Below, one piece after another: positions 1-64,000 of a stretch of DNA of 64,000 nucleotides. Below the pieces are notes generated by a model that had not been told where the DNA came from, did no database searches, and saw only the letters and a program-made list of their open reading frames with translations. Each line of letters opens with the position of its first letter. Within the stretch, counting starts at the first letter, position 1. Made by a program: the position numbers and the translations under genes. The stretch spans positions 1,984,001-2,048,000 of the forward strand of contig NZ_JBBNAC010000001.1 of NCBI RefSeq assembly GCF_037996825.1. The letters run 5' to 3'. Source of the DNA: Bdellovibrio sp. BCCA (lineage in GTDB: Bacteria; Bdellovibrionota; Bdellovibrionia; Bdellovibrionales; Bdellovibrionaceae).

Positions 1-1
1 T

Positions 2-565
2 ATTTTTGGAATCACGCTTGCTGACTCTGCAGGAGCCGCTCAAGAACGCCTGCGCATTATGGATTCAGGAAATGTGGGGATCGGCGTGACAGCGCCTTCA
101 GAAAAATTGGAAGTCGCTGGAAATATCAAAGCCACAGAATTCTTGTATACTTCGGATGCACGTCTTAAAAAAGATGTTGTGACTCTCCCCGACGCTCTTC
201 AAAAAGTTTTACAGCTTCGCGGAGTGAACTTCACTTGGAAAGCGAACGATCAAAAAACGATGGGTTTCATCGCACAAGAAGTGGAGAAAGTTTATCCAGA
301 GCTTGTGCGCACCGATTCGAATTCAGGATATAAAGCCGTGCAATACGGCAATATCGTTGCCGCATTGGTCGAAGCCCTTAAACAAGAACATCAAGAACGT
401 CTTGACGCTCAAAACCGTTGCGAGGCTCAGGTAAAACAAGTATCGCGGCAAGTGGCCAGCGTACAAACTGAAACGGAAGCTCGCGTACAAAAACTTGAAA
501 AAGAAAATCAGGCTTTGAAAGCGCGCCTTGAAAGACTTGAAAAAGCTCTTTTGAAAGAGAAATAA
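2..565 (+). CDS. S74-type intramolecular chaperone (tail-fibre-like) protein, 3' end
   Basis: The reading frame is open from base 2, so this is the C-terminal part of a longer protein; the ATG at 59 is internal. The stretch ERLRIMDSGNVGIG resembles repeats found in phage tail-fibre proteins. It is followed by SDARLKKD, the peptidase_S74 signature in which a Ser and a Lys form the self-cleavage dyad, then GFIAQEV, and a C-terminal coiled coil rich in Glu, Gln and Lys. Such chaperones trimerise fibre or endosialidase proteins and then release themselves. In bacterial genomes they often end large surface fibres. Whether this one is a secreted adhesin cannot be judged because the N-terminus lies outside the window. 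It ends at a bidirectional terminator shared with pyk. Confidence 0.75.
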   Translation: MFGITLADSAGAAQERLRIMDSGNVGIGVTAPSEKLEVAGNIKATEFLYTSDARLKKDVVTLPDALQKVLQLRGVNFTWKANDQKTMGFIAQEVEKVYPELVRTDSNSGYKAVQYGNIVAALVEALKQEHQERLDAQNRCEAQVKQVSRQVASVQTETEARVQKLEKENQALKARLERLEKALLKEK

Positions 566-586
566 AATCTTCGAAAATAAAAACTA

Positions 587-613
587 AAAAGGGAGCTTAA
601 GCTCCCTTTTTTT
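587..613. terminator. Bidirectional terminator between fibre gene and pyk
   Basis: A palindrome (GGGAGCTT followed by AAGCTCCC, 591-606) has an A-run on its left and a T-run on its right, so it can terminate transcription from both converging genes. Confidence 0.85.
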
Positions 614-2099
614 ATTCCACATTTGGAATCGTCTGACATCTTAACGGCAATTGGCTGTCAGGAAGTTTCGAGTACTGCTCCCCGTTCACCGTATGCACAT
701 AAATTGAATTCGTCTTCGCACCTTGAGCAATGGGTTGCCCCAAAGTCAAAATCACGCGGTCGCCAGTTTTCGCCAATCCGTGAGTGACCATCAACTGATC
801 GACCTGAGTAAGAATATCTTCCATGGTTTTATAGGATTTAATAACGTGAGTTTGAATCCCCCACATCATTTCCATCGAATTTAAAACGTCCATATGCTGA
901 GTGATTGAGATCACACGTGCACGCGGACGGAAGCTTGAAATGATATTCGCCGTTTTACCTGACGTTGTTAGACAGATAATCGCCGTCGCATTTAATTTCA
1001 AAGCGCTGAGCGAAGCACTGGCTGCAATCGCTGCGGGCGCACTTAGGAATTCATTCTCAAGAGAAATTTTATAATACTCTTCCTCATTGTTTTCGACTTC
1101 CGTGATAATTTCATGCATCGTGCGGATACATCTAAATGGATATTTTCCACTCGCCGATTCTGCCGAAAGCATCAAAGCATCTGAACCGTCCAAAACAGCA
1201 TTGGCCACATCCGTGATCTCGGCTCTTGTGGGACGAGGATTTTCAACCATGCTATCGAGCATCTGTGTTGCTGTGATAACCGGCTTACCTAATTGATTAC
1301 AAACTTGAATGATGCGTTTTTGGAATCCCGGCAAACGACTTTGCCCGACTTCCACTGCCAAATCCCCTCGCGCCACCATCACTACGTCACTCAAACGGCA
1401 GATCTCTTCCAGATTTTCTAGAGCTTCCACCATTTCAATTTTCGCCACGATTTTTGCTGAAGATTTTTTAGCTTCAATCAATTCGCGAAGTTTACGAATG
1501 TCACGAGCGTGACGAACAAAACTCAACGCGACGTAATCTACTTTGTTATTAAGACCGAATTCAAGATCTTCAAGATCCTTCGGCGTCATGCAATCCACCG
1601 GAAGATTGACGCCCGGTAAGTTCATACCCTTGCGGTCTTTTAAAATTCCGCCGTAAACCACTTCAGCATCAACTTCTTCTCCGCGTACTTGAAGTACTTT
1701 CAACTCCAAAAGCCCGTCATCAAGAAGAATTTTGGTACCAACGGAACAAGCCAAAGGAAGTTCTTTAAAGTCAGAAGGAATAAGACCCGGTTTTCCTAAA
1801 ACCGCCGCCGTCGTAATCACAACCTTTTCACCAGGCTTGATTTCGATAAGGCCGTTTTCAAACTTTCCAACACGGATTTTAGGTCCTTGCAAATCTTGAA
1901 GAATTGCCACCGGAGCTTTAAGCTCCTGAGTCAGTTTTCGAAGACTATGAATCACTTTGAGGTGATCTTCATGGCTTCCGTGGGAAAAGTTAAGGCGAGC
2001 CACGTTCATGCCCGCCTTGATTGCTTTTTCTAGATTTTTTTCATCACGAGTCGCAGGCCCGATTGTGGCCACAATTTTTGCACGACGATCCGCTAACAT
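612..2099 (-). CDS. pyk: Pyruvate kinase
   Basis: Converts phosphoenolpyruvate and ADP to pyruvate and ATP, the last step of glycolysis, in the cytoplasm. The 495-residue product has the family's usual length. The N-terminus (RRAKIVATIGPATRD) and the substrate-binding NFSHGSHEDH are present, as are DLQGPKIRVG, the active-site segment IVAKIEMVEALENL, the MVARGDLAVEVG motif and TATQMLDSM. The C-terminal alpha/beta domain follows. The start ATG lies only four bases after the stop of the upstream coiled-coil gene, with GGAAGG in that gene's last codons as a likely ribosome site, so the two are probably co-transcribed and translationally coupled. Confidence 0.97.
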   Translation of the reverse strand: MLADRRAKIVATIGPATRDEKNLEKAIKAGMNVARLNFSHGSHEDHLKVIHSLRKLTQELKAPVAILQDLQGPKIRVGKFENGLIEIKPGEKVVITTAAVLGKPGLIPSDFKELPLACSVGTKILLDDGLLELKVLQVRGEEVDAEVVYGGILKDRKGMNLPGVNLPVDCMTPKDLEDLEFGLNNKVDYVALSFVRHARDIRKLRELIEAKKSSAKIVAKIEMVEALENLEEICRLSDVVMVARGDLAVEVGQSRLPGFQKRIIQVCNQLGKPVITATQMLDSMVENPRPTRAEITDVANAVLDGSDALMLSAESASGKYPFRCIRTMHEIITEVENNEEEYYKISLENEFLSAPAAIAASASLSALKLNATAIICLTTSGKTANIISSFRPRARVISITQHMDVLNSMEMMWGIQTHVIKSYKTMEDILTQVDQLMVTHGLAKTGDRVILTLGQPIAQGAKTNSIYVHTVNGEQYSKLPDSQLPLRCQTIPNVE

Positions 2100-2103
2100 T
2101 CCT

Positions 2104-3780
2104 CTACGCCTTCCTGCTATATGAACTCATCTTCACAGATAAGTTTTGCATATCTTCCTGATGGCGTCTATTCATTCTATCCAACTGATCTTGGTGTGAT
2201 TCGTTGAGTTGAGCAATTTTAGCTTCATACTTCATCGCCAGAGACTCTTTTTCCATCTTCGCGGCTTTTTCGCGATCACCAGAACGTTGTGAATACAGAT
2301 TCTCAAGGCGTTTGATCTCGCGATCTTGGCCTTCTTTCAACTGGGCCAACTTGTCCTCATAGTTCTTCACTGTTTGTTCAAGCTTGGAGTTGAAATTGGT
2401 TTCCATATTTCTAAACCGTTCAGTCATAACCTTGTTGGTCGCCACCTGGTCTGCCACGGTTTTATCACGATAAACATCCATGCGGTCCATGTAGTTTGTC
2501 TTCATGGTTTCCAAGGAGTCCGTATAGTATTTGCCCATTTGATCTTGGTTTTTATTCGTTAGATCCAAAATCTTCTGCACGCGACCTTCAGCATTGTTAG
2601 AAACTTGAGTCACCTGATCCTTATGTTGTTGGATCATGTTCTCACGCTCTTCACGATGACGGGCGTTCATAACGTTTACTTGGGATTTGTTTTCACGATC
2701 GGCATTACGCAATAGTTTATTATTTTCATCAAGAACTTTACCGATACGTTCGTCGTTCAGATCCTTCATATGGTCCACGGCATTTTCGCGTTGTTCATTC
2801 ACCAACCCCAAACGTTTCTCATAAGCGTTCGTAAGATTGCGACGTTCAATGCCACGCAGGCGTTCATTTTTGGACATTTCATTATTCAGCTTGCTGCTCA
2901 GGCGTTGAATCTGACTGTCGCGAGAGCGAATTTGCGAATTCACTCGATCATTCACGGAATCGCGGAACTCTTCATTTTGCGAGTCAATAGCCGCCGTTTT
3001 TTGATCTAAAGCATTTTCATACTTGCCACGAATCGCCTCGCGCTCTTCGTTCATAATCATCTGCTTCATGCGAATATTATCGCCGAACTCTTCGTTTTTG
3101 TTATTTACTGTATCGACATACTTTTGCGACCAACGAGCATTGTCTGCTTCGCGCTGACGTTCACTGGCGTTCAAGCGAGATTCGTAAGACTTACGCATCT
3201 CACGCGCATTGCGGTCTTTTGTTTGCGACATTTCCTGATAGCTATTCAACATCGCATCTTTTTCTTTTTCATGCGCATCATTCAATTTGCGCGCATTATT
3301 TTTAATAGCTTCCTGGGATTTAAGACGGTTTTCTTCCGCCATATCGCGGAACTGCTGATCACGCGACGAAATTTCATTGCTCAACTGGCTGGTGACGTTT
3401 TCACGTTGCGATTCAGATACTTCTTTTTGCTTACGAAGGGCCCCCTCGTAGCTTTCTTTTTGAATCTGACGAGCGTTATATGCATCTTCTGTTTTATTGC
3501 GCAAAGATTCGCGATAAGTCTGACGAACTTCTTCAATCTTACGATTGTTTTCAAAGTCTTTGTCATTCATAGTTTCGCGATTGCGGTCTTTCAACTCCGC
3601 GATGCGATCTTCATAATTTTCAGTAATATTACGGATTTCGTCATTATGACGTTTTTCAAGACGCTTGATTTCCGCGTTACGGCGTTTGGCGTTTTCGCTT
3701 TCGCGATTCTCATACTCTTCACGAGTTTGGCGAATTTGTTCGTCCTGACGCGAGCGATCCGATGATGAAATAGAAGACAT
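2104..3780 (-). CDS. Long proline-free coiled-coil protein, possibly Ccp-like filament protein
   Basis: A 558-residue protein of extreme composition: very rich in Glu, Arg, Asn, Gln, Lys and Asp, with no proline, no cysteine and a single tryptophan. No signal peptide or membrane segment is visible. Short charged blocks with spaced hydrophobic residues repeat along its whole length, so it probably forms one nearly continuous helical rod. Bdellovibrio bacteriovorus is known to have a coiled-coil, intermediate-filament-like protein, Ccp; this could be its counterpart, but that is inference. The start ATG lies just after TCCCAGACCTC on the plus strand (GAGGATAGG-type ribosome site on the coding strand). 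Pyruvate kinase follows four bases downstream. Confidence 0.8.
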   Translation of the reverse strand: MSSISSSDRSRQDEQIRQTREEYENRESENAKRRNAEIKRLEKRHNDEIRNITENYEDRIAELKDRNRETMNDKDFENNRKIEEVRQTYRESLRNKTEDAYNARQIQKESYEGALRKQKEVSESQRENVTSQLSNEISSRDQQFRDMAEENRLKSQEAIKNNARKLNDAHEKEKDAMLNSYQEMSQTKDRNAREMRKSYESRLNASERQREADNARWSQKYVDTVNNKNEEFGDNIRMKQMIMNEEREAIRGKYENALDQKTAAIDSQNEEFRDSVNDRVNSQIRSRDSQIQRLSSKLNNEMSKNERLRGIERRNLTNAYEKRLGLVNEQRENAVDHMKDLNDERIGKVLDENNKLLRNADRENKSQVNVMNARHREERENMIQQHKDQVTQVSNNAEGRVQKILDLTNKNQDQMGKYYTDSLETMKTNYMDRMDVYRDKTVADQVATNKVMTERFRNMETNFNSKLEQTVKNYEDKLAQLKEGQDREIKRLENLYSQRSGDREKAAKMEKESLAMKYEAKIAQLNESHQDQLDRMNRRHQEDMQNLSVKMSSYSRKA

Positions 3781-3866
3781 CCTATCCTCCCAGACCTCAG
3801 ATTAACATGAGGCCTGACAAGAAACTTCAATTCACATTCATGGGAATTTAAAATTAAGACCGAAGT

Positions 3867-4604
3867 CTAGCGCTCAAAGACTCTTTGACGGTAAAGTTCT
3901 TTCACCTGGCGGCGCTCCGCTTCCAGACGTTGCTTCTTTTGCTCGACGATCTTCTGCTTTACAAGCTCAGAGGCGATTTCACGTTGAACCACAGTTTTAT
4001 AAATCAAACTGCTTTTCTCAGTCAGATCACCCCAATTGTCGCGCAAGTGAGTGACCTCTTTCACGAAGTCTTCCTTACTTCCACGATACAGGGAATTCCA
4101 TAAGGGAAGATGGTTTTTCATGTCAATAGGTTGGATCATACCGTAGCTAGAAACACCTTTTGAGTTCATTCCGGAAATCCAAAACTCAAAACCCTCAGGC
4201 ACTTCCAGGGACTTTCCGTCACGCAAAGTCACCTTTAAAGTCGCATCAATATTACGAATCAAAACCTGATCACGCTGTTCAATCACCCAGTACTGACCTT
4301 GACTGGCTTTCAAGCTGCCATAAAGAGTTTCGACTTCGACATTCGCTCCCTTTTCCATCCACAAAGCGCCTTTAACAAAACGCCATTGTTTATTGGAAAG
4401 GCGAACCAGCGTCGCTCCTTCGCTCGCATGAATTTTTAAAGAATCTTGAAGAAGATGAAATCCCGAACCCGTCACCTGAATCGCACAAGTCTCTTTTGAT
4501 TTAAGACACGCCGATGGCTGCTGCATCACTTCACCGGAAGCGCGCACCCGGACTTCCATTTGAAAAGCTAATAAAAAGAGTGTTAAACGAACCCACTTTT
4601 TCAT
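3867..4604 (-). CDS. Secreted FecR-like domain protein
   Basis: A 245-residue protein with an N-terminal signal peptide (MKKWVRLTLFLLAFQ). Residues about 40-130 resemble a FecR-type beta-rich domain: a segment like GSGFHLLQDSLKIHASEGATL, then LWMEKGANVEVETLYGSLKAS. The C-terminal 60 residues are charged and helical. In true FecR proteins this domain passes a periplasmic signal to a sigma factor, but no membrane anchor or sigma factor gene is seen here, so that role is not implied. Its ATG overlaps the stop of the upstream TPR gene by four bases, giving tight coupling. Function unknown; envelope location is the firmest inference. Confidence 0.65.
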   Translation of the reverse strand: MKKWVRLTLFLLAFQMEVRVRASGEVMQQPSACLKSKETCAIQVTGSGFHLLQDSLKIHASEGATLVRLSNKQWRFVKGALWMEKGANVEVETLYGSLKASQGQYWVIEQRDQVLIRNIDATLKVTLRDGKSLEVPEGFEFWISGMNSKGVSSYGMIQPIDMKNHLPLWNSLYRGSKEDFVKEVTHLRDNWGDLTEKSSLIYKTVVQREIASELVKQKIVEQKKQRLEAERRQVKELYRQRVFER

Positions 4605-5281
4605 CGGTACTCAACACTTTGCGCAAGTTTTTTAGCTTGTTTCTTGAGGTCTTCGTTTTTGAAATTTTTAGAAACGGTTTTATAGATCTCAGAAGCTTCT
4701 TCGGTTTGATTATTCAACTCGCTGATTTGACCCATTCTTAAAAGAATAAATCCCGTCAAATCGTGCTGCGGAAACTGAGTCACCATATTGTCGATTTCGG
4801 TAAGACTGCTACGGAAGTCTTTCTTTAAGAAATAGCTTTCAGCAATAAAGAAATGCGCCTCAACACCGTGCTGAGACAGAGGGAATTTATCTAAAAGACC
4901 GTTAAACTCTTTGATCGCTTTGTCATAGTCTTTATCGTTAAAGTACTTCTTTCCTTTTTCATAAAGAACCGCAGACAAATCAATAGCATCTTCACTGGCT
5001 GGCGACCTTACAACCGCCGCAAAATTACGAAGCTCATAATTTGCTTGAAGTTTTTTATCATCAGGAAGAACTTGGGCGACAGACTGTTGGAAATCTTTTA
5101 ACTGATAAGTTAAAAGAGCATTGTTAAACTTCTCTTTTTCCACTTGTTTTTGCAATTGAGCCAAGCGCAGTTCGTACTGATCGTGACCATTAAAGTGTCC
5201 AACAAAGCCCGCATAAGCAGCCACGAACCCCACAGTCAGACACAAACAGAAAACAACGAATAAAGAGTTTTGATTCTTCAT
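4601..5281 (-). CDS. Membrane-anchored or periplasmic TPR protein, CpoB/YbgF-like
   Basis: A 226-residue protein starting with one hydrophobic segment (SLFVVFCLCLTVGFVAAYAGFV), then a short coiled coil (about residues 35-65), then at least three tetratricopeptide repeats from about residue 105, including the typical YEKGKKYFNDKDYDKAIKEF and AHFFIAESYFLKKDF. This order (signal or anchor, coiled coil, TPR) resembles CpoB/YbgF, which coordinates peptidoglycan synthesis with outer-membrane constriction, but no tol-pal genes adjoin it. It lies in an operon with the FecR-like gene (four-base overlap) and, 41 bases upstream, another exported protein. Probably an envelope scaffolding protein. Confidence 0.7.
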   Translation of the reverse strand: MKNQNSLFVVFCLCLTVGFVAAYAGFVGHFNGHDQYELRLAQLQKQVEKEKFNNALLTYQLKDFQQSVAQVLPDDKKLQANYELRNFAAVVRSPASEDAIDLSAVLYEKGKKYFNDKDYDKAIKEFNGLLDKFPLSQHGVEAHFFIAESYFLKKDFRSSLTEIDNMVTQFPQHDLTGFILLRMGQISELNNQTEEASEIYKTVSKNFKNEDLKKQAKKLAQSVEYR

Positions 5282-5322
5282 GTCTCACTTATCGGCAAAA
5301 ACCGATAAAAATTGAGACTGTT

Positions 5323-6036
5323 TTATTTTGAGACGGCCTTCTGGTCATAGGTATAGACTGCTTCTGCGTCGAGATCCTTCCACTTCCCGTCCTTCAATTG
5401 TTTGGGAGCCACGCGACCTTTCATCAACATCAGCTTTTTATCCGACTGCGCGTACCACAAGAAAATAGGGTCCACCAAAGCAGCAATAATAAAACTTGTC
5501 GGCTTCATACGAAGCTCTATCCATTTATCACTGCCCTTTTCAACTTCACCCATTTTTTGCAGAGTAAAACCCACCGTTTCAAGGCGATCCCAAACGGCGA
5601 AACGAACTTCTATGCCTTTGCCGCTGTTTAGTTTTTCCCAGTTCTCTTTTACAAACGCATTGAAATTCGCTGTCGAAAGAATCGGGCCTTTGATTTTTTC
5701 TTCGGCATTTTTTTTCTTTCCTTTTCCTTCGTACTCAAAGCGAATCAGATCTCCTTCAACAACGAAGCGTCCTTTCTCTTGAGTCTGTCCTTGATTGATT
5801 TCATAGCGCAAGACTTGCGCCCCTTTTATCACGCCGTCCTCGCGAACGACTTCTTTGCCATCAATGTCTTTATAAGTCGCTTTACTGTGAACACCGTCAT
5901 CCTGAGCGCTTAATTGCACATCCAGAGTGTAAAGTTTTTTTGCTTGGTTGGATTTCAAATCATAAAGTGTTGCGCTTGTTGTTGCGTCTTGAGCAAAACT
6001 GAACAAAGGCATGAGAAACGCAATAAGAGCTGTCAC
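5323..6036 (-). CDS. Exported protein of unknown function, DUF3108-like
   Basis: A 237-residue protein with a short signal peptide (TALIAFLMPLFSFAQ, likely cleaved after Ala) and an otherwise soluble, beta-rich body. The start is a GTG placed six bases after GGAGG, a good ribosome site. Residues such as VRFAVWDRLETVGFTLQKMG and MKPTSFIIAALVDPIFLWYAQSDKKL recall the periplasmic DUF3108 fold, but this is only a resemblance. It is the first gene of a leftward run (this gene, TPR protein, FecR-like protein, coiled-coil protein, pyk) and is divergent from the HU gene. Confidence 0.6.
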   Translation of the reverse strand: MTALIAFLMPLFSFAQDATTSATLYDLKSNQAKKLYTLDVQLSAQDDGVHSKATYKDIDGKEVVREDGVIKGAQVLRYEINQGQTQEKGRFVVEGDLIRFEYEGKGKKKNAEEKIKGPILSTANFNAFVKENWEKLNSGKGIEVRFAVWDRLETVGFTLQKMGEVEKGSDKWIELRMKPTSFIIAALVDPIFLWYAQSDKKLMLMKGRVAPKQLKDGKWKDLDAEAVYTYDQKAVSK

Positions 6037-6152
6037 TGCTAACCTCCAGGATGTTTGTCTATATTAAAGAAGCGTACCTTAAAAAGATGCATGATACTTA
6101 ACATTAATAAGCTTTTCTGCATCACATCCTAGACTGCGCACCTGCATTTATC

Positions 6153-6181
6153 TTGACCATCTTCGCTCAGAATTCTAGGTT
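6153..6181 (+). promoter_or_regulatory. Predicted sigma-70 promoter of the HU gene
   Basis: TTGACC (6153-6158), a 17-base spacer and TAGGTT (6176-6181) lie 30 bases before the HU start. The fit is good at -35 and moderate at -10. Confidence 0.55.
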
Positions 6182-6210
6182 AGGATTCTTTGAGTTAAGG
6201 ACAAGTGCCC

Positions 6211-6483
6211 ATGAACAAAGCTCAGTTGGTTGAACTCGTTGCCGAAAAAACAAAGACTACCAAAAGCCAATCAGAACAAATCCTCGATGCCACACTTAAA
6301 GTTATTCAAGAAGCCTTAAAAAAAGGCGACGAAGTGAAGCTTGTGGGTTTCGGCACTTTCTCTCGCAGCGCCCGCAAACCACGCCAAGGCCGTAATCCTA
6401 AAACTGGCGAAACGGTGAAAATTCCCAGCGCCTATGTTCCGCGCTTTAAACCAGGAAAAGACTTAAAGGACGCTCTCAACTAG
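6211..6483 (+). CDS. hup: HU-family DNA-binding protein
   Basis: A small nucleoid protein that bends and compacts DNA as a dimer. The 90 residues from ATG 6211 match the HU length exactly and start with the family-typical MNKAQLVE. The DNA-binding arm region is recognisable as GFGTFSRSARKPRQGRNPKTGE followed by IPSAYVPRFKPGKDLK. An in-frame GTG at 6205 would add two residues but sits too close to the ribosome site (TAAGGA), so ATG 6211 is preferred. The last 21 bases overlap the convergent GYF_2-domain gene. Confidence 0.95.
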   Translation: MNKAQLVELVAEKTKTTKSQSEQILDATLKVIQEALKKGDEVKLVGFGTFSRSARKPRQGRNPKTGETVKIPSAYVPRFKPGKDLKDALN

Positions 6484-6891
6484 TGCTGCAAATTCGGGTC
6501 TGTCTTGGATACGACACCAACCGCTGAGACCCGATTTCCAAATATACTGCTGACCATTCACAGAATGATTTCGCAAAGCCTCGCGAATTTCACGAACCGA
6601 AAAAGGACCTTCTTGCACAACACCTTTACCATCGGCGGCAGGAACTAAAAGAACCCATTCTTTTTCATCTTCAACAACATCTTGCCCCTGCATGAAAGCT
6701 TGAGTTGCCGGAAACAACGTGACTTCAAAAACGCCCCATTCACAAGCAGGTCTCCATGAACCATCGGCATCATTTGAAATCAAATCGTGCGGACCGACTT
6801 CGCCGCGATGAATACGCGCACGCATCTCTTCAAAACTCAGAGGACCTTGAGGTTTTAAATTCAGATTGTAGTACCAAGAAACGTTCTTCAT
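6463..6891 (-). CDS. Protein with two GYF_2-like domains
   Basis: A 142-residue soluble protein. Residues about 5-50 contain WYYNLNLKPQGPLSFEEMRARIHRGEVGPHDLI followed by SWRPACEW. Residues about 90-135 repeat the pattern as VQEGPFSVREIREALRNH, then IWKSGLSGWCRI. Both match the GYF_2 pattern (W/Y-Y...GP...E...L..G......W....GW), a small peptide-binding or scaffold module common in bacterial membrane-linked proteins. It overlaps the upstream ChaN-like gene by four bases (ATGA), so the two are translated together, and it overlaps hup at its 3' end. The partner peptide is unknown. Confidence 0.75.
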   Translation of the reverse strand: MKNVSWYYNLNLKPQGPLSFEEMRARIHRGEVGPHDLISNDADGSWRPACEWGVFEVTLFPATQAFMQGQDVVEDEKEWVLLVPAADGKGVVQEGPFSVREIREALRNHSVNGQQYIWKSGLSGWCRIQDRPEFAALVESVL

Positions 6892-8516
6892 AACTTTTCC
6901 CTTTTACTATGAAATGGCGCGGGCAACGATTCAATCACTTCCAAGAGATCATAGTATGCCACGTTAAATCCACTGCCATCTACCGGCTTTTTTAGAAAAT
7001 TGATAATCGTCGCTGGAGAAATCATTTTTTTGCGATATCCCCCATAAAGTCTTTCACCCAACATTCCACCCAGAAGGTTTGCGGCCAAGACATAGCTCCA
7101 CTTTTTACGTGGACTTGCCTGCAAGCGATGTTGAGGCACACCGGTGATCACCATGAGCTCATGCATTTTTTGCGCGAGAGCCAATTGCAGCGCCTCTTTT
7201 CCCAGATCCGAAGGTCCCCGCGAAGACAAACTGGCTTTAATATCTGCAATAGTGTCGGCCTTTCTTTTGTGATTGATAATTTTTGAACCAAAATACGCAA
7301 CACCTTCTAGCCAGATAAATCCGAAAAAATCCTGGGGCATTTCAGTTAGAAATCTTTTAGTCCCACTGCTTTGTGCATGCACGTAGCGCATCGCTAAAGA
7401 GGCCGCGTGATTGACCGTTCCCCGAGCGAGATAGGCCGCACCGATTTCCGGCAAATAAAAAGACATTTCTTCGGCAATCAAGGATTCGATCCAACGAAGT
7501 TTTTTAACGTCATAGTGCTCACGCACCTGACTCCAAAACGACGTATCGCGGGCCGTATAAACCGACAAGTTCGCATTCGTAACGGCCAGCCCCAACTCCT
7601 CAGAGATGATTTTCACATAACGTCCGACATGATCTGTATAATCCAAAAAAGAATCTTCATCGTCGTCATCCTCATCAAGCTCCACATCGTAAGCCTGCTC
7701 AAGATACATGAGGTAGTTCTGCCATTTCACCCATGGAGGCACGCTCATCAGGCAAAATGTATTCTGGGAAATACGCACAAGATCTGTGGTCGCTTCAAGT
7801 TCACGATTGAGAAGCTGGAAATAGATCTGTTCGGCGTTTTGAAAAATACGCAGAATTTTCTTTCCAAAAGATCTTCCCAGAATATTTTCAATTTCTTTTG
7901 GAATGTGCGAAGAAGCCAAATGCAGATCACCGTAAATCACAAAAATCAGATGCTCTGGATTCTGGCGAACCAGCTCGGCGATTTTTTTTCCGGCAAAAAC
8001 ATCACGGGATTTTAAAGTCGCAGCGTTGCGTTTTTTATAGCTCTTATTTAATCCTTGCACGGAAATCTTATGTTTCTGAGCCCATCGCAACAAAGGACGG
8101 TAATGCTCCCAGGGAAATCCCCATTTGCTTTGCCATTGAACGGATTTTAGAAATTCCCGCTCAGAAATTTTGCCAGCAAGGTATTTATTGATTTTCTCTT
8201 GATCTGCCGCCTCAAAAAACTCAACGGCCAAAATAATTTTACGATCCTTTGGAATATGGCGCAAAATTCGAACTTGGGCTTTTTGCGATTGATGAAGTGC
8301 GTGAAAATCCCCGACCATGACGACTTGGGATTGAGCCATTTGCTCCCACAAGGCTTCCTTCGTTGAAGCGGTCCATTTTTTTGAGAATTCCTTATCATAG
8401 ACCTTGTGATAGTGCATCAACTCGGGAGTGTCCTCTCCAAGTCGATGGCGAACCTGCTTTCTCATTTGCAGGTAAAGATCTTTGCGAATGCGTATCCACT
8501 TCTGTAAGTCGTTCAA
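6888..8516 (-). CDS. ChaN/TraB-like (DUF399) protein with a long C-terminal extension
   Basis: A 542-residue protein. Residues about 55-215 resemble the ChaN/Cofac_haem_bdg family: VVMVGDFHALHQSQ (68-78), ILAVEFFEAADQEKINKYL, the aromatic stretch FPWEHYRPLLRWA, and a second GDLH box. ChaN binds haem in iron uptake in some bacteria, but no lipobox or signal peptide is present here. An acidic patch (ELDEDDDDEDSFLDY) precedes a large C-terminal region of unknown fold. No ATG fits the N-terminus; TTG 8516 has AAGGA eight bases upstream and is the best start. It is coupled to the GYF_2 gene. Role uncertain. Confidence 0.65.
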   Translation of the reverse strand: MNDLQKWIRIRKDLYLQMRKQVRHRLGEDTPELMHYHKVYDKEFSKKWTASTKEALWEQMAQSQVVMVGDFHALHQSQKAQVRILRHIPKDRKIILAVEFFEAADQEKINKYLAGKISEREFLKSVQWQSKWGFPWEHYRPLLRWAQKHKISVQGLNKSYKKRNAATLKSRDVFAGKKIAELVRQNPEHLIFVIYGDLHLASSHIPKEIENILGRSFGKKILRIFQNAEQIYFQLLNRELEATTDLVRISQNTFCLMSVPPWVKWQNYLMYLEQAYDVELDEDDDDEDSFLDYTDHVGRYVKIISEELGLAVTNANLSVYTARDTSFWSQVREHYDVKKLRWIESLIAEEMSFYLPEIGAAYLARGTVNHAASLAMRYVHAQSSGTKRFLTEMPQDFFGFIWLEGVAYFGSKIINHKRKADTIADIKASLSSRGPSDLGKEALQLALAQKMHELMVITGVPQHRLQASPRKKWSYVLAANLLGGMLGERLYGGYRKKMISPATIINFLKKPVDGSGFNVAYYDLLEVIESLPAPFHSKREKL

Positions 8517-8596
8517 GCTGTCTTCCTTGATAGCGTCTACCGATTTTTACATAATTTTGATTGATTTCAAACACGAAACTACGTTTCAATGGGGAC

Positions 8597-9796
8597 ATGA
8601 AAACTACAGCTAGCAAAAACAAATTTCTTCTTTTGGCCTTGCTCACTACTTTGATCGCCGTGGGCGTTCATACTTACCTGACGCAACATTATTATGCGTT
8701 AAAGTTTGGCGGCGCTGAAGGTGGCTCCGTGTGCAACATCAATGAAGTGATGAACTGCGATGCTGTGACAGCCAGCAAGTACTCTGCTTTCCTGGGAGTG
8801 CCAATGGCGATGTGGGGTATTGTCACCAACATCGTGCTTCTTTACTTCCTTGCGGTGACTCGCTTTAACATGGTTCAAGATCGTGCGAAAACTTCAAGAT
8901 ATGCTTTACTTATTTCAGGAGTCACAGTTCTTGCGTCTATCGTGATGGGTTTGATCTCAACAACGATGACAAATCTTTGCATCTTCTGCCTTAGTGCTTA
9001 CGCTTTTTCAATCATCGGTTTTATCGGAACATGGCTGGGCGCTGAAGACGTCAGTGCTTCGAACCTTATTAATGATATCAAAGATATTTTTGTAACGGAA
9101 AGATGGGTTGGCGGCTTTTTGATCGCCATCCCGGCATTCGCATTCCTAGCAAATATTATGTACCTTGAAAGCCATGGTTTCTCTGAGATCGAAAAAGTAG
9201 CCAAAGAAAAAATCGCTTACTGGCAAGCTTCCCCTCAACAAAACTTTGATCTTTCTGCAGGGCTTTCTTTGCAAAAAGGATCTGGCGAACCGGTGATGAC
9301 AATCGTGGAATTTGCAGACTTCCGCTGCCCACATTGTAAGCATGCGGCTCCTTCACTCCACGCTTTCACGCAAAGCCATCCGGATGTAAAATTCCTCTTT
9401 AAGCCTTTCCCTCTTGATGGCACATGCAATGAAGCGATCACAGGTGGTGGCGATGGTATTTCTTGCGGACTGGCTTCCGCAGTGATGTGTGCAGAGAAAA
9501 TGAGCCAAAAAGGCTGGGCCGCTCATGACTACTTCTTTGAAAACCAAATGGAAGTTATTCAAACTCAGAACTTAGATAAAAATCTTGAAGATGTTTCTAA
9601 GGCTGTGGGGCTTGCAGCAGAAGAACTAAAAACCTGCGTGAAAGATCCAGGCACTCAAGAGTTGATTCGCAAAATGGCGAACGAAGGAAAAACGGCCCAG
9701 ATTCAAGGCACTCCGACTGTCTTTGTTAATGGAAAACTTTTAAGTGGCGGCCAGTTGATTCCGATTTTGGAAGCGGCTTATAGAAGTTTAAAGTAG
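8597..9796 (+). CDS. Vitamin K epoxide reductase-DsbA thioredoxin fusion
   Basis: A 399-residue inner-membrane protein that should form and re-oxidise disulfides in the periplasm. The first 190 residues are a VKOR domain with several membrane segments. They hold the loop cysteines C46 and C54 and the quinone-side motif CIFC (128-131). A hydrophobic segment near 172-190 leads to a DsbA-like thioredoxin domain with CPHC (244-247), a cis-proline loop (GTPTVF) and further cysteines (CNEA, SCGL, VMCAEK, KTC). The fusion lets electrons pass from substrate through DsbA to VKOR and on to quinone. ATG 8597 follows GGGGAC. The Cys-rich secreted proteins in this window are plausible clients. Confidence 0.9.
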   Translation: MKTTASKNKFLLLALLTTLIAVGVHTYLTQHYYALKFGGAEGGSVCNINEVMNCDAVTASKYSAFLGVPMAMWGIVTNIVLLYFLAVTRFNMVQDRAKTSRYALLISGVTVLASIVMGLISTTMTNLCIFCLSAYAFSIIGFIGTWLGAEDVSASNLINDIKDIFVTERWVGGFLIAIPAFAFLANIMYLESHGFSEIEKVAKEKIAYWQASPQQNFDLSAGLSLQKGSGEPVMTIVEFADFRCPHCKHAAPSLHAFTQSHPDVKFLFKPFPLDGTCNEAITGGGDGISCGLASAVMCAEKMSQKGWAAHDYFFENQMEVIQTQNLDKNLEDVSKAVGLAAEELKTCVKDPGTQELIRKMANEGKTAQIQGTPTVFVNGKLLSGGQLIPILEAAYRSLK

Positions 9797-9830
9797 TTTA
9801 TTAGATATTAAAGAGCTACTTCAGCTATGG

Positions 9831-9894
9831 TGGCCGTCCGGCCCTACTCCAGTTGCGCGGCCTACGGGCCGCTTCACACTGTGCCCTCACGGGC
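9831..9894. repeat. GC-rich block of three tandem short hairpins
   Basis: Between two convergent genes lie GGCCG/CGGCC (9832-9843), GCGGCC-TACG-GGCCGC (9857-9872) and GCCC-TCAC-GGGC (9883-9894), much richer in GC than the surroundings. The arrangement resembles REP/BIME-type palindromic repeats or a compound terminator, but no T-run follows. Copy number elsewhere is unknown. Confidence 0.45.
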
Positions 9895-10481
9895 TAAAAC
9901 CCAATTTTTTCAGCAAGGAAGTTGGCGACTTGCCCAAAAAGATCATCAAAGACAACGTAGCTTGTCTTTGCAAGGCCATGAAAAACATCCAACCAGAACG
10001 CTAAAATCACGATCCCTAAAGCAGCAAACCATAATGCACGCACAACATAGATTGTAGATCGCACGTCTTGCACACGTAGATCACCGTGAATTTTCTCAAC
10101 TATTTTAAGGATATATTGAAGTTCTTTAAAGTGCCCTTTGAATTTCTCACGCAACTCTTGTTGTTTGGCGCGAGTTAAAGAATTAATTCCAGGAAAACTG
10201 CGCTTTGCTTTGATCGCATAAATCAAATCCACAGCATGATGGATATACCGAGTGATCTTGGATTGAAAGTTAGGATACTCCGAGGGTTTTTCCAAAAAAT
10301 CTTTCAGTTCTTCGATCGCTTTGTCATAGCGCTCATCTAAAACCCACGTCAGAATATTGAAACGCAGCGAATCTGGTTTTCCCAGCTCGGCTCGGTCGAA
10401 ACCCACATCAAAGAACGCGGAGTCTTCCTGCTTTTTTACGTCGGGTGCTGCATTGTTTTCTTTAAGTGCTGGTACTGACAT
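9894..10481 (-). CDS. Unrecognised protein with one C-terminal membrane segment
   Basis: I do not recognise this 195-residue protein. The N-terminal half is charged and mostly helical (LRFNILTWVLDERYDKAIEELKDFLEKPSEYPNF), then comes a basic helical region, and near residues 150-172 a single hydrophobic segment (VVRALWFAALGIVILAFWLDVF). Topology suggests a cytoplasmic domain anchored near its C-terminus. The ATG at 10481 is preferred over an upstream in-frame TTG (10529) because the extra residues look non-coding, although its ribosome site (AAAAGG) is close. It stands alone between a convergent VKOR-DsbA gene and a divergent coiled-coil gene. Confidence 0.65.
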   Translation of the reverse strand: MSVPALKENNAAPDVKKQEDSAFFDVGFDRAELGKPDSLRFNILTWVLDERYDKAIEELKDFLEKPSEYPNFQSKITRYIHHAVDLIYAIKAKRSFPGINSLTRAKQQELREKFKGHFKELQYILKIVEKIHGDLRVQDVRSTIYVVRALWFAALGIVILAFWLDVFHGLAKTSYVVFDDLFGQVANFLAEKIGF

Positions 10482-10623
10482 ACCTTTTCTTTTCGGAATT
10501 CTATTTGATAAGTGAAGTCCTTTTCGCAAGATCTTAGTCTAGTCTTGCGACCTTAGTTTGACTAAACTCGACTCATATTGAGAAAATCAAGGCTGGGCGA
10601 CCTAGACTTCATGGAGGAGGGCT

Positions 10624-11757
10624 ATGGAAACCGAATCTTTCCAGACGGCGAAATTAGGACATCTCGATTTTGAATCGGCGGAAGCCGCACAGACGACAGT
10701 GGGACAAATTCCATTGCCGGATGAGCTTCCCCGCAGAAACGATTTCAGTCATCTCCCTAAAGAGATTTTGAAATCATCCACCGTTGAAAATTTGATTTCA
10801 CAGAATGAAGACTTGATGGCAAGACTTAAAGTTTCTTTGCGCCGTCTTTCTATTCTGGAAACGGAAAATCAAAAACTAGCTGAAGAAGCCAACAAAGCCC
10901 GCATGTCCCAATCTTCCGTGACAGATCAAATTCTTGTCTGGAAAGAAAAAGATAATTTGTGGCGCCAAAAAATCGATCAGCTTGAAAGAGAAAAAGAAAT
11001 CCACACGGAAAAACTCCGCGCTCTTCAAGAAAAAGTACAACACATGGGCGCGGAACTCACACGCCATGTGAAGTATCATGATCGCATTAAAAACCAGGTG
11101 AAGCCTTACATCTCTCAACTAAAAGAATACTCTCGCACGCAAGATCTGAAAGTACAGGAGCTTGAGGGCTCTCTTGCGCAAAGAGAAGCACAGCTTCGCG
11201 ATCTTCGTCATCAAATTATCGAAGTGACGAAGAACTCCCGCTATCAAGTCGAAGCTTCCGAGAAAAAAGCCCAAGAGATGGTGCAGTTCTATGAAGAACA
11301 AATTCAAGGCATGAATCGCGAACTTCAGATGCTTCACGGAATCCAAGAAGAATTGGAAGTGAAGTCGATGAAGTTGCACTCGGCTTTGGAGCGCCAAGAT
11401 GCTCTTGAGAATGAAATCGTGACACTTCGCCGCACTAAAGAAGACATGAAAGAGCGCTTTGAAAAAGAAATCGAGCGCCAGCAAGAGCGTATCAGCGAAC
11501 TTTCTCGTCAAAATCAAAAATTGGGCGTGGAACACGCCGATCTGCAAATCCGCGTTGTCGAAGATCAGGAAAGAATCCAAAAGTTGGAAAAAGAAAGTTT
11601 CCAATATATGGAGCAATTGGAAAGTCTTCGCTATATGTGGAATGCCAAGAACGAAGAACACGAAAAGCTCAAAGTTGCAGTCTCCGCTTTGGAGCGTCTG
11701 AACCTTGAGCTGAGCCAAAAACTCAACGAGTTGCGTAAACAGGACGCTTCTGTTTAG
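10624..11757 (+). CDS. Cytoplasmic coiled-coil protein
   Basis: A 377-residue protein. After a probably disordered N-terminus (about 50 residues, with IPLPDELPRRND), almost all of the rest is heptad-rich helix with alternating Leu and charged residues. No signal peptide, membrane segment or catalytic motif is visible. It resembles SMC-like or cytoskeletal coiled coils only in general character, so no function is assigned. The ATG follows a strong ribosome site, GGAGGAGGG. Its stop codon overlaps that of the convergent STAS gene by four bases. Confidence 0.75.
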   Translation: METESFQTAKLGHLDFESAEAAQTTVGQIPLPDELPRRNDFSHLPKEILKSSTVENLISQNEDLMARLKVSLRRLSILETENQKLAEEANKARMSQSSVTDQILVWKEKDNLWRQKIDQLEREKEIHTEKLRALQEKVQHMGAELTRHVKYHDRIKNQVKPYISQLKEYSRTQDLKVQELEGSLAQREAQLRDLRHQIIEVTKNSRYQVEASEKKAQEMVQFYEEQIQGMNRELQMLHGIQEELEVKSMKLHSALERQDALENEIVTLRRTKEDMKERFEKEIERQQERISELSRQNQKLGVEHADLQIRVVEDQERIQKLEKESFQYMEQLESLRYMWNAKNEEHEKLKVAVSALERLNLELSQKLNELRKQDASV

Positions 11758-12080
11758 AAGCTTTGCAGGGCGTTCTCGATACTTTCGTGCACTTCAAGAT
11801 TTGCACACTCAGAGAAACTAAAAAGACGTTGGAAATCCGGGTTCAAACCCGCGATTTTCGCGTTGAGTTTGTTTGAAGAATTAAGTTCATTAAGAACACC
11901 AAAGAAGTTCTGAATTCCGGAAGATCCAACGAAATTCAAATTTTTCATGCAGAAAACGACTTTTCTCTGAGAGAAATTCTGCAGACACGCTTTTTTGAAA
12001 GATTGTGTTTTTTCAATTTCGATGCGACCGCTCAAAGACACAACGGTGATATCCCCGTCGAGCACGAGTTTAATTTCCAT
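11754..12080 (-). CDS. STAS-domain protein (anti-sigma factor antagonist-like)
   Basis: The 108 residues from ATG 12080 (MEIKLVLDGDITVVSLSGRI) form a single STAS domain. The region NLNFVGSSGIQNFFGVLNEL carries the Ser-Ser pair where such antagonists are usually phosphorylated. STAS proteins of the SpoIIAA/RsbV type switch partners with serine kinases that are anti-sigma factors, but no kinase is adjacent. The longer open frame reaching 12413 is not supported: it runs through the divergent lptD promoter and reads as low-complexity sequence. Confidence 0.85.
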   Translation of the reverse strand: MEIKLVLDGDITVVSLSGRIEIEKTQSFKKACLQNFSQRKVVFCMKNLNFVGSSGIQNFFGVLNELNSSNKLNAKIAGLNPDFQRLFSFSECANLEVHESIENALQSF

Positions 12081-12181
12081 GAAAGACCTCATTCTTTGGA
12101 TTAACTTGTCACTCCTCTTTTCGGCGGAGATTTCTGACGTTTTGAGTCCAAAAAGAGGCCAGGGATTTTTGGATTTCAACC

Positions 12182-12210
12182 TCGACAAACGCCCAAGGGC
12201 TCCATACAAT
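12182..12210 (+). promoter_or_regulatory. Predicted promoter of lptD
   Basis: TCGACA (12182-12187), 17 bases, then TACAAT (12205-12210). A transcript would begin near 12217, which limits the lptD start to downstream codons. Confidence 0.5.
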
Positions 12211-12222
12211 AGTTCGGGCGGC

Positions 12223-14655
12223 GTGGGCCGTAGAACTGGACTGGTATTGCATCGTTGGATTTTCTTCTTTTCATTTCTAGCAGTGTTCCTTTTTGCGGAC
12301 ACGACTTTGTGGGCTGCCGAGGCTGCTCCCACAGCTAAAATCCATGGCATGTTAATCAACGCCGAAAGCATGTTTGGCGACAACGAAAAAGACACCGCCG
12401 AACTTGAAGGCAAAGTTCAAATCGTTTTCCAAGGACAACATCTTAAAGCCGACAAAGCTCGTGTCTATCGCCGCTCTCGCCAAGTCGAACTTTACGGCAA
12501 TGTCGAGATCATGGATGCAAAGAACACCATTGTCGGTGATCAAGTCTTCCTGGATTACGAAAACAACACCGGTGTGATTTATAACGGCTACGTTCAATCA
12601 GGTTCGGTGATGTTTGCTGGAACTCTCTTACAAAAAACCGGAGAGTCCGAGTACATCGTTAATACCGCAGACTACACGGCTTGTACCAACTGTCCCGCGT
12701 CTTGGAGTTTTTCAGGAACCACGGTGCGCGCAGAACTGGGCGGTTATGCTTACATTAAAAACGCGGTCTTGCGTTTCGGTCACGTCCCCGTCTTCTGGCT
12801 TCCCTACTTGATTGTGCCTCTGAAAAGTGACCGCCAATCAGGACTTCTCACTCCGAATTTCGAGGTCTCCGAAACGGGGGGTTTTGCTTTTTCAATTCCT
12901 TACTTCTGGGCGATTTCAAGAAGCAGTGATGCCACGATTGAAGCCAAAGACTACGCCAAGCGGGGTCTTAAAGCGCTCTTTGAATATCGTTATGTCTTAA
13001 ATGAAAACTCAAATGGCTCATTAAGTGCCGCGAGTATTTTCGATAAAGCTTTTGCGGATGATCCACGCTTAAATACCTATCGTCCCGCAGGCCAGCAAAA
13101 TGATCCGATTGATCGTTGGTTTACGCGCTACAATCATTATTACGAAATGCCCGACGGCGGAGTTCACCGCGCACAAATAAATCTTGCGAGCGATTTACAA
13201 TATCCCAAAGACTTCCCTGAAGAGACTCTCAACTTCGGGGACTCGGCGATGGAAAACCGTGTTTCATACACGAAGAACAATCAAGACCAACACTACAGCG
13301 TTGATTCGTCCTACTACGTGAATATGCTTCACGGAAATCCTCTTGCGGGCAATGAAGATGCCGTTCACCGTTTACCGGAACTCCGTTTTGCCCAAGCACA
13401 AAAAAATATTGGCGATACCAATTTTATTTACTCTTTGGATCTGACTTACACAAACTTCGCCCGCTCGGGAAATGCTTACGATGACATGGAAGAGGTCATC
13501 ATTGATGGCGCTAAAGTTCGCTTCCCGAAAAACACGTGTCATTCTCCGAAGTGGGAAGACGATCCAAATTGTAAACGTATTTACGACGGCACATACGATC
13601 CTTCCATTGATCAGATTCGCACAGGCCAGCGCTTGGATTTCCGTCCGACACTTTATTATCCAATCAAAATGGGCGAAGGATTAGATCTTTTACCAAAGCT
13701 CAGCTACCGCGAAACTCATTATAATTTTAACGTCGAAGAAAACCCTTACTTGGTTCGCCGTTATCTGCGCACAGAGCTAAGCACACGCATGAATTTCAGC
13801 CGTATCTACGGAGACACGGTCAGCTCCAAGGCCACTCGCTACAAGCATGAGATCGTGCCCGAGATCACGTACAGTCGTCTGCCTTGGTTCTCTCAAGAAA
13901 ATCATCCATTCTTTGGAACGGGAAATCTTTCGGATGCTCCTTATTCTTCTCGCGACGGCATCAGTGATTTGGATATCGGCAGTGATTTCGGAGTGCAATT
14001 TGACTATAACGACCGTGTCTACGATCGCAATCTGGTGACGGTGTCTTTGTTAAACAAAGTCACAGAAAAACGCTGGGTCGGCGACCGTCCTGAATATCGT
14101 CAGATCGGTTATTTAAAACTAGCACAATCCTACGATGCTTCCCAGGAGGGCCGCAGTACCGAAAATTGGTCGGACCTCACGGCAACTTTGGATATGCGTT
14201 TAGATCACTTCCAAACGTATTCAATCTTTAACTACTTTCCTTATCAAAATGTGACCAACGCGTCTTCGCGTGTGCGTTTATTGAATGACAAGGGACAATT
14301 CTTCCAAGTGCAACTGACTCGTCAGTACAAGATCACACCAGGACAACCTGTGGATACCAGCACTCGTCAGGAAGATTATACTTTCTCTGCCGGATTTATT
14401 TCTCGTTACATCAACTTGATGGGTAAGTTCGTTTACGATGCCAACTGGGCCGAAGCAGAAAACGGAAAACAAATTAAGTCATGGGCCTACATCGCACAAT
14501 ACAAGCCACCCGGGGATTGTATGTTGATCACATTCATTCACGAACAAGTTGTCGGCAGTGACACAAGATTCAAACTCAACTTCGAGTTCACATTCGACGG
14601 AACACCAAAACCACCACTGCCACCAGAAGCGCTGGACGCTTACGGATTCTACTAA
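12223..14655 (+). CDS. lptD: LPS-assembly outer-membrane protein LptD
   Basis: Final acceptor in lipopolysaccharide export, inserting LPS into the outer leaflet together with LptE. From GTG 12223 the 810-residue product begins with a clear signal peptide (HRWIFFFSFLAVFLFADTTLWAAEA), then an LptA/OstA-like beta-jellyroll (GMLINAESMFGDNEKDTAELEGKVQI to about residue 190), then a long beta-barrel with a Cys pair (ACTNC) and aromatic-rich strands. The exact start is uncertain: TTG 12247 is an alternative and neither has a strong ribosome site. The in-frame ATG at 12079 lies before the predicted promoter and would bury the signal peptide, so it is rejected. Its presence implies an LPS-bearing, Gram-negative envelope. 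Confidence 0.9.
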   Translation: MGRRTGLVLHRWIFFFSFLAVFLFADTTLWAAEAAPTAKIHGMLINAESMFGDNEKDTAELEGKVQIVFQGQHLKADKARVYRRSRQVELYGNVEIMDAKNTIVGDQVFLDYENNTGVIYNGYVQSGSVMFAGTLLQKTGESEYIVNTADYTACTNCPASWSFSGTTVRAELGGYAYIKNAVLRFGHVPVFWLPYLIVPLKSDRQSGLLTPNFEVSETGGFAFSIPYFWAISRSSDATIEAKDYAKRGLKALFEYRYVLNENSNGSLSAASIFDKAFADDPRLNTYRPAGQQNDPIDRWFTRYNHYYEMPDGGVHRAQINLASDLQYPKDFPEETLNFGDSAMENRVSYTKNNQDQHYSVDSSYYVNMLHGNPLAGNEDAVHRLPELRFAQAQKNIGDTNFIYSLDLTYTNFARSGNAYDDMEEVIIDGAKVRFPKNTCHSPKWEDDPNCKRIYDGTYDPSIDQIRTGQRLDFRPTLYYPIKMGEGLDLLPKLSYRETHYNFNVEENPYLVRRYLRTELSTRMNFSRIYGDTVSSKATRYKHEIVPEITYSRLPWFSQENHPFFGTGNLSDAPYSSRDGISDLDIGSDFGVQFDYNDRVYDRNLVTVSLLNKVTEKRWVGDRPEYRQIGYLKLAQSYDASQEGRSTENWSDLTATLDMRLDHFQTYSIFNYFPYQNVTNASSRVRLLNDKGQFFQVQLTRQYKITPGQPVDTSTRQEDYTFSAGFISRYINLMGKFVYDANWAEAENGKQIKSWAYIAQYKPPGDCMLITFIHEQVVGSDTRFKLNFEFTFDGTPKPPLPPEALDAYGFY

Positions 14656-14663
14656 ACATCGGT

Positions 14664-14686
14664 CTGAAGCGCACGATGCGCTTCAG
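14664..14686. repeat. Ten-base perfect hairpin after lptD
   Basis: Arms 14664-14673 and 14677-14686 pair over ten bases with a CGA loop, nine bases after the lptD stop. There is no following T-run. It may protect the lptD 3' end. Confidence 0.5.
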
Positions 14687-14744
14687 AAAGGCCACTCACG
14701 GATGGTCAGACTATCTCAAGAACAAAGAGCAGCTGTTTAAATTT

Positions 14745-15083
14745 TTAAAACGAAAAAACAGTGCTTACAACTTGGACTCCATCGACAGTGCCTTTGCTAA
14801 AGGAAGGCGTCACCGCAAAATCAGGTTGTTGATATTTCTCCGGCTCTTTATTCATTTTATAAACGCCGTAAGCGATTCCCGCGTAAAGCCCCAGTGAGGC
14901 GCCCTTCGCAACATTGTTCCAGGAATCACTCGGTTTATCAGTGAAAGCGAGACTTACAACCCCGGCCCCCGCTCCTGCTAATGTTCCCCAGGCGCAGCTT
15001 TTTAAGAATTCTTTGAGATCTTGAGCTAAGACTGTTTGGGCTTGAAAAACGACGATACAAACTAGAAGAGCGATTTTTCTCAT
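14745..15083 (-). CDS. Small exported Gly/Ala-rich protein
   Basis: A 112-residue protein with a clear signal peptide (MRKIALLVCIVVFQAQTVLAQ). The mature part contains GTLAGAGAGVVSLAFTDKP and GASLGLYAGIAYGVY, two small-residue hydrophobic stretches of the glycine-zipper type often seen in outer-membrane-associated small proteins. The upstream AGATTATG region gives only a modest ribosome site. No family is recognised. It sits between lptD and the yraN end of the ribosomal operon. Confidence 0.65.
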   Translation of the reverse strand: MRKIALLVCIVVFQAQTVLAQDLKEFLKSCAWGTLAGAGAGVVSLAFTDKPSDSWNNVAKGASLGLYAGIAYGVYKMNKEPEKYQQPDFAVTPSFSKGTVDGVQVVSTVFSF

Positions 15084-15115
15084 AATCTATTCTCCCCTAC
15101 TTTGGTGCCCTCTCG

Positions 15116-15574
15116 TCAACCACTGATGTCTTCGATGATTGTTACGACACCTTCTTTTGTGACGAAGGCCCAGTGAGCTTCCACCAAGGAATCCAAGCGC
15201 TCTGCCAGAAACTGCAATGCTCGCAGTTGACGGGTTTTCTGTCTTTGTGAAATTCGATGCGGTTGAAAATCAGCGATGTTGGCTGTTTTCACTTCCACCA
15301 TGAGCGCATGACCTTCGGGAGTTTTAAAAATCAGATCCACTTCGGCAAAGGGCGTTTTCACTCTTTGCCCAAGAAGTTCGTAACCTTTGCGCTCGTAAAA
15401 TTTTTGAACGTGTTTTTCAGAATCAAGCCCACGCTCGTGGGCCCAGTATGTTTTAGGCGGTGACGTATTCTTTAACGCCGGCGAAGGATTTTCTGTGCAC
15501 TTCGCACGGGCCGTGCGCGACGATGCTGTCCATGTGGACTTGTGTTGAATAACCTTTGTGCGTTTCAAATCCAT
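15116..15574 (-). CDS. yraN: YraN/UPF0102-family putative nuclease
   Basis: The C-terminal 110 residues match the UPF0102 family: [22 protein letters not shown], then [22 protein letters not shown] with the Asp and Glu-X-Lys of a PD-(D/E)XK-like fold, then [16 protein letters not shown]. It is expected to be cytoplasmic and nucleic-acid-acting; its precise job is unsettled. Start choice is a problem: the only in-frame ATG or TTG codons lie 100-120 bases inside rnhB, and the family-conserved region begins right at the rnhB stop with no NTG codon near it. Either the protein carries an odd N-terminal extension, or initiation is non-standard, or the sequence contains a frameshift. It is the last gene of the ffh-yraN operon. 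Confidence 0.75.
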
Positions 15575-16145
15575 AAACAGGAAACTTTGCTCCCAGTTCT
15601 TTCATCAAACGGTCTCGGGCCACTTTTGCAACAATAGAAGCCGCCGAAATCGGAGCCACTCGCAAGTCGCCTTTGACGATCGTCGTTTGCTCAAAACCTT
15701 CAAGCCCCGGGATTTTCATATTTCCGTCGATCAACACGTGACCTCCGGCAACACCCAAGCTTTCGATCGCACGCTTCATCGCTAGCAACGACGCTTGAAG
15801 AATATTGAGTTCATCAATTTCTTCCACTGTTGCATGACCGATTCCTACTTGATGTTCTTTTAAAATAAGCTCGGCCAACTCTTCACGACGTTCTTCGGAT
15901 ATCAATTTAGAATCTGTGACAACATCAGTAAGAGCATCTGATTTAAAAATGACAGCCGCTGCATAGACAGGCCCCGCAAGGCATCCACGCCCTACTTCAT
16001 CAACGCCAATCACAGGTGTCGGTGAAAACTCACGCCAGTCCACTTTAGGATAGTCTTCCTTTTTTGCGGATTTTTTCTTAGCTGGTGCCTTAGATGATTT
16101 CGAAAATGCGGGTTTCTTAGATGCTGTTTTTTTAGATACTGCCAT
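15453..16145 (-). CDS. rnhB: Ribonuclease HII
   Basis: Cleaves the RNA strand of RNA-DNA hybrids and starts removal of misincorporated ribonucleotides. The catalytic core begins at [16 protein letters not shown], which holds the first Asp and Glu. It continues through VTDSK, VLIDGN and [14 protein letters not shown], containing the other acidic residues. The first roughly 37 residues are a Lys-, Ala- and Ser-rich extension ([22 protein letters not shown]) not present in most family members, probably a disordered nucleic-acid-binding tail. It follows rplS in the operon, beyond a terminator, and overlaps the yraN frame by up to 122 bases. Confidence 0.95.
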
Positions 16146-16242
16146 AGTTCGCAGATATTAGACATAGAGCTGGTCTTTGGTCACTGCAGAACTATTTGCG
16201 TAACAACTTTAAGAAAAAGAGAAAAGGTAGACGGACAAAAAG

Positions 16243-16276
16243 AAAAAGACCTAGAACGTAATGTCCTAGGTCTTTT
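16243..16276 (-). terminator. Terminator after rplS
   Basis: On the coding strand GACCTAGG pairs with CTAGGTC (16248-16254 with 16266-16272, extended by A/T pairs) and a T-run follows. It would reduce transcription into rnhB and yraN. Confidence 0.8.
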
Positions 16277-16304
16277 AAATGTAAAAACAAACTTGGCTAC
16301 AAAA

Positions 16305-16685
16305 TTACTCTGCTTTATCAGCAGAAGAAACAAGCTCAGATTCGATCTTAGCTGCTTTACCTTCAAGTGCACGAAGGTAGTAAAGTTTAGAACGACGTAC
16401 TTTACCGATGTTCACAACTTCTACTTTATCAAGAGCAGGGCTTGCGAATGGGAAAGTTCTCTCAACGCCAACACCAGCAGAGATCTTGCGAACTGTGAAA
16501 GTTTTTTGAGCGCCAGACCCTTGGATCTTAGTTACGATACCTTTGTAAAGCTGAACACGCTCTTTCTCACCCTCTTTTACTTTAACGAATACGTTAACAG
16601 TATCACCAGAGCTGAACGCTTGAATGTTTTTGTTAGCAGCTTTAACGCTTACACGACGAACGAGGTTTGTTTCTTTAGTAGCCAT
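16305..16685 (-). CDS. rplS: 50S ribosomal protein L19
   Basis: Large-subunit protein at the 30S-50S interface. The 126-residue product includes the family features [57 protein letters not shown] and [21 protein letters not shown]. It follows the trmD region, its standard neighbour, and is closed by a terminator. Confidence 0.97.
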
Positions 16686-16734
16686 TGCTTAATCCTTGTA
16701 GCAGTCAATTATCTCAAAAAAGTAAAATAAGGGT

Positions 16735-17316
16735 CTACCATGGACCCATTACGCGGTCAAGACAGATACTTACTGCCGATCTCACAGAAAGATGGCGGTA
16801 ATCATTGGGGGGAGCTCCTCGAATACTCTCAAGAACCCCAGAGCAAGACCCAATCAGTTCCTCTGTCATGCCAAAGCCAGTACCAAATAGCATAAAAACG
16901 GGTTTCTTTTCTACATGCATTTGATTGCGCAGCTCAGCAAATGAGTATTTTTTCTTCGCCCACTCGACCCGCGCCGAGGTTGCAATCGTCAGACAGTCAG
17001 GAACATTCCAGTCGGCGAGAGCTTTTTCAACGCTCTCGGCTGTTTTAACGGGGCCTAGAGCCGTCTTTCTCATCGGATTGAACTTCGCCCCCTGCCCCGT
17101 TCTCCAGTGGTCTAAAACCCGTTCTACGAACATGAGCTGCTCTTGCATGGGGTGGATGATGTAATATTTTTCCACCCCATAAACTTGAGCCGCCCGTGCG
17201 ATGTCATGGATATCGAAATTCGTGATATTCGTCGCCACCGTTTTCTGCAAACGATCGCGCACGGGATAATGAACCAGTCCTATAGCAAGTCGAGGAACAT
17301 AGGGAGTCTCAGCCAT
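16735..17316 (-). CDS. SPOUT-like SAM-dependent RNA methyltransferase
   Basis: A 193-residue protein of the small RNA methyltransferase family often fused or adjacent to TrmD. It starts with [15 protein letters not shown] and includes [25 protein letters not shown], a [14 protein letters not shown] segment resembling the SPOUT knot SAM-binding loop, and [26 protein letters not shown] at the C-terminus. The substrate RNA is not established from sequence. It overlaps the trmD stop by eight bases, supporting coupled expression. Confidence 0.85.
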
Positions 17317-18136
17317 TTAAATCTTCCTCACGCACATCTTCTAAACCCAAAACTTGTTTTTCTTGGGCCGACATTTGAAAGAAAAATTCTTTGAGTTCCT
17401 TTAACGGAGGTCCCGTCTTTTTCTTCTTCTGTGCGTAATACTTTTCGTTTTCTTTTTTTATATATTCTTTAAATAAGTCCGGGCGTTTTTTCAAAGTCAC
17501 GAGAGCAGAAACCCTGTGCTTCCACTCTTCAATGAGCTTGTGATTTCCGCTCAATAAAATTTCCGGCACTTCTTGATTTAAACACTCACGCGGTCTTGTG
17601 AAATTAGGATGCTCTAAAAGCCCCTCTGAAAAACTGTCTTTTTGAGCTGAATCGTCGTGACCCAACACGCCTGGAATAAAACGCGCCAGAGCATCAATCA
17701 CAACGAGTGCCCCCAACTCCCCACCCGACAACACATAGTCACCGATAGAAAGCTCTTCATCGACATATTCATTAATGATTCTTTGATCGATACCACCGTA
17801 GCGGCCACAGATAAAAACCAAATGTTCTTCTTTAGAAAGGGCGCGAGCGGTTTCATCTGTCAGAGTTTTTCCTTGCGGAGACAGATACACAATTTTGGAA
17901 TTCTTATGTTGCACTTTTTGAATCGTTTTTTCGAGAGTCTCTGGCAGCATGATCATGCCGTCGCCGCCGCCGAAAGGACGATCATCCACGGTACGATGAC
18001 GATCAGAGGCGAATTCACGAGGTGTGTGCGCTTTGACGGACAAGAGATCACTCTTTAAAGCCTGACCTAAAACACCGTGAGACACGGCCGTTTCAATCAT
18101 CTCAGGAAAAAGAGTGATCACATCAATCGTTAGCAT
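17309..18136 (-). CDS. trmD: tRNA (guanine37-N1)-methyltransferase
   Basis: Methylates G37 next to the anticodon of several tRNAs, preventing +1 frameshifts. TrmD landmarks are the start [13 protein letters not shown], the [16 protein letters not shown] segment, and the SAM-binding knot [11 protein letters not shown]...[14 protein letters not shown]...[11 protein letters not shown]. The active-site DDS motif region reads [27 protein letters not shown]. At 275 residues it carries a somewhat longer C-terminal tail ([25 protein letters not shown]). The start overlaps the rimM stop in a TAATG junction. Confidence 0.97.
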
Positions 18137-18651
18137 TAAGCGTTCTCGATATCCAAAAGCCCTTCAGGCAAATCCATCACGATAGATTGATGTTTGAAAT
18201 CGATTTTCTTGATGAAAGCATCGACGAATGGAATTTCCGCTTTTTTCCCTGCGATATCGACAACCAGAAGATCTTGAACGCCATTGGAAGAGAAACCGAC
18301 GATTTCACCTAATACGACTTGCTCTGGATTTTTCAATTTGAAGTTCAAAATTTCAGAAAGATAAATGCCTTCGCCTGGTTTAGAAACAAAGAGATCATCA
18401 TCAACGAAGAACTCCATGTGCTCAACACCTTCAGCAGCCGTGCGATCCGCAATTTCTTTTGCTTTCACGATAAAACCTTTTTTGAAAGGTTTCGTTCTTT
18501 CCACAGAGAAATTATTGATCTCTTCAGAACCTTTAGCTTTTAAGCCAAAGTTTTTCATTTTCTTTGCCCATGTGATGTCGCCAGAAAAAATGACAACATA
18601 AAGATCCCCTTTAAGACCATGGGCTTCGCGAACTTTTCCAACTAATTTCAT
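18136..18651 (-). CDS. rimM: Ribosome maturation factor RimM
   Basis: Assists assembly of the 30S head with S19. The product from ATG 18651 has about 171 residues: an N-terminal RimM barrel ([17 protein letters not shown]) and a C-terminal PRC-barrel domain ([19 protein letters not shown]...[15 protein letters not shown]). ATG 18651 has GGAG at ideal spacing; the ATG six bases earlier (18657) is too close. The longer open frame upstream runs through a transcription terminator and is not coding. Confidence 0.93.
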
Positions 18652-18690
18652 TTTCATACTCCAACTAACTCTACCACTCGACTTGCGCCG

Positions 18691-18725
18691 AAAAAAGAAA
18701 AGGGGTTGCCTCAATGACAACCCCT
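18691..18725 (-). terminator. Terminator or attenuator between khpA and rimM
   Basis: AGGGGTTG (18701-18708) pairs with CAACCCCT (18718-18725), and the leftward transcript then reads TTTCTTTTTT. It splits the operon into ffh-rpsP-khpA and rimM-trmD-rplS, probably by partial read-through. Confidence 0.8.
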
Positions 18726-18756
18726 TCCTTAGAGAATTAAATCTATTTGCTTAAGC

Positions 18757-18996
18757 TTATTCGACGATATCTAAGTGATAACGTTTGTTTAGCTTAGTAC
18801 CAGCTGCACGGATAATTGTTCTCATAGCCGCAGCAGTTTTACCTTGCTTACCAATCACTTTACCGAGGTCTTCTTTATCAACCTTCAAAGCAAGAAGTGT
18901 AGTTTGCTGACCAGGGATTTCATCAACTTCGACTTTTTCAGGTTTGTCCACTAAGGACTTTGCCATGAATTCTACGAGGTCTTTCAAGCTATCCAT
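18757..18996 (-). CDS. khpA: KH-domain RNA-binding protein KhpA
   Basis: A 79-residue single-KH protein that in other bacteria pairs with KhpB and binds many RNAs. It begins MDSLKDLVEFMAKSLVDKPEKVEV and contains the KH GXXG loop in LGKVIGKQGKTAAAMRTII. ATG 18996 follows GGGGG with five bases between; the earlier TTG is not used. Standard position between rpsP and rimM. Confidence 0.93.
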   Translation of the reverse strand: MDSLKDLVEFMAKSLVDKPEKVEVDEIPGQQTTLLALKVDKEDLGKVIGKQGKTAAAMRTIIRAAGTKLNKRYHLDIVE

Positions 18997-19066
18997 AATT
19001 ACCCCCAACAGATAGTACTTTACCTACCCGATATTCTATCGAATTCGGGTACGTTGCCAACCACTA

Positions 19067-19315
19067 TTATTTAGCTTGAGCCAATTTGATAACGTGTTTT
19101 ACACGGTCTGTAGGCTGAGCACCTTTTTTGATCCACTCTTCAACTTTAGCTAGATCAAGCTCAACCTTTTTGTCGTTACCTTTTGGAGTTGGGATGTAAG
19201 TCCCAAGAATATCAAGGAATTTACCAGTAACGTAACGACGAGAGTCCGCCACAGTGATGCGGTATTTAGGATCATGCTTAGCGCCCATACGAGCCAAACG
19301 AATTACAACTGCCAT
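19067..19315 (-). CDS. rpsP: 30S ribosomal protein S16
   Basis: Small-subunit assembly protein of 82 residues: VVIRLARMGAKHDPKYRITVADSR, then GKFLDILGTYIP and the conserved WIKKGAQPTDRVKHVI. Located between ffh and khpA, as in many bacteria. Confidence 0.97.
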   Translation of the reverse strand: MAVVIRLARMGAKHDPKYRITVADSRRYVTGKFLDILGTYIPTPKGNDKKVELDLAKVEEWIKKGAQPTDRVKHVIKLAQAK

Positions 19316-19384
19316 TTATTCAACCTCATGTATCAAAAACAGTAAGACCAAGTGTGTACTGTGTTCACAATTAAATATCAAGCT

Positions 19385-20716
19385 TTAAAATGGGAACTTC
19401 ATCCCACCTCGACCCATTCCCATTTTCATGAGCCCGCCCATCATCTTTTTCGCATCCTCAAACTGCTTTACCAGCTTGTTCACGTCCTGAACTTGAGTCC
19501 CGCTACCTTTTGCGATTCTCTGACGACGCGATGCATTTAGAACCTTGTGATTGTGGCGTTCTTCATAAGTCATAGAACGGATGATGGCTTCAATCTTTTT
19601 CATTTCAGCATCCGGAGGGGTCATATTCTTAAGCTGTTTGCTCAACTCTCCCATGCCCGGTAAAAATTTCAAGATACTCTCAAAGCCGCCCATTTTTTTG
19701 AGCTGCTGAATCTGAGTCAGGAAGTCTTCCAAAGTGAACTCGTTTTTCATGATCTTTTTCGCAGAATCACGAGCCGACTTTTCGTCAATCACTTCTTGAG
19801 CTTTTTCCACCAAAGAAAGAACGTCACCCATATCAAGGATACGTCCTGCCAAACGATCAGGATGGAAAACTTCAAGAGCAGAAACTTTTTCCCCGACACC
19901 GAGGAACTTAATAGGAATTCCTGTCACTTCACGAATAGACAAAGCCGCACCACCGCGCGCATCCCCATCTACTTTCGTGAGAATTAAACCTGTCAGAGTT
20001 AGACGCTTATGGAAGCCCTCTGCGACATTCACAGATTGCTGACCGAGCATCGCATCGGCGACGAGAAGAATTTCTTGCGGAGTCCAGATGTCTCTCAGGC
20101 GCCCCAACTCACCCATCAATTCTTCATCAATTTGCAAGCGGCCCGCAGTATCGACGATCACAACATCAACCATGTTGTCTTTCGCCCACTGTTTGGATTT
20201 TTCTAAGATCTCTTCCGGCTTCATTCCCACTTCTGTTGGGAATGTCGGAATGTTGTTTTGACGACCTAGAGTTTGCAACTGATCAATCGCCGCCGGACGA
20301 TAGATATCGGCGGGAACAAGTCCCGGCTTTTTTCCTAATTTTTGGCGAATATAAAGAGCCAACTTCGCTGCCGAAGTCGTTTTACCGGCCCCCTGAAGAC
20401 CGACTAAGAACAGCACACTGGGGTTTTCGCGCACGTTGATATCAACGGCTCCGCCACCAAGGACGTTCACGAGTTCATCGTGAACAATCTTAACGAACAT
20501 CTGGCCTGGGTTGACGTTTTGAAGGACGTCAGCGCCAAGAGCCTTGGCTTTTACTTTATCAATAAATGTCTTAACGACTTTGAAGTTCACATCGGCTTCA
20601 AGAAGACTTAAGCGGATTTCTTTGATGACGTCTTCAACGTTGGCTTCCGTGATTTTGCTTTGCCCACGGACCTTTTTAAGACTCGCCATGATCTTGTCAG
20701 ATAAATTCTCAAACAT
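19385..20716 (-). CDS. ffh: Signal recognition particle protein Ffh
   Basis: GTPase that delivers ribosomes translating membrane proteins to FtsY. The 443 residues comprise the N domain (about 1-90), the G domain with GLQGAGKTTSAAKLA (P-loop), VDTAGRLQIDEEL and LTKVDGDARGG, and the methionine-rich M domain with FLPGMGELSKQLKN, SMTYEERHNHKVLNASRRQRIAKGSGTQVQDVNKLVKQF and a C-terminal KMMGGLMKMGMGRGGM. It is the first gene of the leftward operon. Confidence 0.97.
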   Translation of the reverse strand: MFENLSDKIMASLKKVRGQSKITEANVEDVIKEIRLSLLEADVNFKVVKTFIDKVKAKALGADVLQNVNPGQMFVKIVHDELVNVLGGGAVDINVRENPSVLFLVGLQGAGKTTSAAKLALYIRQKLGKKPGLVPADIYRPAAIDQLQTLGRQNNIPTFPTEVGMKPEEILEKSKQWAKDNMVDVVIVDTAGRLQIDEELMGELGRLRDIWTPQEILLVADAMLGQQSVNVAEGFHKRLTLTGLILTKVDGDARGGAALSIREVTGIPIKFLGVGEKVSALEVFHPDRLAGRILDMGDVLSLVEKAQEVIDEKSARDSAKKIMKNEFTLEDFLTQIQQLKKMGGFESILKFLPGMGELSKQLKNMTPPDAEMKKIEAIIRSMTYEERHNHKVLNASRRQRIAKGSGTQVQDVNKLVKQFEDAKKMMGGLMKMGMGRGGMKFPF

Positions 20717-20780
20717 GTGAAATTCTCCAAGGAAGTCTATTTAACTCATTGGGATCAGAATGACAAAGAAGCCTGCGACT

Positions 20781-20837
20781 CGCTGCATCCATGATCTCCC
20801 TGTAGAGTTTATAGATGCAGCGCATTGAGTAGATCAA
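20781..20837 (-). promoter_or_regulatory. Predicted ffh promoter with flanking 9-bp inverted repeat
   Basis: On the minus strand TTGATC (20837-20832), 18 bases, TATAAA (20813-20808). A perfect nine-base inverted repeat (20781-20789 and 20814-20822) brackets the -10 element and start site. The upstream arm lies in the promoter spacer and would not be transcribed, so this would be a DNA operator rather than an RNA hairpin. Confidence 0.5.
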
Positions 20838-20882
20838 TCGGACATCTTTATGGATATGAGAGACGCAAAAAGGGGCAATACT

Positions 20883-21164
20883 ATGAAAAAAATCATTCTT
20901 GTATCTGTATTGGCAGGAGCTTCTGCACAAGCTCAACTTGTGACTTCAAATTCTGCAGCACTAGAAGGTTTGAAAGATGCACGCAAACAACTTGAAGTGC
21001 GCACTGAAAATCAAATTCTAGAAAAATTGGAAGCAGCTCGCCTTGAAGACGAAAGAAATCGTCGTCAAAAATTCGAATCATTGAACTTCAGCGTTGTGAA
21101 CGACGGCACACAAAACCAAAACACAAACACAGCGGTTCAACAACCAGCGACTGTTACTTATTAG
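20883..21164 (+). CDS. Small exported protein, Gln/Asn-rich tail
   Basis: A 93-residue protein from ATG 20883 with a short signal peptide (MKKIILVSVLAGASAQAQ). A charged helical middle follows (ALEGLKDARKQLEVRTENQILEKLEAARLEDERNRRQKFES), then a polar tail (NDGTQNQNTNTAVQQPATVTY). AGGGGC precedes the start. No family recognised; probably periplasmic or surface. Divergent from ffh. Confidence 0.65.
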   Translation: MKKIILVSVLAGASAQAQLVTSNSAALEGLKDARKQLEVRTENQILEKLEAARLEDERNRRQKFESLNFSVVNDGTQNQNTNTAVQQPATVTY

Positions 21165-21179
21165 TCATCTTGAAGCCCC

Positions 21180-21251
21180 AGGTACGGACTTACTTTTGGT
21201 TGAAGTTTGCGTCATAAGACACGGTTCTCAACCAAAAGTAAGTCCGTACCT
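21180..21251. repeat. Perfect 24-bp inverted repeat between convergent genes
   Basis: Arms 21180-21203 and 21228-21251 are exact reverse complements over 24 bases with a 24-base centre. Three more T residues follow on the plus strand, so it may terminate the small exported gene. The length and perfection also fit a dispersed palindromic element. Confidence 0.8.
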
Positions 21252-21252
21252 T

Positions 21253-22116
21253 TTAGAGCTTCATCAAATCCGCGAAAGCTGCGACGGCTTTAGCATCGTG
21301 ACTGGGAACAATTAAAAGCTCTGGATACTTTTTATGAAGAGCTTGAAGTTCTTTGATGCGTTCTAAGACTTCATCTGAGTTTGTATCTGCAAATTTTCTT
21401 GAGAGCCAAAACTTAGGAAGTCCGTTTTCGAGAGCTTCTGAGTTCCACACAGTGTCTCCGACAAGAAACGCGCGTTTTTTATTGCCGATATTAATAAAAA
21501 GTCCCACCGAACCTGGCGTATGTCCCGGCATTCCTACTAAGACAAGACTTCCATCGCCGAAAATATCGCGACTCTTTGAATAGCCTTCGTATTCCTTATT
21601 CTCGAGTTCATATGTTTTCCACGGAGTTTTATCTGAAAACAGAGAAGGAAACACCGCGGGAGAAGCGCCTTTGATTTTTGTGAATTCCAACTCTTGAGGA
21701 AGTATTTCGACGGGCACTTCGGGCATATCCGCAAGTCCGCTGACGTGATCATAATGCACGTGCGATACGATAATGCGCTCTGGTTTGATATTCAGTTTTT
21801 TCAGTTGATCAACAGCCGTCTCTTCTTGTTCAAAACGAGTCGCAAGCCGCGCCCACCAAGGCATGTCCTGTACCTGAGTCTTCGCTGTTTTTCCTAAGCC
21901 GGTATCAAATAAAAAAATTCCTTTGGGATGTTCGATCAAAAATGCCGGATGCACCATGGGAAATTTCTTAAACCAGGAGCCACCTTGAATGGTCGATCCT
22001 TCAAGAGGTGACGCCGTTCCGGTGTAAAGAACTGTCACCCTTATCTTTTCGTTTTGAGACCATGTCGGAAGACTGACAACAATTCCACTTAGGAAAATTA
22101 GCAAAAATCTTTTCAT
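21253..22116 (-). CDS. Secreted metallo-beta-lactamase-fold hydrolase
   Basis: A 287-residue protein with a signal peptide (MKRFLLIFLSGIVVSLPTWSQ) and a metallo-beta-lactamase fold. HVHYDH at 119-124, an upstream FLFDTGLG, GHTPGSVGL, LVGDTVW and a C-terminal PSHD supply the expected metal ligands. The arrangement resembles N-acyl homoserine lactonases and related lactone or ester hydrolases, but the substrate cannot be told. Export implies action in the periplasm or outside the cell. Confidence 0.85.
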   Translation of the reverse strand: MKRFLLIFLSGIVVSLPTWSQNEKIRVTVLYTGTASPLEGSTIQGGSWFKKFPMVHPAFLIEHPKGIFLFDTGLGKTAKTQVQDMPWWARLATRFEQEETAVDQLKKLNIKPERIIVSHVHYDHVSGLADMPEVPVEILPQELEFTKIKGASPAVFPSLFSDKTPWKTYELENKEYEGYSKSRDIFGDGSLVLVGMPGHTPGSVGLFINIGNKKRAFLVGDTVWNSEALENGLPKFWLSRKFADTNSDEVLERIKELQALHKKYPELLIVPSHDAKAVAAFADLMKL

Positions 22117-22158
22117 AATTTCTCCCGTGGATCGACTGACGTCTTTGCGACAACCATT

Positions 22159-22932
22159 TTACCAGCGCTGGAAAGAACCTTTTTTAAGACTCCAATGCGC
22201 GGCCATATAAAAGAAAACAAAACCGATCAATGAAATCACAGCGGCAGTCCAGACATTGACGTCGCTGACTCCCAAAATACCGTAACGAAGACCGTTAATA
22301 AGATATAATAATGGATTGGCCTTTGAAACCATCTGCCAGAATGGATGAAGATGTTCTATAGATAAGAACACCCCGCCTAAATAAGTAAGAGGCAATAAAA
22401 TGAATGCCGAAAATGCCGATAACTGATCGAAGGTCGTTGCCCAAAAAGCAATGCTGATACCGATCATTCCAAAAATCAATCCCGCAACAATTAAGAAAAA
22501 CAATGTGATCATGGGGTGCGCGATGGCGAGCCACTCCCCTTGTTGATAAAGCATAAAAGCTGAACCTACCATGTAAGTGATCAAAGCGACGATAGAGCCG
22601 CGAACTAGGGATCCGAGACTCATGGCCCAGATGATTTCCCGATCTGTTATGGGTGCCACGCGAAGATCTTCCAAGTCGCCAGAGAATTTTGAAGACACGA
22701 TGGATGACGAGGAGTTTTGAAAAGAGTTATTGATAAGCCCCATCATCATAAGACCTGGAATCAAGAACGCCAAATAGCTCACACCTTGATGAGCTGCCAT
22801 CTGTTCACCCAATGACACGCCAAAGATCAAAAGATAAAGGAATGAAGACACAAATGGAGTAATCACCGTTTGCACGATGACTTTTAAAAAGCGTGCGATT
22901 TCTCGGTGAAAGATCGTTACAAATCCAGTCAT
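22159..22932 (-). CDS. ABC-2 type transporter permease
   Basis: A 257-residue, six-helix inner-membrane subunit: VIVQTVITPFVSSFLYLLIFGVSLG, then a loop, IWAMSLGSLVRGSIVALITYMVG, further helices and PLTYLGGVFLSIEHLHPFWQMVSKANPLLYLINGLRYGILG, the conserved ABC-2 C-terminal signature. Its start overlaps the ATPase gene by four bases. The pair resembles NodJ/DrrB-type exporters. Substrate unknown. Confidence 0.9.
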   Translation of the reverse strand: MTGFVTIFHREIARFLKVIVQTVITPFVSSFLYLLIFGVSLGEQMAAHQGVSYLAFLIPGLMMMGLINNSFQNSSSSIVSSKFSGDLEDLRVAPITDREIIWAMSLGSLVRGSIVALITYMVGSAFMLYQQGEWLAIAHPMITLFFLIVAGLIFGMIGISIAFWATTFDQLSAFSAFILLPLTYLGGVFLSIEHLHPFWQMVSKANPLLYLINGLRYGILGVSDVNVWTAAVISLIGFVFFYMAAHWSLKKGSFQRW

Positions 22933-23849
22933 AGAGGCGCCTGCACTTCTTTCTTTTGGCTGACAAGTTTTAAGAAGGCGTCTTCAAGATCCCCTTCTTC
23001 AATTTGTACGTCGCGAATAAGGTCTGTCGGAATTCCCACTTCGCTGATGACTTCGCCCAAAGGTTTGTTTTGCGGAACAACGAAGAGATACTCTTTCCCT
23101 ATGACATCCACCAAGTACGATGACGCTACTGAAAAGTTTTCTGTCAGAATCATGCGGATTTTTTTATGCGTGTACTGACGAATGATTTCTTTTGTATTTC
23201 CCAAACACACCAATGCACCGAGGTTGATAATCCCGACGCGGTCACAAAGCTGCTCAGCTTCTTCCAAATAGTGGGTTGTCAGAAGAATCGACATGCCTTC
23301 ATTGCGAAGTTCTTGAACGAACTTCCAAAGATCTTCACGGAGGCGAATATCTACTCCCGCTGTTGGTTCATCAAGGAGCAAGAGTTTGGGATTGTGAACC
23401 AAAGCTTTAGCAATCATCAGACGGCGTTTCATCCCGCCTGAGAGTTGTTTTACTTTTTTATTTCTGTGTTCATACAAAGCCAATTTGTTTAAAAGAAAAT
23501 GAATGCGCTCTGTATTCTTGCGAAGGCCGTAGTAACCAGAGTGAAATTCCAAAATTTCTTCGACATCAAAAAAGCCAGAATTGATTACTTCTTGGTGAAC
23601 AACGCCGATTTGTCTTTTCGTGAACATCGGATCTTTGGTAACGTCCACACCGAAAACTTTCACAGATCCTGATGTTGGTTTCTCCAAGGTTGTGATCGCA
23701 GAAATAATTGTCGTCTTCCCTGCTCCATTCGGTCCCAAAAGACCGAAGATCTCCCCGCCTTTCACATCGAAGGTCACGCCTTTTACAGCTTCTACTGTGC
23801 TATCCTTGTACCTTTTTCTAAGGTCGAGGATTTCTAATGGAAGAATCAT
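22929..23849 (-). CDS. ABC transporter ATP-binding protein
   Basis: A 306-residue ATPase with Walker A GLLGPNGAGKTT, Q-loop VVHQEV, signature QLSGGMKRRLMIAKAL, Walker B LLLLDEPTAGVD and switch LTTHYLEEAE. The 80-residue C-terminal extension is typical of DrrA/NodI-type exporters. It pairs with the downstream permease. It follows prfC by two bases, so one transcript likely carries all three genes. Confidence 0.92.
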   Translation of the reverse strand: MILPLEILDLRKRYKDSTVEAVKGVTFDVKGGEIFGLLGPNGAGKTTIISAITTLEKPTSGSVKVFGVDVTKDPMFTKRQIGVVHQEVINSGFFDVEEILEFHSGYYGLRKNTERIHFLLNKLALYEHRNKKVKQLSGGMKRRLMIAKALVHNPKLLLLDEPTAGVDIRLREDLWKFVQELRNEGMSILLTTHYLEEAEQLCDRVGIINLGALVCLGNTKEIIRQYTHKKIRMILTENFSVASSYLVDVIGKEYLFVVPQNKPLGEVISEVGIPTDLIRDVQIEEGDLEDAFLKLVSQKKEVQAPL

Positions 23850-23851
23850 AC

Positions 23852-25459
23852 TTACCTCGCGCGCGTGATGCTTGTGTGAAACTCCACTGTTGGATTTTCG
23901 CGTTTAAGCCAGTTTAAATCCCATTCTTGATTTACCAGCACCACAGGGTTGTCTTGCAAATCGCGGAACATATTCGCGCCACCTTTGAGTTCAGCGACGG
24001 GTTTCCCTTCAGCCGTTCTTGGCCAACGAGCCACGCCGTAAGGAAGACGATTGAGTTTCACTTCCAAGTTGTATTCATCCTGCAAACGACGCAAAAGAAC
24101 TTCGAATTGAAGTTCCCCGACCGCACCAATGATTGGATCTTGTGGACCAACGATAGGATCGATGAATAATTGAATAGCACCTTCTTCAGATAAGTGATTC
24201 AACGCCTCCTGCATCTTTTGGCGCTTCAATGCATCACGCACTGAAAGACGGCCGAAAAGTTCCGGGGCAAATTTTGGAATATCTTCGAAATGAATTTTAC
24301 CAGAAGCATAGACACAGTCGCCAATAGCAAAGTTTCCTGTATCCCCCACACCCACGATATCGCCAGCGTAAGCGTCGTCGACAGTTTCTTTGTCGGCCGC
24401 GACGAATTGACTCGCGTAAGACAAACGCAATTCCTTATCGTGACGAGAGTGTTTTACTTTCATGCCGCGCTCAAATTTTCCTGAGCAAATACGAATGAAG
24501 GCAATGCGGTCTCTGTGACGCTTGTCCATATTGGCTTGGATTTTAAATACAAAGCCTGTGAAGTTTGCATCGCATGGATCGATTTCTTTATCGTCTTTTG
24601 TATGACGTGCTTGCGGTCCTGGTGCGTACTGCGTGAAAAATTTTAGGAATGTATCCACCCCGAAATTTTGCTTCGCCGAACCAAATGTCACAGGAGAAAT
24701 CGTGCCATCTAGAAACTCATTCACATCAAATGGCGGAAGAGCACTTTCGATAAGATCTAACTCTTCAAGCACTTGATCTGCGGATTCTTTATCGAGGTAT
24801 TGGTAAAGAATTTGATCGTCTTTGCCTTTTTCAAAGGGGATGATTTTGTAGTCTTCCACTTCTTCGCGGCGTTGATCGTAAATCCAGATCTCTTTTGTCA
24901 GACGATTGTAGATACCACGGAAACGTTGACCGATACCTAACGGCCAGGTCACCGGATAGCATTGCATGTTCAGAGTTTTTTCAACTTCATCAATCAAAGT
25001 GAGAGGGTCTTTACCTTCACGGTCGAGCTTGTTTACGAATGTGAAAATAGGAACTTTGCGCAGACGGCAGACTTCATAAAGTTTTTTAGTACGCTCCTCG
25101 ACACCTTTCGCAACGTCGATCAACATGCAGGCAGAATCCACCGCCATCAAAACGCGGTACGTATCCTCAGAGAAGTCTTTATGCCCCGGCGTATCGAGAA
25201 GGTTTACACGCAAGCCTTCAAAATCAAACGTCATCACAGAAGACGTGATCGAGATCCCCTTCTCACGCTCCATCGCCATCCAGTCTGAAGTGACGGCTTT
25301 ACTTCCCTGCTTCCCCTTCACTTCCCCGGTTTCGTGGATCACGCCACCGTGATAAAGTAATTTTTCGGTCAAAGTCGTCTTACCCGCATCCGGATGCGAA
25401 ATGATGGCAAAAGTACGACGGCGTTGGATTTCTTTCTGAACCTGAGGTGTGGCGAGCAT
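23852..25459 (-). CDS. prfC: Peptide chain release factor 3
   Basis: GTPase that removes RF1/RF2 from the ribosome after termination. The 535 residues begin with the translational GTPase core: ISHPDAGKTTLTEKLLYHGGVIHETGEVKG, then SDWMAMEREKGISITSS, LLDTPGHKDFSEDTYR and FVNKLDREGKDP. The RF3-specific domain follows (FGRLSVRDALKRQKMQEALNHLSEEGAIQLF). It is the first gene of an operon with the ABC exporter. Confidence 0.96.
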   Translation of the reverse strand: MLATPQVQKEIQRRRTFAIISHPDAGKTTLTEKLLYHGGVIHETGEVKGKQGSKAVTSDWMAMEREKGISITSSVMTFDFEGLRVNLLDTPGHKDFSEDTYRVLMAVDSACMLIDVAKGVEERTKKLYEVCRLRKVPIFTFVNKLDREGKDPLTLIDEVEKTLNMQCYPVTWPLGIGQRFRGIYNRLTKEIWIYDQRREEVEDYKIIPFEKGKDDQILYQYLDKESADQVLEELDLIESALPPFDVNEFLDGTISPVTFGSAKQNFGVDTFLKFFTQYAPGPQARHTKDDKEIDPCDANFTGFVFKIQANMDKRHRDRIAFIRICSGKFERGMKVKHSRHDKELRLSYASQFVAADKETVDDAYAGDIVGVGDTGNFAIGDCVYASGKIHFEDIPKFAPELFGRLSVRDALKRQKMQEALNHLSEEGAIQLFIDPIVGPQDPIIGAVGELQFEVLLRRLQDEYNLEVKLNRLPYGVARWPRTAEGKPVAELKGGANMFRDLQDNPVVLVNQEWDLNWLKRENPTVEFHTSITRAR

Positions 25460-25626
25460 TTTTGTTCCTTTAAAGGCTTCTTTTTACTTGGGAAATCCAA
25501 AGCTTACAAGGTATTGCTGCCCCGCATAGATAATACTTGATTCCTTTTCTTCAGAACCTTATAACCACAGACGAACTTTCAACTCCCCTGGGTTTGGAGC
25601 CCTGGATGGACAACTGAGGTGACAAT

Positions 25627-26664
25627 ATGTCTTCGACTTCGGCCTATTATGTTACGGCTTACTATAAATTTCAAAAACTTACGAATCTAGAACAAGTCCA
25701 AAAAGACCTCGAAACAAAAGCAGATGAACTCAACGTCAAAGGTCTTGTGATCTTGGGTGAAGAGGGTTTTAACTCCACGTGCGCGGCTTCTTCTGTCGAA
25801 TCTTTCAATGCTTGGAAACAGTTTATTCGTGACTACTTCTCAGCTCCAAATTTGTTTTTTAAAGATTCTGAATCCGAGAAAGCTCCATTTCGCCGTTTTA
25901 AAGTGAAAATCCGCGAAGAAATCGTGACAACGGGAATTCCGGAGATGATGCCTCCTGAAGGGAAAAATCAACACCTCACTCCGACAGAGTGGAATCGTGT
26001 TTTGAAAGAAGAAAATGACTATGTGATGATCGATACTCGCAACTGGTATGAGTATAAAATCGGAACTTTCAAAGGCGCTTTGAATCCCAATATCGAAAAG
26101 TTCACGGACTTTCCTCAGTACATCGAGAGCCAAGGTATTTCGAAAGACAAAAAAATGCTGATCTTCTGCACAGGCGGCATTCGCTGTGAAAAAGGCATTT
26201 TGGAATTGCAAAAACAAGGTTACGACAATGTTTTTCAATTGGACGGCGGTATTATCAACTACATGAAGGAATACCCGAACGATCAGTTCGAGGGAGAATG
26301 CTTCGTGTTCGATCATCGTGTGGCTTTGGATCAAAACCTTCAGCCATCCACAAAGTACGGCCTTTGCCCTCACTGCGGTCAGCCTTCGGAAATTAAGATT
26401 TCATGCAAACGTTGTGACTCGGAAGAGTTGATCTGTGTTGAGTGCTCTGAGCTTGAGTTTAAAAAAGATACTTGCTCTAAAAACTGCGCACACCAATACA
26501 AACTTCATCCGGGCAAAAAAGGCCCAAAACAAGTGGTGCCTTTTGAAATTGAAAAATTAAAAGCTGAAGGCGCTGAAGAAATTCCCACGATCCGCGTGTC
26601 TAAAACGAAGATCGTGACTGTGAATGATAAAGGCGAATCGCAAACTGTCACAGCGAAAACCTAA
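25627..26664 (+). CDS. trhO: tRNA uridine(34) hydroxylase, rhodanese family
   Basis: Makes 5-hydroxyuridine at the wobble position of certain tRNAs using O2. The 345 residues have an N-terminal ferredoxin-like domain (YYKFQKL, GLVILGEEGFNSTCA), then a rhodanese domain (MIDTRNWYEYKIGTFKGALNP) with active-site loop CTGGIRCEKG, and a C-terminal zinc-binding region (CPHCGQ, CKRCDSEELICVEC, CSKNC). Start ATG follows GAGGTGACA. Its stop overlaps that of the convergent gene by four bases. Confidence 0.95.
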   Translation: MSSTSAYYVTAYYKFQKLTNLEQVQKDLETKADELNVKGLVILGEEGFNSTCAASSVESFNAWKQFIRDYFSAPNLFFKDSESEKAPFRRFKVKIREEIVTTGIPEMMPPEGKNQHLTPTEWNRVLKEENDYVMIDTRNWYEYKIGTFKGALNPNIEKFTDFPQYIESQGISKDKKMLIFCTGGIRCEKGILELQKQGYDNVFQLDGGIINYMKEYPNDQFEGECFVFDHRVALDQNLQPSTKYGLCPHCGQPSEIKISCKRCDSEELICVECSELEFKKDTCSKNCAHQYKLHPGKKGPKQVVPFEIEKLKAEGAEEIPTIRVSKTKIVTVNDKGESQTVTAKT

Positions 26665-27632
26665 TTTTTCGCTGTCGGCTCTTTCTGCGCTTTTTGGATG
26701 TCTTTCGCAAAAAGTTTCACAACCCAAGTGTCGTTGATCGTCACTTGGGAGTTTGAAAGATTTAATTTCACTTTCGAACGGTAATTTGGGTCGTAGCCGA
26801 TGGATTTCGGATCAATTCCTGCATCACCTAAAAACTTCAGCATTTCTTTTGAAGCGTCATCGGCGTTATAGACGCCATCGTCAGTCACATTCTTTTCCAT
26901 ATCTTCGCAAAAACTTAAAGTCGCAGCGTCTTTTGCAAGAGCTGGTTTTTGTGCGACGGCTTTTGCCAAATGATGAAGGTTGTAGGTTTTTTGCAAGATC
27001 ACATCCATATCGTCTTTGTGATCTTTTAAAAAGTCTCCAGCACGATAGATTTCATAGTAGAACTCAGCCTTTTTGAGAATGCCGACGTCTTTTGTTTCTT
27101 CCGCCTTCATAATCATCTCAACCACCGACTGCATGCCTGGGGCGCGGAAAATATAGCGCAGAATCGGAGCGGCCGTTTCTACCAACGGATCTTTTTTATC
27201 TTGGGCCAGCGACTCAAAGAAATATTTTGCTGACGCATTTTCAGGGTCCCGCAAGAAATGACTTTCAGAGGCTTGCGCTAAATTACGGCAGCTTTCAATC
27301 ATAGGCTTGCGAGGATCTGCGAAATCTTCAAGAAGAACTCGAGCGGTATCTGAGGCCAGCTTTTCTTTTCCAGTTGGTGCTGGCGACGAAGATGCTTCCG
27401 GGTTTACTTTGTCCGTTGGAGTCACTGGCGACTCTAGCGATGGATTCGGCGAAGACTCTGAAGTTTGCGTTGAAGATGCAGAAGACTTTTTTAGAGCCGG
27501 CGGAGTCAGAGATTGTTTAATATCAAAAGCCGAAGGGAGTTTTGAAAGACCCCAAAACAAAAGACCGCCTAAGATCACTACCATCACTGCAAAAGATAGA
27601 GAGAGAATTTTGAAAATACCCTTCCCATTCAT
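26661..27632 (-). CDS. Membrane-anchored protein of unknown function
   Basis: A 323-residue protein with one N-terminal membrane segment (ILSLSFAVMVVILGGLLFWGL) and a 60-residue Ser/Pro/Thr-rich linker (SSASSTQTSESSPNPSLESPVTPTDK). A mostly helical domain follows, ending in a short beta region (YRSKVKLNLSNSQVTINDTWVVKLF). It contains two isolated cysteines (ESCRNL and SFCEDM). The layout suggests a periplasmic domain held away from the membrane. No family recognised. Confidence 0.7.
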   Translation of the reverse strand: MNGKGIFKILSLSFAVMVVILGGLLFWGLSKLPSAFDIKQSLTPPALKKSSASSTQTSESSPNPSLESPVTPTDKVNPEASSSPAPTGKEKLASDTARVLLEDFADPRKPMIESCRNLAQASESHFLRDPENASAKYFFESLAQDKKDPLVETAAPILRYIFRAPGMQSVVEMIMKAEETKDVGILKKAEFYYEIYRAGDFLKDHKDDMDVILQKTYNLHHLAKAVAQKPALAKDAATLSFCEDMEKNVTDDGVYNADDASKEMLKFLGDAGIDPKSIGYDPNYRSKVKLNLSNSQVTINDTWVVKLFAKDIQKAQKEPTAKN

Positions 27633-27699
27633 AGCCGCCTCCTATGACGGCCAATGAATCATGGATTTTTATTCTTGGCAACTGACTCCCCGCACTCGC

Positions 27700-28200
27700 T
27701 TATTGAAAATACCGTGCCCCTTTCCCTTGCAAGCTAGAAATATCTCCAGCGTTTTCATACTTTGAAAGTTCATCCTGCACGGACTTCACGCCAGGCACAC
27801 TTTCAATGCTGTTAATAAGTCCTCTGACTTCACGATTCAAAATGGGTCCTGAAAGAATCACTGTGCCTTCTTCCACTTTCACTTTGATCGCCTTGGCGTG
27901 ACGGACTTTACGACCGAAGATGGACCGCACTCGCTGTTCCAAAATTTCATCCGACACTTCCTCTTTGCGCAAATGTCTTTGCACCTCGGATTTCATTCCT
28001 TGCGCCTGATTGCGAAGATCCGTCACTATTTTTTCTCCTCGACGTCCTGCCCGCTTCGTGAAACTGATGGCTTTGTCACGAGCCACAGCTCGCCGTTGAT
28101 TACCTCGTGTCGGATCTAAAAAATACATAGCTGCAGCACCCAGAGACGCACCAATAAGAAAAGCCGTTAAACCATGGGATCTATTCTCACTTTCTTTCAT
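27700..28200 (-). CDS. BON-domain protein with membrane-proximal YtxH-like segment
   Basis: A 166-residue protein. A short hydrophobic N-terminal stretch (LTAFLIGASLGAAAMYFLDPTRGNQRR) resembles YtxH-type proteins. A basic helical region follows, and a BON domain lies at about 85-150 (RVRSIFGRKVRHAKAIKVKVEEGTVILSGPI...GLINSIESVPGVKSVQDEL). BON domains bind phospholipid surfaces and occur in osmotic-stress and envelope proteins. A hairpin with CCTAGT/ACTAGG arms lies about 65 bases upstream. Confidence 0.8.
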   Translation of the reverse strand: MKESENRSHGLTAFLIGASLGAAAMYFLDPTRGNQRRAVARDKAISFTKRAGRRGEKIVTDLRNQAQGMKSEVQRHLRKEEVSDEILEQRVRSIFGRKVRHAKAIKVKVEEGTVILSGPILNREVRGLINSIESVPGVKSVQDELSKYENAGDISSLQGKGARYFQ

Positions 28201-28261
28201 AGGGAGCTCCTTCGTTTACACTGATGCTTTTGATTAATTTTGAAGCAGAAACATCGATCCC

Positions 28262-28283
28262 CCTAGTACGGAACTAGGTTTTT
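28262..28283. promoter_or_regulatory. Hairpin upstream of the BON gene
   Basis: CCTAGT (28262-28267) and ACTAGG (28273-28278) pair around a five-base loop, followed on the plus strand by TTTTT. It could be a terminator for an unseen rightward transcript or part of the BON gene's leader. Confidence 0.35.
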
Positions 28284-28364
28284 AGATAAAAATCAGAGGA
28301 GTGTTTCTTTCATTCGACACTGATTTGATACGCAGTATTATCTTTAAAAAACAAATATGAAGCA

Positions 28365-28393
28365 TTGACGGCCAGAGGCTTTCAACCTATACC
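28365..28393 (+). promoter_or_regulatory. Predicted promoter of the initiator tRNA gene
   Basis: TTGACG (28365-28370), 17-base spacer, TATACC (28388-28393); transcription would begin just before the tRNA at 28407. Confidence 0.6.
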
Positions 28394-28406
28394 TATATCT
28401 CCTTGT

Positions 28407-28483
<77 letters not shown>

Positions 28484-28485
28484 AT

Positions 28486-28516
28486 AAAGGCTCGATGGTA
28501 AACCATCGGGCCTTTT
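28486..28516 (+). terminator. Terminator after tRNA-fMet
   Basis: GGCTCGATGG pairs with CCATCGGGCC around TAAA, followed by TTTT. Confidence 0.8.
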
Positions 28517-28544
28517 CCATTTTCAGGGCTTTGTTCTCTCTTCG

Positions 28545-28573
28545 TTGCCACGCTCATGTATTTTAGCTAAATT
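28545..28573 (+). promoter_or_regulatory. Predicted promoter of metG
   Basis: TTGCCA (28545-28550), 17 bases, TAAATT (28568-28573), giving a leader of about 13 bases before ATG 28593 that holds the AGGGGG ribosome site. Confidence 0.5.
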
Positions 28574-28592
28574 AGAGCTTTTAGGGGGCACT

Positions 28593-30539
28593 ATGCAGCC
28601 AGGATCAAAACCAGAAAATAAATTCGCTCCTCCGACTGATGTGAAATCAGTTCTGAATATGTTTAAAAAACCAAAGAAAGTCGTCGTCACTGCGGGTATG
28701 CCGTATGCCAACGGACCTTTGCATTTGGGACATCTTGCCGGAGCACACGTTCCTGCGGATATTTACGCTCGTTGGATGCGCATGTTGATTGGTGATGAAA
28801 ATGTCCTTTTCGTTAACGGCAATGACGATCATGGATCCACAAGTGAGGTCGCTGCCGTTAAAGCGGGAAAAACAATTCGTGAGTTCATTGATACGATTCA
28901 CGAACAACAAAAAGAAACTCTAAAAAAATATTCTATCCGCACAGACGTTTTCACGGGCACTTCTCGCCCAGAAACATATCCGCTGCATGAAGCATATTCT
29001 CAAGATTTCTTGCGCCGTCTTTTTAAAAACGGAATGCTTGAAAAACGTATCACAAAACAATGGTACGACCCGAAGATGAATCGCTTCCTTCAAGATCGTT
29101 TCGTGCGCGGGACTTGCCCTAATTGCGGCAACACCGAAGCTTACTCTGATGAGTGCGATGCATGCGGAACGCAATTTGATCCAAGCACACTGAAAGATCC
29201 ACGCAGCCAATTGAGTGACGCGACTCCTGAGCTTCGCGACACAGCTCACTGGTGGCTGGATATGTGGAAAGTCGCCGATCCATTGAAATCATGGATTGAG
29301 ACAAAAACAAAAGCGTGGCGTTCAGCGGTAATTCAAGAAGTGACGAACACTGTTCTTATTGGCTGCCGTTTTGAAAACGTTCATGAAGCGAAATACAAAG
29401 AGATCAAAGACACTCTTCCAAAACATAAGTCGCGTTATGTGGCTGGTAAAAAAGTAGAATGCCTTTTTGAAAACAAGGCGGAGCTGACAACGGCTCAAGC
29501 TGTTCTTGAATCTCAAGGCATTCCTTCAGTCGTCACAGATAAATGGGGTTACCGTCCGATCACTCGCGACGTGTCTTGGGGTATTCCCGTTCCAGCAGAG
29601 CTTGATCCAGATATGAAAGGCAAAACACTTTACGTGTGGCCGGATTCTTTGATCGCTCCAATTGTTTTCACGCAAGTGGCTTTGGAACAATCAGGTCGCA
29701 AGAAAGAACAATACAAAGATTTCTGGTGTGATCCAGAGGCAACGGTTGTTCAGTTCCTTGGACAAGACAACGTGTTCTTCTATGTGATCATGCAAGGGGC
29801 CATGTGGTTGGGACACACCGATCACCCGCTGCAACTGCCACAAAAAGGCGATTTGCAAATGACAGAAATCTTAAGCTGCTATCACTTGATGGTGAACGGC
29901 GAAAAGATGAGTAAATCCACGGGGAATTTTTATACCGGTGATCAACTGATTGAGATGGGATATTCCCCAGATCAAGTTCGTTATTTCTTGGCGCTTTTAA
30001 GCTTGCCAGTGAAAGCATCAAACTTTGATTTTGAGCACTTCGCCGAGAGAAATAAATTCTTAGCAGGCCCCATGAATGCGGCATTTGAAAAACCGATCTC
30101 GGCTTGTCACTCGAAGTACGACGGCAAAGTTCCTGAAGGTAAGTTGATTGGCAAAGCAGAAGCTGAAACAGTGAAGCTTGTGCAAATGTATTTGCGCTCA
30201 ATGCAAAAGGGCGACTATTCAACATTGCTCGGTCAAATTGAAAACTATGCCCGACAAATCAATTCTCTTTTCACGCAGTATAAGCCTCACGATGACCGCG
30301 CTCCTGAAGCAGAAAGAAAAGATGCTCTTTACACGTGCTTCTACGTTTTAAAGAACTTGATGATTATGCTGAATCCATTTGTGCCAGAGACGATGAACGA
30401 ACTTCGTAAATCTTTGAACCTACCTGAAAGCGTTTTGCGCGCTGAAGAGCTGGGAACAGGAATTCCTGTGGGTCATGTGATTGAAGCAAAAAGAACTTAC
30501 TTCCCTGCTGTGGCAGAAACAGAAACGTCGGGCTCGTAA
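28593..30539 (+). CDS. metG: Methionyl-tRNA synthetase with insertion in the catalytic region
   Basis: Charges initiator and elongator tRNA-Met. The 648 residues contain HLGH (44-47), the zinc knuckle CPNC...CDAC (175-191), WGIPVP (329-334), and KMSKSTGN near 430. The helical anticodon-binding domain ends the protein; no C-terminal Trbp111/EMAP domain is present. Between AWRSAVIQEV (241-250) and KWGYRPITRDVSWG (317-330), where homologues run almost directly on, there are about 60 extra residues (GCRFENVHEAKYKE... to PSVVTDK). Insertion extent is judged from memory of the family. ATG 28593 follows AGGGGG; the frame extends 16 codons further up through the promoter and is not coding there. Confidence 0.95.
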   Translation: MQPGSKPENKFAPPTDVKSVLNMFKKPKKVVVTAGMPYANGPLHLGHLAGAHVPADIYARWMRMLIGDENVLFVNGNDDHGSTSEVAAVKAGKTIREFIDTIHEQQKETLKKYSIRTDVFTGTSRPETYPLHEAYSQDFLRRLFKNGMLEKRITKQWYDPKMNRFLQDRFVRGTCPNCGNTEAYSDECDACGTQFDPSTLKDPRSQLSDATPELRDTAHWWLDMWKVADPLKSWIETKTKAWRSAVIQEVTNTVLIGCRFENVHEAKYKEIKDTLPKHKSRYVAGKKVECLFENKAELTTAQAVLESQGIPSVVTDKWGYRPITRDVSWGIPVPAELDPDMKGKTLYVWPDSLIAPIVFTQVALEQSGRKKEQYKDFWCDPEATVVQFLGQDNVFFYVIMQGAMWLGHTDHPLQLPQKGDLQMTEILSCYHLMVNGEKMSKSTGNFYTGDQLIEMGYSPDQVRYFLALLSLPVKASNFDFEHFAERNKFLAGPMNAAFEKPISACHSKYDGKVPEGKLIGKAEAETVKLVQMYLRSMQKGDYSTLLGQIENYARQINSLFTQYKPHDDRAPEAERKDALYTCFYVLKNLMIMLNPFVPETMNELRKSLNLPESVLRAEELGTGIPVGHVIEAKRTYFPAVAETETSGS

Positions 30540-30547
30540 ACCCGACG

Positions 30548-31207
30548 TTAGCGAGTTCCCGGTCTTGTGGGTGCCGATGGTGATGTCGGCGTTTTCTTTA
30601 CACAGGAAGCCACACTGGGAGCTTTGTCCGTCAGTCTAAAAACACAGTCATCAAATTTTTCACCCATAGAGCGTTCATCGATGCACGCTCTTTTTATTTT
30701 TTGCACATCCACTTGGCGATCGCGAATGGCATTGATGCAGGGTTTTGCATAGTGAAGTCTTTCATCATTGGCCTCAAGACAAAACTTAAAACCTTCAGAA
30801 TCAAAACTCGACTCCACTTGCGCTAGGTAATCAAGGCACTTCTTAACGCTGCTGAGGTTATTTTCATGAACTTTCTTGCAGGCCTCAACGTAGGTAAATG
30901 GATAATCGCGGCCGCTTAGGTTTTTCACACATTCGACAAATTCGCCTAGATTGCCTTTACCCTGGCAATAGTCGAAAGCTTCTTGCGTAAGAAAGGATTT
31001 TCCGATGACTTCATTGCAGACCGCTTTAGTCGGCATTGTGAGCATTCCCGTCGGATCACATTTTTTCTTTAACTCCGCAAGAGAGGATTCGTTCAGTTGA
31101 TGCGCTTTGATTTCAGGCGCCTGGCCACCGATGATTTCATTGGCTTGTACTGAAAGACCGAACCCAAAAATAGAAGCGACAAATAAACTTTTAAGAGAAG
31201 ACATCAT
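30548..31207 (-). CDS. Exported cysteine-rich protein
   Basis: A 219-residue protein from ATG 31207 (GGGAG seven bases before) with a signal peptide (MSSLKSLFVASIFGFGLSVQA). The mature part has about eleven cysteines spaced at 20-30 residues, mostly in short helices (VCNEVIGKSF, YCQGKGNLGEFVECVKNL, ACKKVHENNLSSVKKCLDYL, FCLEANDERLHYAKPCINAIR, ACIDERSMGEKFDDCVFRL). The pattern looks like repeated helical hairpins joined by disulfides and would need oxidative folding in the periplasm. The tail is Pro/Thr-rich. No family recognised. Confidence 0.7.
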   Translation of the reverse strand: MMSSLKSLFVASIFGFGLSVQANEIIGGQAPEIKAHQLNESSLAELKKKCDPTGMLTMPTKAVCNEVIGKSFLTQEAFDYCQGKGNLGEFVECVKNLSGRDYPFTYVEACKKVHENNLSSVKKCLDYLAQVESSFDSEGFKFCLEANDERLHYAKPCINAIRDRQVDVQKIKRACIDERSMGEKFDDCVFRLTDKAPSVASCVKKTPTSPSAPTRPGTR

Positions 31208-31265
31208 GCAAGAACTCCCGACACTCATTTATCGGCGCTTTGGAGTTCTTTTTTAAAAGGGATTT

Positions 31266-31321
31266 GCGACGGAAACGGTGTCTTTGTCTTAAACTGAGAC
31301 ACTCCAAATAATTTCCGTCGC
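31266..31321. repeat. Nested perfect inverted repeats
   Basis: A ten-base outer pair (31266-31275 with 31312-31321) encloses a six-base inner pair (GTGTCT 31278-31283 with AGACAC 31297-31302). It lies in the 146-base gap between two leftward genes. Possible terminator of the upstream gene or a structured leader of the downstream exported protein. Confidence 0.7.
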
Positions 31322-31353
31322 CAGGTGGACTTATTTTGTTCTAAAAATCTGAT

Positions 31354-31662
31354 TTAGTAGTCTTGCAAGCCCAAAAGCTCTTTGCAAATTTCCATCTGGC
31401 GGTTGATTTCTTCAATGGCGCGATTGAGTTTCAACTCTTCCCGCTCATCGAGTTCATTCTCCAGTGCGGCCAAAACGATCGGATGTTTCTTAAGCCAAGC
31501 GCCCTGGCGTGAGGCATAGTTTTCCGGAACTCCTGAGCGTAAAGCTGCAAGTCGTGCGTCGCGATCCTTTAAATACTCAGCAATAAATTTCAAAGTTTCT
31601 AGAGTCAGAACTTTTTTGTGTGCTTTTAATCTCTGCGAAAAACCCATTTGACGAATACGCAT
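31354..31662 (-). CDS. Terminase-small-subunit-like helix-turn-helix protein
   Basis: A 102-residue protein. LTLETLKFIAEYLKDRDARLAALRSGVPENYASRQGAWLKKHPIVLAAL matches the pattern of phage terminase small subunits (a helix, the N-A-A-G-Y-like turn and a paired-helix DNA-binding motif), followed by a C-terminal helical tail. No other phage gene is near, so it is probably a domesticated DNA-binding protein. It lies ten bases after the HEXXH gene, with AGAGG as ribosome site, and so forms a two-gene operon. Confidence 0.6.
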   Translation of the reverse strand: MRIRQMGFSQRLKAHKKVLTLETLKFIAEYLKDRDARLAALRSGVPENYASRQGAWLKKHPIVLAALENELDEREELKLNRAIEEINRQMEICKELLGLQDY

Positions 31663-31672
31663 GGTTCAACCT

Positions 31673-32605
31673 CTAGATGAAATAATCAAAAACACGATTG
31701 GCGATAACAAACTCTTCTTCAAAATCCAGTGGATCTTCTGGCAAGTACCACGCTTCTTCAGAATGATCTTTGTGCAAATGAGCGAGTCTTTCTTGCGCTT
31801 GCTTCCAGAATCGTTGCTGCCATTGTTGGTTGGTGTTGATCGTGAAAAGTTCGCTCAGTTCAAGCGCTCTTTTAACAGCATCTTTGTTGGTCTTTTTTTG
31901 ACCCGGCAGAACATAATCCACGGCTTTTAAAATATCATCGTGGTGGACTAATTCTAAAACAAGATAAGTTGAATAAAGAAGAGCGTGAATATATCGGCGA
32001 TATTCTTTCTTGGATTTCTGAAACCACACGTCCTCACCGCCCGGACGATAAATGGCTTTAAGACGCTCAAAGACCGGAGAAAGTTTTTTTCCCACTTCGT
32101 CACCCAAGACAAGATCCAGGGTCACCACGAGACTTTCCGCGAAATTCAGATAGCGGCAGAAATCACGTTGTTCTTTCGGTGCTGGCGGCAGAAGTCTCCA
32201 CACAATGCGATGATTTTGTTCATGAAACAAAGAGATCTCGTTATAGGAAGAAAGTGATGTCATCATCGCAACAGGATTTACAACTTCCTGAGAATGATCT
32301 TTAAACCACAAAGTCTCTGAAAGAATCGGACTGTAATCGATTTGATCTTTGAATAAATCCTGTGCACTTAAAGAGCGCATCGTTGAACATACTTTTGGAG
32401 CGAAAGTACCATCAATCGACAAATAGAGTTTGCGACTTTCACGATAAATAGGACTCAGAGAAAGTAATTGATGATCTAACGGATATTCCATCAAAACCAG
32501 GTCGTGATACTTTTTTGAAACCGGAACCGCAAAGGCTGTATTCAAGTCTTTGAGAAAAAGTTTAAGTTCCGTGTCGGCGCTGGATTTTCGGGTCTTTTTT
32601 GCCAT
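31673..32605 (-). CDS. Unrecognised protein with an HEXXH motif
   Basis: I do not recognise this 310-residue soluble protein. It carries HEQNH at 128-132 (context SLFHEQNHRIVW) and a glutamate in NFAES at 157, a spacing compatible with gluzincin zinc peptidases (HEXXH plus a third Glu ligand). Around it are helical, aromatic-rich stretches (YRRYIHALLYSTYLVLELVHHDD, QQWQQRFWKQAQERLAHLH). No signal peptide is present, so it should act in the cytoplasm. It is co-transcribed with the terminase-like gene downstream. Enzyme activity is unproven. Confidence 0.65.
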   Translation of the reverse strand: MAKKTRKSSADTELKLFLKDLNTAFAVPVSKKYHDLVLMEYPLDHQLLSLSPIYRESRKLYLSIDGTFAPKVCSTMRSLSAQDLFKDQIDYSPILSETLWFKDHSQEVVNPVAMMTSLSSYNEISLFHEQNHRIVWRLLPPAPKEQRDFCRYLNFAESLVVTLDLVLGDEVGKKLSPVFERLKAIYRPGGEDVWFQKSKKEYRRYIHALLYSTYLVLELVHHDDILKAVDYVLPGQKKTNKDAVKRALELSELFTINTNQQWQQRFWKQAQERLAHLHKDHSEEAWYLPEDPLDFEEEFVIANRVFDYFI

Positions 32606-32649
32606 ACGCAGAGATTAAAGTCTTTTGTCCTGGCTGGCAATCACTGACG

Positions 32650-33243
32650 TCACAAACCCAACGAAGGCGTATCGGCTCTATTTGGAATCTCGTAGTGCCT
32701 TGGTGCCGTTTTTAAAGCTACCAGGAAGTCGTTGACGAATTCGTCGACGTCTTGCCAGTTTGTGTATTCGTAATCGCGAGCTGTGTCCGTGTCAGAGCCT
32801 TCCTGTTTAGCGATTCGTTTCATGATGTTTTTTATGAACCAGTTGTATTTTGAATACTTCAATCCACCGGCAAAGATACGCCACTGTTGAGGGCACCATC
32901 CTGTTTTTTTAAAAAAACCTTGAACGATTTCTCTCTCTTCCTTTTTTGCTTTTGGTGTATTTTCTAAGATTCCCAAACAGACAGAGAAAAAGGCGGAAGT
33001 CGTCTCATTTAAAACATCCGCGTGACGATGAGCCCACTCCTGAAGCTTGTGCGGAAAGCCCCTAGCATAAACAGCTCCTCCAACAATCACTCCGTCATAT
33101 TTGGCCAAGCCCACGATTTCTTTTTGGTGATCTTCTAGAATGTCCGTTTCAATTCCTGTGTTTCTGATTTTGTTGGCTATATATTGGGCTATTTTTTGAG
33201 TTTGTCCGTATTTAGATTCATAGACGATAAGCACTCGAGCCAT
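32650..33243 (-). CDS. hemG: Flavodoxin-domain protein, HemG-like
   Basis: A 197-residue protein from ATG 33243 (GGGAGG at good spacing). It begins ARVLIVYESKYGQTQKIAQYIANKI, the FMN phosphate-binding loop of flavodoxins, followed by YDGVIVGGAVYARGFPHKLQEW and WRIFAGGLKYSKYNWFIKNIMKRIAK. This matches the flavodoxin-like protoporphyrinogen oxidase HemG, which makes protoporphyrin IX with menaquinone as acceptor. No other haem gene adjoins it, so another flavodoxin role is possible. The longer open frame upstream is not coding. Confidence 0.75.
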   Translation of the reverse strand: MARVLIVYESKYGQTQKIAQYIANKIRNTGIETDILEDHQKEIVGLAKYDGVIVGGAVYARGFPHKLQEWAHRHADVLNETTSAFFSVCLGILENTPKAKKEEREIVQGFFKKTGWCPQQWRIFAGGLKYSKYNWFIKNIMKRIAKQEGSDTDTARDYEYTNWQDVDEFVNDFLVALKTAPRHYEIPNRADTPSLGL

Positions 33244-33288
33244 AACTGCCTCCCGTGCAAAAGATAACCTTATTATAGCATTTAAAAA

Positions 33289-33302
33289 ATGAGCCGGCTC
33301 AT
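33289..33302. promoter_or_regulatory. Perfect 14-bp palindrome between divergent genes
   Basis: ATGAGCCGGCTCAT, with an A-run beside it that reads as T-run on the minus strand, 46 bases before the HemG-like start. Either an operator or an attenuator hairpin. Confidence 0.5.
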
Positions 33303-33355
33303 ATCTGAGATAAGACCAAAGACATGTTCGCGCAATGCGCCAATCTATTTTGTTT

Positions 33356-33383
33356 TTGACCCTGTTTCTTCGTAAAATAATAT
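33356..33383 (+). promoter_or_regulatory. Predicted promoter of the exonuclease gene
   Basis: TTGACC (33356-33361), 16 bases, TAATAT (33378-33383); 44 bases before the GTG start. Confidence 0.6.
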
Positions 33384-33426
33384 CATCCACCAAGGTTTTA
33401 GTGACCTTCAACATAAGGATTCGTAC

Positions 33427-34314
33427 GTGGCATTTCGTTGGATTGGCAAATCTCAAGATGGAAAAACAGTGACTCTCAACCGCCTTGAAGGCTGTCCCGT
33501 GCAAACACCTTCCTATGCCACTCCTGAGTGGGCCAAAAACAATTCCGATATTGTTCGTGTTGGAGCCGTTTTGGATGTTGAGACCACAGGTCTTAATCAA
33601 GCAGAAGATGCCATTATTGAAATCGGCATTCGTCAGTTTCTTTTTAATCGCAACAGCGGCGAAGTGATTGCTTTAGGAAAATCTTATTCAAGCTTCCAAG
33701 ATCCAGGTCGTCCTATTTCTGCAGAAATCTCTGAATTAACGGGCATCACAGATGAAATGGTTGCAGGTCAACACATTGATTGGAATGCGGTGAATGCACT
33801 TCTAGAAGAATGCAGTGTTGTGATTGCTCACAACGCCCGCTTTGACCGCCCGTTTATTGATCGCAAATCAAAAACTTCGACGGAAAGAGTATGGGCTTGT
33901 TCGCACAAACAAATCGACTGGAGCACCAAAGGCTTCACGAGCTCAAAACTGGAACTTTTGAATATTTACCACGGATTTTTTACGGACTCTCACCGCGCGA
34001 TCAATGATGTTGATGCCTTATTGTATTTGCTCAGTATTCCCGAAGCTGGTTCCAATAAGCCTTATCTTCATGAACTTTTAAACAATGCCCGCCGCCCGAT
34101 GACTCAAATCGTAGCAAGTTCTGCTCCATTTGAATCCAAAGATCATCTCAAAGGTCGAGGCTACAACTGGGACAACATCAATCGCTTTTGGACAAAAATC
34201 ATTTTCAAGGACGAAGTTCCCACAGAGATGGTTTGGCTTGAAGAGACTGTTTATTGCGGCCCCTTCGGCGGCCTAACTCGCGATATTGCTCTGGTGGATG
34301 GCTTTAAAGGTTGA
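33427..34314 (+). CDS. DEDDh 3'-5' exonuclease (DNA polymerase III epsilon-like)
   Basis: A 295-residue protein starting at GTG 33427, seven bases after AAGGA. Residues 49-56 read LDVETTGL (Asp50, Glu52), then SELTGITDEMV, VVIAHNARFDRPFID and SHRAINDVDALLYLL supply the DEDDh catalytic set. A C-terminal part of about 75 residues (RGYNWDNINRFWTKIIF...VPTEMVWLEETVYCG) resembles a DNA-binding BRCT-free extension found with this group. It could act in repair or RNA turnover; it is not the replicative epsilon subunit on this evidence. Confidence 0.87.
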   Translation: MAFRWIGKSQDGKTVTLNRLEGCPVQTPSYATPEWAKNNSDIVRVGAVLDVETTGLNQAEDAIIEIGIRQFLFNRNSGEVIALGKSYSSFQDPGRPISAEISELTGITDEMVAGQHIDWNAVNALLEECSVVIAHNARFDRPFIDRKSKTSTERVWACSHKQIDWSTKGFTSSKLELLNIYHGFFTDSHRAINDVDALLYLLSIPEAGSNKPYLHELLNNARRPMTQIVASSAPFESKDHLKGRGYNWDNINRFWTKIIFKDEVPTEMVWLEETVYCGPFGGLTRDIALVDGFKG

Positions 34315-34394
34315 TCTGTATTCTAACACACAAGCCTTAAGCAGAGTTCTTTCTGATTCGAGAGTGCTAAAATAGTGTTGGCTGGAGCCAAACT

Positions 34395-35732
34395 ATGGAA
34401 AACAATCTTCGCGCCCTTGAATTATTAAAAGATATTTATAATGTCGACCAACTTCTTTCTGGCAAAGAATACATCAAAGAGTTGGTTCATCGACTGGCGC
34501 AAATTCTTAAAGTTAAATATGTCTTAGTGGGTCACGCCGTAGAGCCGGATCGACAAAAAATCCAAACAGATTATCTCTGGGCAGGTTCTGGATTTGCCGA
34601 CAATGTTGTCTATGAACTGGAAGACACACCTTGTGTGAATGTGATCTGCGGAACTCGCGTCAACTGTTACGCCAGTGACGTGCAGTTGGCATTTCCCAAA
34701 GATCAAATGCTCAAAGATTTTGATGTGGAATCCTATATCGGTGCTCCGTTTCTACATACCGACGGACGCCTTATCGGTTTATTGGTCATCATGGATGATA
34801 AACCGATGGAAGAGCGCGAGCTTTACACATCTGTTGTCGAGTTTTTTGCCGCTCGCATTGGAACTGAATATCGTCGACAAGCCGTGGAAGATTCTTTACG
34901 CCGAATCAATGAGAATCTTGAAAAACTTGCGCAAGAGAGAACTCTGGAGCTGCAACGGGCTTTTGAAAGTTTACAACAAACCCAGAAACAGCTTATTTCT
35001 CAAGAGAAACTCGCCACCATTGGTCGCATCACTTTTGGAATAGCGCACGAACTTAAAAATCCTCTCAATATTATTATCAATTCAGCCCAGCTTCTTGAAG
35101 AAGATGATTTGGATCCGGAGTCTACCAAAAAGGCGACTGACATGATTTATCAACACAGTCAGCGCGCTAATACCATCATTACGAATATGCTTCGCCAAGC
35201 TCGCCAAGAAACTGATATGGAGCCAGAGTGGATCAATATTTCAGAAATGCTGGAACACTGTTTGGACGTTTACGTGCGTTCTCTCACTGATGTCGATTTA
35301 AAAACTCATTTGGTTGTGCAAAAAAATATCACTCCGAATGTTTATGCGAATGTTTTTGATCCTCCCAGCATTGAGCGCGTACTTATCAACATCATCGATA
35401 ATTCTCTTTATGCATTAGGCGACAAATATAAAAAAAATAAAAACTCTTTCACTCCTTCGATCAAAGTGGATTTGATTGCTGCAGACGCCACTTTTAAAAT
35501 CATTGTTCGCGACAATGGTTCTGGCATTCCGCAAAAACACCTCGCCAATGTTTGCGATGAATTTTACACCACAAAACCCGCCGGTGAAGGCACCGGATTG
35601 GGACTTTGGATTGCCAAACAAAACGTCGAAAAAAACCGGGGCGAAATTCACATTGAAAGCGAAGAAAATCAATTCACCCAAGTGACAATTGAACTTCCGG
35701 GACAACAACGAACCCAGGAGGCGCAGCTATGA
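34395..35732 (+). CDS. GAF-domain sensor histidine kinase, cytoplasmic
   Basis: A 445-residue protein without membrane segments. Residues about 20-165 form a GAF-like sensor domain (VKYVLVGHAVE, SYIGAPFLHTDGRLIGLLVIMDD) with a cluster of cysteines (TPCVNVICGTRVNCY, 80-91) that could bind a metal or sense redox. A coiled coil leads to the H box FGIAHELKNPLNII (His218), then N box and ATP-binding G boxes (DNGSGIP, GTGLGLWI). The gene overlaps the response-regulator gene by four bases. Confidence 0.9.
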   Translation: MENNLRALELLKDIYNVDQLLSGKEYIKELVHRLAQILKVKYVLVGHAVEPDRQKIQTDYLWAGSGFADNVVYELEDTPCVNVICGTRVNCYASDVQLAFPKDQMLKDFDVESYIGAPFLHTDGRLIGLLVIMDDKPMEERELYTSVVEFFAARIGTEYRRQAVEDSLRRINENLEKLAQERTLELQRAFESLQQTQKQLISQEKLATIGRITFGIAHELKNPLNIIINSAQLLEEDDLDPESTKKATDMIYQHSQRANTIITNMLRQARQETDMEPEWINISEMLEHCLDVYVRSLTDVDLKTHLVVQKNITPNVYANVFDPPSIERVLINIIDNSLYALGDKYKKNKNSFTPSIKVDLIAADATFKIIVRDNGSGIPQKHLANVCDEFYTTKPAGEGTGLGLWIAKQNVEKNRGEIHIESEENQFTQVTIELPGQQRTQEAQL

Positions 35733-36136
35733 ACGCTTCGGCACCGCTGGATGTGGTTGTTGTGGATGATGAAAGCAGTGTTGGAACGCTGTGTGAACTT
35801 AACTTTCGTAAATCAATAAAAAGCGGCGACGTTCGCCTTCACTATTTTACGACGGCGAAGGAGTGTTTAAATTATTTAGCGACCACGGACCGACACCCTG
35901 GATCTGAAATGTTACTAACAGACATCAATATGCCGGAAGTTTCGGGGTACGAGTTACTGCAAAAAGTGAAACAAAAATATCCTAGTATTGATGTCTATAT
36001 GATGAGTGCTTACGACGACGAACTGAGTATACGAAAATCCCTCAGCCTTGGGGCTCACGGCTATTTTACGAAGCCTGTGAATTATAAGGACCTCAAATTT
36101 CGCATTTCAGAAGAATATGGCGTCCCGCTGACTTGA
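35729..36136 (+). CDS. Single-domain response regulator
   Basis: A 135-residue receiver domain with no output domain. Asp13-Asp14, the phosphoacceptor Asp65 (LLTDINMPEVSG), Ser93 and Lys115 (FTKPV) are all in place. It is coupled to the GAF kinase (ATGA overlap). It presumably passes phosphate or acts by binding another protein. Confidence 0.92.
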   Translation: MNASAPLDVVVVDDESSVGTLCELNFRKSIKSGDVRLHYFTTAKECLNYLATTDRHPGSEMLLTDINMPEVSGYELLQKVKQKYPSIDVYMMSAYDDELSIRKSLSLGAHGYFTKPVNYKDLKFRISEEYGVPLT

Positions 36137-36151
36137 CGAAATTTATTTCGT
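36136..36151. promoter_or_regulatory. AT-rich inverted repeat before lon
   Basis: ACGAAAT (36136-36142) and ATTTCGT (36145-36151) lie at the receiver gene's stop and 52 bases before lon. Possible operator; no clear promoter was found. Confidence 0.35.
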
Positions 36152-36202
36152 GCTCATGTTTGTTACATTAACCCCTTTTGAGGGGAAGAAATGAGGTAAC
36201 AA

Positions 36203-38578
36203 ATGTCTTACGTCTCTGGTTTTATCCCTGTGATTCCTCTGAAGAATTCTGTCTTGTTCCCAGACATAAGTATGCCTTTGCGAGTTGGTAGAGAAAAAAG
36301 TATTTCTGCCCTGCAAAAAGCTCTTCGTGATAATCACTGGGTGATTTTATTAACACAAAAAAATCCGCAAACTTCGGTTGAAAAGATTGAGGATCTTTAC
36401 TCAGTGGGCGTGCTCGCAAAAATCGAGTCCTTCCGTATGGATGAAGACGGAAGTTACAGTGTTTTTGTGAAGGCTCATCAACGCATTCGCGTGGTGCAAA
36501 GCCGCAATCAGGAAGGTTTTTTTGAAGTGCAGAGCGAAGCGGTCGAAGATCGCGGAGTGATGGACAAAAAAACAGAAGAAGCTTTGCTTTCAAGTTTGCG
36601 TATTCTTAGCGACGAACTTTTAGAACTGCTTCCGGGAAATCCCCGCCAAATCAAGGACATGATTGCGGAGATCGAAGATCTTGCGACACTCAGTAATATG
36701 TGTGCGGCTTACGCCGATATCGCGATTCCGGAAAAACAAGAAATTCTGGAAACCGTTTCGTTGAAAGATCGCACCTTGAAACTTCTTGATCGCATGCAAG
36801 AACTGAAAGAACGCCTTAAAATTCAACGAGGTATTCGCGATAAGTTAAACGAAAACTTTCAACAAACTCAGAAAGAAGCGATCTTGCGTGAACAAATGCG
36901 CGTGATTCGTGATGAACTGGGCGAAGGTGAAAACGGTGATCTTTATGCGAAATTTAAAGAGCGCATAGAAAAAGCCGGCATGCCGCCAGAAGCTTTGGAG
37001 CTTGCGAAGAATCAATTGAAACGTCTGGAGACCATCAACTCAAGTTCTCCGGAGTATCAAATGATCCGCACGCATTTGGAATTGATGTTGGATCTGCCGT
37101 GGAGCAAATCTTCACCGCATAAAGAAATCGATCTTGAAGAGGCCGAAAAGGTTCTCAATGAGGATCACTATGGTCTAGAAAAAATCAAAGGTCGTATCTT
37201 GCAACATTTGGCGGTGATGAAGCTTCGCAAAACTCATCAGGGTTCAATCTTGCTTTTCATTGGACCTCCGGGAGTGGGAAAAACTTCTCTGGGTAAGAGT
37301 ATTGCGCGAGCCTTGGGTAAAAAATATGTGCGCGTGAGCTTAGGTGGCGTTCGTGATGATGCGGAAATCCGCGGGCATCGCAGAACTTACATCGGCGCAC
37401 TTCCTGGTCGCATTATCGCGGGCATTAAAAAAGCCGGCGAAAACGATCCGGTCTTTATCCTGGACGAGATCGATAAACTCACTCGTGGTTTTGGCGGAGA
37501 CCCTGCCAGTGCCATGCTTGAAGTTCTCGACCCGGAACAAAACAGCACTTTCCAAGATCACTACTTGGATACGCCGTTTGATTTATCGAAAGTGTTCTTT
37601 ATTGCGACAGCCAACTCTTTAGAAGGCATCCCCTTGCCTCTTTTAGATCGCATGGAAGTCGTCGATTTAAGTGGTTACACTTTGGATGAGAAAAAACAAA
37701 TCGCGCAAAAATATTTGTGGCCGAAACAGCTAAAAGAGCACGGTTTGGACGAAAACTCTTTAACGATCACCGACGAGGCGATGACGAAACTTCTCACTCA
37801 CTACACACGTGAGGCCGGCGTGCGGGATCTGCAAAGAAAGATCGCTACGATTTGTAAATTCATGAGCTTAAAAGCCGTGAAGTCCGCGAACACGACATTG
37901 ACGGTGGACGTGAAAGATCTGGAAGAAATTTTAGGAGCTGAAAGATTCTCATCAGACATGATTGAAAGTCTTCTGCCTCCTGGAGTGGTCACAGGTCTTG
38001 CTTGGACGCCTGTCGGAGGAGATATTTTATTTATCGAATCCGCACAGATGAACGGCACAGGACAGTTGTTGTTAACAGGTCAGCTTGGTGATGTGATGCA
38101 AGAGTCAGCGAAAATCGCATTAACACTTTTGAAATCACGTTTGCCAATGTTGGATCCATTGATGGATTTCAGCAAGAAAGACATCCACGTGCACGTTCCT
38201 GCCGGCGCCATTCCTAAAGATGGACCTTCTGCAGGTGTGACGATGGTGACTTCGATGGCCTCTTTGTTACTGAATAAACCGGTGGATCCGAAGTTGGCAA
38301 TGACCGGAGAGATTTCTTTGCGAGGTAGTGTTCTGCCTGTGGGTGGTATCAAAGAAAAAGTGATCGCCGCTCACCGTGCAGGTGTTCGCGAAGTCATCTT
38401 ATGTAACAAAAACGAAAAGGATCTAAGAGAAATTCCTGAGGAAATCCGTCACGACATCCGCTTCCACTTCGTCGAAGACGTGAATGAAGTGTTGAAGATT
38501 GCTTTGGATGTGGATCTTCCTCGCTGGGATAAATTGTCACTCAATCCTCCTGGCACTCCTCTGCTTCCTGCAGGGTAA
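36203..38578 (+). CDS. lon: ATP-dependent protease Lon
   Basis: Cytoplasmic AAA+ serine protease that degrades misfolded and regulatory proteins. The 791 residues contain the N-terminal LON substrate-binding domain (FIPVIPLKNSVLFP), a coiled coil, the AAA+ module with GPPGVGKTSLGKSIA and FILDEIDKL, and the protease domain with KDGPSAGVTM (catalytic Ser) and GGIKEKVIAAHRAG (catalytic Lys). The ribosome site before ATG 36203 is GAGGTAAC. It ends at a strong terminator. Confidence 0.97.
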   Translation: MSYVSGFIPVIPLKNSVLFPDISMPLRVGREKSISALQKALRDNHWVILLTQKNPQTSVEKIEDLYSVGVLAKIESFRMDEDGSYSVFVKAHQRIRVVQSRNQEGFFEVQSEAVEDRGVMDKKTEEALLSSLRILSDELLELLPGNPRQIKDMIAEIEDLATLSNMCAAYADIAIPEKQEILETVSLKDRTLKLLDRMQELKERLKIQRGIRDKLNENFQQTQKEAILREQMRVIRDELGEGENGDLYAKFKERIEKAGMPPEALELAKNQLKRLETINSSSPEYQMIRTHLELMLDLPWSKSSPHKEIDLEEAEKVLNEDHYGLEKIKGRILQHLAVMKLRKTHQGSILLFIGPPGVGKTSLGKSIARALGKKYVRVSLGGVRDDAEIRGHRRTYIGALPGRIIAGIKKAGENDPVFILDEIDKLTRGFGGDPASAMLEVLDPEQNSTFQDHYLDTPFDLSKVFFIATANSLEGIPLPLLDRMEVVDLSGYTLDEKKQIAQKYLWPKQLKEHGLDENSLTITDEAMTKLLTHYTREAGVRDLQRKIATICKFMSLKAVKSANTTLTVDVKDLEEILGAERFSSDMIESLLPPGVVTGLAWTPVGGDILFIESAQMNGTGQLLLTGQLGDVMQESAKIALTLLKSRLPMLDPLMDFSKKDIHVHVPAGAIPKDGPSAGVTMVTSMASLLLNKPVDPKLAMTGEISLRGSVLPVGGIKEKVIAAHRAGVREVILCNKNEKDLREIPEEIRHDIRFHFVEDVNEVLKIALDVDLPRWDKLSLNPPGTPLLPAG

Positions 38579-38593
38579 GTGTTGTGCGAACCT

Positions 38594-38632
38594 AAGGGGT
38601 CATCTCTTTTGCAAGAGATGGCCCCTTTTTTT
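38594..38632 (+). terminator. Strong terminator after lon
   Basis: GGGG-TC-ATCTCTT (38596-38608) pairs with AAGAGAT-GG-CCCC (38613-38625) and seven T follow. The opposite strand codes the end of a small peptide gene. Confidence 0.9.
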
Positions 38633-38764
38633 ATGCAGTTCCAAAGACATCGGCTCAGAGTGAGCCACGCTGATCATTCTCGCAGGAGAAACGGTGGTGG
38701 GTTTTTCATAAGTGACTGCAGCTAAAAAACTCATCCCGAGTATAAAGCGCATAAGGGCTTTCAT
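38600..38764 (-). CDS. Small exported or membrane peptide (54 residues)
   Basis: ATG 38764 has an excellent AGGAGG five bases upstream. The product begins MKALMRFILGMSFLAAVTYE, a short signal-like hydrophobic stretch, and continues as a polar tail to a stop at 38600. The last codons run through the lon terminator hairpin on the opposite strand. No family recognised. The ribosome site is the main evidence. Confidence 0.5.
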   Translation of the reverse strand: MKALMRFILGMSFLAAVTYEKPTTVSPARMISVAHSEPMSLELHKKRGHLLQKR

Positions 38765-38865
38765 AAGAACCTCCTGTTGTCCTACAAGAAGTTCTGCAAC
38801 CTTAACACCAGCATAAGACCCGTTTAATTTTGATTTAGCACAAACACTGGGGCAAAATTCCCCCG

Positions 38866-40275
38866 CTATTTCCCACTTTGTCCTGGCTCAATTTCTTGAA
38901 GTTTTCGATACAAAGTTTTGCGATCAATTCCCAAAGCTTTCGCCGTTTGTTCTTTAGCTTTGTTATTTCGTTCATAGACAAACTGCACGTACTTTTTTTC
39001 AAGTTCATGCAGAGGTTCTACCTCTTCCCCAAAACGGAAAACAAAGGCATTTTTTTTGTCTTCGTCGAAAGTTTTTTCCATCAAAACAGATTCTTCAAAA
39101 AGCGTGAAAGCACTTTGATCAATCTCCGTTCCGACAGTTAATACGACCGCGCGTTCAATCGCATTTTCAAGTTCACGCACATTGCCGCGCCAAGGACGAG
39201 TCAGAAGATATTCTTTGGCATTCTTTTTAAAGCCGACAATATTTGAACCATTCAATGCATTGTATTTTTTTAGAAAATGCTCCGCGAGAGGCATAATGTC
39301 TTCCCTGCGCTCACGCAAAGCCGGAATTTTTATCGGAATGACATTAAGACGGAAAAACAAATCTTCGCGGAATCTTTTTTCTTGCACTTCGTGACGAAGA
39401 TCTTTGTGAGTGGCGGCAATCACCCGCACATCCACAGAGCGTGTTTGATTTTCCCCGACCCGCTTGATTTCTTTTTCCTGCAAGACGCGAAGAAGTTTTG
39501 CCTGCAAAGTGAGATTCAAATCCCCAATTTCGTCGAGGAATAAAGTTCCACCGTCGGCCTCTTCAAAAAGACCGACCTTTTTATCAACGGCCCCCGTAAA
39601 GGAACCTTTGGCGTGACCGAAAAGTTCAGACTCTAAAAGATTTTCTGGAATGGCAGAGCAGTTGATGGCGACAAAAGGTTTTTTGGCGCGCGGACTCCAA
39701 GTGTGAATGGCTTTAGCAAAAACTTCTTTCCCCGTTCCGCTTTCTCCAGAGATAGAAACCGTGGAAGAACTTTTTGCAACCCGTTTTGCAAGATCTAAGA
39801 TGCGCAGGATGCTTTCACTTTTTCCGATGATCCCCTCAGGATGCAGGCCTTTGCTTAAGTCCAACGTTTCACGCAACGTCTTATTTTCGGCATTGAGTTT
39901 ATTAAACTTAAAGGCTCTTTGTGCTGAGATAAGAAGCTGAGGAAAATGTAACGGTTTTACGACGAAGTCATAAGCTCCCGCTTCGATAACTTCCACCGCA
40001 GTTTCAACGTCGTTTGAAACCGTGATCAAAATAATAGGAATTTGAATCCCTTCAGCACGAAGTCTTTTAATAAATTCTAAACCTGACATGCTTGGCAGAT
40101 TTAAATCTGAAATGATGGCATCAGGTTGGATTTCTTTAGTCACGACCTGATGGAGAGCTTCGCGAGGATCTTCGCTGTGAATGATTTGGATATCTTTTTG
40201 GCGAAAATAGGCTGTCGCTAATTCTGCTAAATCAATGTCGTCCTCAATGAGAAGGATCTTTTTTTGTTTATCCAT
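38866..40275 (-). CDS. Sigma-54-dependent response regulator (NtrC family)
   Basis: A 469-residue transcription activator from ATG 40275 (GGAGGATGC before it). Receiver domain 1-120 has Asp57 (ISDLNLPSMSG) and Lys107 (VVKP). The AAA+ domain has Walker A GESGTGKE (177-184), the sigma-54 contact loop as GSFTGA (224-229) in place of the usual GAFTGA, and LFLDEIGDL. A Fis-type helix-turn-helix ends it (AKALGIDRKTLYRKLQEI). It probably takes phosphate from the CHASE hybrid kinase and HPt protein encoded just upstream. Confidence 0.94.
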   Translation of the reverse strand: MDKQKKILLIEDDIDLAELATAYFRQKDIQIIHSEDPREALHQVVTKEIQPDAIISDLNLPSMSGLEFIKRLRAEGIQIPIILITVSNDVETAVEVIEAGAYDFVVKPLHFPQLLISAQRAFKFNKLNAENKTLRETLDLSKGLHPEGIIGKSESILRILDLAKRVAKSSSTVSISGESGTGKEVFAKAIHTWSPRAKKPFVAINCSAIPENLLESELFGHAKGSFTGAVDKKVGLFEEADGGTLFLDEIGDLNLTLQAKLLRVLQEKEIKRVGENQTRSVDVRVIAATHKDLRHEVQEKRFREDLFFRLNVIPIKIPALRERREDIMPLAEHFLKKYNALNGSNIVGFKKNAKEYLLTRPWRGNVRELENAIERAVVLTVGTEIDQSAFTLFEESVLMEKTFDEDKKNAFVFRFGEEVEPLHELEKKYVQFVYERNNKAKEQTAKALGIDRKTLYRKLQEIEPGQSGK

Positions 40276-40332
40276 GCATCCTCCGGGTCTTCCTTTATGG
40301 TTATATACTGGGGCAGATATCCGCAACCTAAA

Positions 40333-40349
40333 TGTGGCGATTTGCCACA
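40333..40349. promoter_or_regulatory. Inverted repeat TGTGGC-N5-GCCACA
   Basis: A perfect six-base inverted repeat 58 bases before the sigma-54 activator start; likely an operator, perhaps for autoregulation. Confidence 0.45.
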
Positions 40350-40401
40350 ATAAGACATAAATTTATTTTTAAATCGAATTTAATGCAAAACGACGATATT
40401 C

Positions 40402-40430
40402 TTGTCAGGCCTTTGGATTGCAACTACTAA
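40402..40430 (+). promoter_or_regulatory. Predicted promoter of the small RNA candidate
   Basis: TTGTCA (40402-40407), 17 bases, TACTAA (40425-40430), pointing rightward with no protein gene downstream on that strand. Confidence 0.5.
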
Positions 40431-40436
40431 ATGACG

Positions 40437-40549
40437 TCGGGTGATATTCCCCGAAAAGAATATGTGTCCGTCGCAAAAATCCACGATTGCAACGGATAAG
40501 CGGCCGCCCCTTCTTGTGCATTCTTCGGAAAGGGCGGCCTTCCTTTTTT
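40437..40549 (+). ncRNA. Candidate structured small RNA of about 113 bases
   Basis: Downstream of the predicted promoter there are three hairpins in series. TCGGG/CCCGA lies at 40437-40454. A ten-base stem with one C-A mismatch has arms 40467-40476 and 40487-40496. The third, a terminator, pairs GGCCGCCC (40502-40509) with GGGCGGCC (40532-40539) and ends in a T-run (40544-40549). The terminator orientation fits only rightward transcription, while both neighbouring protein genes run leftward. No known riboswitch consensus was recognised. Confidence 0.55.
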
Positions 40550-40553
40550 AAAA

Positions 40554-40835
40554 TTATTTTTCAAGATGTCGCAAAAGTTCAGAAACTTTTTGCGCAAGCT
40601 CACCGCAAATTTCTTTGATTTGTTTTATATCTTGCGAGATCGAAGCGTCCTCAAGACGCTTTCCTAGTTCAGTTAATTCGGGAAACAAGAAAGTCACGGC
40701 GTTGCCTTTGATCTGATGTCCGACCTTCTTTACGAAGTCCCAGTCAGGATTTTCAAAATCTATTTTCGCAAGCTCTTCTTGCCGACGTCTTAAATATTTT
40801 ATCCGGGATTCTAAAGGCACATCAAATATAGCCAT
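40554..40835 (-). CDS. Histidine phosphotransfer (HPt) protein
   Basis: A 93-residue helical protein with the HPt motif VGHQIKGNAVTFLFPELTELGKRLE; His40 is the expected phosphorylation site. It follows the CHASE hybrid kinase by four bases. It should shuttle phosphate from that kinase's receiver domain, most simply to the sigma-54 regulator encoded next. Confidence 0.9.
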   Translation of the reverse strand: MAIFDVPLESRIKYLRRRQEELAKIDFENPDWDFVKKVGHQIKGNAVTFLFPELTELGKRLEDASISQDIKQIKEICGELAQKVSELLRHLEK

Positions 40836-40839
40836 ACCT

Positions 40840-43629
40840 TTACCCTCGATGATTTAAATAAAAATAAATCTCTTGAACCAGAAGTTCCCCAGAAACAGGC
40901 TTCGTGATTTGTCCATTGCAACCCGCAGCCAGGCAGCTTTCAATCTCTTCATTCAAAGCGTGCGCCGTCAGCGCAATCACGGGCTTCGTAAATCCTTTTT
41001 GACGAATGCGCTTGGTCGCCTCTTTGCCGTCCATCTTAGGAATTTGAATATCCATAAGAATAATATCCGGCGAATTCTTAAAGGCCGCGTCCACAGCTTT
41101 TTCTCCATCATCAGCGACAGTAACTTCAGCTCCGGCCGTCATAAGGAAATGTTGAAAGATCTCTTGATTGTCTTCAGAGTCTTCCACCAACAAAACGCGA
41201 ACACCTTTAAGAAGATTTTTTAAATCCAACGAAGACCAATCAATAGCGTGCGAAGGCTTTTCATCAAAAGTGTTTACCACTTTTAGTACAGTCGCCTCTT
41301 GGCTGGATTTCATATTCAGATATTCTTTAGCAAGGCCGCGCAGTGGTATACGCAAACAGAAGGTGGAGCCTTTTCCAATGGAAGATTCAAGAAGGAACAA
41401 ATCCCCTCCTAAAAGCTCTGCCAAACGCCGAGAAAGAGCTAAACCAAGACCGGTGCCGCCATACTTGCGAGTCGTTGAAACATCACCTTGAGAAAATGGT
41501 TTAAAAAGATTTTCGCGATTCTTTTCGCTGATACCAATACCGCTGTCTTGCACTTGGAATTCTAAGAATTCTTCTTTTTCGTCATTCACATAGGTCTTAT
41601 ATAAAAGTTTAACTGCGCCTTTTTCTGTGAACTTAATGGCGTTTCCGACAATGTTCACAAGAATCTGCTTAAGGCGCACGTCATCGGTAATAACATAGCC
41701 TGGCACATTGCTGAGTTTTGCGATATTGAACTGAATTTTTTTATCGGAAGCGCGCACTTCCATAATGGATTTGATTTCATGAATGAGGTTTTCTAGATTC
41801 ACTTGCGCCATTTCAAAATGAAGTTTACCCGCCTCCACTTTAGAAATATCCAAGATATCATCAATCAAACGCGCCAGCTCTTTTCCGTTACGTTTGATGC
41901 TTTTAACGATTTGGGTTTTCTCATCCCCTTCAAGTTCATCGTCGGCTAAGATTTCCGAATAACCAACGATCACTCCCAGAGGCGTTCTGATTTCATGACT
42001 CATATTTGCCAAGAAAGAACTTTTCATAAAGTTCGCGTCCTCTGCACGGCGAAGTAGAATCGCTTTATCATAAGACATCGCAAACTGACCAAATACCCCG
42101 ACCAGAGCATACTCCATCACTTTGGAATCAGCCAGACCTTCTGGTCCTTTCATGATAACCAGAATCGAAGTGCTTTTACCGGACTCATGAAGTACGGAGC
42201 GCATTAAATAACAGGATTCATTTTCAAAAGTTTCACGCACTCCCGGAGGACACAACGCCAACAATCTTGTGAGTTCCTCAGAGGGAATTTTTGTTGAAAG
42301 AACTCCGTCTCTTAAAAGTTCGTCAAATTCCAACGGCACATCCAAAATGTCTGGAAAGGATCTTAAAACTTTTTGAAAACGTTTTTCAAAAGGTCCCTTG
42401 TGTTCGCGTACGAAAACCGCACAGTCTTCAATTTGGAAAACATTTTCCAAATGCCCACAGAATTTTTCAAAAAGATTACTTCCCTCGATAGCCGAAGAAA
42501 GATCCGCAATCACAGTATTAAGCCTTCTAAAAAGAGCGATCTCCGTGGATTTACTTTTTGATAATTGTGCCAAAGAGTCTTTATGACGCTCACTGAATTT
42601 TAAAAACTGCTGCGTAGACCATAAAGCCAAGAAAATCACCGAGAGCATGACCAATGTCACAAAAGCAAAAAGAAAAGGCACGTAGCGTTCATACCAGTTG
42701 AAGAAATGCGGCAATGGCTCAAAATGCAGAGTCCACGTTTTATCGAAGACCTGAATTTCTTTATCGACAGAAATATCTACGGGCTCTTTCTCATCTAAAT
42801 TTTTAGAGGGAAAACGCTCATAAATGGGAATCGTTCTCCCAAGTTTCTTTTCATAAATATAGATTTTATAATTTACTTTCTCATCGTAGAACTGCGGAAC
42901 ACCCAAGGCACCGTTAAAGAATTTTGTGATCCGCACAATAGAATACACAAAACCCAAGAGCGCGCTTTTAGGCTCAGCTTCTCCTGTGACATCCGTGGTT
43001 TTCGTTACGGGTAAATAAATCAAGAAACCCTGTTGATTCGACTCCGAATCATCTTGCACCAAAACCACGGGGTCTGTGATTGCAAGAGAGTTCGTTAAAA
43101 CTGCCTTATCCATCGCGGATTGCCGACTCAGGTCCGAGTACATATCAAATCCCAACGCTTTTTTATTTCGCCAGTCTTCGGGCTGAATAAGAACGATAGA
43201 AGTATGAAGAGCTCTTTCTCCCTCCGGCCAGAACTTAAAGTCTGGATAGCCATTGTCGCGCATTCTTTTTTCTAAAGAAGCGGTTCCGTCTTTTTCGATT
43301 TTTTCAGCAAAAGCAATTCCCTGCAGACCCGGAAAACGACGAAGCAACTCGGAAGACTCTATATATGTCTGAAACTCTTTAGGACTGGGCACACCGCTTA
43401 ACTGAAAATAAGCGCGTGTATCCGTAAGAGCCTGGCCATAACCAAAAAACTCTCGACCGATTGTCGAAGTCACTTTCTGAATCTCTGCTTCTAAGCGAGC
43501 ATTCCATTCTTTTTCTAAGTGCACCTTCACAGTCCACCAGCTAAAAACGCTCACTGAGATAATAATAAGAAGAACCAAAAAGACATTCCACTCATGCGAT
43601 AATACAAAAACTCTCTTTAGTCTTTTCAC
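40840..43629 (-). CDS. CHASE-domain hybrid sensor histidine kinase
   Basis: A 929-residue inner-membrane sensor. A membrane segment at about 15-33 is followed by a periplasmic CHASE domain to about 270 (FPGLQGIAFAEKIE, KALGFDMYSDLSRQSAMDKA, GFLIYLPVTK). A second membrane segment lies at about 310-332, then a coiled coil and a GAF-like region. The kinase core follows with FLANMSHEIRTPLGVIVGYSEIL and QILVNIVGNAIKF, DSGIGI and GTGLGL. A C-terminal receiver (VRVLLVEDSEDN...IILMDIQIPKMDG...ITKPV) completes a phosphorelay kinase. CHASE domains bind small extracellular ligands. The gene heads an operon with the HPt protein. Confidence 0.95.
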   Translation of the reverse strand: MKRLKRVFVLSHEWNVFLVLLIIISVSVFSWWTVKVHLEKEWNARLEAEIQKVTSTIGREFFGYGQALTDTRAYFQLSGVPSPKEFQTYIESSELLRRFPGLQGIAFAEKIEKDGTASLEKRMRDNGYPDFKFWPEGERALHTSIVLIQPEDWRNKKALGFDMYSDLSRQSAMDKAVLTNSLAITDPVVLVQDDSESNQQGFLIYLPVTKTTDVTGEAEPKSALLGFVYSIVRITKFFNGALGVPQFYDEKVNYKIYIYEKKLGRTIPIYERFPSKNLDEKEPVDISVDKEIQVFDKTWTLHFEPLPHFFNWYERYVPFLFAFVTLVMLSVIFLALWSTQQFLKFSERHKDSLAQLSKSKSTEIALFRRLNTVIADLSSAIEGSNLFEKFCGHLENVFQIEDCAVFVREHKGPFEKRFQKVLRSFPDILDVPLEFDELLRDGVLSTKIPSEELTRLLALCPPGVRETFENESCYLMRSVLHESGKSTSILVIMKGPEGLADSKVMEYALVGVFGQFAMSYDKAILLRRAEDANFMKSSFLANMSHEIRTPLGVIVGYSEILADDELEGDEKTQIVKSIKRNGKELARLIDDILDISKVEAGKLHFEMAQVNLENLIHEIKSIMEVRASDKKIQFNIAKLSNVPGYVITDDVRLKQILVNIVGNAIKFTEKGAVKLLYKTYVNDEKEEFLEFQVQDSGIGISEKNRENLFKPFSQGDVSTTRKYGGTGLGLALSRRLAELLGGDLFLLESSIGKGSTFCLRIPLRGLAKEYLNMKSSQEATVLKVVNTFDEKPSHAIDWSSLDLKNLLKGVRVLLVEDSEDNQEIFQHFLMTAGAEVTVADDGEKAVDAAFKNSPDIILMDIQIPKMDGKEATKRIRQKGFTKPVIALTAHALNEEIESCLAAGCNGQITKPVSGELLVQEIYFYLNHRG

Positions 43630-44009
43630 AAACTTCCTTTGTCTTCTACCAATCCATTGTTTCTGTTTTTATTGTTAGGCCTTTCAAGTCCGCCTCGCAA
43701 CTAGGAATTTCACCTCTCATTTGGGGATTTTTGCCCCTGAAAATCGCCGAAAATATCGCGAGAATCAATATATGAGTTTTAAGCTTAGGTTTGTCATTTG
43801 CTATAGATATATAACACTTACCCTTCCCATCATGTGAGTTGGCCTTTTGCGAGGGCCAACTCACCCCTCCTCAAAATGAGACGTCAAATCTAACAGTGTT
43901 AAGGTTTCTTAGACAGGTGTTCATGGATTTCCACGCGAAACACCGCTTTTGCAGAGTTTTATCTTGGCGTTTCCTTTGCTTTAGTACTTCGCAAGGGAGG
44001 AACCTCAGG
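43630..44009. other. Intergenic region with one strong hairpin
   Basis: No convincing gene. Between the divergent hybrid kinase and PilZ genes, an 11-base perfect stem (43834-43844 with 43854-43864, nine-base loop) stands out. AT-rich, TATAAC-like sequence lies just before it. Neither side of the hairpin has a T-run. Confidence 0.6.
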
Positions 44010-44669
44010 ATGACTCAAATTTTTATCACGGGAACACAGAAGATTCCCAATCAGCTTAAAAACGAAAAATCTTTCAACTGCACAGTGATTGAAAATCCAT
44101 ACAATCTGCGTGCGGCTTTACAAGGAACAAACGACGAAAAAATCATTGTGGTCTTTTTGCCATTTTTAGAAATCCGTCACTTTGATATTTACTCTTACCT
44201 TCAAAAAACGATTCCCAATGTTAAAACTTTTTTCGTGGTCAATGAACTTTCCAGCTCTATGAAAATCAAACTGAAAACGCACCGGGATTTTGTCGTTCTT
44301 TGGAAAACAGAAGAGGCGAATTTAGCCAATGACATTCTGGCTTACTTAGAAGGAAAAAGCCTGCAACTGCGCGAGGACAAAAGAGAGCCTCACGAGAACA
44401 AAGCGATGCTCAGTCCTTCATTGCTTCCTCTAGGAATGGAGAACAAAGGTTTTCAACCTATTATGGGTGGAAGTTTTGAGAACATTTCCGTGAATGGATC
44501 TTGTTTAAAAATCAAGGCCCCCTTCTACAGTAAAAAAGATTTTGTGAGCCTCACCTACCAGAACAAGGCCGGAGAATATGTTTCTATTGAAGGACAAGTT
44601 CGCTGGACCAAGTGGAATGAAGGAGAACAAAGCCAAGAACTCGGAGTCCAATTTCTTACACAGGGCTAA
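44010..44669 (+). CDS. PilZ-domain protein with degenerate receiver-like N-terminus
   Basis: A 219-residue protein from ATG 44010 (GGGAGG upstream). Residues 1-120 look like a receiver or alpha/beta domain lacking the acidic phospho-site (IVVFLPFLEIRHFDIYSYLQK, FFVVNELSSSMKIKL). The C-terminal 75 residues fit a PilZ fold (SFENISVNGSCLKIKAPF, YVSIEGQVRWTKW, ELGVQFL). The D/NXSXXG core (NISVNG) is present, but the upstream RXXXR arginine motif is not evident, so c-di-GMP binding is doubtful. Confidence 0.75.
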   Translation: MTQIFITGTQKIPNQLKNEKSFNCTVIENPYNLRAALQGTNDEKIIVVFLPFLEIRHFDIYSYLQKTIPNVKTFFVVNELSSSMKIKLKTHRDFVVLWKTEEANLANDILAYLEGKSLQLREDKREPHENKAMLSPSLLPLGMENKGFQPIMGGSFENISVNGSCLKIKAPFYSKKDFVSLTYQNKAGEYVSIEGQVRWTKWNEGEQSQELGVQFLTQG

Positions 44670-44748
44670 AGCTTAACGCCCTGCTTTGACAAAGCTACAT
44701 ATTGCCTCTCCCTGTAAACTGTGCGTTGATTGAGCAGTGGGAGGCTTT

Positions 44749-45081
44749 ATGAAAAAAATTATTTTAACAGTACTACCCCTGCTTTTTGCTCAAAGTGTTT
44801 TTGCAACTCGCACTGTTTATGTTACAGGCCGTGGCAGCGAGCGCACCTACTGCAACGCCAACAGCGGATTTTTCTGTCTTGATAAAGCCAAGCGTGACGC
44901 TCAATACGATGCTGAAAACGACGCGCGCAGAAACTGTGAAATCTTTCAGCGCGGCCGCGCACTTACCTATACTGCTTCTTATTTTACCAATTGCAATCCC
45001 AGCTATCTACCACCGAATCATGACGGAACGTGGGTGAGTTGCAATTCGGATTGCCGTATGCAGTGTGAAGTTCAAAACTAA
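44749..45081 (+). CDS. Small exported cysteine-rich protein
   Basis: A 110-residue protein from ATG 44749 (GGGAGG before it) with a signal peptide (MKKIILTVLPLLFAQSVFA). The mature part has eight cysteines (TYCNAN, FFCLD, RRNCEIF, NCNPS, SCNSDCRMQCEV). It probably folds through disulfide bonds. No family recognised. Confidence 0.7.
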   Translation: MKKIILTVLPLLFAQSVFATRTVYVTGRGSERTYCNANSGFFCLDKAKRDAQYDAENDARRNCEIFQRGRALTYTASYFTNCNPSYLPPNHDGTWVSCNSDCRMQCEVQN

Positions 45082-45084
45082 TCT

Positions 45085-45852
45085 ATGTCAGAAAATATTT
45101 TCAGCAAAGTTCCTGAGTTGGCGTATATCGAAGAAGCTCTTCCTTGCAATATGGAAGAGTTTAAAAAAGTTGTGATCAGCCGTCGCTCCGTTCGCGTTTT
45201 TACGGATGAACAAATTCCCGATGCCGTTGTTGAAGAGTGCCTAAGCCTCGCCTTGCTTGCGCCGAATTCTTCCAATTTACAACCTTGGGAGTTTTATTGG
45301 GTGAAGTCCGAAGACAAACTTAAAAAATTAAAAACTTTGTGCCTCAATCAACCTGCGGCACGCACAGCTCCTACGCTGATTGCGTGTGTGGCCCGTCCCG
45401 ACCGCTGGAGTCTTGGACAAAAAGTAAATCTCGCCTATTTCGATAAGCGACCTGACACGCCAAAAGCTGTCAGAGCGTATTACGAAAAGCTTGTGCCTTT
45501 TGTCTACGGCAACGGACCTTTGAATCTCTTTTCTCCGTTTAAGACCTTGGCGATTTCTATTCTAGGTCTTTTCCGTGTCGTTCCTCGGGGTCCTTTTGGA
45601 CATTGGGGAAATCTTTTATGGGCTACAAAGACCACGGCGCTAGCTTGCGAAAATCTCATGCTCGCCTTCCGCGCGGCGGGATATGATTCCTGCCCTATGG
45701 AAGGATTTGATGAAGTTCGTGTAAAAAAACTTTTAGGGCTTCCGCGTGGAGCGTCCGTCACGATGATTATCAGCGCGGGCAAAAGAGCTTCAAATGGAGT
45801 TTATGCGGAACGCATTCGTGGCGCGCAGGATTTATTTATTAAAAAGGTGTAG
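45085..45852 (+). CDS. Nitroreductase-family flavoprotein
   Basis: A 255-residue FMN-dependent oxidoreductase. It opens the domain with VVISRRSVRVFTDEQIPDAVVEECLSLALLAPNSSNLQPWEFYWV, the typical FMN-binding start. It ends with GNLLWATKTTALACENLMLAFRAAGYDSCPMEGFDEVRVKKLLGLP, the family's C-terminal half. A roughly 50-residue insertion in the middle (YYEKLVPFVYGNGPLNLFSPFKTLAISILGLFRVV) is longer than usual. It starts three bases after the cysteine-rich gene. Substrate unknown. Confidence 0.9.
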   Translation: MSENIFSKVPELAYIEEALPCNMEEFKKVVISRRSVRVFTDEQIPDAVVEECLSLALLAPNSSNLQPWEFYWVKSEDKLKKLKTLCLNQPAARTAPTLIACVARPDRWSLGQKVNLAYFDKRPDTPKAVRAYYEKLVPFVYGNGPLNLFSPFKTLAISILGLFRVVPRGPFGHWGNLLWATKTTALACENLMLAFRAAGYDSCPMEGFDEVRVKKLLGLPRGASVTMIISAGKRASNGVYAERIRGAQDLFIKKV

Positions 45853-45857
45853 CAGTT

Positions 45858-46895
45858 ATGATGGATATTCTTAGATCAAAAAGCACTCTGGTTCGTTGGG
45901 CCCTGCTAGTGGTTCTCATTGCCGCATTTTTATTTATCAACTGGCCCTTCTTAGGTCCTTTGGTTTTGGCCGGCATTTTCGCTTTAGGATTGAATGATTT
46001 TATCAACACCATCAGCCGCAAAACAAAACTGAGCCGCAATAGCAGCATTGCTTTAACGGTCCTGGCTGGCTTTGCGATCTTCTGGATTCCTATTACGCTT
46101 GCTATCTACCGCATTGTCGTACACATCAGCCAACCTCAAGGTATCGAAACAGATCGTATTGTTTCACAGATCCACAATTTGAAAGAGTTTGTACTTGAAT
46201 ATTTAAAAAAGATCTCTGATTGGACTGGAACAGATGTCGCCGGTCCCGCTCGCGGCATGATGGAAAACACGATGCAAAAAACCGGAGAAATGATTTTTAA
46301 TTACTCCAGTCAGTTTCTAGGACAGCTTCCGGCAATTTTTTTAGCGAGCTTTGTTTTTACTATTGTACTCATTGTGTTGCTGGTTAAATCCTCGGACGTT
46401 CGTGAACTCATTATGAAATACAGTCCTTTCAATTCGGAAGCGACAGATAACCTGGTGGAAGTTTTTAAAAGCAGTTGCTCGGTCACACTCTTTTCAACTT
46501 TGGTTATCGGGCTTATTCAAGCGTCCATCATCGGCATTGGAAGTTTGATCTTCGGTGAAGGTGACTTCTGGTTGGTTCTTACCGTCACTTTCTTTGTGTC
46601 TTTCATCCCCGTGATAGGTGCCGCTCCGGTGGGTTTTCTTTTGGCCGTGTTAGCATTTATTGGTGGAAGAACGGGCTCTGGCGTAGGACTTACCATAGTT
46701 GCGATCATCGCTGGAACCATCGACAATATTTTAAAACCCTTCATGGTCGGAAAAGAAAACAAGATCAACCCCGTGGTGGGTTTCACTTGTGTCGTCGGAG
46801 CTATCATTATGATGGGACTCCCGGGCCTCTTAATTGGCCCGGTGATCATGAATCTTTTTGTCGGTTTGAGTCCGATTCTTATAAAAGATATCTAA
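45858..46895 (+). CDS. AI-2E family membrane transporter
   Basis: A 345-residue inner-membrane protein with about eight helices. Family features are the N-terminal hairpin (FLFINWPFLGPLVLAGIFALGLNDFI), the central helical loop, and a C-terminal SFIPVIGAAPVGFLLAVLAFIGGRTG...IDNILKPFMVGKENKINPVVGFTCVVGAIIMMGLPGLLIGPVI. Members move small molecules or Na+/H+; despite the name, AI-2 transport is not shown for most. It lies five bases after the nitroreductase gene and ends at a terminator. Confidence 0.9.
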   Translation: MMDILRSKSTLVRWALLVVLIAAFLFINWPFLGPLVLAGIFALGLNDFINTISRKTKLSRNSSIALTVLAGFAIFWIPITLAIYRIVVHISQPQGIETDRIVSQIHNLKEFVLEYLKKISDWTGTDVAGPARGMMENTMQKTGEMIFNYSSQFLGQLPAIFLASFVFTIVLIVLLVKSSDVRELIMKYSPFNSEATDNLVEVFKSSCSVTLFSTLVIGLIQASIIGIGSLIFGEGDFWLVLTVTFFVSFIPVIGAAPVGFLLAVLAFIGGRTGSGVGLTIVAIIAGTIDNILKPFMVGKENKINPVVGFTCVVGAIIMMGLPGLLIGPVIMNLFVGLSPILIKDI

Positions 46896-46899
46896 AGGG

Positions 46900-46922
46900 A
46901 AAAAGGTACCTGGTACCTTTTT
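46900..46922. terminator. Bidirectional terminator between AI-2E gene and fumarase
   Basis: AAAAAGGTACC and GGTACCTTTTT form a near-perfect palindrome, with A-run and T-run usable in both directions. Confidence 0.88.
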
Positions 46923-48539
46923 CTACAGTTTGCGAATGACGGATTTAAAGAAATCATTTCCTTTGTCATCAACGATGATAAAGGCCGGGAAGTCTTTCAC
47001 TTCAATTTTCCACACCGACTCCATACCGAGTTCAGGGAAATCGAGAACTTCCACTTTTGTGATGCACTCTTTTCCTAAACGAGCCGCAGGTCCACCGATA
47101 GATCCCAAATAGAATCCACCATACTGCTTACAAGCCTCTGTGACTTGTGGGCTGCGGTTTCCCTTACCTAGCATAATCATCGAGCCACCCAAGCTTTGGA
47201 ATGTTCCTACGTAAGGGTCCATGCGTTCGCTTGTCGTCGGGCCAAAAGATCCTGAAGCATAACCCTTTGGAGTTTTTGCAGGACCTGCATAGTAAACAGC
47301 GTAGTTTTTAAAGTATTCAGGAACACCTTCACCGCGGTCCACTTTTTCTTTGAGTTTTGCGTGTGCAATATCGCGAGCCACGATCATCGGGCCACTTAGC
47401 ATCACGCGTGTTGCGACTTTTTGCGCCGACAAGATTTTCAACGTTTCTTGAATTGGTTTATTCAAATCAATTTGAATCGCTTCGGCACTCGCATCTTTCA
47501 AATGGTTTGGAAGATACTGTTCAGGATGAAGTTCCAATTGCTCAAGGAAGATACCGTCACGAGTGATTTTTCCTTTGATATTGCGATCGGCAGAACAACT
47601 CACGCCAACACCAATCGGACAGCTCGCACCGTGACGAGGCAAACGAATCACGCGCACGTCATGAACAAAATACTTTCCACCAAATTGCGCGCCAATGCCT
47701 GTGTCACGAGCCCAGGTTTCAATTTGTTTTTCCATTTCAAGATCACGATAAGCTCTGCCGCCTTCGCTGCCTGAAGTTGGAAGCCCGTCTAGATAACCAG
47801 CGGACGCGTATTTTACGATTTTCAAAGTTTCTTCAGCAGAAGTTCCACCTACACAGAACGCCAAGTGGTATGGAGGACACGCTGCTGTTCCGAGAGAATT
47901 CAAAGTCTCTCGCACAAACTTTTCAAATCCCTCCGGATTTAAAACAGCTTTTGTCTTTTGATAGAGATAAGACTTGTTGGCACTGCCCCCACCTTTAGCC
48001 ATGAACAAGAAATGATATTCATCACCTTGTTCAGAGTAGAGATCGATTTGGGCTGGCAGATTAGAGCCTGTGTTTTTTTCTTCAAAGAAAGAAATCGGCG
48101 CCATCTGCGAAAAACGCAAATTGCGTTTTTGATAAGTATTGTAAATCCCTTTCGAAAGATATTCTTTGTCGTCAAAACCTGTGAAAACTCTTTCACCTTT
48201 TTTCCCGACAACAATCGCTGTTCCGGTATCTTGGCACGAAGGAAACTCCATTTGTGCTGCGATCACAGCATTTTTAAGAAGATCTACGGCGACGAAACGA
48301 TCATTCGGAGACGCTTCAGGATCTTTAAGAATTCTTTCAAGTTTTTCCAAGTGACTGGCGCGCAAAAGATGTGACACATCGCTAAGAGCTTCCTGCGCGA
48401 TCAACTCTAAAGCTTCTGGCGCAACCACCAAAACTTCTTTGTCGCCGAACTTTTCAACTTTCACGTGATCGGAAGAGATTTTTTTATACTGAGTGTTATC
48501 TTTTTGTTTTTCGTAGAGAGGAAAATATTTGAATGACAT
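46923..48539 (-). CDS. Class I fumarate hydratase, iron-sulfur type
   Basis: Interconverts fumarate and malate in the TCA cycle with a [4Fe-4S] cluster. The 538 residues contain the N-terminal domain with [15 protein letters not shown] (first cluster Cys), [28 protein letters not shown] and the C-terminal swivelling domain ([54 protein letters not shown]). Single-chain length is as in FumA/FumB. The closely related L(+)-tartrate dehydratase is less likely. Convergent with the AI-2E gene. Confidence 0.95.
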
Positions 48540-49014
48540 AGCGTCAAAGGTAGCATTGCGTCGTCAGCGCGCGCAAGCCTCGGTGCGGCTTTTTAGGTGG
48601 GCTTTGATGGTGGGATTTAAGGAGCCGTGATTACGGCATTTTATTTGGGGACCGGGGCACTCTCTTGCGTCAGAGAGGTGGTCCAAGGACCTACCGAGGG
48701 TCGAAGGATTTTTTCAATGTCTCCTTCTGAAACAAAACATATCGCCCTGGACCTATAAGCACAAACAGATAATATTTAGACTTTCCATAAGTTTTTCTTA
48801 TGCACAAATTTCCGCACCTAAACACATTTTGGACTCTTTATTATGAACTTTTTGCATCGTATCACTGCTGTTTTTCGAGTGAAATTCACTTGAGGAGCGT
48901 GTTTGCGGCGTCTTAACAAAATCCTAAAACTTCTCTCGGGCAGATTCCGGCTCTTTCGATTGCCAACTTCTCATTTATCTATTAGCTTTCACGGAAATTT
49001 TTACTGGAGGCTCC
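48540..49014. other. Intergenic region upstream of two divergent genes
   Basis: It holds the upstream regions of fumarase and the OPA transporter. Two small hairpins lie near 48660-48695 (CTCTC/GAGAG and GGTCC/GGACC), and a 43-codon GTG frame (48627-48758) has a poor ribosome spacing. An AT-rich tract (48740-48860) probably holds promoters, but no clear -35/-10 pair was found. Confidence 0.5.
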
Positions 49015-50571
49015 ATGGCACTTTTCCTCGTAGGCTTATGTCTCGCGGCTGTGATCACCCTGTACTTTAAGAACAACCCTTTGGGTCATTCTCGTAAGTT
49101 CATGTTCCGTCGCTTCGTTAACTGGTTCCCCCTCGGAATGACGTATGCCTTCTTGTACATGGCTCGTTACAACTTGAACGTCTCCAAAAATGCCTTGGGC
49201 GATATGATGACCAAAGAACAATTTGGTTTGATCTTCGCAGCCGGTACAATCACTTACGGTTTCTCTTTTCTTCTTAACGGTCCGATCGTTGACAAGATCG
49301 GTGGTAAAAAAGGGATTATTATCGCGGCTCTCGGTGCCGCAGTAATGAATCTTTTGATGGGTGGAGTGACTTACCTCTACCTTATGGGACGCCTAAAAAC
49401 GAATATGGTTCTGGCGTTCTCTGTATTGTTTGCGCTGAACATGTTCTTCCAAAGTTACGGTGCGGTTTCCATTATCAAAGTCAAAGCCTACTGGTTCCAC
49501 GTTCGTGAGCGCGGTGTCTTCGGCGCAATCTTCGGGACTTTGATTTCTTTCGGGGTTTACTTTGCATTCGACTGGGGTCAAGCGATCGTTGATGCTTCCC
49601 AGCTTCATATTGAAGGCGAAAGAACAGCTTTCCAAAACTTCATTCAGCACATTTTTGCTATCGACACAGGTACGACAAATGCCACTTGGTTGGTATTTAC
49701 AATTCCTGCATTTCTTTTGATCTGCTGGGCATTGGTTGACATGGTTCTTTTGAAGGACTCTCCAAAAGAAGCGAACTTTGATGACTTCGATACAGCCGAT
49801 GCTTCTTCTGCTCCCGGTGAAAGCGATGAGAACCTGAAAATCTCTATCGGTTTCATGCTTAAAAAGATCTTCACAAATCCAGTGATGATCACAATCGCCC
49901 TTGTGGACTTCACTTCAGGCGTTTTACGTAACGGTATCATGCAATGGTATCTCGTTTTCGCTAAAGAAATGAAAGACGTGAATCCTTCTTTCTTTGATGG
50001 TTCTCAGTTCTTTATTCAAAACTGGGGGCTATTGCTTTGCTTAACGGGTATCTTCGGTGGATTTGCCGCAGGTATTATCTCAGACCGTGTCTTCCAATCT
50101 CGTCGTGGTCCTCCAGCGGCTCTTAACAATGCCTTCATGATTGTTCTTTTAATCATCATGATCTTCTCTTTGATGAAGAACCCAACTGCTTTGGGTGCTG
50201 CGGCTGTGATGCTGACGTTCGCCGTGATCGGTGTTCATTCTTTGATGTCGGGAACAGCGGCCGCCGATTTCGGTGGTAAGAAGATGACAGCAACAGCGTC
50301 TGGTATCGTGGATGGTTGCGTGTACTTAGGTTCAGGTATTCAATCGATTGCGATCGGTTACCTTTCACACAAAGACTGGCACTATTGGCCTTTGTTCTTG
50401 TTGCCATTTGCTTTCTTGGGGTTGTGGCTTTCTATTAAAATGTGGCACGAACTTCCTGCGGCTACGAAGAAATACATCCTTGAAGTGGAAAAGGCCGAAG
50501 AGAAGCTTCAACAAAGTGGAGCTCACTCTCAAGCGGGACCAGGTACGGATCCTGCGGGCGTTCCAAACTAA
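49015..50571 (+). CDS. OPA-family major facilitator (phosphate-ester antiporter type)
   Basis: A 518-residue, twelve-helix inner-membrane transporter. NWFPLGMTYAFLYMARYNLNVSKNALGDMM is the typical OPA (GlpT/UhpT/UhpC) opening, and FSFLLNGPIVDKIGGKKGIIIAALG carries the MFS loop. The second half contains NNAFMIVLL...SGIVDGCVYLGSGIQSI. A central cytoplasmic loop of about 60 residues is acidic. It probably exchanges a phosphorylated sugar or glycerol 3-phosphate for phosphate, but the specific substrate is unclear. ATG 49015 follows TGGAGGC. Ends at a strong terminator. Confidence 0.9.
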   Translation: MALFLVGLCLAAVITLYFKNNPLGHSRKFMFRRFVNWFPLGMTYAFLYMARYNLNVSKNALGDMMTKEQFGLIFAAGTITYGFSFLLNGPIVDKIGGKKGIIIAALGAAVMNLLMGGVTYLYLMGRLKTNMVLAFSVLFALNMFFQSYGAVSIIKVKAYWFHVRERGVFGAIFGTLISFGVYFAFDWGQAIVDASQLHIEGERTAFQNFIQHIFAIDTGTTNATWLVFTIPAFLLICWALVDMVLLKDSPKEANFDDFDTADASSAPGESDENLKISIGFMLKKIFTNPVMITIALVDFTSGVLRNGIMQWYLVFAKEMKDVNPSFFDGSQFFIQNWGLLLCLTGIFGGFAAGIISDRVFQSRRGPPAALNNAFMIVLLIIMIFSLMKNPTALGAAAVMLTFAVIGVHSLMSGTAAADFGGKKMTATASGIVDGCVYLGSGIQSIAIGYLSHKDWHYWPLFLLPFAFLGLWLSIKMWHELPAATKKYILEVEKAEEKLQQSGAHSQAGPGTDPAGVPN

Positions 50572-50593
50572 AAAAAATTCTTAACAAGAATCT

Positions 50594-50626
50594 AAAAAAA
50601 GCCCACTTCCTAGTGGGCTTTTTTAT
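50594..50626 (+). terminator. Terminator after the OPA transporter
   Basis: GCCCACT (50601-50607) pairs with AGTGGGC (50612-50618), with an A-run before and a T-run after. Confidence 0.9.
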
Positions 50627-50648
50627 TTTTCTCTTATACTCTGCGCCC

Positions 50649-52508
50649 ATGTCATTTTTTATCTCTTCCGCTCGCTATATTCTTCGTCTTGTAATTCTGG
50701 GCATGGTCATGCGCGGAATCGTCGCTCTTTATTTGAATCTTTGGGATTTCCAGGCGCTAGAAAGTTTTGATAATACGCTGGGACCGTTTTTATATGGCTG
50801 GCACTTTGATTTGGCGATTGCTAGCTTCATGTATCTGATTCTATACGGCAGCTCCGTGATGTTTGGTTTCGCAGAAAAAACGTTTTCCAAAATCAACTGG
50901 CTGCTTCTGCTTTGTTACACGGTCTTTATCACTGTCGATGCGATTTACGCCAAAGAATCCGGTCGTCATATTTCCTATGAGGTCTATAATCTTTTTACCA
51001 TTCAGGGTTCTCTTAGCGGTTTGTTAAAACAATACTGGTTGCAAGCTCTTTTTGCATTCTTGGGAGCTTCATTTGCCTCTAAGTTTTTTACCCCCCGCTA
51101 TAAACCCGTCACTGGAATTATTAAGCGCAGCCTTGCTGTGCTCTTTGTTTTAATTATCAGCGTGGTTTTTGCCCGTGGCTTTGAAGGCATTCCCCAAGAT
51201 CCTTCGTGGGCGTATCGCTCTGGCGGAGGCAGCAAAGGTGCGACGCTCGCCCTTAATGGCGCTTACGGAATTGTTTGGGCAGTGCTTTCTGGAAAAAAAT
51301 CTTCCAAAGAACAAATCGAAATTCCCGCGCACATTAAGAGCGCGGAAATTTTTGAACGCTGGAGATCTTTGCGGGGCATTCAAAAACCGTTTGCGGATTT
51401 TGATGGCAATATCGTGATTGTATTTTTAGAAGGCTGGCCCGGAGTTTACGTCGATAAAAAAGTCGGCGATGAAGACGTTCTGCCTTTCTTTAATTCTCTT
51501 CGTAAAGAATCTTTGCGTGTGGATTTAATGCTAGCCGGAGGGCATCGCACCACAGAAGGACTTTTTGCCACTCTTTGCAGTCTCCCCAATCCTCCCGGAA
51601 AAAGCATTATGTTTTCAGAAATTGAAAACAAAGATTTTAAATGCTTTCCGCAATTCCTAGCAAAAAAGGGTTACAGCTCTGCGTTCTTCCAAGGATCTGA
51701 CCAATACACCAGTGGCGTGGGTCTTTTGGTTTTGAAAACAGGCTTTCAAGAATCTTACGGAAAACGCGAAATTCCAGATTGGAAAAACATCGAACAAAAC
51801 TCTTGGGGGGTGTTCGATCAAGACCTTTATAAGTTTGCTATCGACCGAATGGACCATATGCAAGAGCCCATGTTGATTGGTCTCAACACCAACACAACTC
51901 ACGATCTCGCTTTACCTCACGGTGTTCGTCCCGCATTCGGCGAAGAGAACCAATCATCTTTGCACTTAAGTGTGACTCATCATGCGGATAAAGAGCTGCG
52001 TGGATTTTATGAAGCGCTTAAAAAACGCAAGTGGAAAAAAGATTGGGTTTTAGTTCTTCTTTCAGATCACACGAGCTTTTCTGCGAATGGAATTTTTGAG
52101 CACTACTCCATTCCATTTTTAATGAAATATCACTCGGTGAATCCGGATAAAAAAACCAAATCTCCTTTTACAGAAAAACTGCTTGAAGGAGCTTACACAC
52201 AAAATGATGTCGGCGCGACGCTGGCAGACCTCACAGGGAACGAAGCTCCGACATTCTTGGGACGCTCTCTTTTGCACCCTGCTGATTTCTCTGAAGGCGC
52301 TAGCATTTTTCACTTGGGGCAATCAGTCTGGTTTGAGGGACCGTGGGCCGTAGTCTTTAATATTCGTGATTTCAACAATAAGCGCTGCTTCCGTTGGAAA
52401 AACGATATGGCCTTCCACTATCAGCTGCCTTGTCCAGAAAATGGCGAAGAAATGTACTTAAGAGGTTTAAGCTACATCAAAGAATCTCAAGAATATCTTT
52501 TCAAATAA
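50649..52508 (+). CDS. LTA synthase/OpgB-like phosphoglycerol transferase
   Basis: A 619-residue inner-membrane enzyme with about five N-terminal helices (to about residue 175) and a periplasmic sulfatase-fold domain. IVIVFLEGWPG (Glu261), GGHRTTEGLF (nucleophile Thr301 or 302), FFQGSDQYTSG and LSDHTSF match the LtaS/OpgB metal and catalytic sites. In Gram-negatives such enzymes add phosphoglycerol or phosphoethanolamine to periplasmic glucans or other glycans. The start at 50649 has no good ribosome site; TATACT ends nine bases before it, so the mRNA may be almost leaderless. Confidence 0.87.
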   Translation: MSFFISSARYILRLVILGMVMRGIVALYLNLWDFQALESFDNTLGPFLYGWHFDLAIASFMYLILYGSSVMFGFAEKTFSKINWLLLLCYTVFITVDAIYAKESGRHISYEVYNLFTIQGSLSGLLKQYWLQALFAFLGASFASKFFTPRYKPVTGIIKRSLAVLFVLIISVVFARGFEGIPQDPSWAYRSGGGSKGATLALNGAYGIVWAVLSGKKSSKEQIEIPAHIKSAEIFERWRSLRGIQKPFADFDGNIVIVFLEGWPGVYVDKKVGDEDVLPFFNSLRKESLRVDLMLAGGHRTTEGLFATLCSLPNPPGKSIMFSEIENKDFKCFPQFLAKKGYSSAFFQGSDQYTSGVGLLVLKTGFQESYGKREIPDWKNIEQNSWGVFDQDLYKFAIDRMDHMQEPMLIGLNTNTTHDLALPHGVRPAFGEENQSSLHLSVTHHADKELRGFYEALKKRKWKKDWVLVLLSDHTSFSANGIFEHYSIPFLMKYHSVNPDKKTKSPFTEKLLEGAYTQNDVGATLADLTGNEAPTFLGRSLLHPADFSEGASIFHLGQSVWFEGPWAVVFNIRDFNNKRCFRWKNDMAFHYQLPCPENGEEMYLRGLSYIKESQEYLFK

Positions 52509-52540
52509 CAGTTTTGTTTCAATCTTTCTTGTATCACGAC

Positions 52541-52566
52541 AAGACTCTCAAAGAGGGTCTTTTTTC
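52541..52566 (+). terminator. Terminator after the LTA synthase-like gene
   Basis: AAGACTCTC and GAGGGTCTT form a nine-base stem with an AAA loop and run into TTTTTT. Confidence 0.85.
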
Positions 52567-52607
52567 CGGACCTCCTTAAGAGCAAAATTAAGACTGCGGG
52601 AGGTTCT

Positions 52608-53594
52608 ATGAGAATTATCTGGGCCATTGATGCATTCGAGGATAACAAAGAGCTGAACCAGAAAATGGCGGATTACGTGACTCATCTCTACGAGACGACG
52701 AACGCCGATATTGAACCGCTTTACTTGTTACGTGAAAATGAGATCGTACTTCCCACCTACGAGGTCCCTGCCTGGGTTACGGACCACTCAAGAACGGCGG
52801 AATCCCTTTTTAGAGAAGTGCTCTCGGATTACAACTTGCCGTTCTTACGAGAAGCCAAAGTGATTCCGCACGCCTCTCAATCCCATGCTGGCGCAGCGGA
52901 AACCCTTTCAAATTATGCCGTGAAGAGCAAAGCCGACTTGATTATCGTCGGCAGTCACGGTCGAGAAGGATTTCAAAGATTTATTTTAGGAAGTTTTGCT
53001 GAAAGTCTTTTGCTGCAATCCGAAATTCCGGTTTGCGTGGTCGGAAATCACGCTACCAAAACAAAAACCTCGAAAAATATTTTATTTCCCACTGAGTTTG
53101 GCGAACATTCTAAAGACAACTTCCGACATGTTCTAAATCTCGCCAAAATGCTTAAAGCCGAAGTTCTTCTTCTTCACGCAATCGCTCGTCCTATTGAAAG
53201 TCTTTTTGATTTAGATACGAGTCCGCGCGTTTACAACTACAAAGGCAAGATGATGACCTTGGATCAGATCGTCGAAAGCCAGATTGAAAGCCAATCCCGT
53301 CGTGCGCAACAATGGGTCGACTGGGCTCAAAAAGAAGGCGTCACGGCTTCATTCTTTATTGATAGCAGCTTTAAAGGCGTCGATGAACTTGTACTTGATT
53401 CCATCGCAAATCACGAGGCGGATTTAGTGGTCATGGAGGCGCAAAGCGGACCTATGAGCGCAGCTCTTTTAGGAAGCTATACCCGCAACGTCGTACGCAA
53501 AGCCCCTTGCCCTGTCTATGTTCTGACCCGTCACTTTTATGATAAGGACCAGACCACGCAGAAACCTAGCCCCTCACCTGAGATGGGCGCATAG
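52608..53594 (+). CDS. Tandem universal stress protein (two UspA domains)
   Basis: A 328-residue cytoplasmic protein. Domain 1 (about 1-145) ends with LIIVGSHGREGFQRFILGSFAESLLLQSEIPVCVV, a complete G-X2-G-X9-GS ATP-binding motif. Domain 2 (about 155-315) has LVVMEAQSGPMSAALLGSYTRNVVRKAPCPVYVL, where the first glycines are altered, so it may not bind ATP. The upstream ribosome site is GGGAGG. It converges on, and overlaps by 29 bases, a LuxR-type regulator gene. Confidence 0.92.
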   Translation: MRIIWAIDAFEDNKELNQKMADYVTHLYETTNADIEPLYLLRENEIVLPTYEVPAWVTDHSRTAESLFREVLSDYNLPFLREAKVIPHASQSHAGAAETLSNYAVKSKADLIIVGSHGREGFQRFILGSFAESLLLQSEIPVCVVGNHATKTKTSKNILFPTEFGEHSKDNFRHVLNLAKMLKAEVLLLHAIARPIESLFDLDTSPRVYNYKGKMMTLDQIVESQIESQSRRAQQWVDWAQKEGVTASFFIDSSFKGVDELVLDSIANHEADLVVMEAQSGPMSAALLGSYTRNVVRKAPCPVYVLTRHFYDKDQTTQKPSPSPEMGA

Positions 53595-54081
53595 AAGCAG
53601 GCAGCTTTTTATAAATATTATTCAAATGAGTTTTCAAAGTTGCTTTGGAAATGAAGAGCTTCTCTGCAATCGCGGCGTTGGTCATTCCCTGCATCACCAT
53701 CTGCATGATGCGAACTTCGCTTTTTGTAAGACCCCGTTCTTGGAAGAAGATTTCTTGTTTTTTGAATTTATCCTGGTCTTCATCCAATGGATAAAGAATA
53801 GTTGTAATGCTGTTACCGTCATTAACGATCAGGGCATCAACCTTATGGCCTTCGATCTCTGTGGCCTTAAAGAGTTTCATGCCTTCAGAGACAGCGGCAC
53901 ACTCTTCAATTTGATGGTAAAGACGCATGCACGTCTTGCCACACACTTGCCCCGTCATGAGCCCACAAGTCTTTATACAATTTTCATTTTGATAGAGCAC
54001 ACGCTTATCAAGGTCTTTTACACAAAGACCTAACTTTGAGCCGAGGTTGGGGAACTGTTTATCCACTTCGAGCACAGACAT
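53566..54081 (-). CDS. LuxR-type regulator with cysteine-rich N-terminal domain
   Basis: A 171-residue protein. Residues 108-165 are a LuxR/GerE helix-turn-helix (GLTKSEVRIMQMVMQGMTNAAIAEKLFISKATLKTHLNNIYKKL). The N-terminal half is PAS-like and holds six cysteines at 20, 35, 39, 47, 51 and 61 (C-X3-C-X7-C-X3-C core), suggesting an iron-sulfur or redox-sensing site. The ribosome site is AGGAGG. It is convergent with the tandem UspA gene, a plausible target given both look stress-related, though that is inference. Confidence 0.85.
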   Translation of the reverse strand: MSVLEVDKQFPNLGSKLGLCVKDLDKRVLYQNENCIKTCGLMTGQVCGKTCMRLYHQIEECAAVSEGMKLFKATEIEGHKVDALIVNDGNSITTILYPLDEDQDKFKKQEIFFQERGLTKSEVRIMQMVMQGMTNAAIAEKLFISKATLKTHLNNIYKKLPASMRPSQVRG

Positions 54082-54611
54082 GACGCCTCCTGTACTTTTA
54101 ATTTTGGGACAAGAGAAACATCATGTCGATGATCTGGATCATGATTGCTATCTTATTTTTTGGCTTACTAGGTCCATTTTAAAATGTGAGGTCATCGGAA
54201 AAATATGAGGTTTGCGCCGCGGCGAACGAGGTCAATGTGAATCGACTTTTTCGCACAAAATACCCCGAAAATGCCCACCATGAGGCCTTCCGAGTTTAAA
54301 AACTAATTCAAAAAACAATGACGTGAGTGGAGAATCATTTATGAAAGAGTATAAAATTTAAGCTCAACACAAGTTTTTCTTCTGATTTATACAGCTTTTT
54401 GATTGCTATAGAGTAATGTTTCTAGTTTTTGGCCTCATAGAACCAAAATAAGACGATGGTTCGTAAATATTGTTAAGATTCTGTAAAAGTGTACTCCCCT
54501 AAGGGACTTCGGTATTACAGATTAATACTTTGGGAACCAGTATTGAATATTGCCCCCTAAAGACCGAATATGAACACGAGCAAAGTTTATAAGCCTCGAA
54601 AGGAGGAAATT
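54082..54611. other. Long AT-rich intergenic region
   Basis: 530 bases between divergent regulator genes. It contains one tiny frame (54123-54182; MSMIWIMIAILFFGLLGPF, 19 residues, weak ribosome site), several AT-rich tracts (54300-54480) likely to hold promoters, and no strong hairpin or repeat. The frame running from ATG 54570 into the TetR gene lacks a ribosome site. Confidence 0.5.
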
Positions 54612-55238
54612 ATGGGTGCTGCTCCAGTAACTCACACAAATCCCGAAAAACGCTACATGCTGAAAATCCCGGTGCAAAAACGTTCCAAAGAAACGGTGGC
54701 AAGCATTGTGGAATCCTGCGCACGTTTATTAGTGCAAGAGCCGTATCACGCTATTACGACAGATAAGATTGCCGAAATGGCCGGCGTGAGTATCGGATCT
54801 CTTTATCAATTCTTCGCAAACAAAGAAGCTATTGTCGCTGCAGTGATCGATGATCTTTTGCAGAAGGACTTGGCCTATATCGAAGAAAACTTGGCAAAAC
54901 TCCAAGCGACAGACTTGGACTCTAAAGTTCATGCCTTTATTGATATTGGATTCACTCGCTTTCATGACAACCGTCCTCTAAGAACGGCACTGCAAGGAGT
55001 GCAAGGCATGCTCGACTACTGGGACACAAGACGCGTGTTCTTTGAGCACTATCAAAAAGCGGTGCTCGCACACATGCCGCCAATCCCAGGACGCGATCGT
55101 GAAATGATGGCTCTATTTATCGTCAGTTGCTTTAACAATATCTTGCAACTGGCTCTTCTAGGCCCTCAAGGACCTGAAAGAGAAGACGCGATCAAAAAAG
55201 AAGTTTTCCTTCTTATTAGACGCTATCTGAATCCGTAA
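54612..55238 (+). CDS. TetR-family transcription regulator
   Basis: A 208-residue protein starting at ATG 54612, directly after AAGGAGGAAATT. The helix-turn-helix reads ASIVESCARLLVQEPYHAITTDKIAEMAGVSIGSLYQFFANKEAIVAAVIDDLLQKD, a typical TetR N-terminus; the rest is the ligand-binding helical domain. It probably represses itself or the downstream CLC and nitronate monooxygenase genes, although a terminator separates them. Confidence 0.92.
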   Translation: MGAAPVTHTNPEKRYMLKIPVQKRSKETVASIVESCARLLVQEPYHAITTDKIAEMAGVSIGSLYQFFANKEAIVAAVIDDLLQKDLAYIEENLAKLQATDLDSKVHAFIDIGFTRFHDNRPLRTALQGVQGMLDYWDTRRVFFEHYQKAVLAHMPPIPGRDREMMALFIVSCFNNILQLALLGPQGPEREDAIKKEVFLLIRRYLNP

Positions 55239-55259
55239 GAATTCACTTGCCTCCAACGC

Positions 55260-55296
55260 CCCTCCTCGTATTCTTATCGAGGAGGGTCTTTTTTTT
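55260..55296 (+). terminator. Terminator after the TetR gene
   Basis: CCCTCCTCG (55260-55268) pairs with CGAGGAGGG (55278-55286), then TCTTTTTTTT. The right arm (GAGGAGGG) also serves as the likely ribosome site of the next gene. Confidence 0.9.
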
Positions 55297-56533
55297 GAAT
55301 TCAGCAAAACTTTTTAAAATTCCTCTGCGCCTTCTTCCCGATGTTCTTCTTTGGATTTTTATTGCCGCTTTAGTTGGCTTTCTTGCAGGTTCCGCCTCCG
55401 CTGGTTTTTTACTGGCTCTTGATTTCGTCACGCACACACGAATTGAAAATCCTTGGCTTCTTTATTTACTTCCATGGGCTGGTGTCTTGATCGCGTTTTT
55501 GTATTCACGCTATGGCAAAAATACGGATGCAGGAAATAATCTTCTCATTGATGAAATTCACAATCCAAAAAAAGTCGTTCCTCTGCGTATGGCGCCTTTT
55601 GTTTTATTAGGAACGTTGGTCACTCATCTTTTTGGTGGCTCTGCCGGACGCGAAGGAACCGCCGTGCAAATGGGCGGAACGTTGGCAGATCAGCTAACAT
55701 TGCTGTTCCGTTTTGATGCAGAAAAAAGAAAAACCCTTTTGATGGCAGGTATTTCTGCAGGGTTTTCTTCTATCTTCGGCACTCCGCTGGCGGGCGCTGT
55801 GTTTGGCCTTGAAGTGTTAGCTATTGGGCGCCTTCGCTATCAAGCCATTCTTCCCTGCTTTATTGCGGCGATTATTGCTGATCGCGTGTGTTTACAATGG
55901 GGCGTGCATCACACGGCCTATTCTATCGCACAAGTTCCTGAGATTTCAGTTCTCACTGTTTTGTGGTCGCTCGTTGCTGGCATCTGTTTTGGTCTCTGCG
56001 CTTATGCTTTTTCTTGGAGCAATCACCGACTCACGCATCTTTTAAAACAAACTTTTGCATCTCCGCTGGTGCGCGCTTTTATCGGCGGCGTGGTTGTGAT
56101 TTTAGGAGCTGCGCTTTTGCAATCCGATCGCTATTTGGGATTGGGTGTTCCCGTTATTGTCGAAAGTTTTCAGGGACCCGTTCCGGCTTACGATTTTCTT
56201 TTTAAAATCATTTTCACCGTCGTCACTTTAAGTTCCGGATTCAAAGGCGGCGAAGTCACACCGTTGTTTTTTATTGGCGCAACATTGGGAAATGCTCTGG
56301 CGTGGATTTTACCTCTGCCTACAGGTCTTTTAGCGGGAATGGGATTCGTCGCTGTTTTTGCAGGAGCCGCGAATACGCCTCTGGCGTGTCTTTTGATGGC
56401 GATGGAATTATTTGGGACAGGCTCTGCCATTTACGCAGCCTTAGCGTGCGTTATGAGTTATATTTTTTCAGGACACGCGGGAATTTATCACTCGCAAAAA
56501 ATCGAGGTCTACAAACATGCTCAAGAAAATTAA
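55295..56533 (+). CDS. CLC-family ion antiporter, possibly fluoride-type
   Basis: A 412-residue membrane protein of the CLC fold. GSAGREGTAVQMGG contains the gating glutamate in GREG, and the later AGISAGFSSIFGTPLAGAVFGLE, SSGFKGGEVTPLFFIGA and FVAVFAGAANTPLA match CLC helices. The first anion-site loop reads AGNNLLIDEIH rather than GSGIPE, and GREGT replaces GREGP; both recall the CLC-F fluoride/proton antiporters. No fluoride riboswitch was recognised upstream. The best start is TTG 55295, in the tail of the TetR terminator. Confidence 0.85.
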   Translation: MNSAKLFKIPLRLLPDVLLWIFIAALVGFLAGSASAGFLLALDFVTHTRIENPWLLYLLPWAGVLIAFLYSRYGKNTDAGNNLLIDEIHNPKKVVPLRMAPFVLLGTLVTHLFGGSAGREGTAVQMGGTLADQLTLLFRFDAEKRKTLLMAGISAGFSSIFGTPLAGAVFGLEVLAIGRLRYQAILPCFIAAIIADRVCLQWGVHHTAYSIAQVPEISVLTVLWSLVAGICFGLCAYAFSWSNHRLTHLLKQTFASPLVRAFIGGVVVILGAALLQSDRYLGLGVPVIVESFQGPVPAYDFLFKIIFTVVTLSSGFKGGEVTPLFFIGATLGNALAWILPLPTGLLAGMGFVAVFAGAANTPLACLLMAMELFGTGSAIYAALACVMSYIFSGHAGIYHSQKIEVYKHAQEN

Positions 56534-57515
56534 TACGCCCTTCTCAGATTTGATGAAAGTGGATTTCCCGATTATCGCGGCACCCATGTTTTTGGTGAGC
56601 AACACGGACATCGTGGTCGAAGCCAGCGAAAGCGGCGGGATTGGAACATTTCCCGCTCTTAATTATCGTCCCATCGAAAAATATGCCGAAGCTTTAAAAG
56701 AAATTAAAAAGCGCACGAAAAAACCTATGGGTGTGAATATCATCGTGAATAAAAGCAATACGCGCCAAGAGCAAGATTTAAAGATCGCTCTTGATAACGG
56801 CGTGGACCTTTTTATCACCTCGTTGGGAAGCCCTAAGAAAGTGATTGAAAAAGCTCACAAAAATGGCGCAAAAGTTATTTGCGATGTGACGAATCTTGAA
56901 CATGCTTTGAAAGTTCAAGATATGGGCGCTGATGGCGTGATTGCCGTTGGCACTGGAGCTGGTGGACACGCAGGTCCTATTTCACCGTTGGTTTTAATTC
57001 CTTGGCTCAAAACACGCCTGCAGATTCCTATTATCGCTGCCGGCGGTATCGCGCACGGTTCAATGATCTCTGCGTGCTTAGCTTTAGGCGCTTCCGGTGT
57101 GAGCGTTGGAACTCGTTTTATCGCGAGTCGCGAAGCACAAGTCGATCAGGCTTACAAAGATGCGATTGTGCAATCAACGCCGGAAGATATTGTGATGACA
57201 ACACGAGTGTCAGGAACTCCGGCTGCGGTTATCAACACTCCTTACGTGCAAAAGTTAGGAACAGATCTGCCTTGGGCAATTAAGATTTTAAAAGATCACA
57301 AGCTCACGAAAAAATACATGACGCCGTTGATTCATTTAATGGGCATGAAGTCTTTAGAAGAAGCCGCGGTCAAACCCACTTGGAAAACGGTTTGGAGTGC
57401 CGGCCAGTCCGTGGGTTTGGTGGAAGAAATCCTAACAGTGCGTGAGATTTATCAAAAGCTCATCGCCGAATATGACGAGAGCGTGAAGAATCTTTCTCAC
57501 TTAGGACTTGAGTGA
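56517..57515 (+). CDS. Nitronate monooxygenase-family (2-nitropropane dioxygenase) flavoprotein
   Basis: A 332-residue TIM-barrel FMN enzyme: FPIIAAPMFLVSNTDIVVEASESGGIGTFPALN, the phosphate-binding IIAAGGIAHGSMISACLALGASGVSVGTRFIAS, and the glycine-rich AVGTGAGGHAGPIS with the active-site His. Related enzymes include enoyl-ACP reductase FabK, which cannot be excluded. It overlaps the CLC gene by 17 bases, so the two are co-expressed, and overlaps the convergent DUF4442 gene at its end. Confidence 0.9.
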   Translation: MLKKINTPFSDLMKVDFPIIAAPMFLVSNTDIVVEASESGGIGTFPALNYRPIEKYAEALKEIKKRTKKPMGVNIIVNKSNTRQEQDLKIALDNGVDLFITSLGSPKKVIEKAHKNGAKVICDVTNLEHALKVQDMGADGVIAVGTGAGGHAGPISPLVLIPWLKTRLQIPIIAAGGIAHGSMISACLALGASGVSVGTRFIASREAQVDQAYKDAIVQSTPEDIVMTTRVSGTPAAVINTPYVQKLGTDLPWAIKILKDHKLTKKYMTPLIHLMGMKSLEEAAVKPTWKTVWSAGQSVGLVEEILTVREIYQKLIAEYDESVKNLSHLGLE

Positions 57516-57986
57516 ACGATTGCGCACGGAGAGCGTGAGCTCATAAGTCATTATGGGCTCCGTCTCACTTGTTTTTGGAACAACCGCGTACCCTTTAAAT
57601 TTTCTTTCAATACGTGCCGGATTTGTTTTCGCTTCATCAATCAAAGCTTTCACCGCTTCAACTTCGTCGCAGATGAAATGCACATCACCATCGCCGCGTT
57701 TTAAATACTGACCTGAAAAATCTTTAAAAACGAAATCGATTTTTTGCTTACTTTCTGAAATTGCCATCACAGCCGCCGCCGCAATCGACAATTCAGCACC
57801 AATTCCCAAAGCTCCAAAGTACATCGAGTTCAGATGATTTTTCGTGCGATAAGAAAGCGGCACCTTCAGAATAAAGCGCTTTTCCCCTGCTTCGACAACA
57901 CGTGGACTGATAAAAAGAACGAGAGGAATTTTTAGAAGACCATAGAGATTTATAAACGCTGTGTATTTGAGATTTTTCATGTTCAT
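57501..57986 (-). CDS. DUF4442/hotdog-fold thioesterase-like protein
   Basis: A 161-residue protein resembling the DUF4442 branch of the PaaI hotdog family: PLSYRTKNHLNSMYFGALGIGAELSIAAAAVMAI is the central helix region with the expected N-H-X-X-X-X-G-A-pattern, followed by KIDFVFKDFSGQYLKRGDGDVHFIC and YELTLSVRNR strands. Substrate unknown. The ribosome site is weak. It overlaps the convergent nitronate monooxygenase gene by 15 bases. Confidence 0.75.
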   Translation of the reverse strand: MNMKNLKYTAFINLYGLLKIPLVLFISPRVVEAGEKRFILKVPLSYRTKNHLNSMYFGALGIGAELSIAAAAVMAISESKQKIDFVFKDFSGQYLKRGDGDVHFICDEVEAVKALIDEAKTNPARIERKFKGYAVVPKTSETEPIMTYELTLSVRNRSLKS

Positions 57987-58083
57987 TGTTTAATAGTAGG
58001 ACTCGGGCCCAGAGATGGACTAGCACTTTTAGATGAAGACCTCTCATTTTGACTAATCGCAACATATAGAGTGTAATAAAGCC

Positions 58084-58103
58084 GAGGCAGACAGACCTGC
58101 CTC
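58084..58103. repeat. Short hairpin GAGGCAG/CTGCCTC
   Basis: Seven perfect pairs around a six-base loop just before the promoter of the small membrane protein gene. Possible operator. Confidence 0.4.
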
Positions 58104-58109
58104 ATTTCC

Positions 58110-58137
58110 TTGACCCCTTAACCGAAGCCCTTATAAA
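58110..58137 (+). promoter_or_regulatory. Predicted promoter of the 70-residue membrane protein gene
   Basis: TTGACC (58110-58115), 16 bases, TATAAA (58132-58137). Confidence 0.6.
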
Positions 58138-58173
58138 GGAGAGGTAGCACTAGGTAAGGGGCCATTAGTTTTT

Positions 58174-58386
58174 ATGGATCAGTCACCGCCAAAACCTAAA
58201 TTCTTAGAACGCTGGACACCGAAAGTAATTCGCGAAGCCAAACAGGTTTTTCGCGAAGGCGGTATCAAGGGCGTTCTCCGTCGTTACGGATGGAAGGTTT
58301 TTGCTGTGTTTTTTGTGTATTATCTGGTTCGCGACATCACGATTTATATTTTATTGCCGCTGTATCTGGCCAATAAACTTTTTTAA
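58174..58386 (+). CDS. Small single-pass membrane protein
   Basis: A 70-residue protein. The first 40 residues are basic and soluble (WTPKVIREAKQVFREGGIKGVLRRYGWK), followed by one membrane helix (VFAVFFVYYLVRDITIYILLPLYLA). A good promoter lies 36 bases before it; the ribosome site (AAGGGG) is moderate. Its stop shares four bases with that of the convergent DUF1634 gene. Function unknown. Confidence 0.7.
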   Translation: MDQSPPKPKFLERWTPKVIREAKQVFREGGIKGVLRRYGWKVFAVFFVYYLVRDITIYILLPLYLANKLF

Positions 58387-58769
58387 AGATCAATTCCCAA
58401 AGTAAAACTTGCGATGAGAACAAAGAAAACCGCAAAGGCCATGATCGCCAGGCGATAATCTTTTTGTCTGATAAAAAGAATTCCTGTCATCAAAACGCGT
58501 ATCACTGGCAACGTCACGAGGACGACCAATCCAAAGAAAGACATCAAAAGAGCGCGGTCGTTCATAATAAGCGCCCATTGAATACTTTCTGAAAGCGATT
58601 GTGGATGATACTCGCTAAAGGTGCTTAAAACGTCGCCGCTATTAATAAGCATCCAAACCCAACCTACAAAAAGCAATGCTCCGGCAAAAAGAACCCCACC
58701 CCGCAAAAATTGACTGATGCGAATTTCAAGTTGATGAAGCGACAAGGGTGCTGAGTTTTCTTTACTCAT
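58383..58769 (-). CDS. DUF1634 membrane protein
   Basis: A 128-residue protein with three membrane helices (GVLFAGALLFVGWVWMLI, LLMSFFGLVVLVTLPVIRVLMTGILF, LAIMAFAVFFVLIASFTL). The region RISQFLRGGVLFAGALLFVG and the overall layout match DUF1634, a family commonly encoded next to TauE/SafE exporters, as here (four-base overlap). Probably an accessory subunit of the exporter. Confidence 0.85.
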   Translation of the reverse strand: MSKENSAPLSLHQLEIRISQFLRGGVLFAGALLFVGWVWMLINSGDVLSTFSEYHPQSLSESIQWALIMNDRALLMSFFGLVVLVTLPVIRVLMTGILFIRQKDYRLAIMAFAVFFVLIASFTLGIDL

Positions 58770-59581
58770 TGAAGCCCCTTAATAATCATTTGAATGGAGA
58801 CGATGCTTAAAACGACAACGAATATCTGACGAATGCGTTTTGCTGGAATTCGCACCATGGCTTTTGCTCCGAAGAAAGAGCCAATGATAATTCCTACAGC
58901 CACCGGAGCTGCAATTTGCGGCTGGATGTCTCCACGCAAAAGATAAGCTCCCGCACTGGCCGAAGCGGTCACACCGATCATAAAATTGGAAGTCGCTGAA
59001 GAAACTTTAATAGGAAGTTTCATCGCGCCATCCATCGCAAGAACTTTGAAAATACCACTGCCAATCCCAAGAAGAGCGGAAAGAACTCCGGCACCAAACA
59101 TCGCAAACAATCCCAGCGGCACTTGCTGAACTTTGTAGTTCACCCAACGCTCGTTGCTTTCAGGATACGAACCATCGAGCTTCAAAGCCGTTGCCCAGGG
59201 ATGATTCTCTCCCGTGAGGTGTTCTTCGCGTTTTCTGAGCATCATGATCGCCGAGAAAAATAAAAACACACCGAAGAGTAAAAACAAAAATTGCGCTTTG
59301 ATAAATGAAGCGATTAAAAAACCAACAACAGCCCCGGTCACTGTACCGATCTCAAGAAAAACGGCCAGACGCAGATTTGTTAAAGAGTCTTTAAGATAGC
59401 TCGCAGCCGCGCCCGAAGATGTGGCGACAATAGAAATTAAACTAGCGGCAATCGCATAACGAATATTGACATGATAAAAAAGTGTTAAGACCGGGACGAC
59501 AATGATACCGCCTCCAAGCCCTAAAAGAGCTCCTAGAAAGCCTGCACCCACTGCCGTCAAAAGAAGAAGAATCTCTAACAT
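58766..59581 (-). CDS. TauE/SafE-family anion exporter
   Basis: A 271-residue membrane protein with about eight helices in two repeats. The repeats open with AVGAGFLGALLGLGGGIIVVPVLTLFYHVNIRYAIAASLISIVATSSGAAASY and MFGAGVLSALLGIGSGIFKVLAMDGAMKLPIKVSSATSNFMIGVTASASA. These glycine-rich repeats are the TauE/SafE signature. Members export sulfite, sulfoacetate or related anions. Co-expressed with DUF1634. Confidence 0.92.
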   Translation of the reverse strand: MLEILLLLTAVGAGFLGALLGLGGGIIVVPVLTLFYHVNIRYAIAASLISIVATSSGAAASYLKDSLTNLRLAVFLEIGTVTGAVVGFLIASFIKAQFLFLLFGVFLFFSAIMMLRKREEHLTGENHPWATALKLDGSYPESNERWVNYKVQQVPLGLFAMFGAGVLSALLGIGSGIFKVLAMDGAMKLPIKVSSATSNFMIGVTASASAGAYLLRGDIQPQIAAPVAVGIIIGSFFGAKAMVRIPAKRIRQIFVVVLSIVSIQMIIKGLQ

Positions 59582-59599
59582 CTGATCACGGAATTCCGA

Positions 59600-59989
59600 T
59601 TACTTCGCGCACTCAAACAAACGCACCAAGCGTGCGCCGAAGTAAGTGTCCTTCTTCGTGAACTGCCAAGGTGGATAGGGAAGGAAAACCGCTTCAGCAC
59701 ACTGACCTTTTTGTGCTACGGCCCACTGACGATCTTCTGAAGACGCCGTGTAGATTTCGCCTGTTTTTTGATCTTTAATGCCAATCGCAAAAGAGAACAC
59801 TTTTGAAGTGATATCTCCATCGCTACGTGCCATTAATGCCACAGGGATTTCAACACGCTCCACTCCTGTGATTTCACCCACAACGGTTTTAGAGAAAATA
59901 ACGCTGTAGTTCGCCAAAATCACCCAAGAAAGACCGACAATGACGAGCAAAACCAAAACAAATTTTGTAAACTTCCAAATTGTTGCCAT
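59600..59989 (-). CDS. Membrane-anchored periplasmic protein of unknown function
   Basis: A 129-residue protein with one N-terminal membrane segment (FVLVLLVIVGLSWVILANYSVIF) and a beta-rich outer domain (VVGEITGVERVEIPVA, SFAIGIKDQKTGEIYTASSEDRQWAV, CAEAVFLPYPPWQF) with two cysteines (QCAEA and FECAK) that could form a disulfide. It leads the run with TauE/SafE and DUF1634, 18 bases upstream of the exporter. No family recognised. Confidence 0.7.
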   Translation of the reverse strand: MATIWKFTKFVLVLLVIVGLSWVILANYSVIFSKTVVGEITGVERVEIPVALMARSDGDITSKVFSFAIGIKDQKTGEIYTASSEDRQWAVAQKGQCAEAVFLPYPPWQFTKKDTYFGARLVRLFECAK

Positions 59990-60041
59990 AGAAATGGATT
60001 ATCGGTTAGTTTGAAAGTCGTCAACAAAAAGGACCCCCACC

Positions 60042-61289
60042 GTGTTTTCTAAACAAGAAAAAATTCTCCTTGGAATTCTCGCTACGATTCAGTTCAGCTC
60101 TATCGTGGATTTTATGATCATGATGCCGCTGGGACCTCAGTTGATGCGTATGTTTGCGATCACTCCTCATCAATTCGGACTCCTTGTGTCATCGTATACA
60201 TTCAGCGCTTCGATCAGTGGCTTTTTAGCTTCCTTCTTTGTCGATAAGTTTGATCGTAAAACAAGCCTGCTCTTTTTCTTTTTCGGATTCGCCATCGGCA
60301 CTATTGCGTGCGCTCTCTCCCCTAACTACGAACTTCTTTTAACGGCTCGGGGATTGACGGGAATTTTCGGAGGAGTTTTAAGCTCTTTGGTGTTGTCGAT
60401 TGTAAGTGATGCGATTTCTTATGAACGCCGTGGAAGCGCTATGGGAGTTATTATGACTTCCTTTTCAATGGCCTCTATCCTTGGAGTTCCATTCAGCCTT
60501 TTTCTTGCCAACGAATTTTCATGGCACGCACCGTTTACATTCTTAGGCGTACTTTCATTGCTTTTGTGTTTTGTGATTTGGAAATATGTTCCTGAAATGC
60601 GCGTTCACTTGCTGGAAAAGCGCGAGAAAGAACCTATTCACCGTGTTTTGACTCGTATTATTCACAATCAAAATCAGCGTCGCGCTTTGTTCTTTATGGC
60701 GGCTGTGATGTTTGGCCACTTTGCAATCATTCCCTTTCTTTCCCCTTCCCTTGTGGCGAATGTGGGAATGACAGAGCAACAATTGCCACTCATGTACATG
60801 GCCGGTGGACTTTGCACGATCTTTAGCTCCCCTTTTATTGGCCGTCTTGCCGATCGTTTTGGTAAACACAAGATTTTCCTGTGGGGCGCTTTGATTACGA
60901 TTCTTCCTTACTGGGTGATCACACATATGGGACAAACGCCGCTATGGTTGACTTTAGCGATTTGCGCTTTCTTCTTTGTGTCTTCCGGAGGACGCATGAT
61001 TCCTGCTACCGCTTTGGTATCAGGAACTTCTTTGCCGCAAAATCGCGGAAGTTTTATGAGTATTGTAAGCTGCGTGCAACAGATGGCCGCGGCGGTCTCT
61101 AGTTATATCGCAGGACTTATCATCACGACAGGTCCTAACGGTCACCTTGATAACTACAATGTCGTTGGATACATCGCGGTCGTTTTCACATTCGTAGCGA
61201 TTTATCTTTCTCGTCGAATTCACGCGATCGAAAGTGCGACTACAAAAACAGAAGCTGATACCGCCCACATCGGTGAGCCCGTCGTTTAA
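60042..61289 (+). CDS. Major facilitator superfamily transporter
   Basis: A 415-residue, twelve-helix transporter. The first half holds VDFMIMMPLGPQLMRMFAITPHQFGLLVSSYTFSASISGFLASFFVDKFDRKTSLL, with the MFS loop as DKFDRK, and GRLADRFGKHK marks the second half. The DHA1 drug:H+ antiporter group is likely from ISDAISYERRGSAMGVIMTSFSMASILGVPFSLFLA. Start is GTG 60042 with AAGGA nine bases before. Its stop shares four bases with arfB. Confidence 0.92.
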   Translation: MFSKQEKILLGILATIQFSSIVDFMIMMPLGPQLMRMFAITPHQFGLLVSSYTFSASISGFLASFFVDKFDRKTSLLFFFFGFAIGTIACALSPNYELLLTARGLTGIFGGVLSSLVLSIVSDAISYERRGSAMGVIMTSFSMASILGVPFSLFLANEFSWHAPFTFLGVLSLLLCFVIWKYVPEMRVHLLEKREKEPIHRVLTRIIHNQNQRRALFFMAAVMFGHFAIIPFLSPSLVANVGMTEQQLPLMYMAGGLCTIFSSPFIGRLADRFGKHKIFLWGALITILPYWVITHMGQTPLWLTLAICAFFFVSSGGRMIPATALVSGTSLPQNRGSFMSIVSCVQQMAAAVSSYIAGLIITTGPNGHLDNYNVVGYIAVVFTFVAIYLSRRIHAIESATTKTEADTAHIGEPVV

Positions 61290-61690
61290 TCACGGATTTT
61301 CTGTCTTAAAGATTTAATTTCAGAGTGGCGCTTTTTTGTGTCCACTCTTTTTCGTTGCGAACTTTTTGTCGGTTTTGTCGGCACCCGTTTTTTAGGAACA
61401 AAAAGAGCCTTATTAAGCATCTCTTGAAGCTTGCGAATGCATTCCGATCTGTTTTGATCTTGATCCCTGTGAACTTCACTGCGAATGATCAAATCTCCGT
61501 CGACAGTGAGCTTTCCTTGAAGCTTGATCGCAAGACGTTCCTTAAGATCCTGGTTTATGGATTGCGATTGCCATAAATTCCAACGCAGAATCGCGGCGGA
61601 ATTAGTTCGATTCACATTCTGCCCGCCCGGCCCTCGCGAGCGCGCATAGGTAAAATCCAATTCTGAAAACGGAATCTGTACGGAGATCAC
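61286..61690 (-). CDS. arfB: Alternative ribosome-rescue factor ArfB
   Basis: Peptidyl-tRNA hydrolase that frees ribosomes stalled on truncated mRNA. The 134 residues contain the catalytic GGQ motif in YARSRGPGGQNVNRTNSAAILRW and a basic C-terminal tail (KKRVPTKPTKSSQRKRVDTKKRHSEIKSL) that inserts into the mRNA channel. Overlaps the OsmC gene by four bases. Confidence 0.95.
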   Translation of the reverse strand: MISVQIPFSELDFTYARSRGPGGQNVNRTNSAAILRWNLWQSQSINQDLKERLAIKLQGKLTVDGDLIIRSEVHRDQDQNRSECIRKLQEMLNKALFVPKKRVPTKPTKSSQRKRVDTKKRHSEIKSLRQKIRD

Positions 61691-62151
61691 CCTTTAGCAC
61701 CCTCGAAATCTGCCTTTCCTTCTCCGATTTTACTTCCGTTTAAGATCACTTCGTATGTCATCGGCGAAGCCTTTGAAACCATCGCGCTCACACCGCAGTA
61801 CTTTGTCATCGACAAGGTCACGGCCTTCATTGCTTGCTCTGGTTTAATATCTGATCCCTCGATTTGATATTGCAGTTTCACTTCTTCAAAAATGGAAGGA
61901 TAGCCATGCGTGGTGTTGGCCTGTGCATTCACGTCGCAGGATAAAAGGTTCACTCTCATTTTTTTTAAAATAGAAGCCACGTCCATCCCCGTGCAGCCGC
62001 AGATGCTGGCCAAAAGAAGTTCCTTCGGAGTTGGCCCTTGGTCCTTGCCACCGACTTCCGTTTTAGCGTCCATTGTGAATTTATGAGTGCGAATATGAGA
62101 TTCAAATCCCATATCTCCGATCCATTTCGTACGACATTCCATATGACCCAT
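61687..62151 (-). CDS. OsmC-family peroxide reductase-like protein
   Basis: A 154-residue protein with the two family cysteines: LLLASICGCTGMDVASIL (about 52) and MTKYCGVSAMV (about 118). OsmC/Ohr proteins reduce organic hydroperoxides using these cysteines. The layout fits the OsmC/YhfA branch. GAGGAGA precedes the ATG. First gene of a two-gene operon with arfB. Confidence 0.93.
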   Translation of the reverse strand: MGHMECRTKWIGDMGFESHIRTHKFTMDAKTEVGGKDQGPTPKELLLASICGCTGMDVASILKKMRVNLLSCDVNAQANTTHGYPSIFEEVKLQYQIEGSDIKPEQAMKAVTLSMTKYCGVSAMVSKASPMTYEVILNGSKIGEGKADFEGAKG

Positions 62152-62283
62152 AAAAGTCTCCTCAAATTAGTTCAGTCCTTACGCTACAATCCATAACGCC
62201 AGAAGTAAAGAGAAGCTCAAAACCGGGGATCATTTGCGTTGAAGCGCAAGGAACAGTAAACTAAAAGGGTTAGGAGTAACACT

Positions 62284-63867
62284 ATGATTGCAATGATTGC
62301 TATAGCCTTTGTTGGATTGATCGCCGGTTGTGGCGTGGGCTTGGCCTTGCACAAATTTCTGAATGCGCGCACCTTGCGCCATGCTCGTGATGAAGCTCAA
62401 GACATTGTTGGAGAAGCCAAAGAAGCGGCTGAGCTGAAAGCTCTTGAGGAAAAAGAACGCGTTCAAGAAATTGAAATGGAAATGTGGACCAAGGTTGAAC
62501 CTGAGATGCTTAAGGTTGAAGGCCGCATTGAAGAGCTGCAAGAAGTCGCCAACGAAAAAAAATCCAAAGCCGATTCTATCGTTCACGAAGAAAAGAAAAA
62601 ACTGCAAGAGCGTGAAGCTGAAGTCAAAGCGCAAGAACAAGCTTTGCGCACCCAAGAAGCGGAACTGAACAAACTGAAAGAGGCACAGAAAAATTTAAAC
62701 AATGATCTCGTGCAAAAGCTGACAGAGCGCTTGGGAACATCTTCTGAGGAATTTAAAACTCAATTAAAAACTCAGATGGAAGAAGATGCTCGTCGCAGAG
62801 CCGCTAAGTTCATTCAAGAATCTGAAGAGGATCTAAAAGAACACGCCGAAGTGCGTGCGAAAAAAATCTTGAGTCTCGTGATTGATCGCTTTGCCCGTCC
62901 GTACTGTGCTGAACGCGGTATTGGTGCCGTGAACTTTCCAGACAACCACATCCGCAAACTTTTCGTCGATGCCAATGGCAACAACATTAAGGCCGTTCAA
63001 GAGGCCTGCGGTTGCGACATCATTGTCGAAGAAGGTATGGACATGGTGGGTGTCGCGGGATTCGATCCGGTTCGTCGTGAACTGACTCGCAGAACACTTG
63101 AAAGAATTTTCAAAGAGAAGAAAAACATCAATCCTGATTTCATCAAGAAAATTGCTGAAAATCAGAAAAAAGAACTCTTTAAAAACATCAAACATGATGG
63201 TGATGCTTTAGCGAAAGAATTAAAACTGGAAGGTTTGAATGGTGAAATCCGTCAAATGATGGGATCTCTTCGCTATCGTTATTCTTTCACGCAAAATCAA
63301 TACTTCCACTGCGGTGAAGTCGGTTGGCTTGCGGGATTGATGGCAGCAGAACTGGGTTTGGATATTAAAAAAGCACGTCGCGTGGGTATGCTCCATGACA
63401 TTGGTAAATCCATGGACCACGTGATGGAAGGTGGACACGCCGTGATTGGTGCTGACTTTATCGCGGCCCGCGGCGAAGCGCCTGACGTGGTGCACGCTGT
63501 AAAAGCCCATCACTTTGATGAACAACCTTCAACGGATCATGCATTCCTTGTGATCGCAGCCGATGCGGTTTCAGGGGCTCGTCCGGGGGCACGTCGTTCG
63601 ACGATTGAATCTTACAATCAAAAAGTTTCTGAGCTTCAAGACATTGCTCGCAGCTTCCAAGGGGTGACGGACTGTTTCGTTTTGAGTGGCGGACGCGAGT
63701 GCCGTGTTCTTGTGAACGGCAAGAAAGTCGACGACACGCAAGCTTTAGATCTGTCTAAAAAAATTGCCGCGCGCATCGAAGAAGAGTGCAACTACCCTGG
63801 TCAAATCAAAGTGGTCATTGTGCGCGAAACTGTTGTTACAGAACAAACTAGGAAGGAACTCGCGTAA
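62284..63867 (+). CDS. rny: Ribonuclease Y with a degenerate KH loop
   Basis: Membrane-bound endoribonuclease that starts mRNA decay. The 527 residues have an N-terminal membrane helix (MIAIAFVGLIAGCGVGLALHKFL), a long coiled coil (to about 190), a KH domain, then the HD domain with VGMLHDIGKSMDHVMEGGHAVIGADF and AVKAHHFDEQPS, and the RNase Y C-terminus (IKVVIVRETVVTE). The KH loop, normally IGREGRN, reads VDANGNN, losing the first glycine of GXXG. The rest of the KH fold (AVQEACGCDIIVEEG, GFDPVRRELTRRTLERI) is kept. Confidence 0.93.
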   Translation: MIAMIAIAFVGLIAGCGVGLALHKFLNARTLRHARDEAQDIVGEAKEAAELKALEEKERVQEIEMEMWTKVEPEMLKVEGRIEELQEVANEKKSKADSIVHEEKKKLQEREAEVKAQEQALRTQEAELNKLKEAQKNLNNDLVQKLTERLGTSSEEFKTQLKTQMEEDARRRAAKFIQESEEDLKEHAEVRAKKILSLVIDRFARPYCAERGIGAVNFPDNHIRKLFVDANGNNIKAVQEACGCDIIVEEGMDMVGVAGFDPVRRELTRRTLERIFKEKKNINPDFIKKIAENQKKELFKNIKHDGDALAKELKLEGLNGEIRQMMGSLRYRYSFTQNQYFHCGEVGWLAGLMAAELGLDIKKARRVGMLHDIGKSMDHVMEGGHAVIGADFIAARGEAPDVVHAVKAHHFDEQPSTDHAFLVIAADAVSGARPGARRSTIESYNQKVSELQDIARSFQGVTDCFVLSGGRECRVLVNGKKVDDTQALDLSKKIAARIEEECNYPGQIKVVIVRETVVTEQTRKELA

Positions 63868-63882
63868 TAAACGCGAGTCCTT
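63858..63882 (+). terminator. Terminator after RNase Y
   Basis: ACTCGCGT (63858-63865) pairs with ACGCGAGT (63871-63878), followed by CCTTTCT. It starts inside the last codons of rny. Confidence 0.7.
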
Positions 63883-63918
63883 TCTGTATCTCAACAGACC
63901 TTTTATTAAAATCCCTTC

Positions 63919-64000
63919 ATGGTCGCTCTTTTAGAAGATTCTCCGATCTACTTCAGATCAAATAAGGAGGTAAGTTTTTTAAAAGGGAGATACCTCATGG
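63919..64000 (+). CDS. Start of a gene cut by the window edge
   Basis: An open frame runs from ATG 63919 to the end of the window. The in-frame ATG at 63997 has a good ribosome site (GGGAGA, eight bases before) and is the more likely start. Nothing can be said of the product. Confidence 0.35.
   Translation, partial: MVALLEDSPIYFRSNKEVSFLKGRYLM

Follow-up and report, generated by a model that had tools for sequence, protein, structure and literature searches.

Two described systems place a small RNA gene beside that of a sigma-54 regulator. In Vibrio, the qrr1 gene is oriented opposite to luxO and located 151 bp upstream of it (PMC8043402), and in the Pseudomonas CbrAB-CrcZ system a two-component sigma-54 activator directly activates the adjoining sRNA gene (PMC8871633). 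Further, small RNAs such as SdhX, CpxQ, NarS and DicF are derived from 3´UTRs (PMC9438474). For Bdellovibrio bacteriovorus, attack-phase sRNAs and merRNA are described as intergenic non-coding RNAs, several of the sRNAs being of FliA type (PMC3627812).

The locus presented here lies in a stretch of 64,000 nucleotides from Bdellovibrio sp. BCCA, which we call the window. A rightward non-coding unit (about 40405-40549) is found in an intergenic space of about 278-279 bases, which extends from the start codon (40275) of a sigma-54-dependent response regulator gene (38866..40275, minus strand) to the end (40554) of a gene for an HPt phosphotransfer protein (40554..40835, minus strand; Pfam Hpt). 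Next to the latter is the gene of a CHASE-domain hybrid histidine kinase with a C-terminal receiver (40840..43629, minus strand; Pfam CHASE, HisKA, HATPase_c, Response_reg). The regulator consists of a receiver, an AAA+ sigma-54 activator domain and a Fis-type HTH (Pfam Response_reg, Sigma54_activat, HTH_8), and its orthologues in 12 further genomes of the genus are 74-85% identical to it. As the first-pass annotation had stated, both flanking genes run leftward on the gene map and the unit carries no protein frame, nor does any plausible one lie in the intergenic space; a small protein was rejected, as only short frames exist and none has a convincing ribosome site.

In layout the unit resembles both LuxO-qrr1 and CbrB-CrcZ, but it is a member of neither. 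With Vibrio LuxQ-LuxU-LuxO-qrr1 it shares a hybrid kinase, a separate HPt, a sigma-54 regulator and a divergent, predicted sigma-54 RNA gene by the regulator gene, the distance from RNA start to regulator start being about 158 nt here and 151 bp for qrr1-luxO (PMC8043402). The window regulator, however, reaches 367.6 bits on the LuxO model against a cut-off of 800, the kinase stays far below the LuxQ cut-off, and the palindromes described below are unlike the LuxO site TTGCAWWWTGCAA (PMC10162802). The window RNA gave no Qrr match in Rfam up to an E of 5 and is derived from a stress operon. The likeness to CbrAB-CrcZ is the sigma-54 activator with an RNA gene adjacent, whereas the CrcZ gene lies downstream of cbrB, and no sequence relation to CrcZ was seen in the Rfam search. 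Qrr RNAs pair in an Hfq-dependent manner and CrcZ acts by binding Crc/Hfq, whereas the window genome yielded no Hfq family match; sRNA pairing here would therefore need another chaperone or none. The 3´UTR-derived sRNAs resemble our case in that an operon mRNA carries a structured RNA in its 3´ part or between cistrons (PMC9438474), but the window unit has its own predicted promoter and no mRNA. The B. bacteriovorus sRNAs are likewise intergenic non-coding RNAs from the same kind of organism, although none is described in the available part of that source as sigma-54-dependent or tied to a csbD operon (PMC3627812).

The promoter of the unit is, judging by sequence, of the sigma-54 class, which is switched on by activators of the same type as the neighbouring regulator. 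The predicted site, AGGCCTTTGGATTGCA (40407..40422, plus strand), has its GG-N10-GC core at 40408-40421, and transcription would be expected to start near 40433. When the sigma-54 consensus was scored across the 220 bases preceding the regulator start in 13 same-genus loci, the best site fell at an offset of 129-142 from that start in 12 of them (116 in G015), and the alignment of relatives shows no variation in the GG and TGC columns. By its own score, the site in the window is no more than marginal (shuffle P 0.07), so it is the conserved position on which the assignment in the window is based. An rpoN gene was found in the window genome. The first-pass annotation had instead pointed to a -35/-10 pair, TTGTCA-N17-TACTAA. 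Its -10 box has three of six matches, a sigma-70 scan does not list the pair and the two hexamers lack conservation in relatives, and a sigma-70 promoter was hence rejected.

Between the sigma-54 promoter and the regulator gene there are two palindromes, neither assigned to a strand. The first, TGTGGC-N5-GCCACA (TGTGGCGATTTGCCACA; 40333..40349), is conserved in orthologues and is the sole exact copy in the 4.0-Mb genome. The second, TGGGGCAGATATCCGCA (40309..40325), is degenerate and conserved in most orthologues. They are spaced by 24 nt in the window and the nearest relatives, and those of more distant relatives are more degenerate. From their position, the regulator probably binds both; activator sites of this activator class are usually inferred in this way. 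A wider regulon addressed through the palindrome was considered and rejected, as there is one exact site in the genome and one-mismatch matches equal the control. The locus also offers a clean candidate for a target site of this relay.

The three hairpins claimed by the first-pass annotation do fold: region 40437-40549 has an MFE of -41.3 kcal/mol (z -3.58), and 0 of 200 shuffles were as good. Directly 3´ of the predicted start is the 5´ hairpin P0 (40437..40454, plus strand), and most orthologues have a G-rich/C-rich hairpin matching it equally far from the promoter. It is followed by the two-hairpin RNA element P1-P2 (40463..40546, plus strand), in which P1 spans 40465-40498 and P2 spans 40502-40539, each window stem having one mismatch. 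The tail TTCCTTTTTT 3´ of P2 (40540..40549, plus strand) makes P2 an intrinsic terminator. The proposal of a GC-rich hairpin with a T-run thus stands for the window, while most relatives have no U-run: the T-run is unbroken only in the window genome, where 8 of 12 positions are T, compared with 3-7 in relatives. In six relatives (G002, G023, G008, G012, G021 and G022) the P2 loop reads UUCUCC, which is complementary to Shine-Dalgarno sequences.

P1-P2 is present in 11 of the 13 species having the locus, the window included (the others are G002, G023, G008, G005, G012, G021, G022, G011, G001 and G019). The order of the hairpins is that of the window throughout, and many of these species also have similar loops. 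The first-pass annotation had staked its RNA on conservation of the stems in relatives keeping the flanking genes, and such conservation was found, with support from covariation. In the 11-species alignment 94% of cells are paired and 15 of 20 pairs changed on both sides, and none of 500 shuffles did as well, although this count is no probability, because related sequences were aligned and the structure itself was taken from this alignment. In slid registers of the alignment, pairing falls to 41-57%. A cleaner test is a model built without the window, which matches 40463-40546 with 57.6 bits and an E of 5.5e-11 (such E-values being rough) and nothing else in the 64 kb. Among 66 genomes of the family, strong matches occur at this locus only and once per genome, which rules out a repeat or mobile hairpin. 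The element is absent at the locus in G009 and G015 of the same genus and in G035 and G049 of the sister genus; since the former two have the locus, it is dispensable. An Rfam search, including one at a permissive threshold, gave no family match, the best being a chance-level isrD (16.5 bits against a gathering threshold of 37). P1-P2 represents an RNA family that is supported by covariation, not contained in Rfam and linked to a single sigma-54 phosphorelay of predatory bacteria.

In most relatives the space between regulator and HPt gene holds a rightward operon that the same promoter would drive. Its genes encode an OmpA-like lipoprotein, a CsbD protein, a DUF883-like protein and a GlsB/YeaQ-type protein (PF04226), with DUF1328 in G005; the lipoprotein, named by its appearance, and the DUF883-like protein have no Pfam match. 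The regulator-HPt gap is 1.0-1.5 kb in relatives with the operon and 538 bases in G001 and G019, where GlsB only is encoded; where no genes are left, it is 279 bases in the window and 225 in G009. P1-P2 lies directly 3´ of csbD in G002, G023, G008, G005, G012, G021, G022 and G011, precedes glsB or the DUF883-like gene in full operons, and is found within the glsB leader in G001 and G019. In G035 of the sister genus (locus L121), an ordinary terminator with an 11-bp stem and a T-run is located 3´ of csbD in place of P1-P2. The operon was reduced more than once in the clade. P1-P2 was kept despite loss of the upstream genes (G001, G019), of the following gene (G011) or of all genes (the window), and G009 lost all operon genes together with P1-P2 and kept the promoter. 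The window retains activator sites, sigma-54 promoter, 5´ hairpin and P1-P2, and every coding region of the operon is gone. On the regulator tree, several inner forks of which are weakly supported, the window species is placed among operon-bearing species, and the simplest reading is therefore that the loss of genes is derived. Relocation of the operon genes was rejected, as the sole csbD-family match in the window genome (G000), which has a similar gene adjoining, and the sole glsB-family match there look like different paralogues. The two adjacent CsbD-like genes of that genome, near flagellar-looking genes (C1:3234000-3236500, locus L123, 1218-1826), are apparently not the operon copy.

We consider it somewhat probable that the adjacent phosphorelay controls the unit and that this is a sigma-54-dependent gene for a non-coding RNA, a stand-alone small regulatory RNA that arose by erosion of the operon. 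The CHASE hybrid kinase would pass phosphate via the HPt protein to the regulator, which would bind both palindromes and activate sigma-54 polymerase at 40407-40422. The resulting transcript of about 115 nt (40433-40549) would comprise the 5´ hairpin, P1-P2 and the terminator. In relatives the same promoter would drive the stress/envelope operon with P1-P2 after csbD, and the P1-P2 RNA could be either released from operon mRNA or act inside it. In the window, with protein genes lost and non-coding parts kept, the RNA most likely acts alone. We infer that the unit is transcribed and that its RNA acts in trans on targets. Against this reading, no target was found, the genome gave no Hfq match and two relatives that have the locus, G009 and G015, lack P1-P2. 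A functional RNA is favoured over a purely local cis element because P1-P2 survives upstream, downstream and combined gene loss. More tentatively, we suggest that this might be an sRNA gene at birth: a stress-operon mRNA carrying an active two-hairpin RNA would have lost its protein genes, and the RNA would now stand in its own right as a terminated output of the relay; the layout would have converged on that of LuxU-LuxO-qrr1, in a genome with no detectable Hfq. The relatives form a graded series (full operon, reduced operon, RNA alone, nothing), in which it can be tested directly whether an sRNA gene originated from the non-coding part of an mRNA.

The main rival to the stand-alone sRNA reading is a relic. 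Promoter, 5´ hairpin and P1-P2 would then be decaying leftovers, and the transcript would at most keep polymerase out of the HPt gene. We regard this as possible, if rather doubtful. Repeated reduction of the operon, with G009 having already lost P1-P2 but kept the promoter, would agree with it, and so would the two mismatches in the window stems and the lack of P1-P2 in two relatives. Also, window identity to G001 and G019 is 56-68% in P1-P2 and 44-56% in spacers, the former being little above the latter, and constraint on the window P1-P2 after gene loss is not proven by such a comparison. On the other hand, the activator sites, the sigma-54 core, the 5´ hairpin, P1 and P2 can all still be recognised in the window though every coding region is lost, and the window has a T-run that is missing in relatives.

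That P1-P2 is instead a cis element, namely an intercistronic attenuator, mRNA stabiliser or processing site that balances csbD against glsB or the DUF883-like gene, with the window copy now serving as terminator only, appears unlikely. In its favour, P1-P2 in full operons is always immediately 3´ of csbD and 5´ of the next gene, and the ordinary terminator of G035 occupies the same position; in a variant of this explanation, the P2 loop, which reads UUCUCC in many species, might base-pair with the Shine-Dalgarno sequence of the gene that follows. The element was, however, retained without csbD (G001, G019) and without a following gene (G011 and the window), the U-run is missing in most copies, and P1 and P2 are conserved jointly. 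The proposal of the first-pass annotation, a sigma-70 RNA antisense to the leader of the activator mRNA, is very improbable. An RNA starting near 40433 heads away from the regulator start codon, so it would overlap the leader only if HK-HPt transcription reads through; the gene order would allow such an HK-HPt-regulator transcript, if one exists. The required -35/-10 pair is the weak, unconserved one, and duplexes with local start regions are ordinary, as 23 (regulator), 56 (HPt) and 31 (HK) of 200 shuffles were as good in energy. What stands of that annotation is an RNA in a phosphorelay locus that is non-coding, structured and probably terminated; its promoter class and antisense role do not.

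Two minor observations concern the flanking genes. The G023 regulator gene (locus L120, about 820-2203) is in two frames covering residues 1-123 and 131-467, which represents either a natural break or an assembly error. The window HPt protein (40554-40835) evolves much faster than its partners, with 50-55% identity to the nearest relatives, against 69-76% for the kinase and 82-85% for the regulator.
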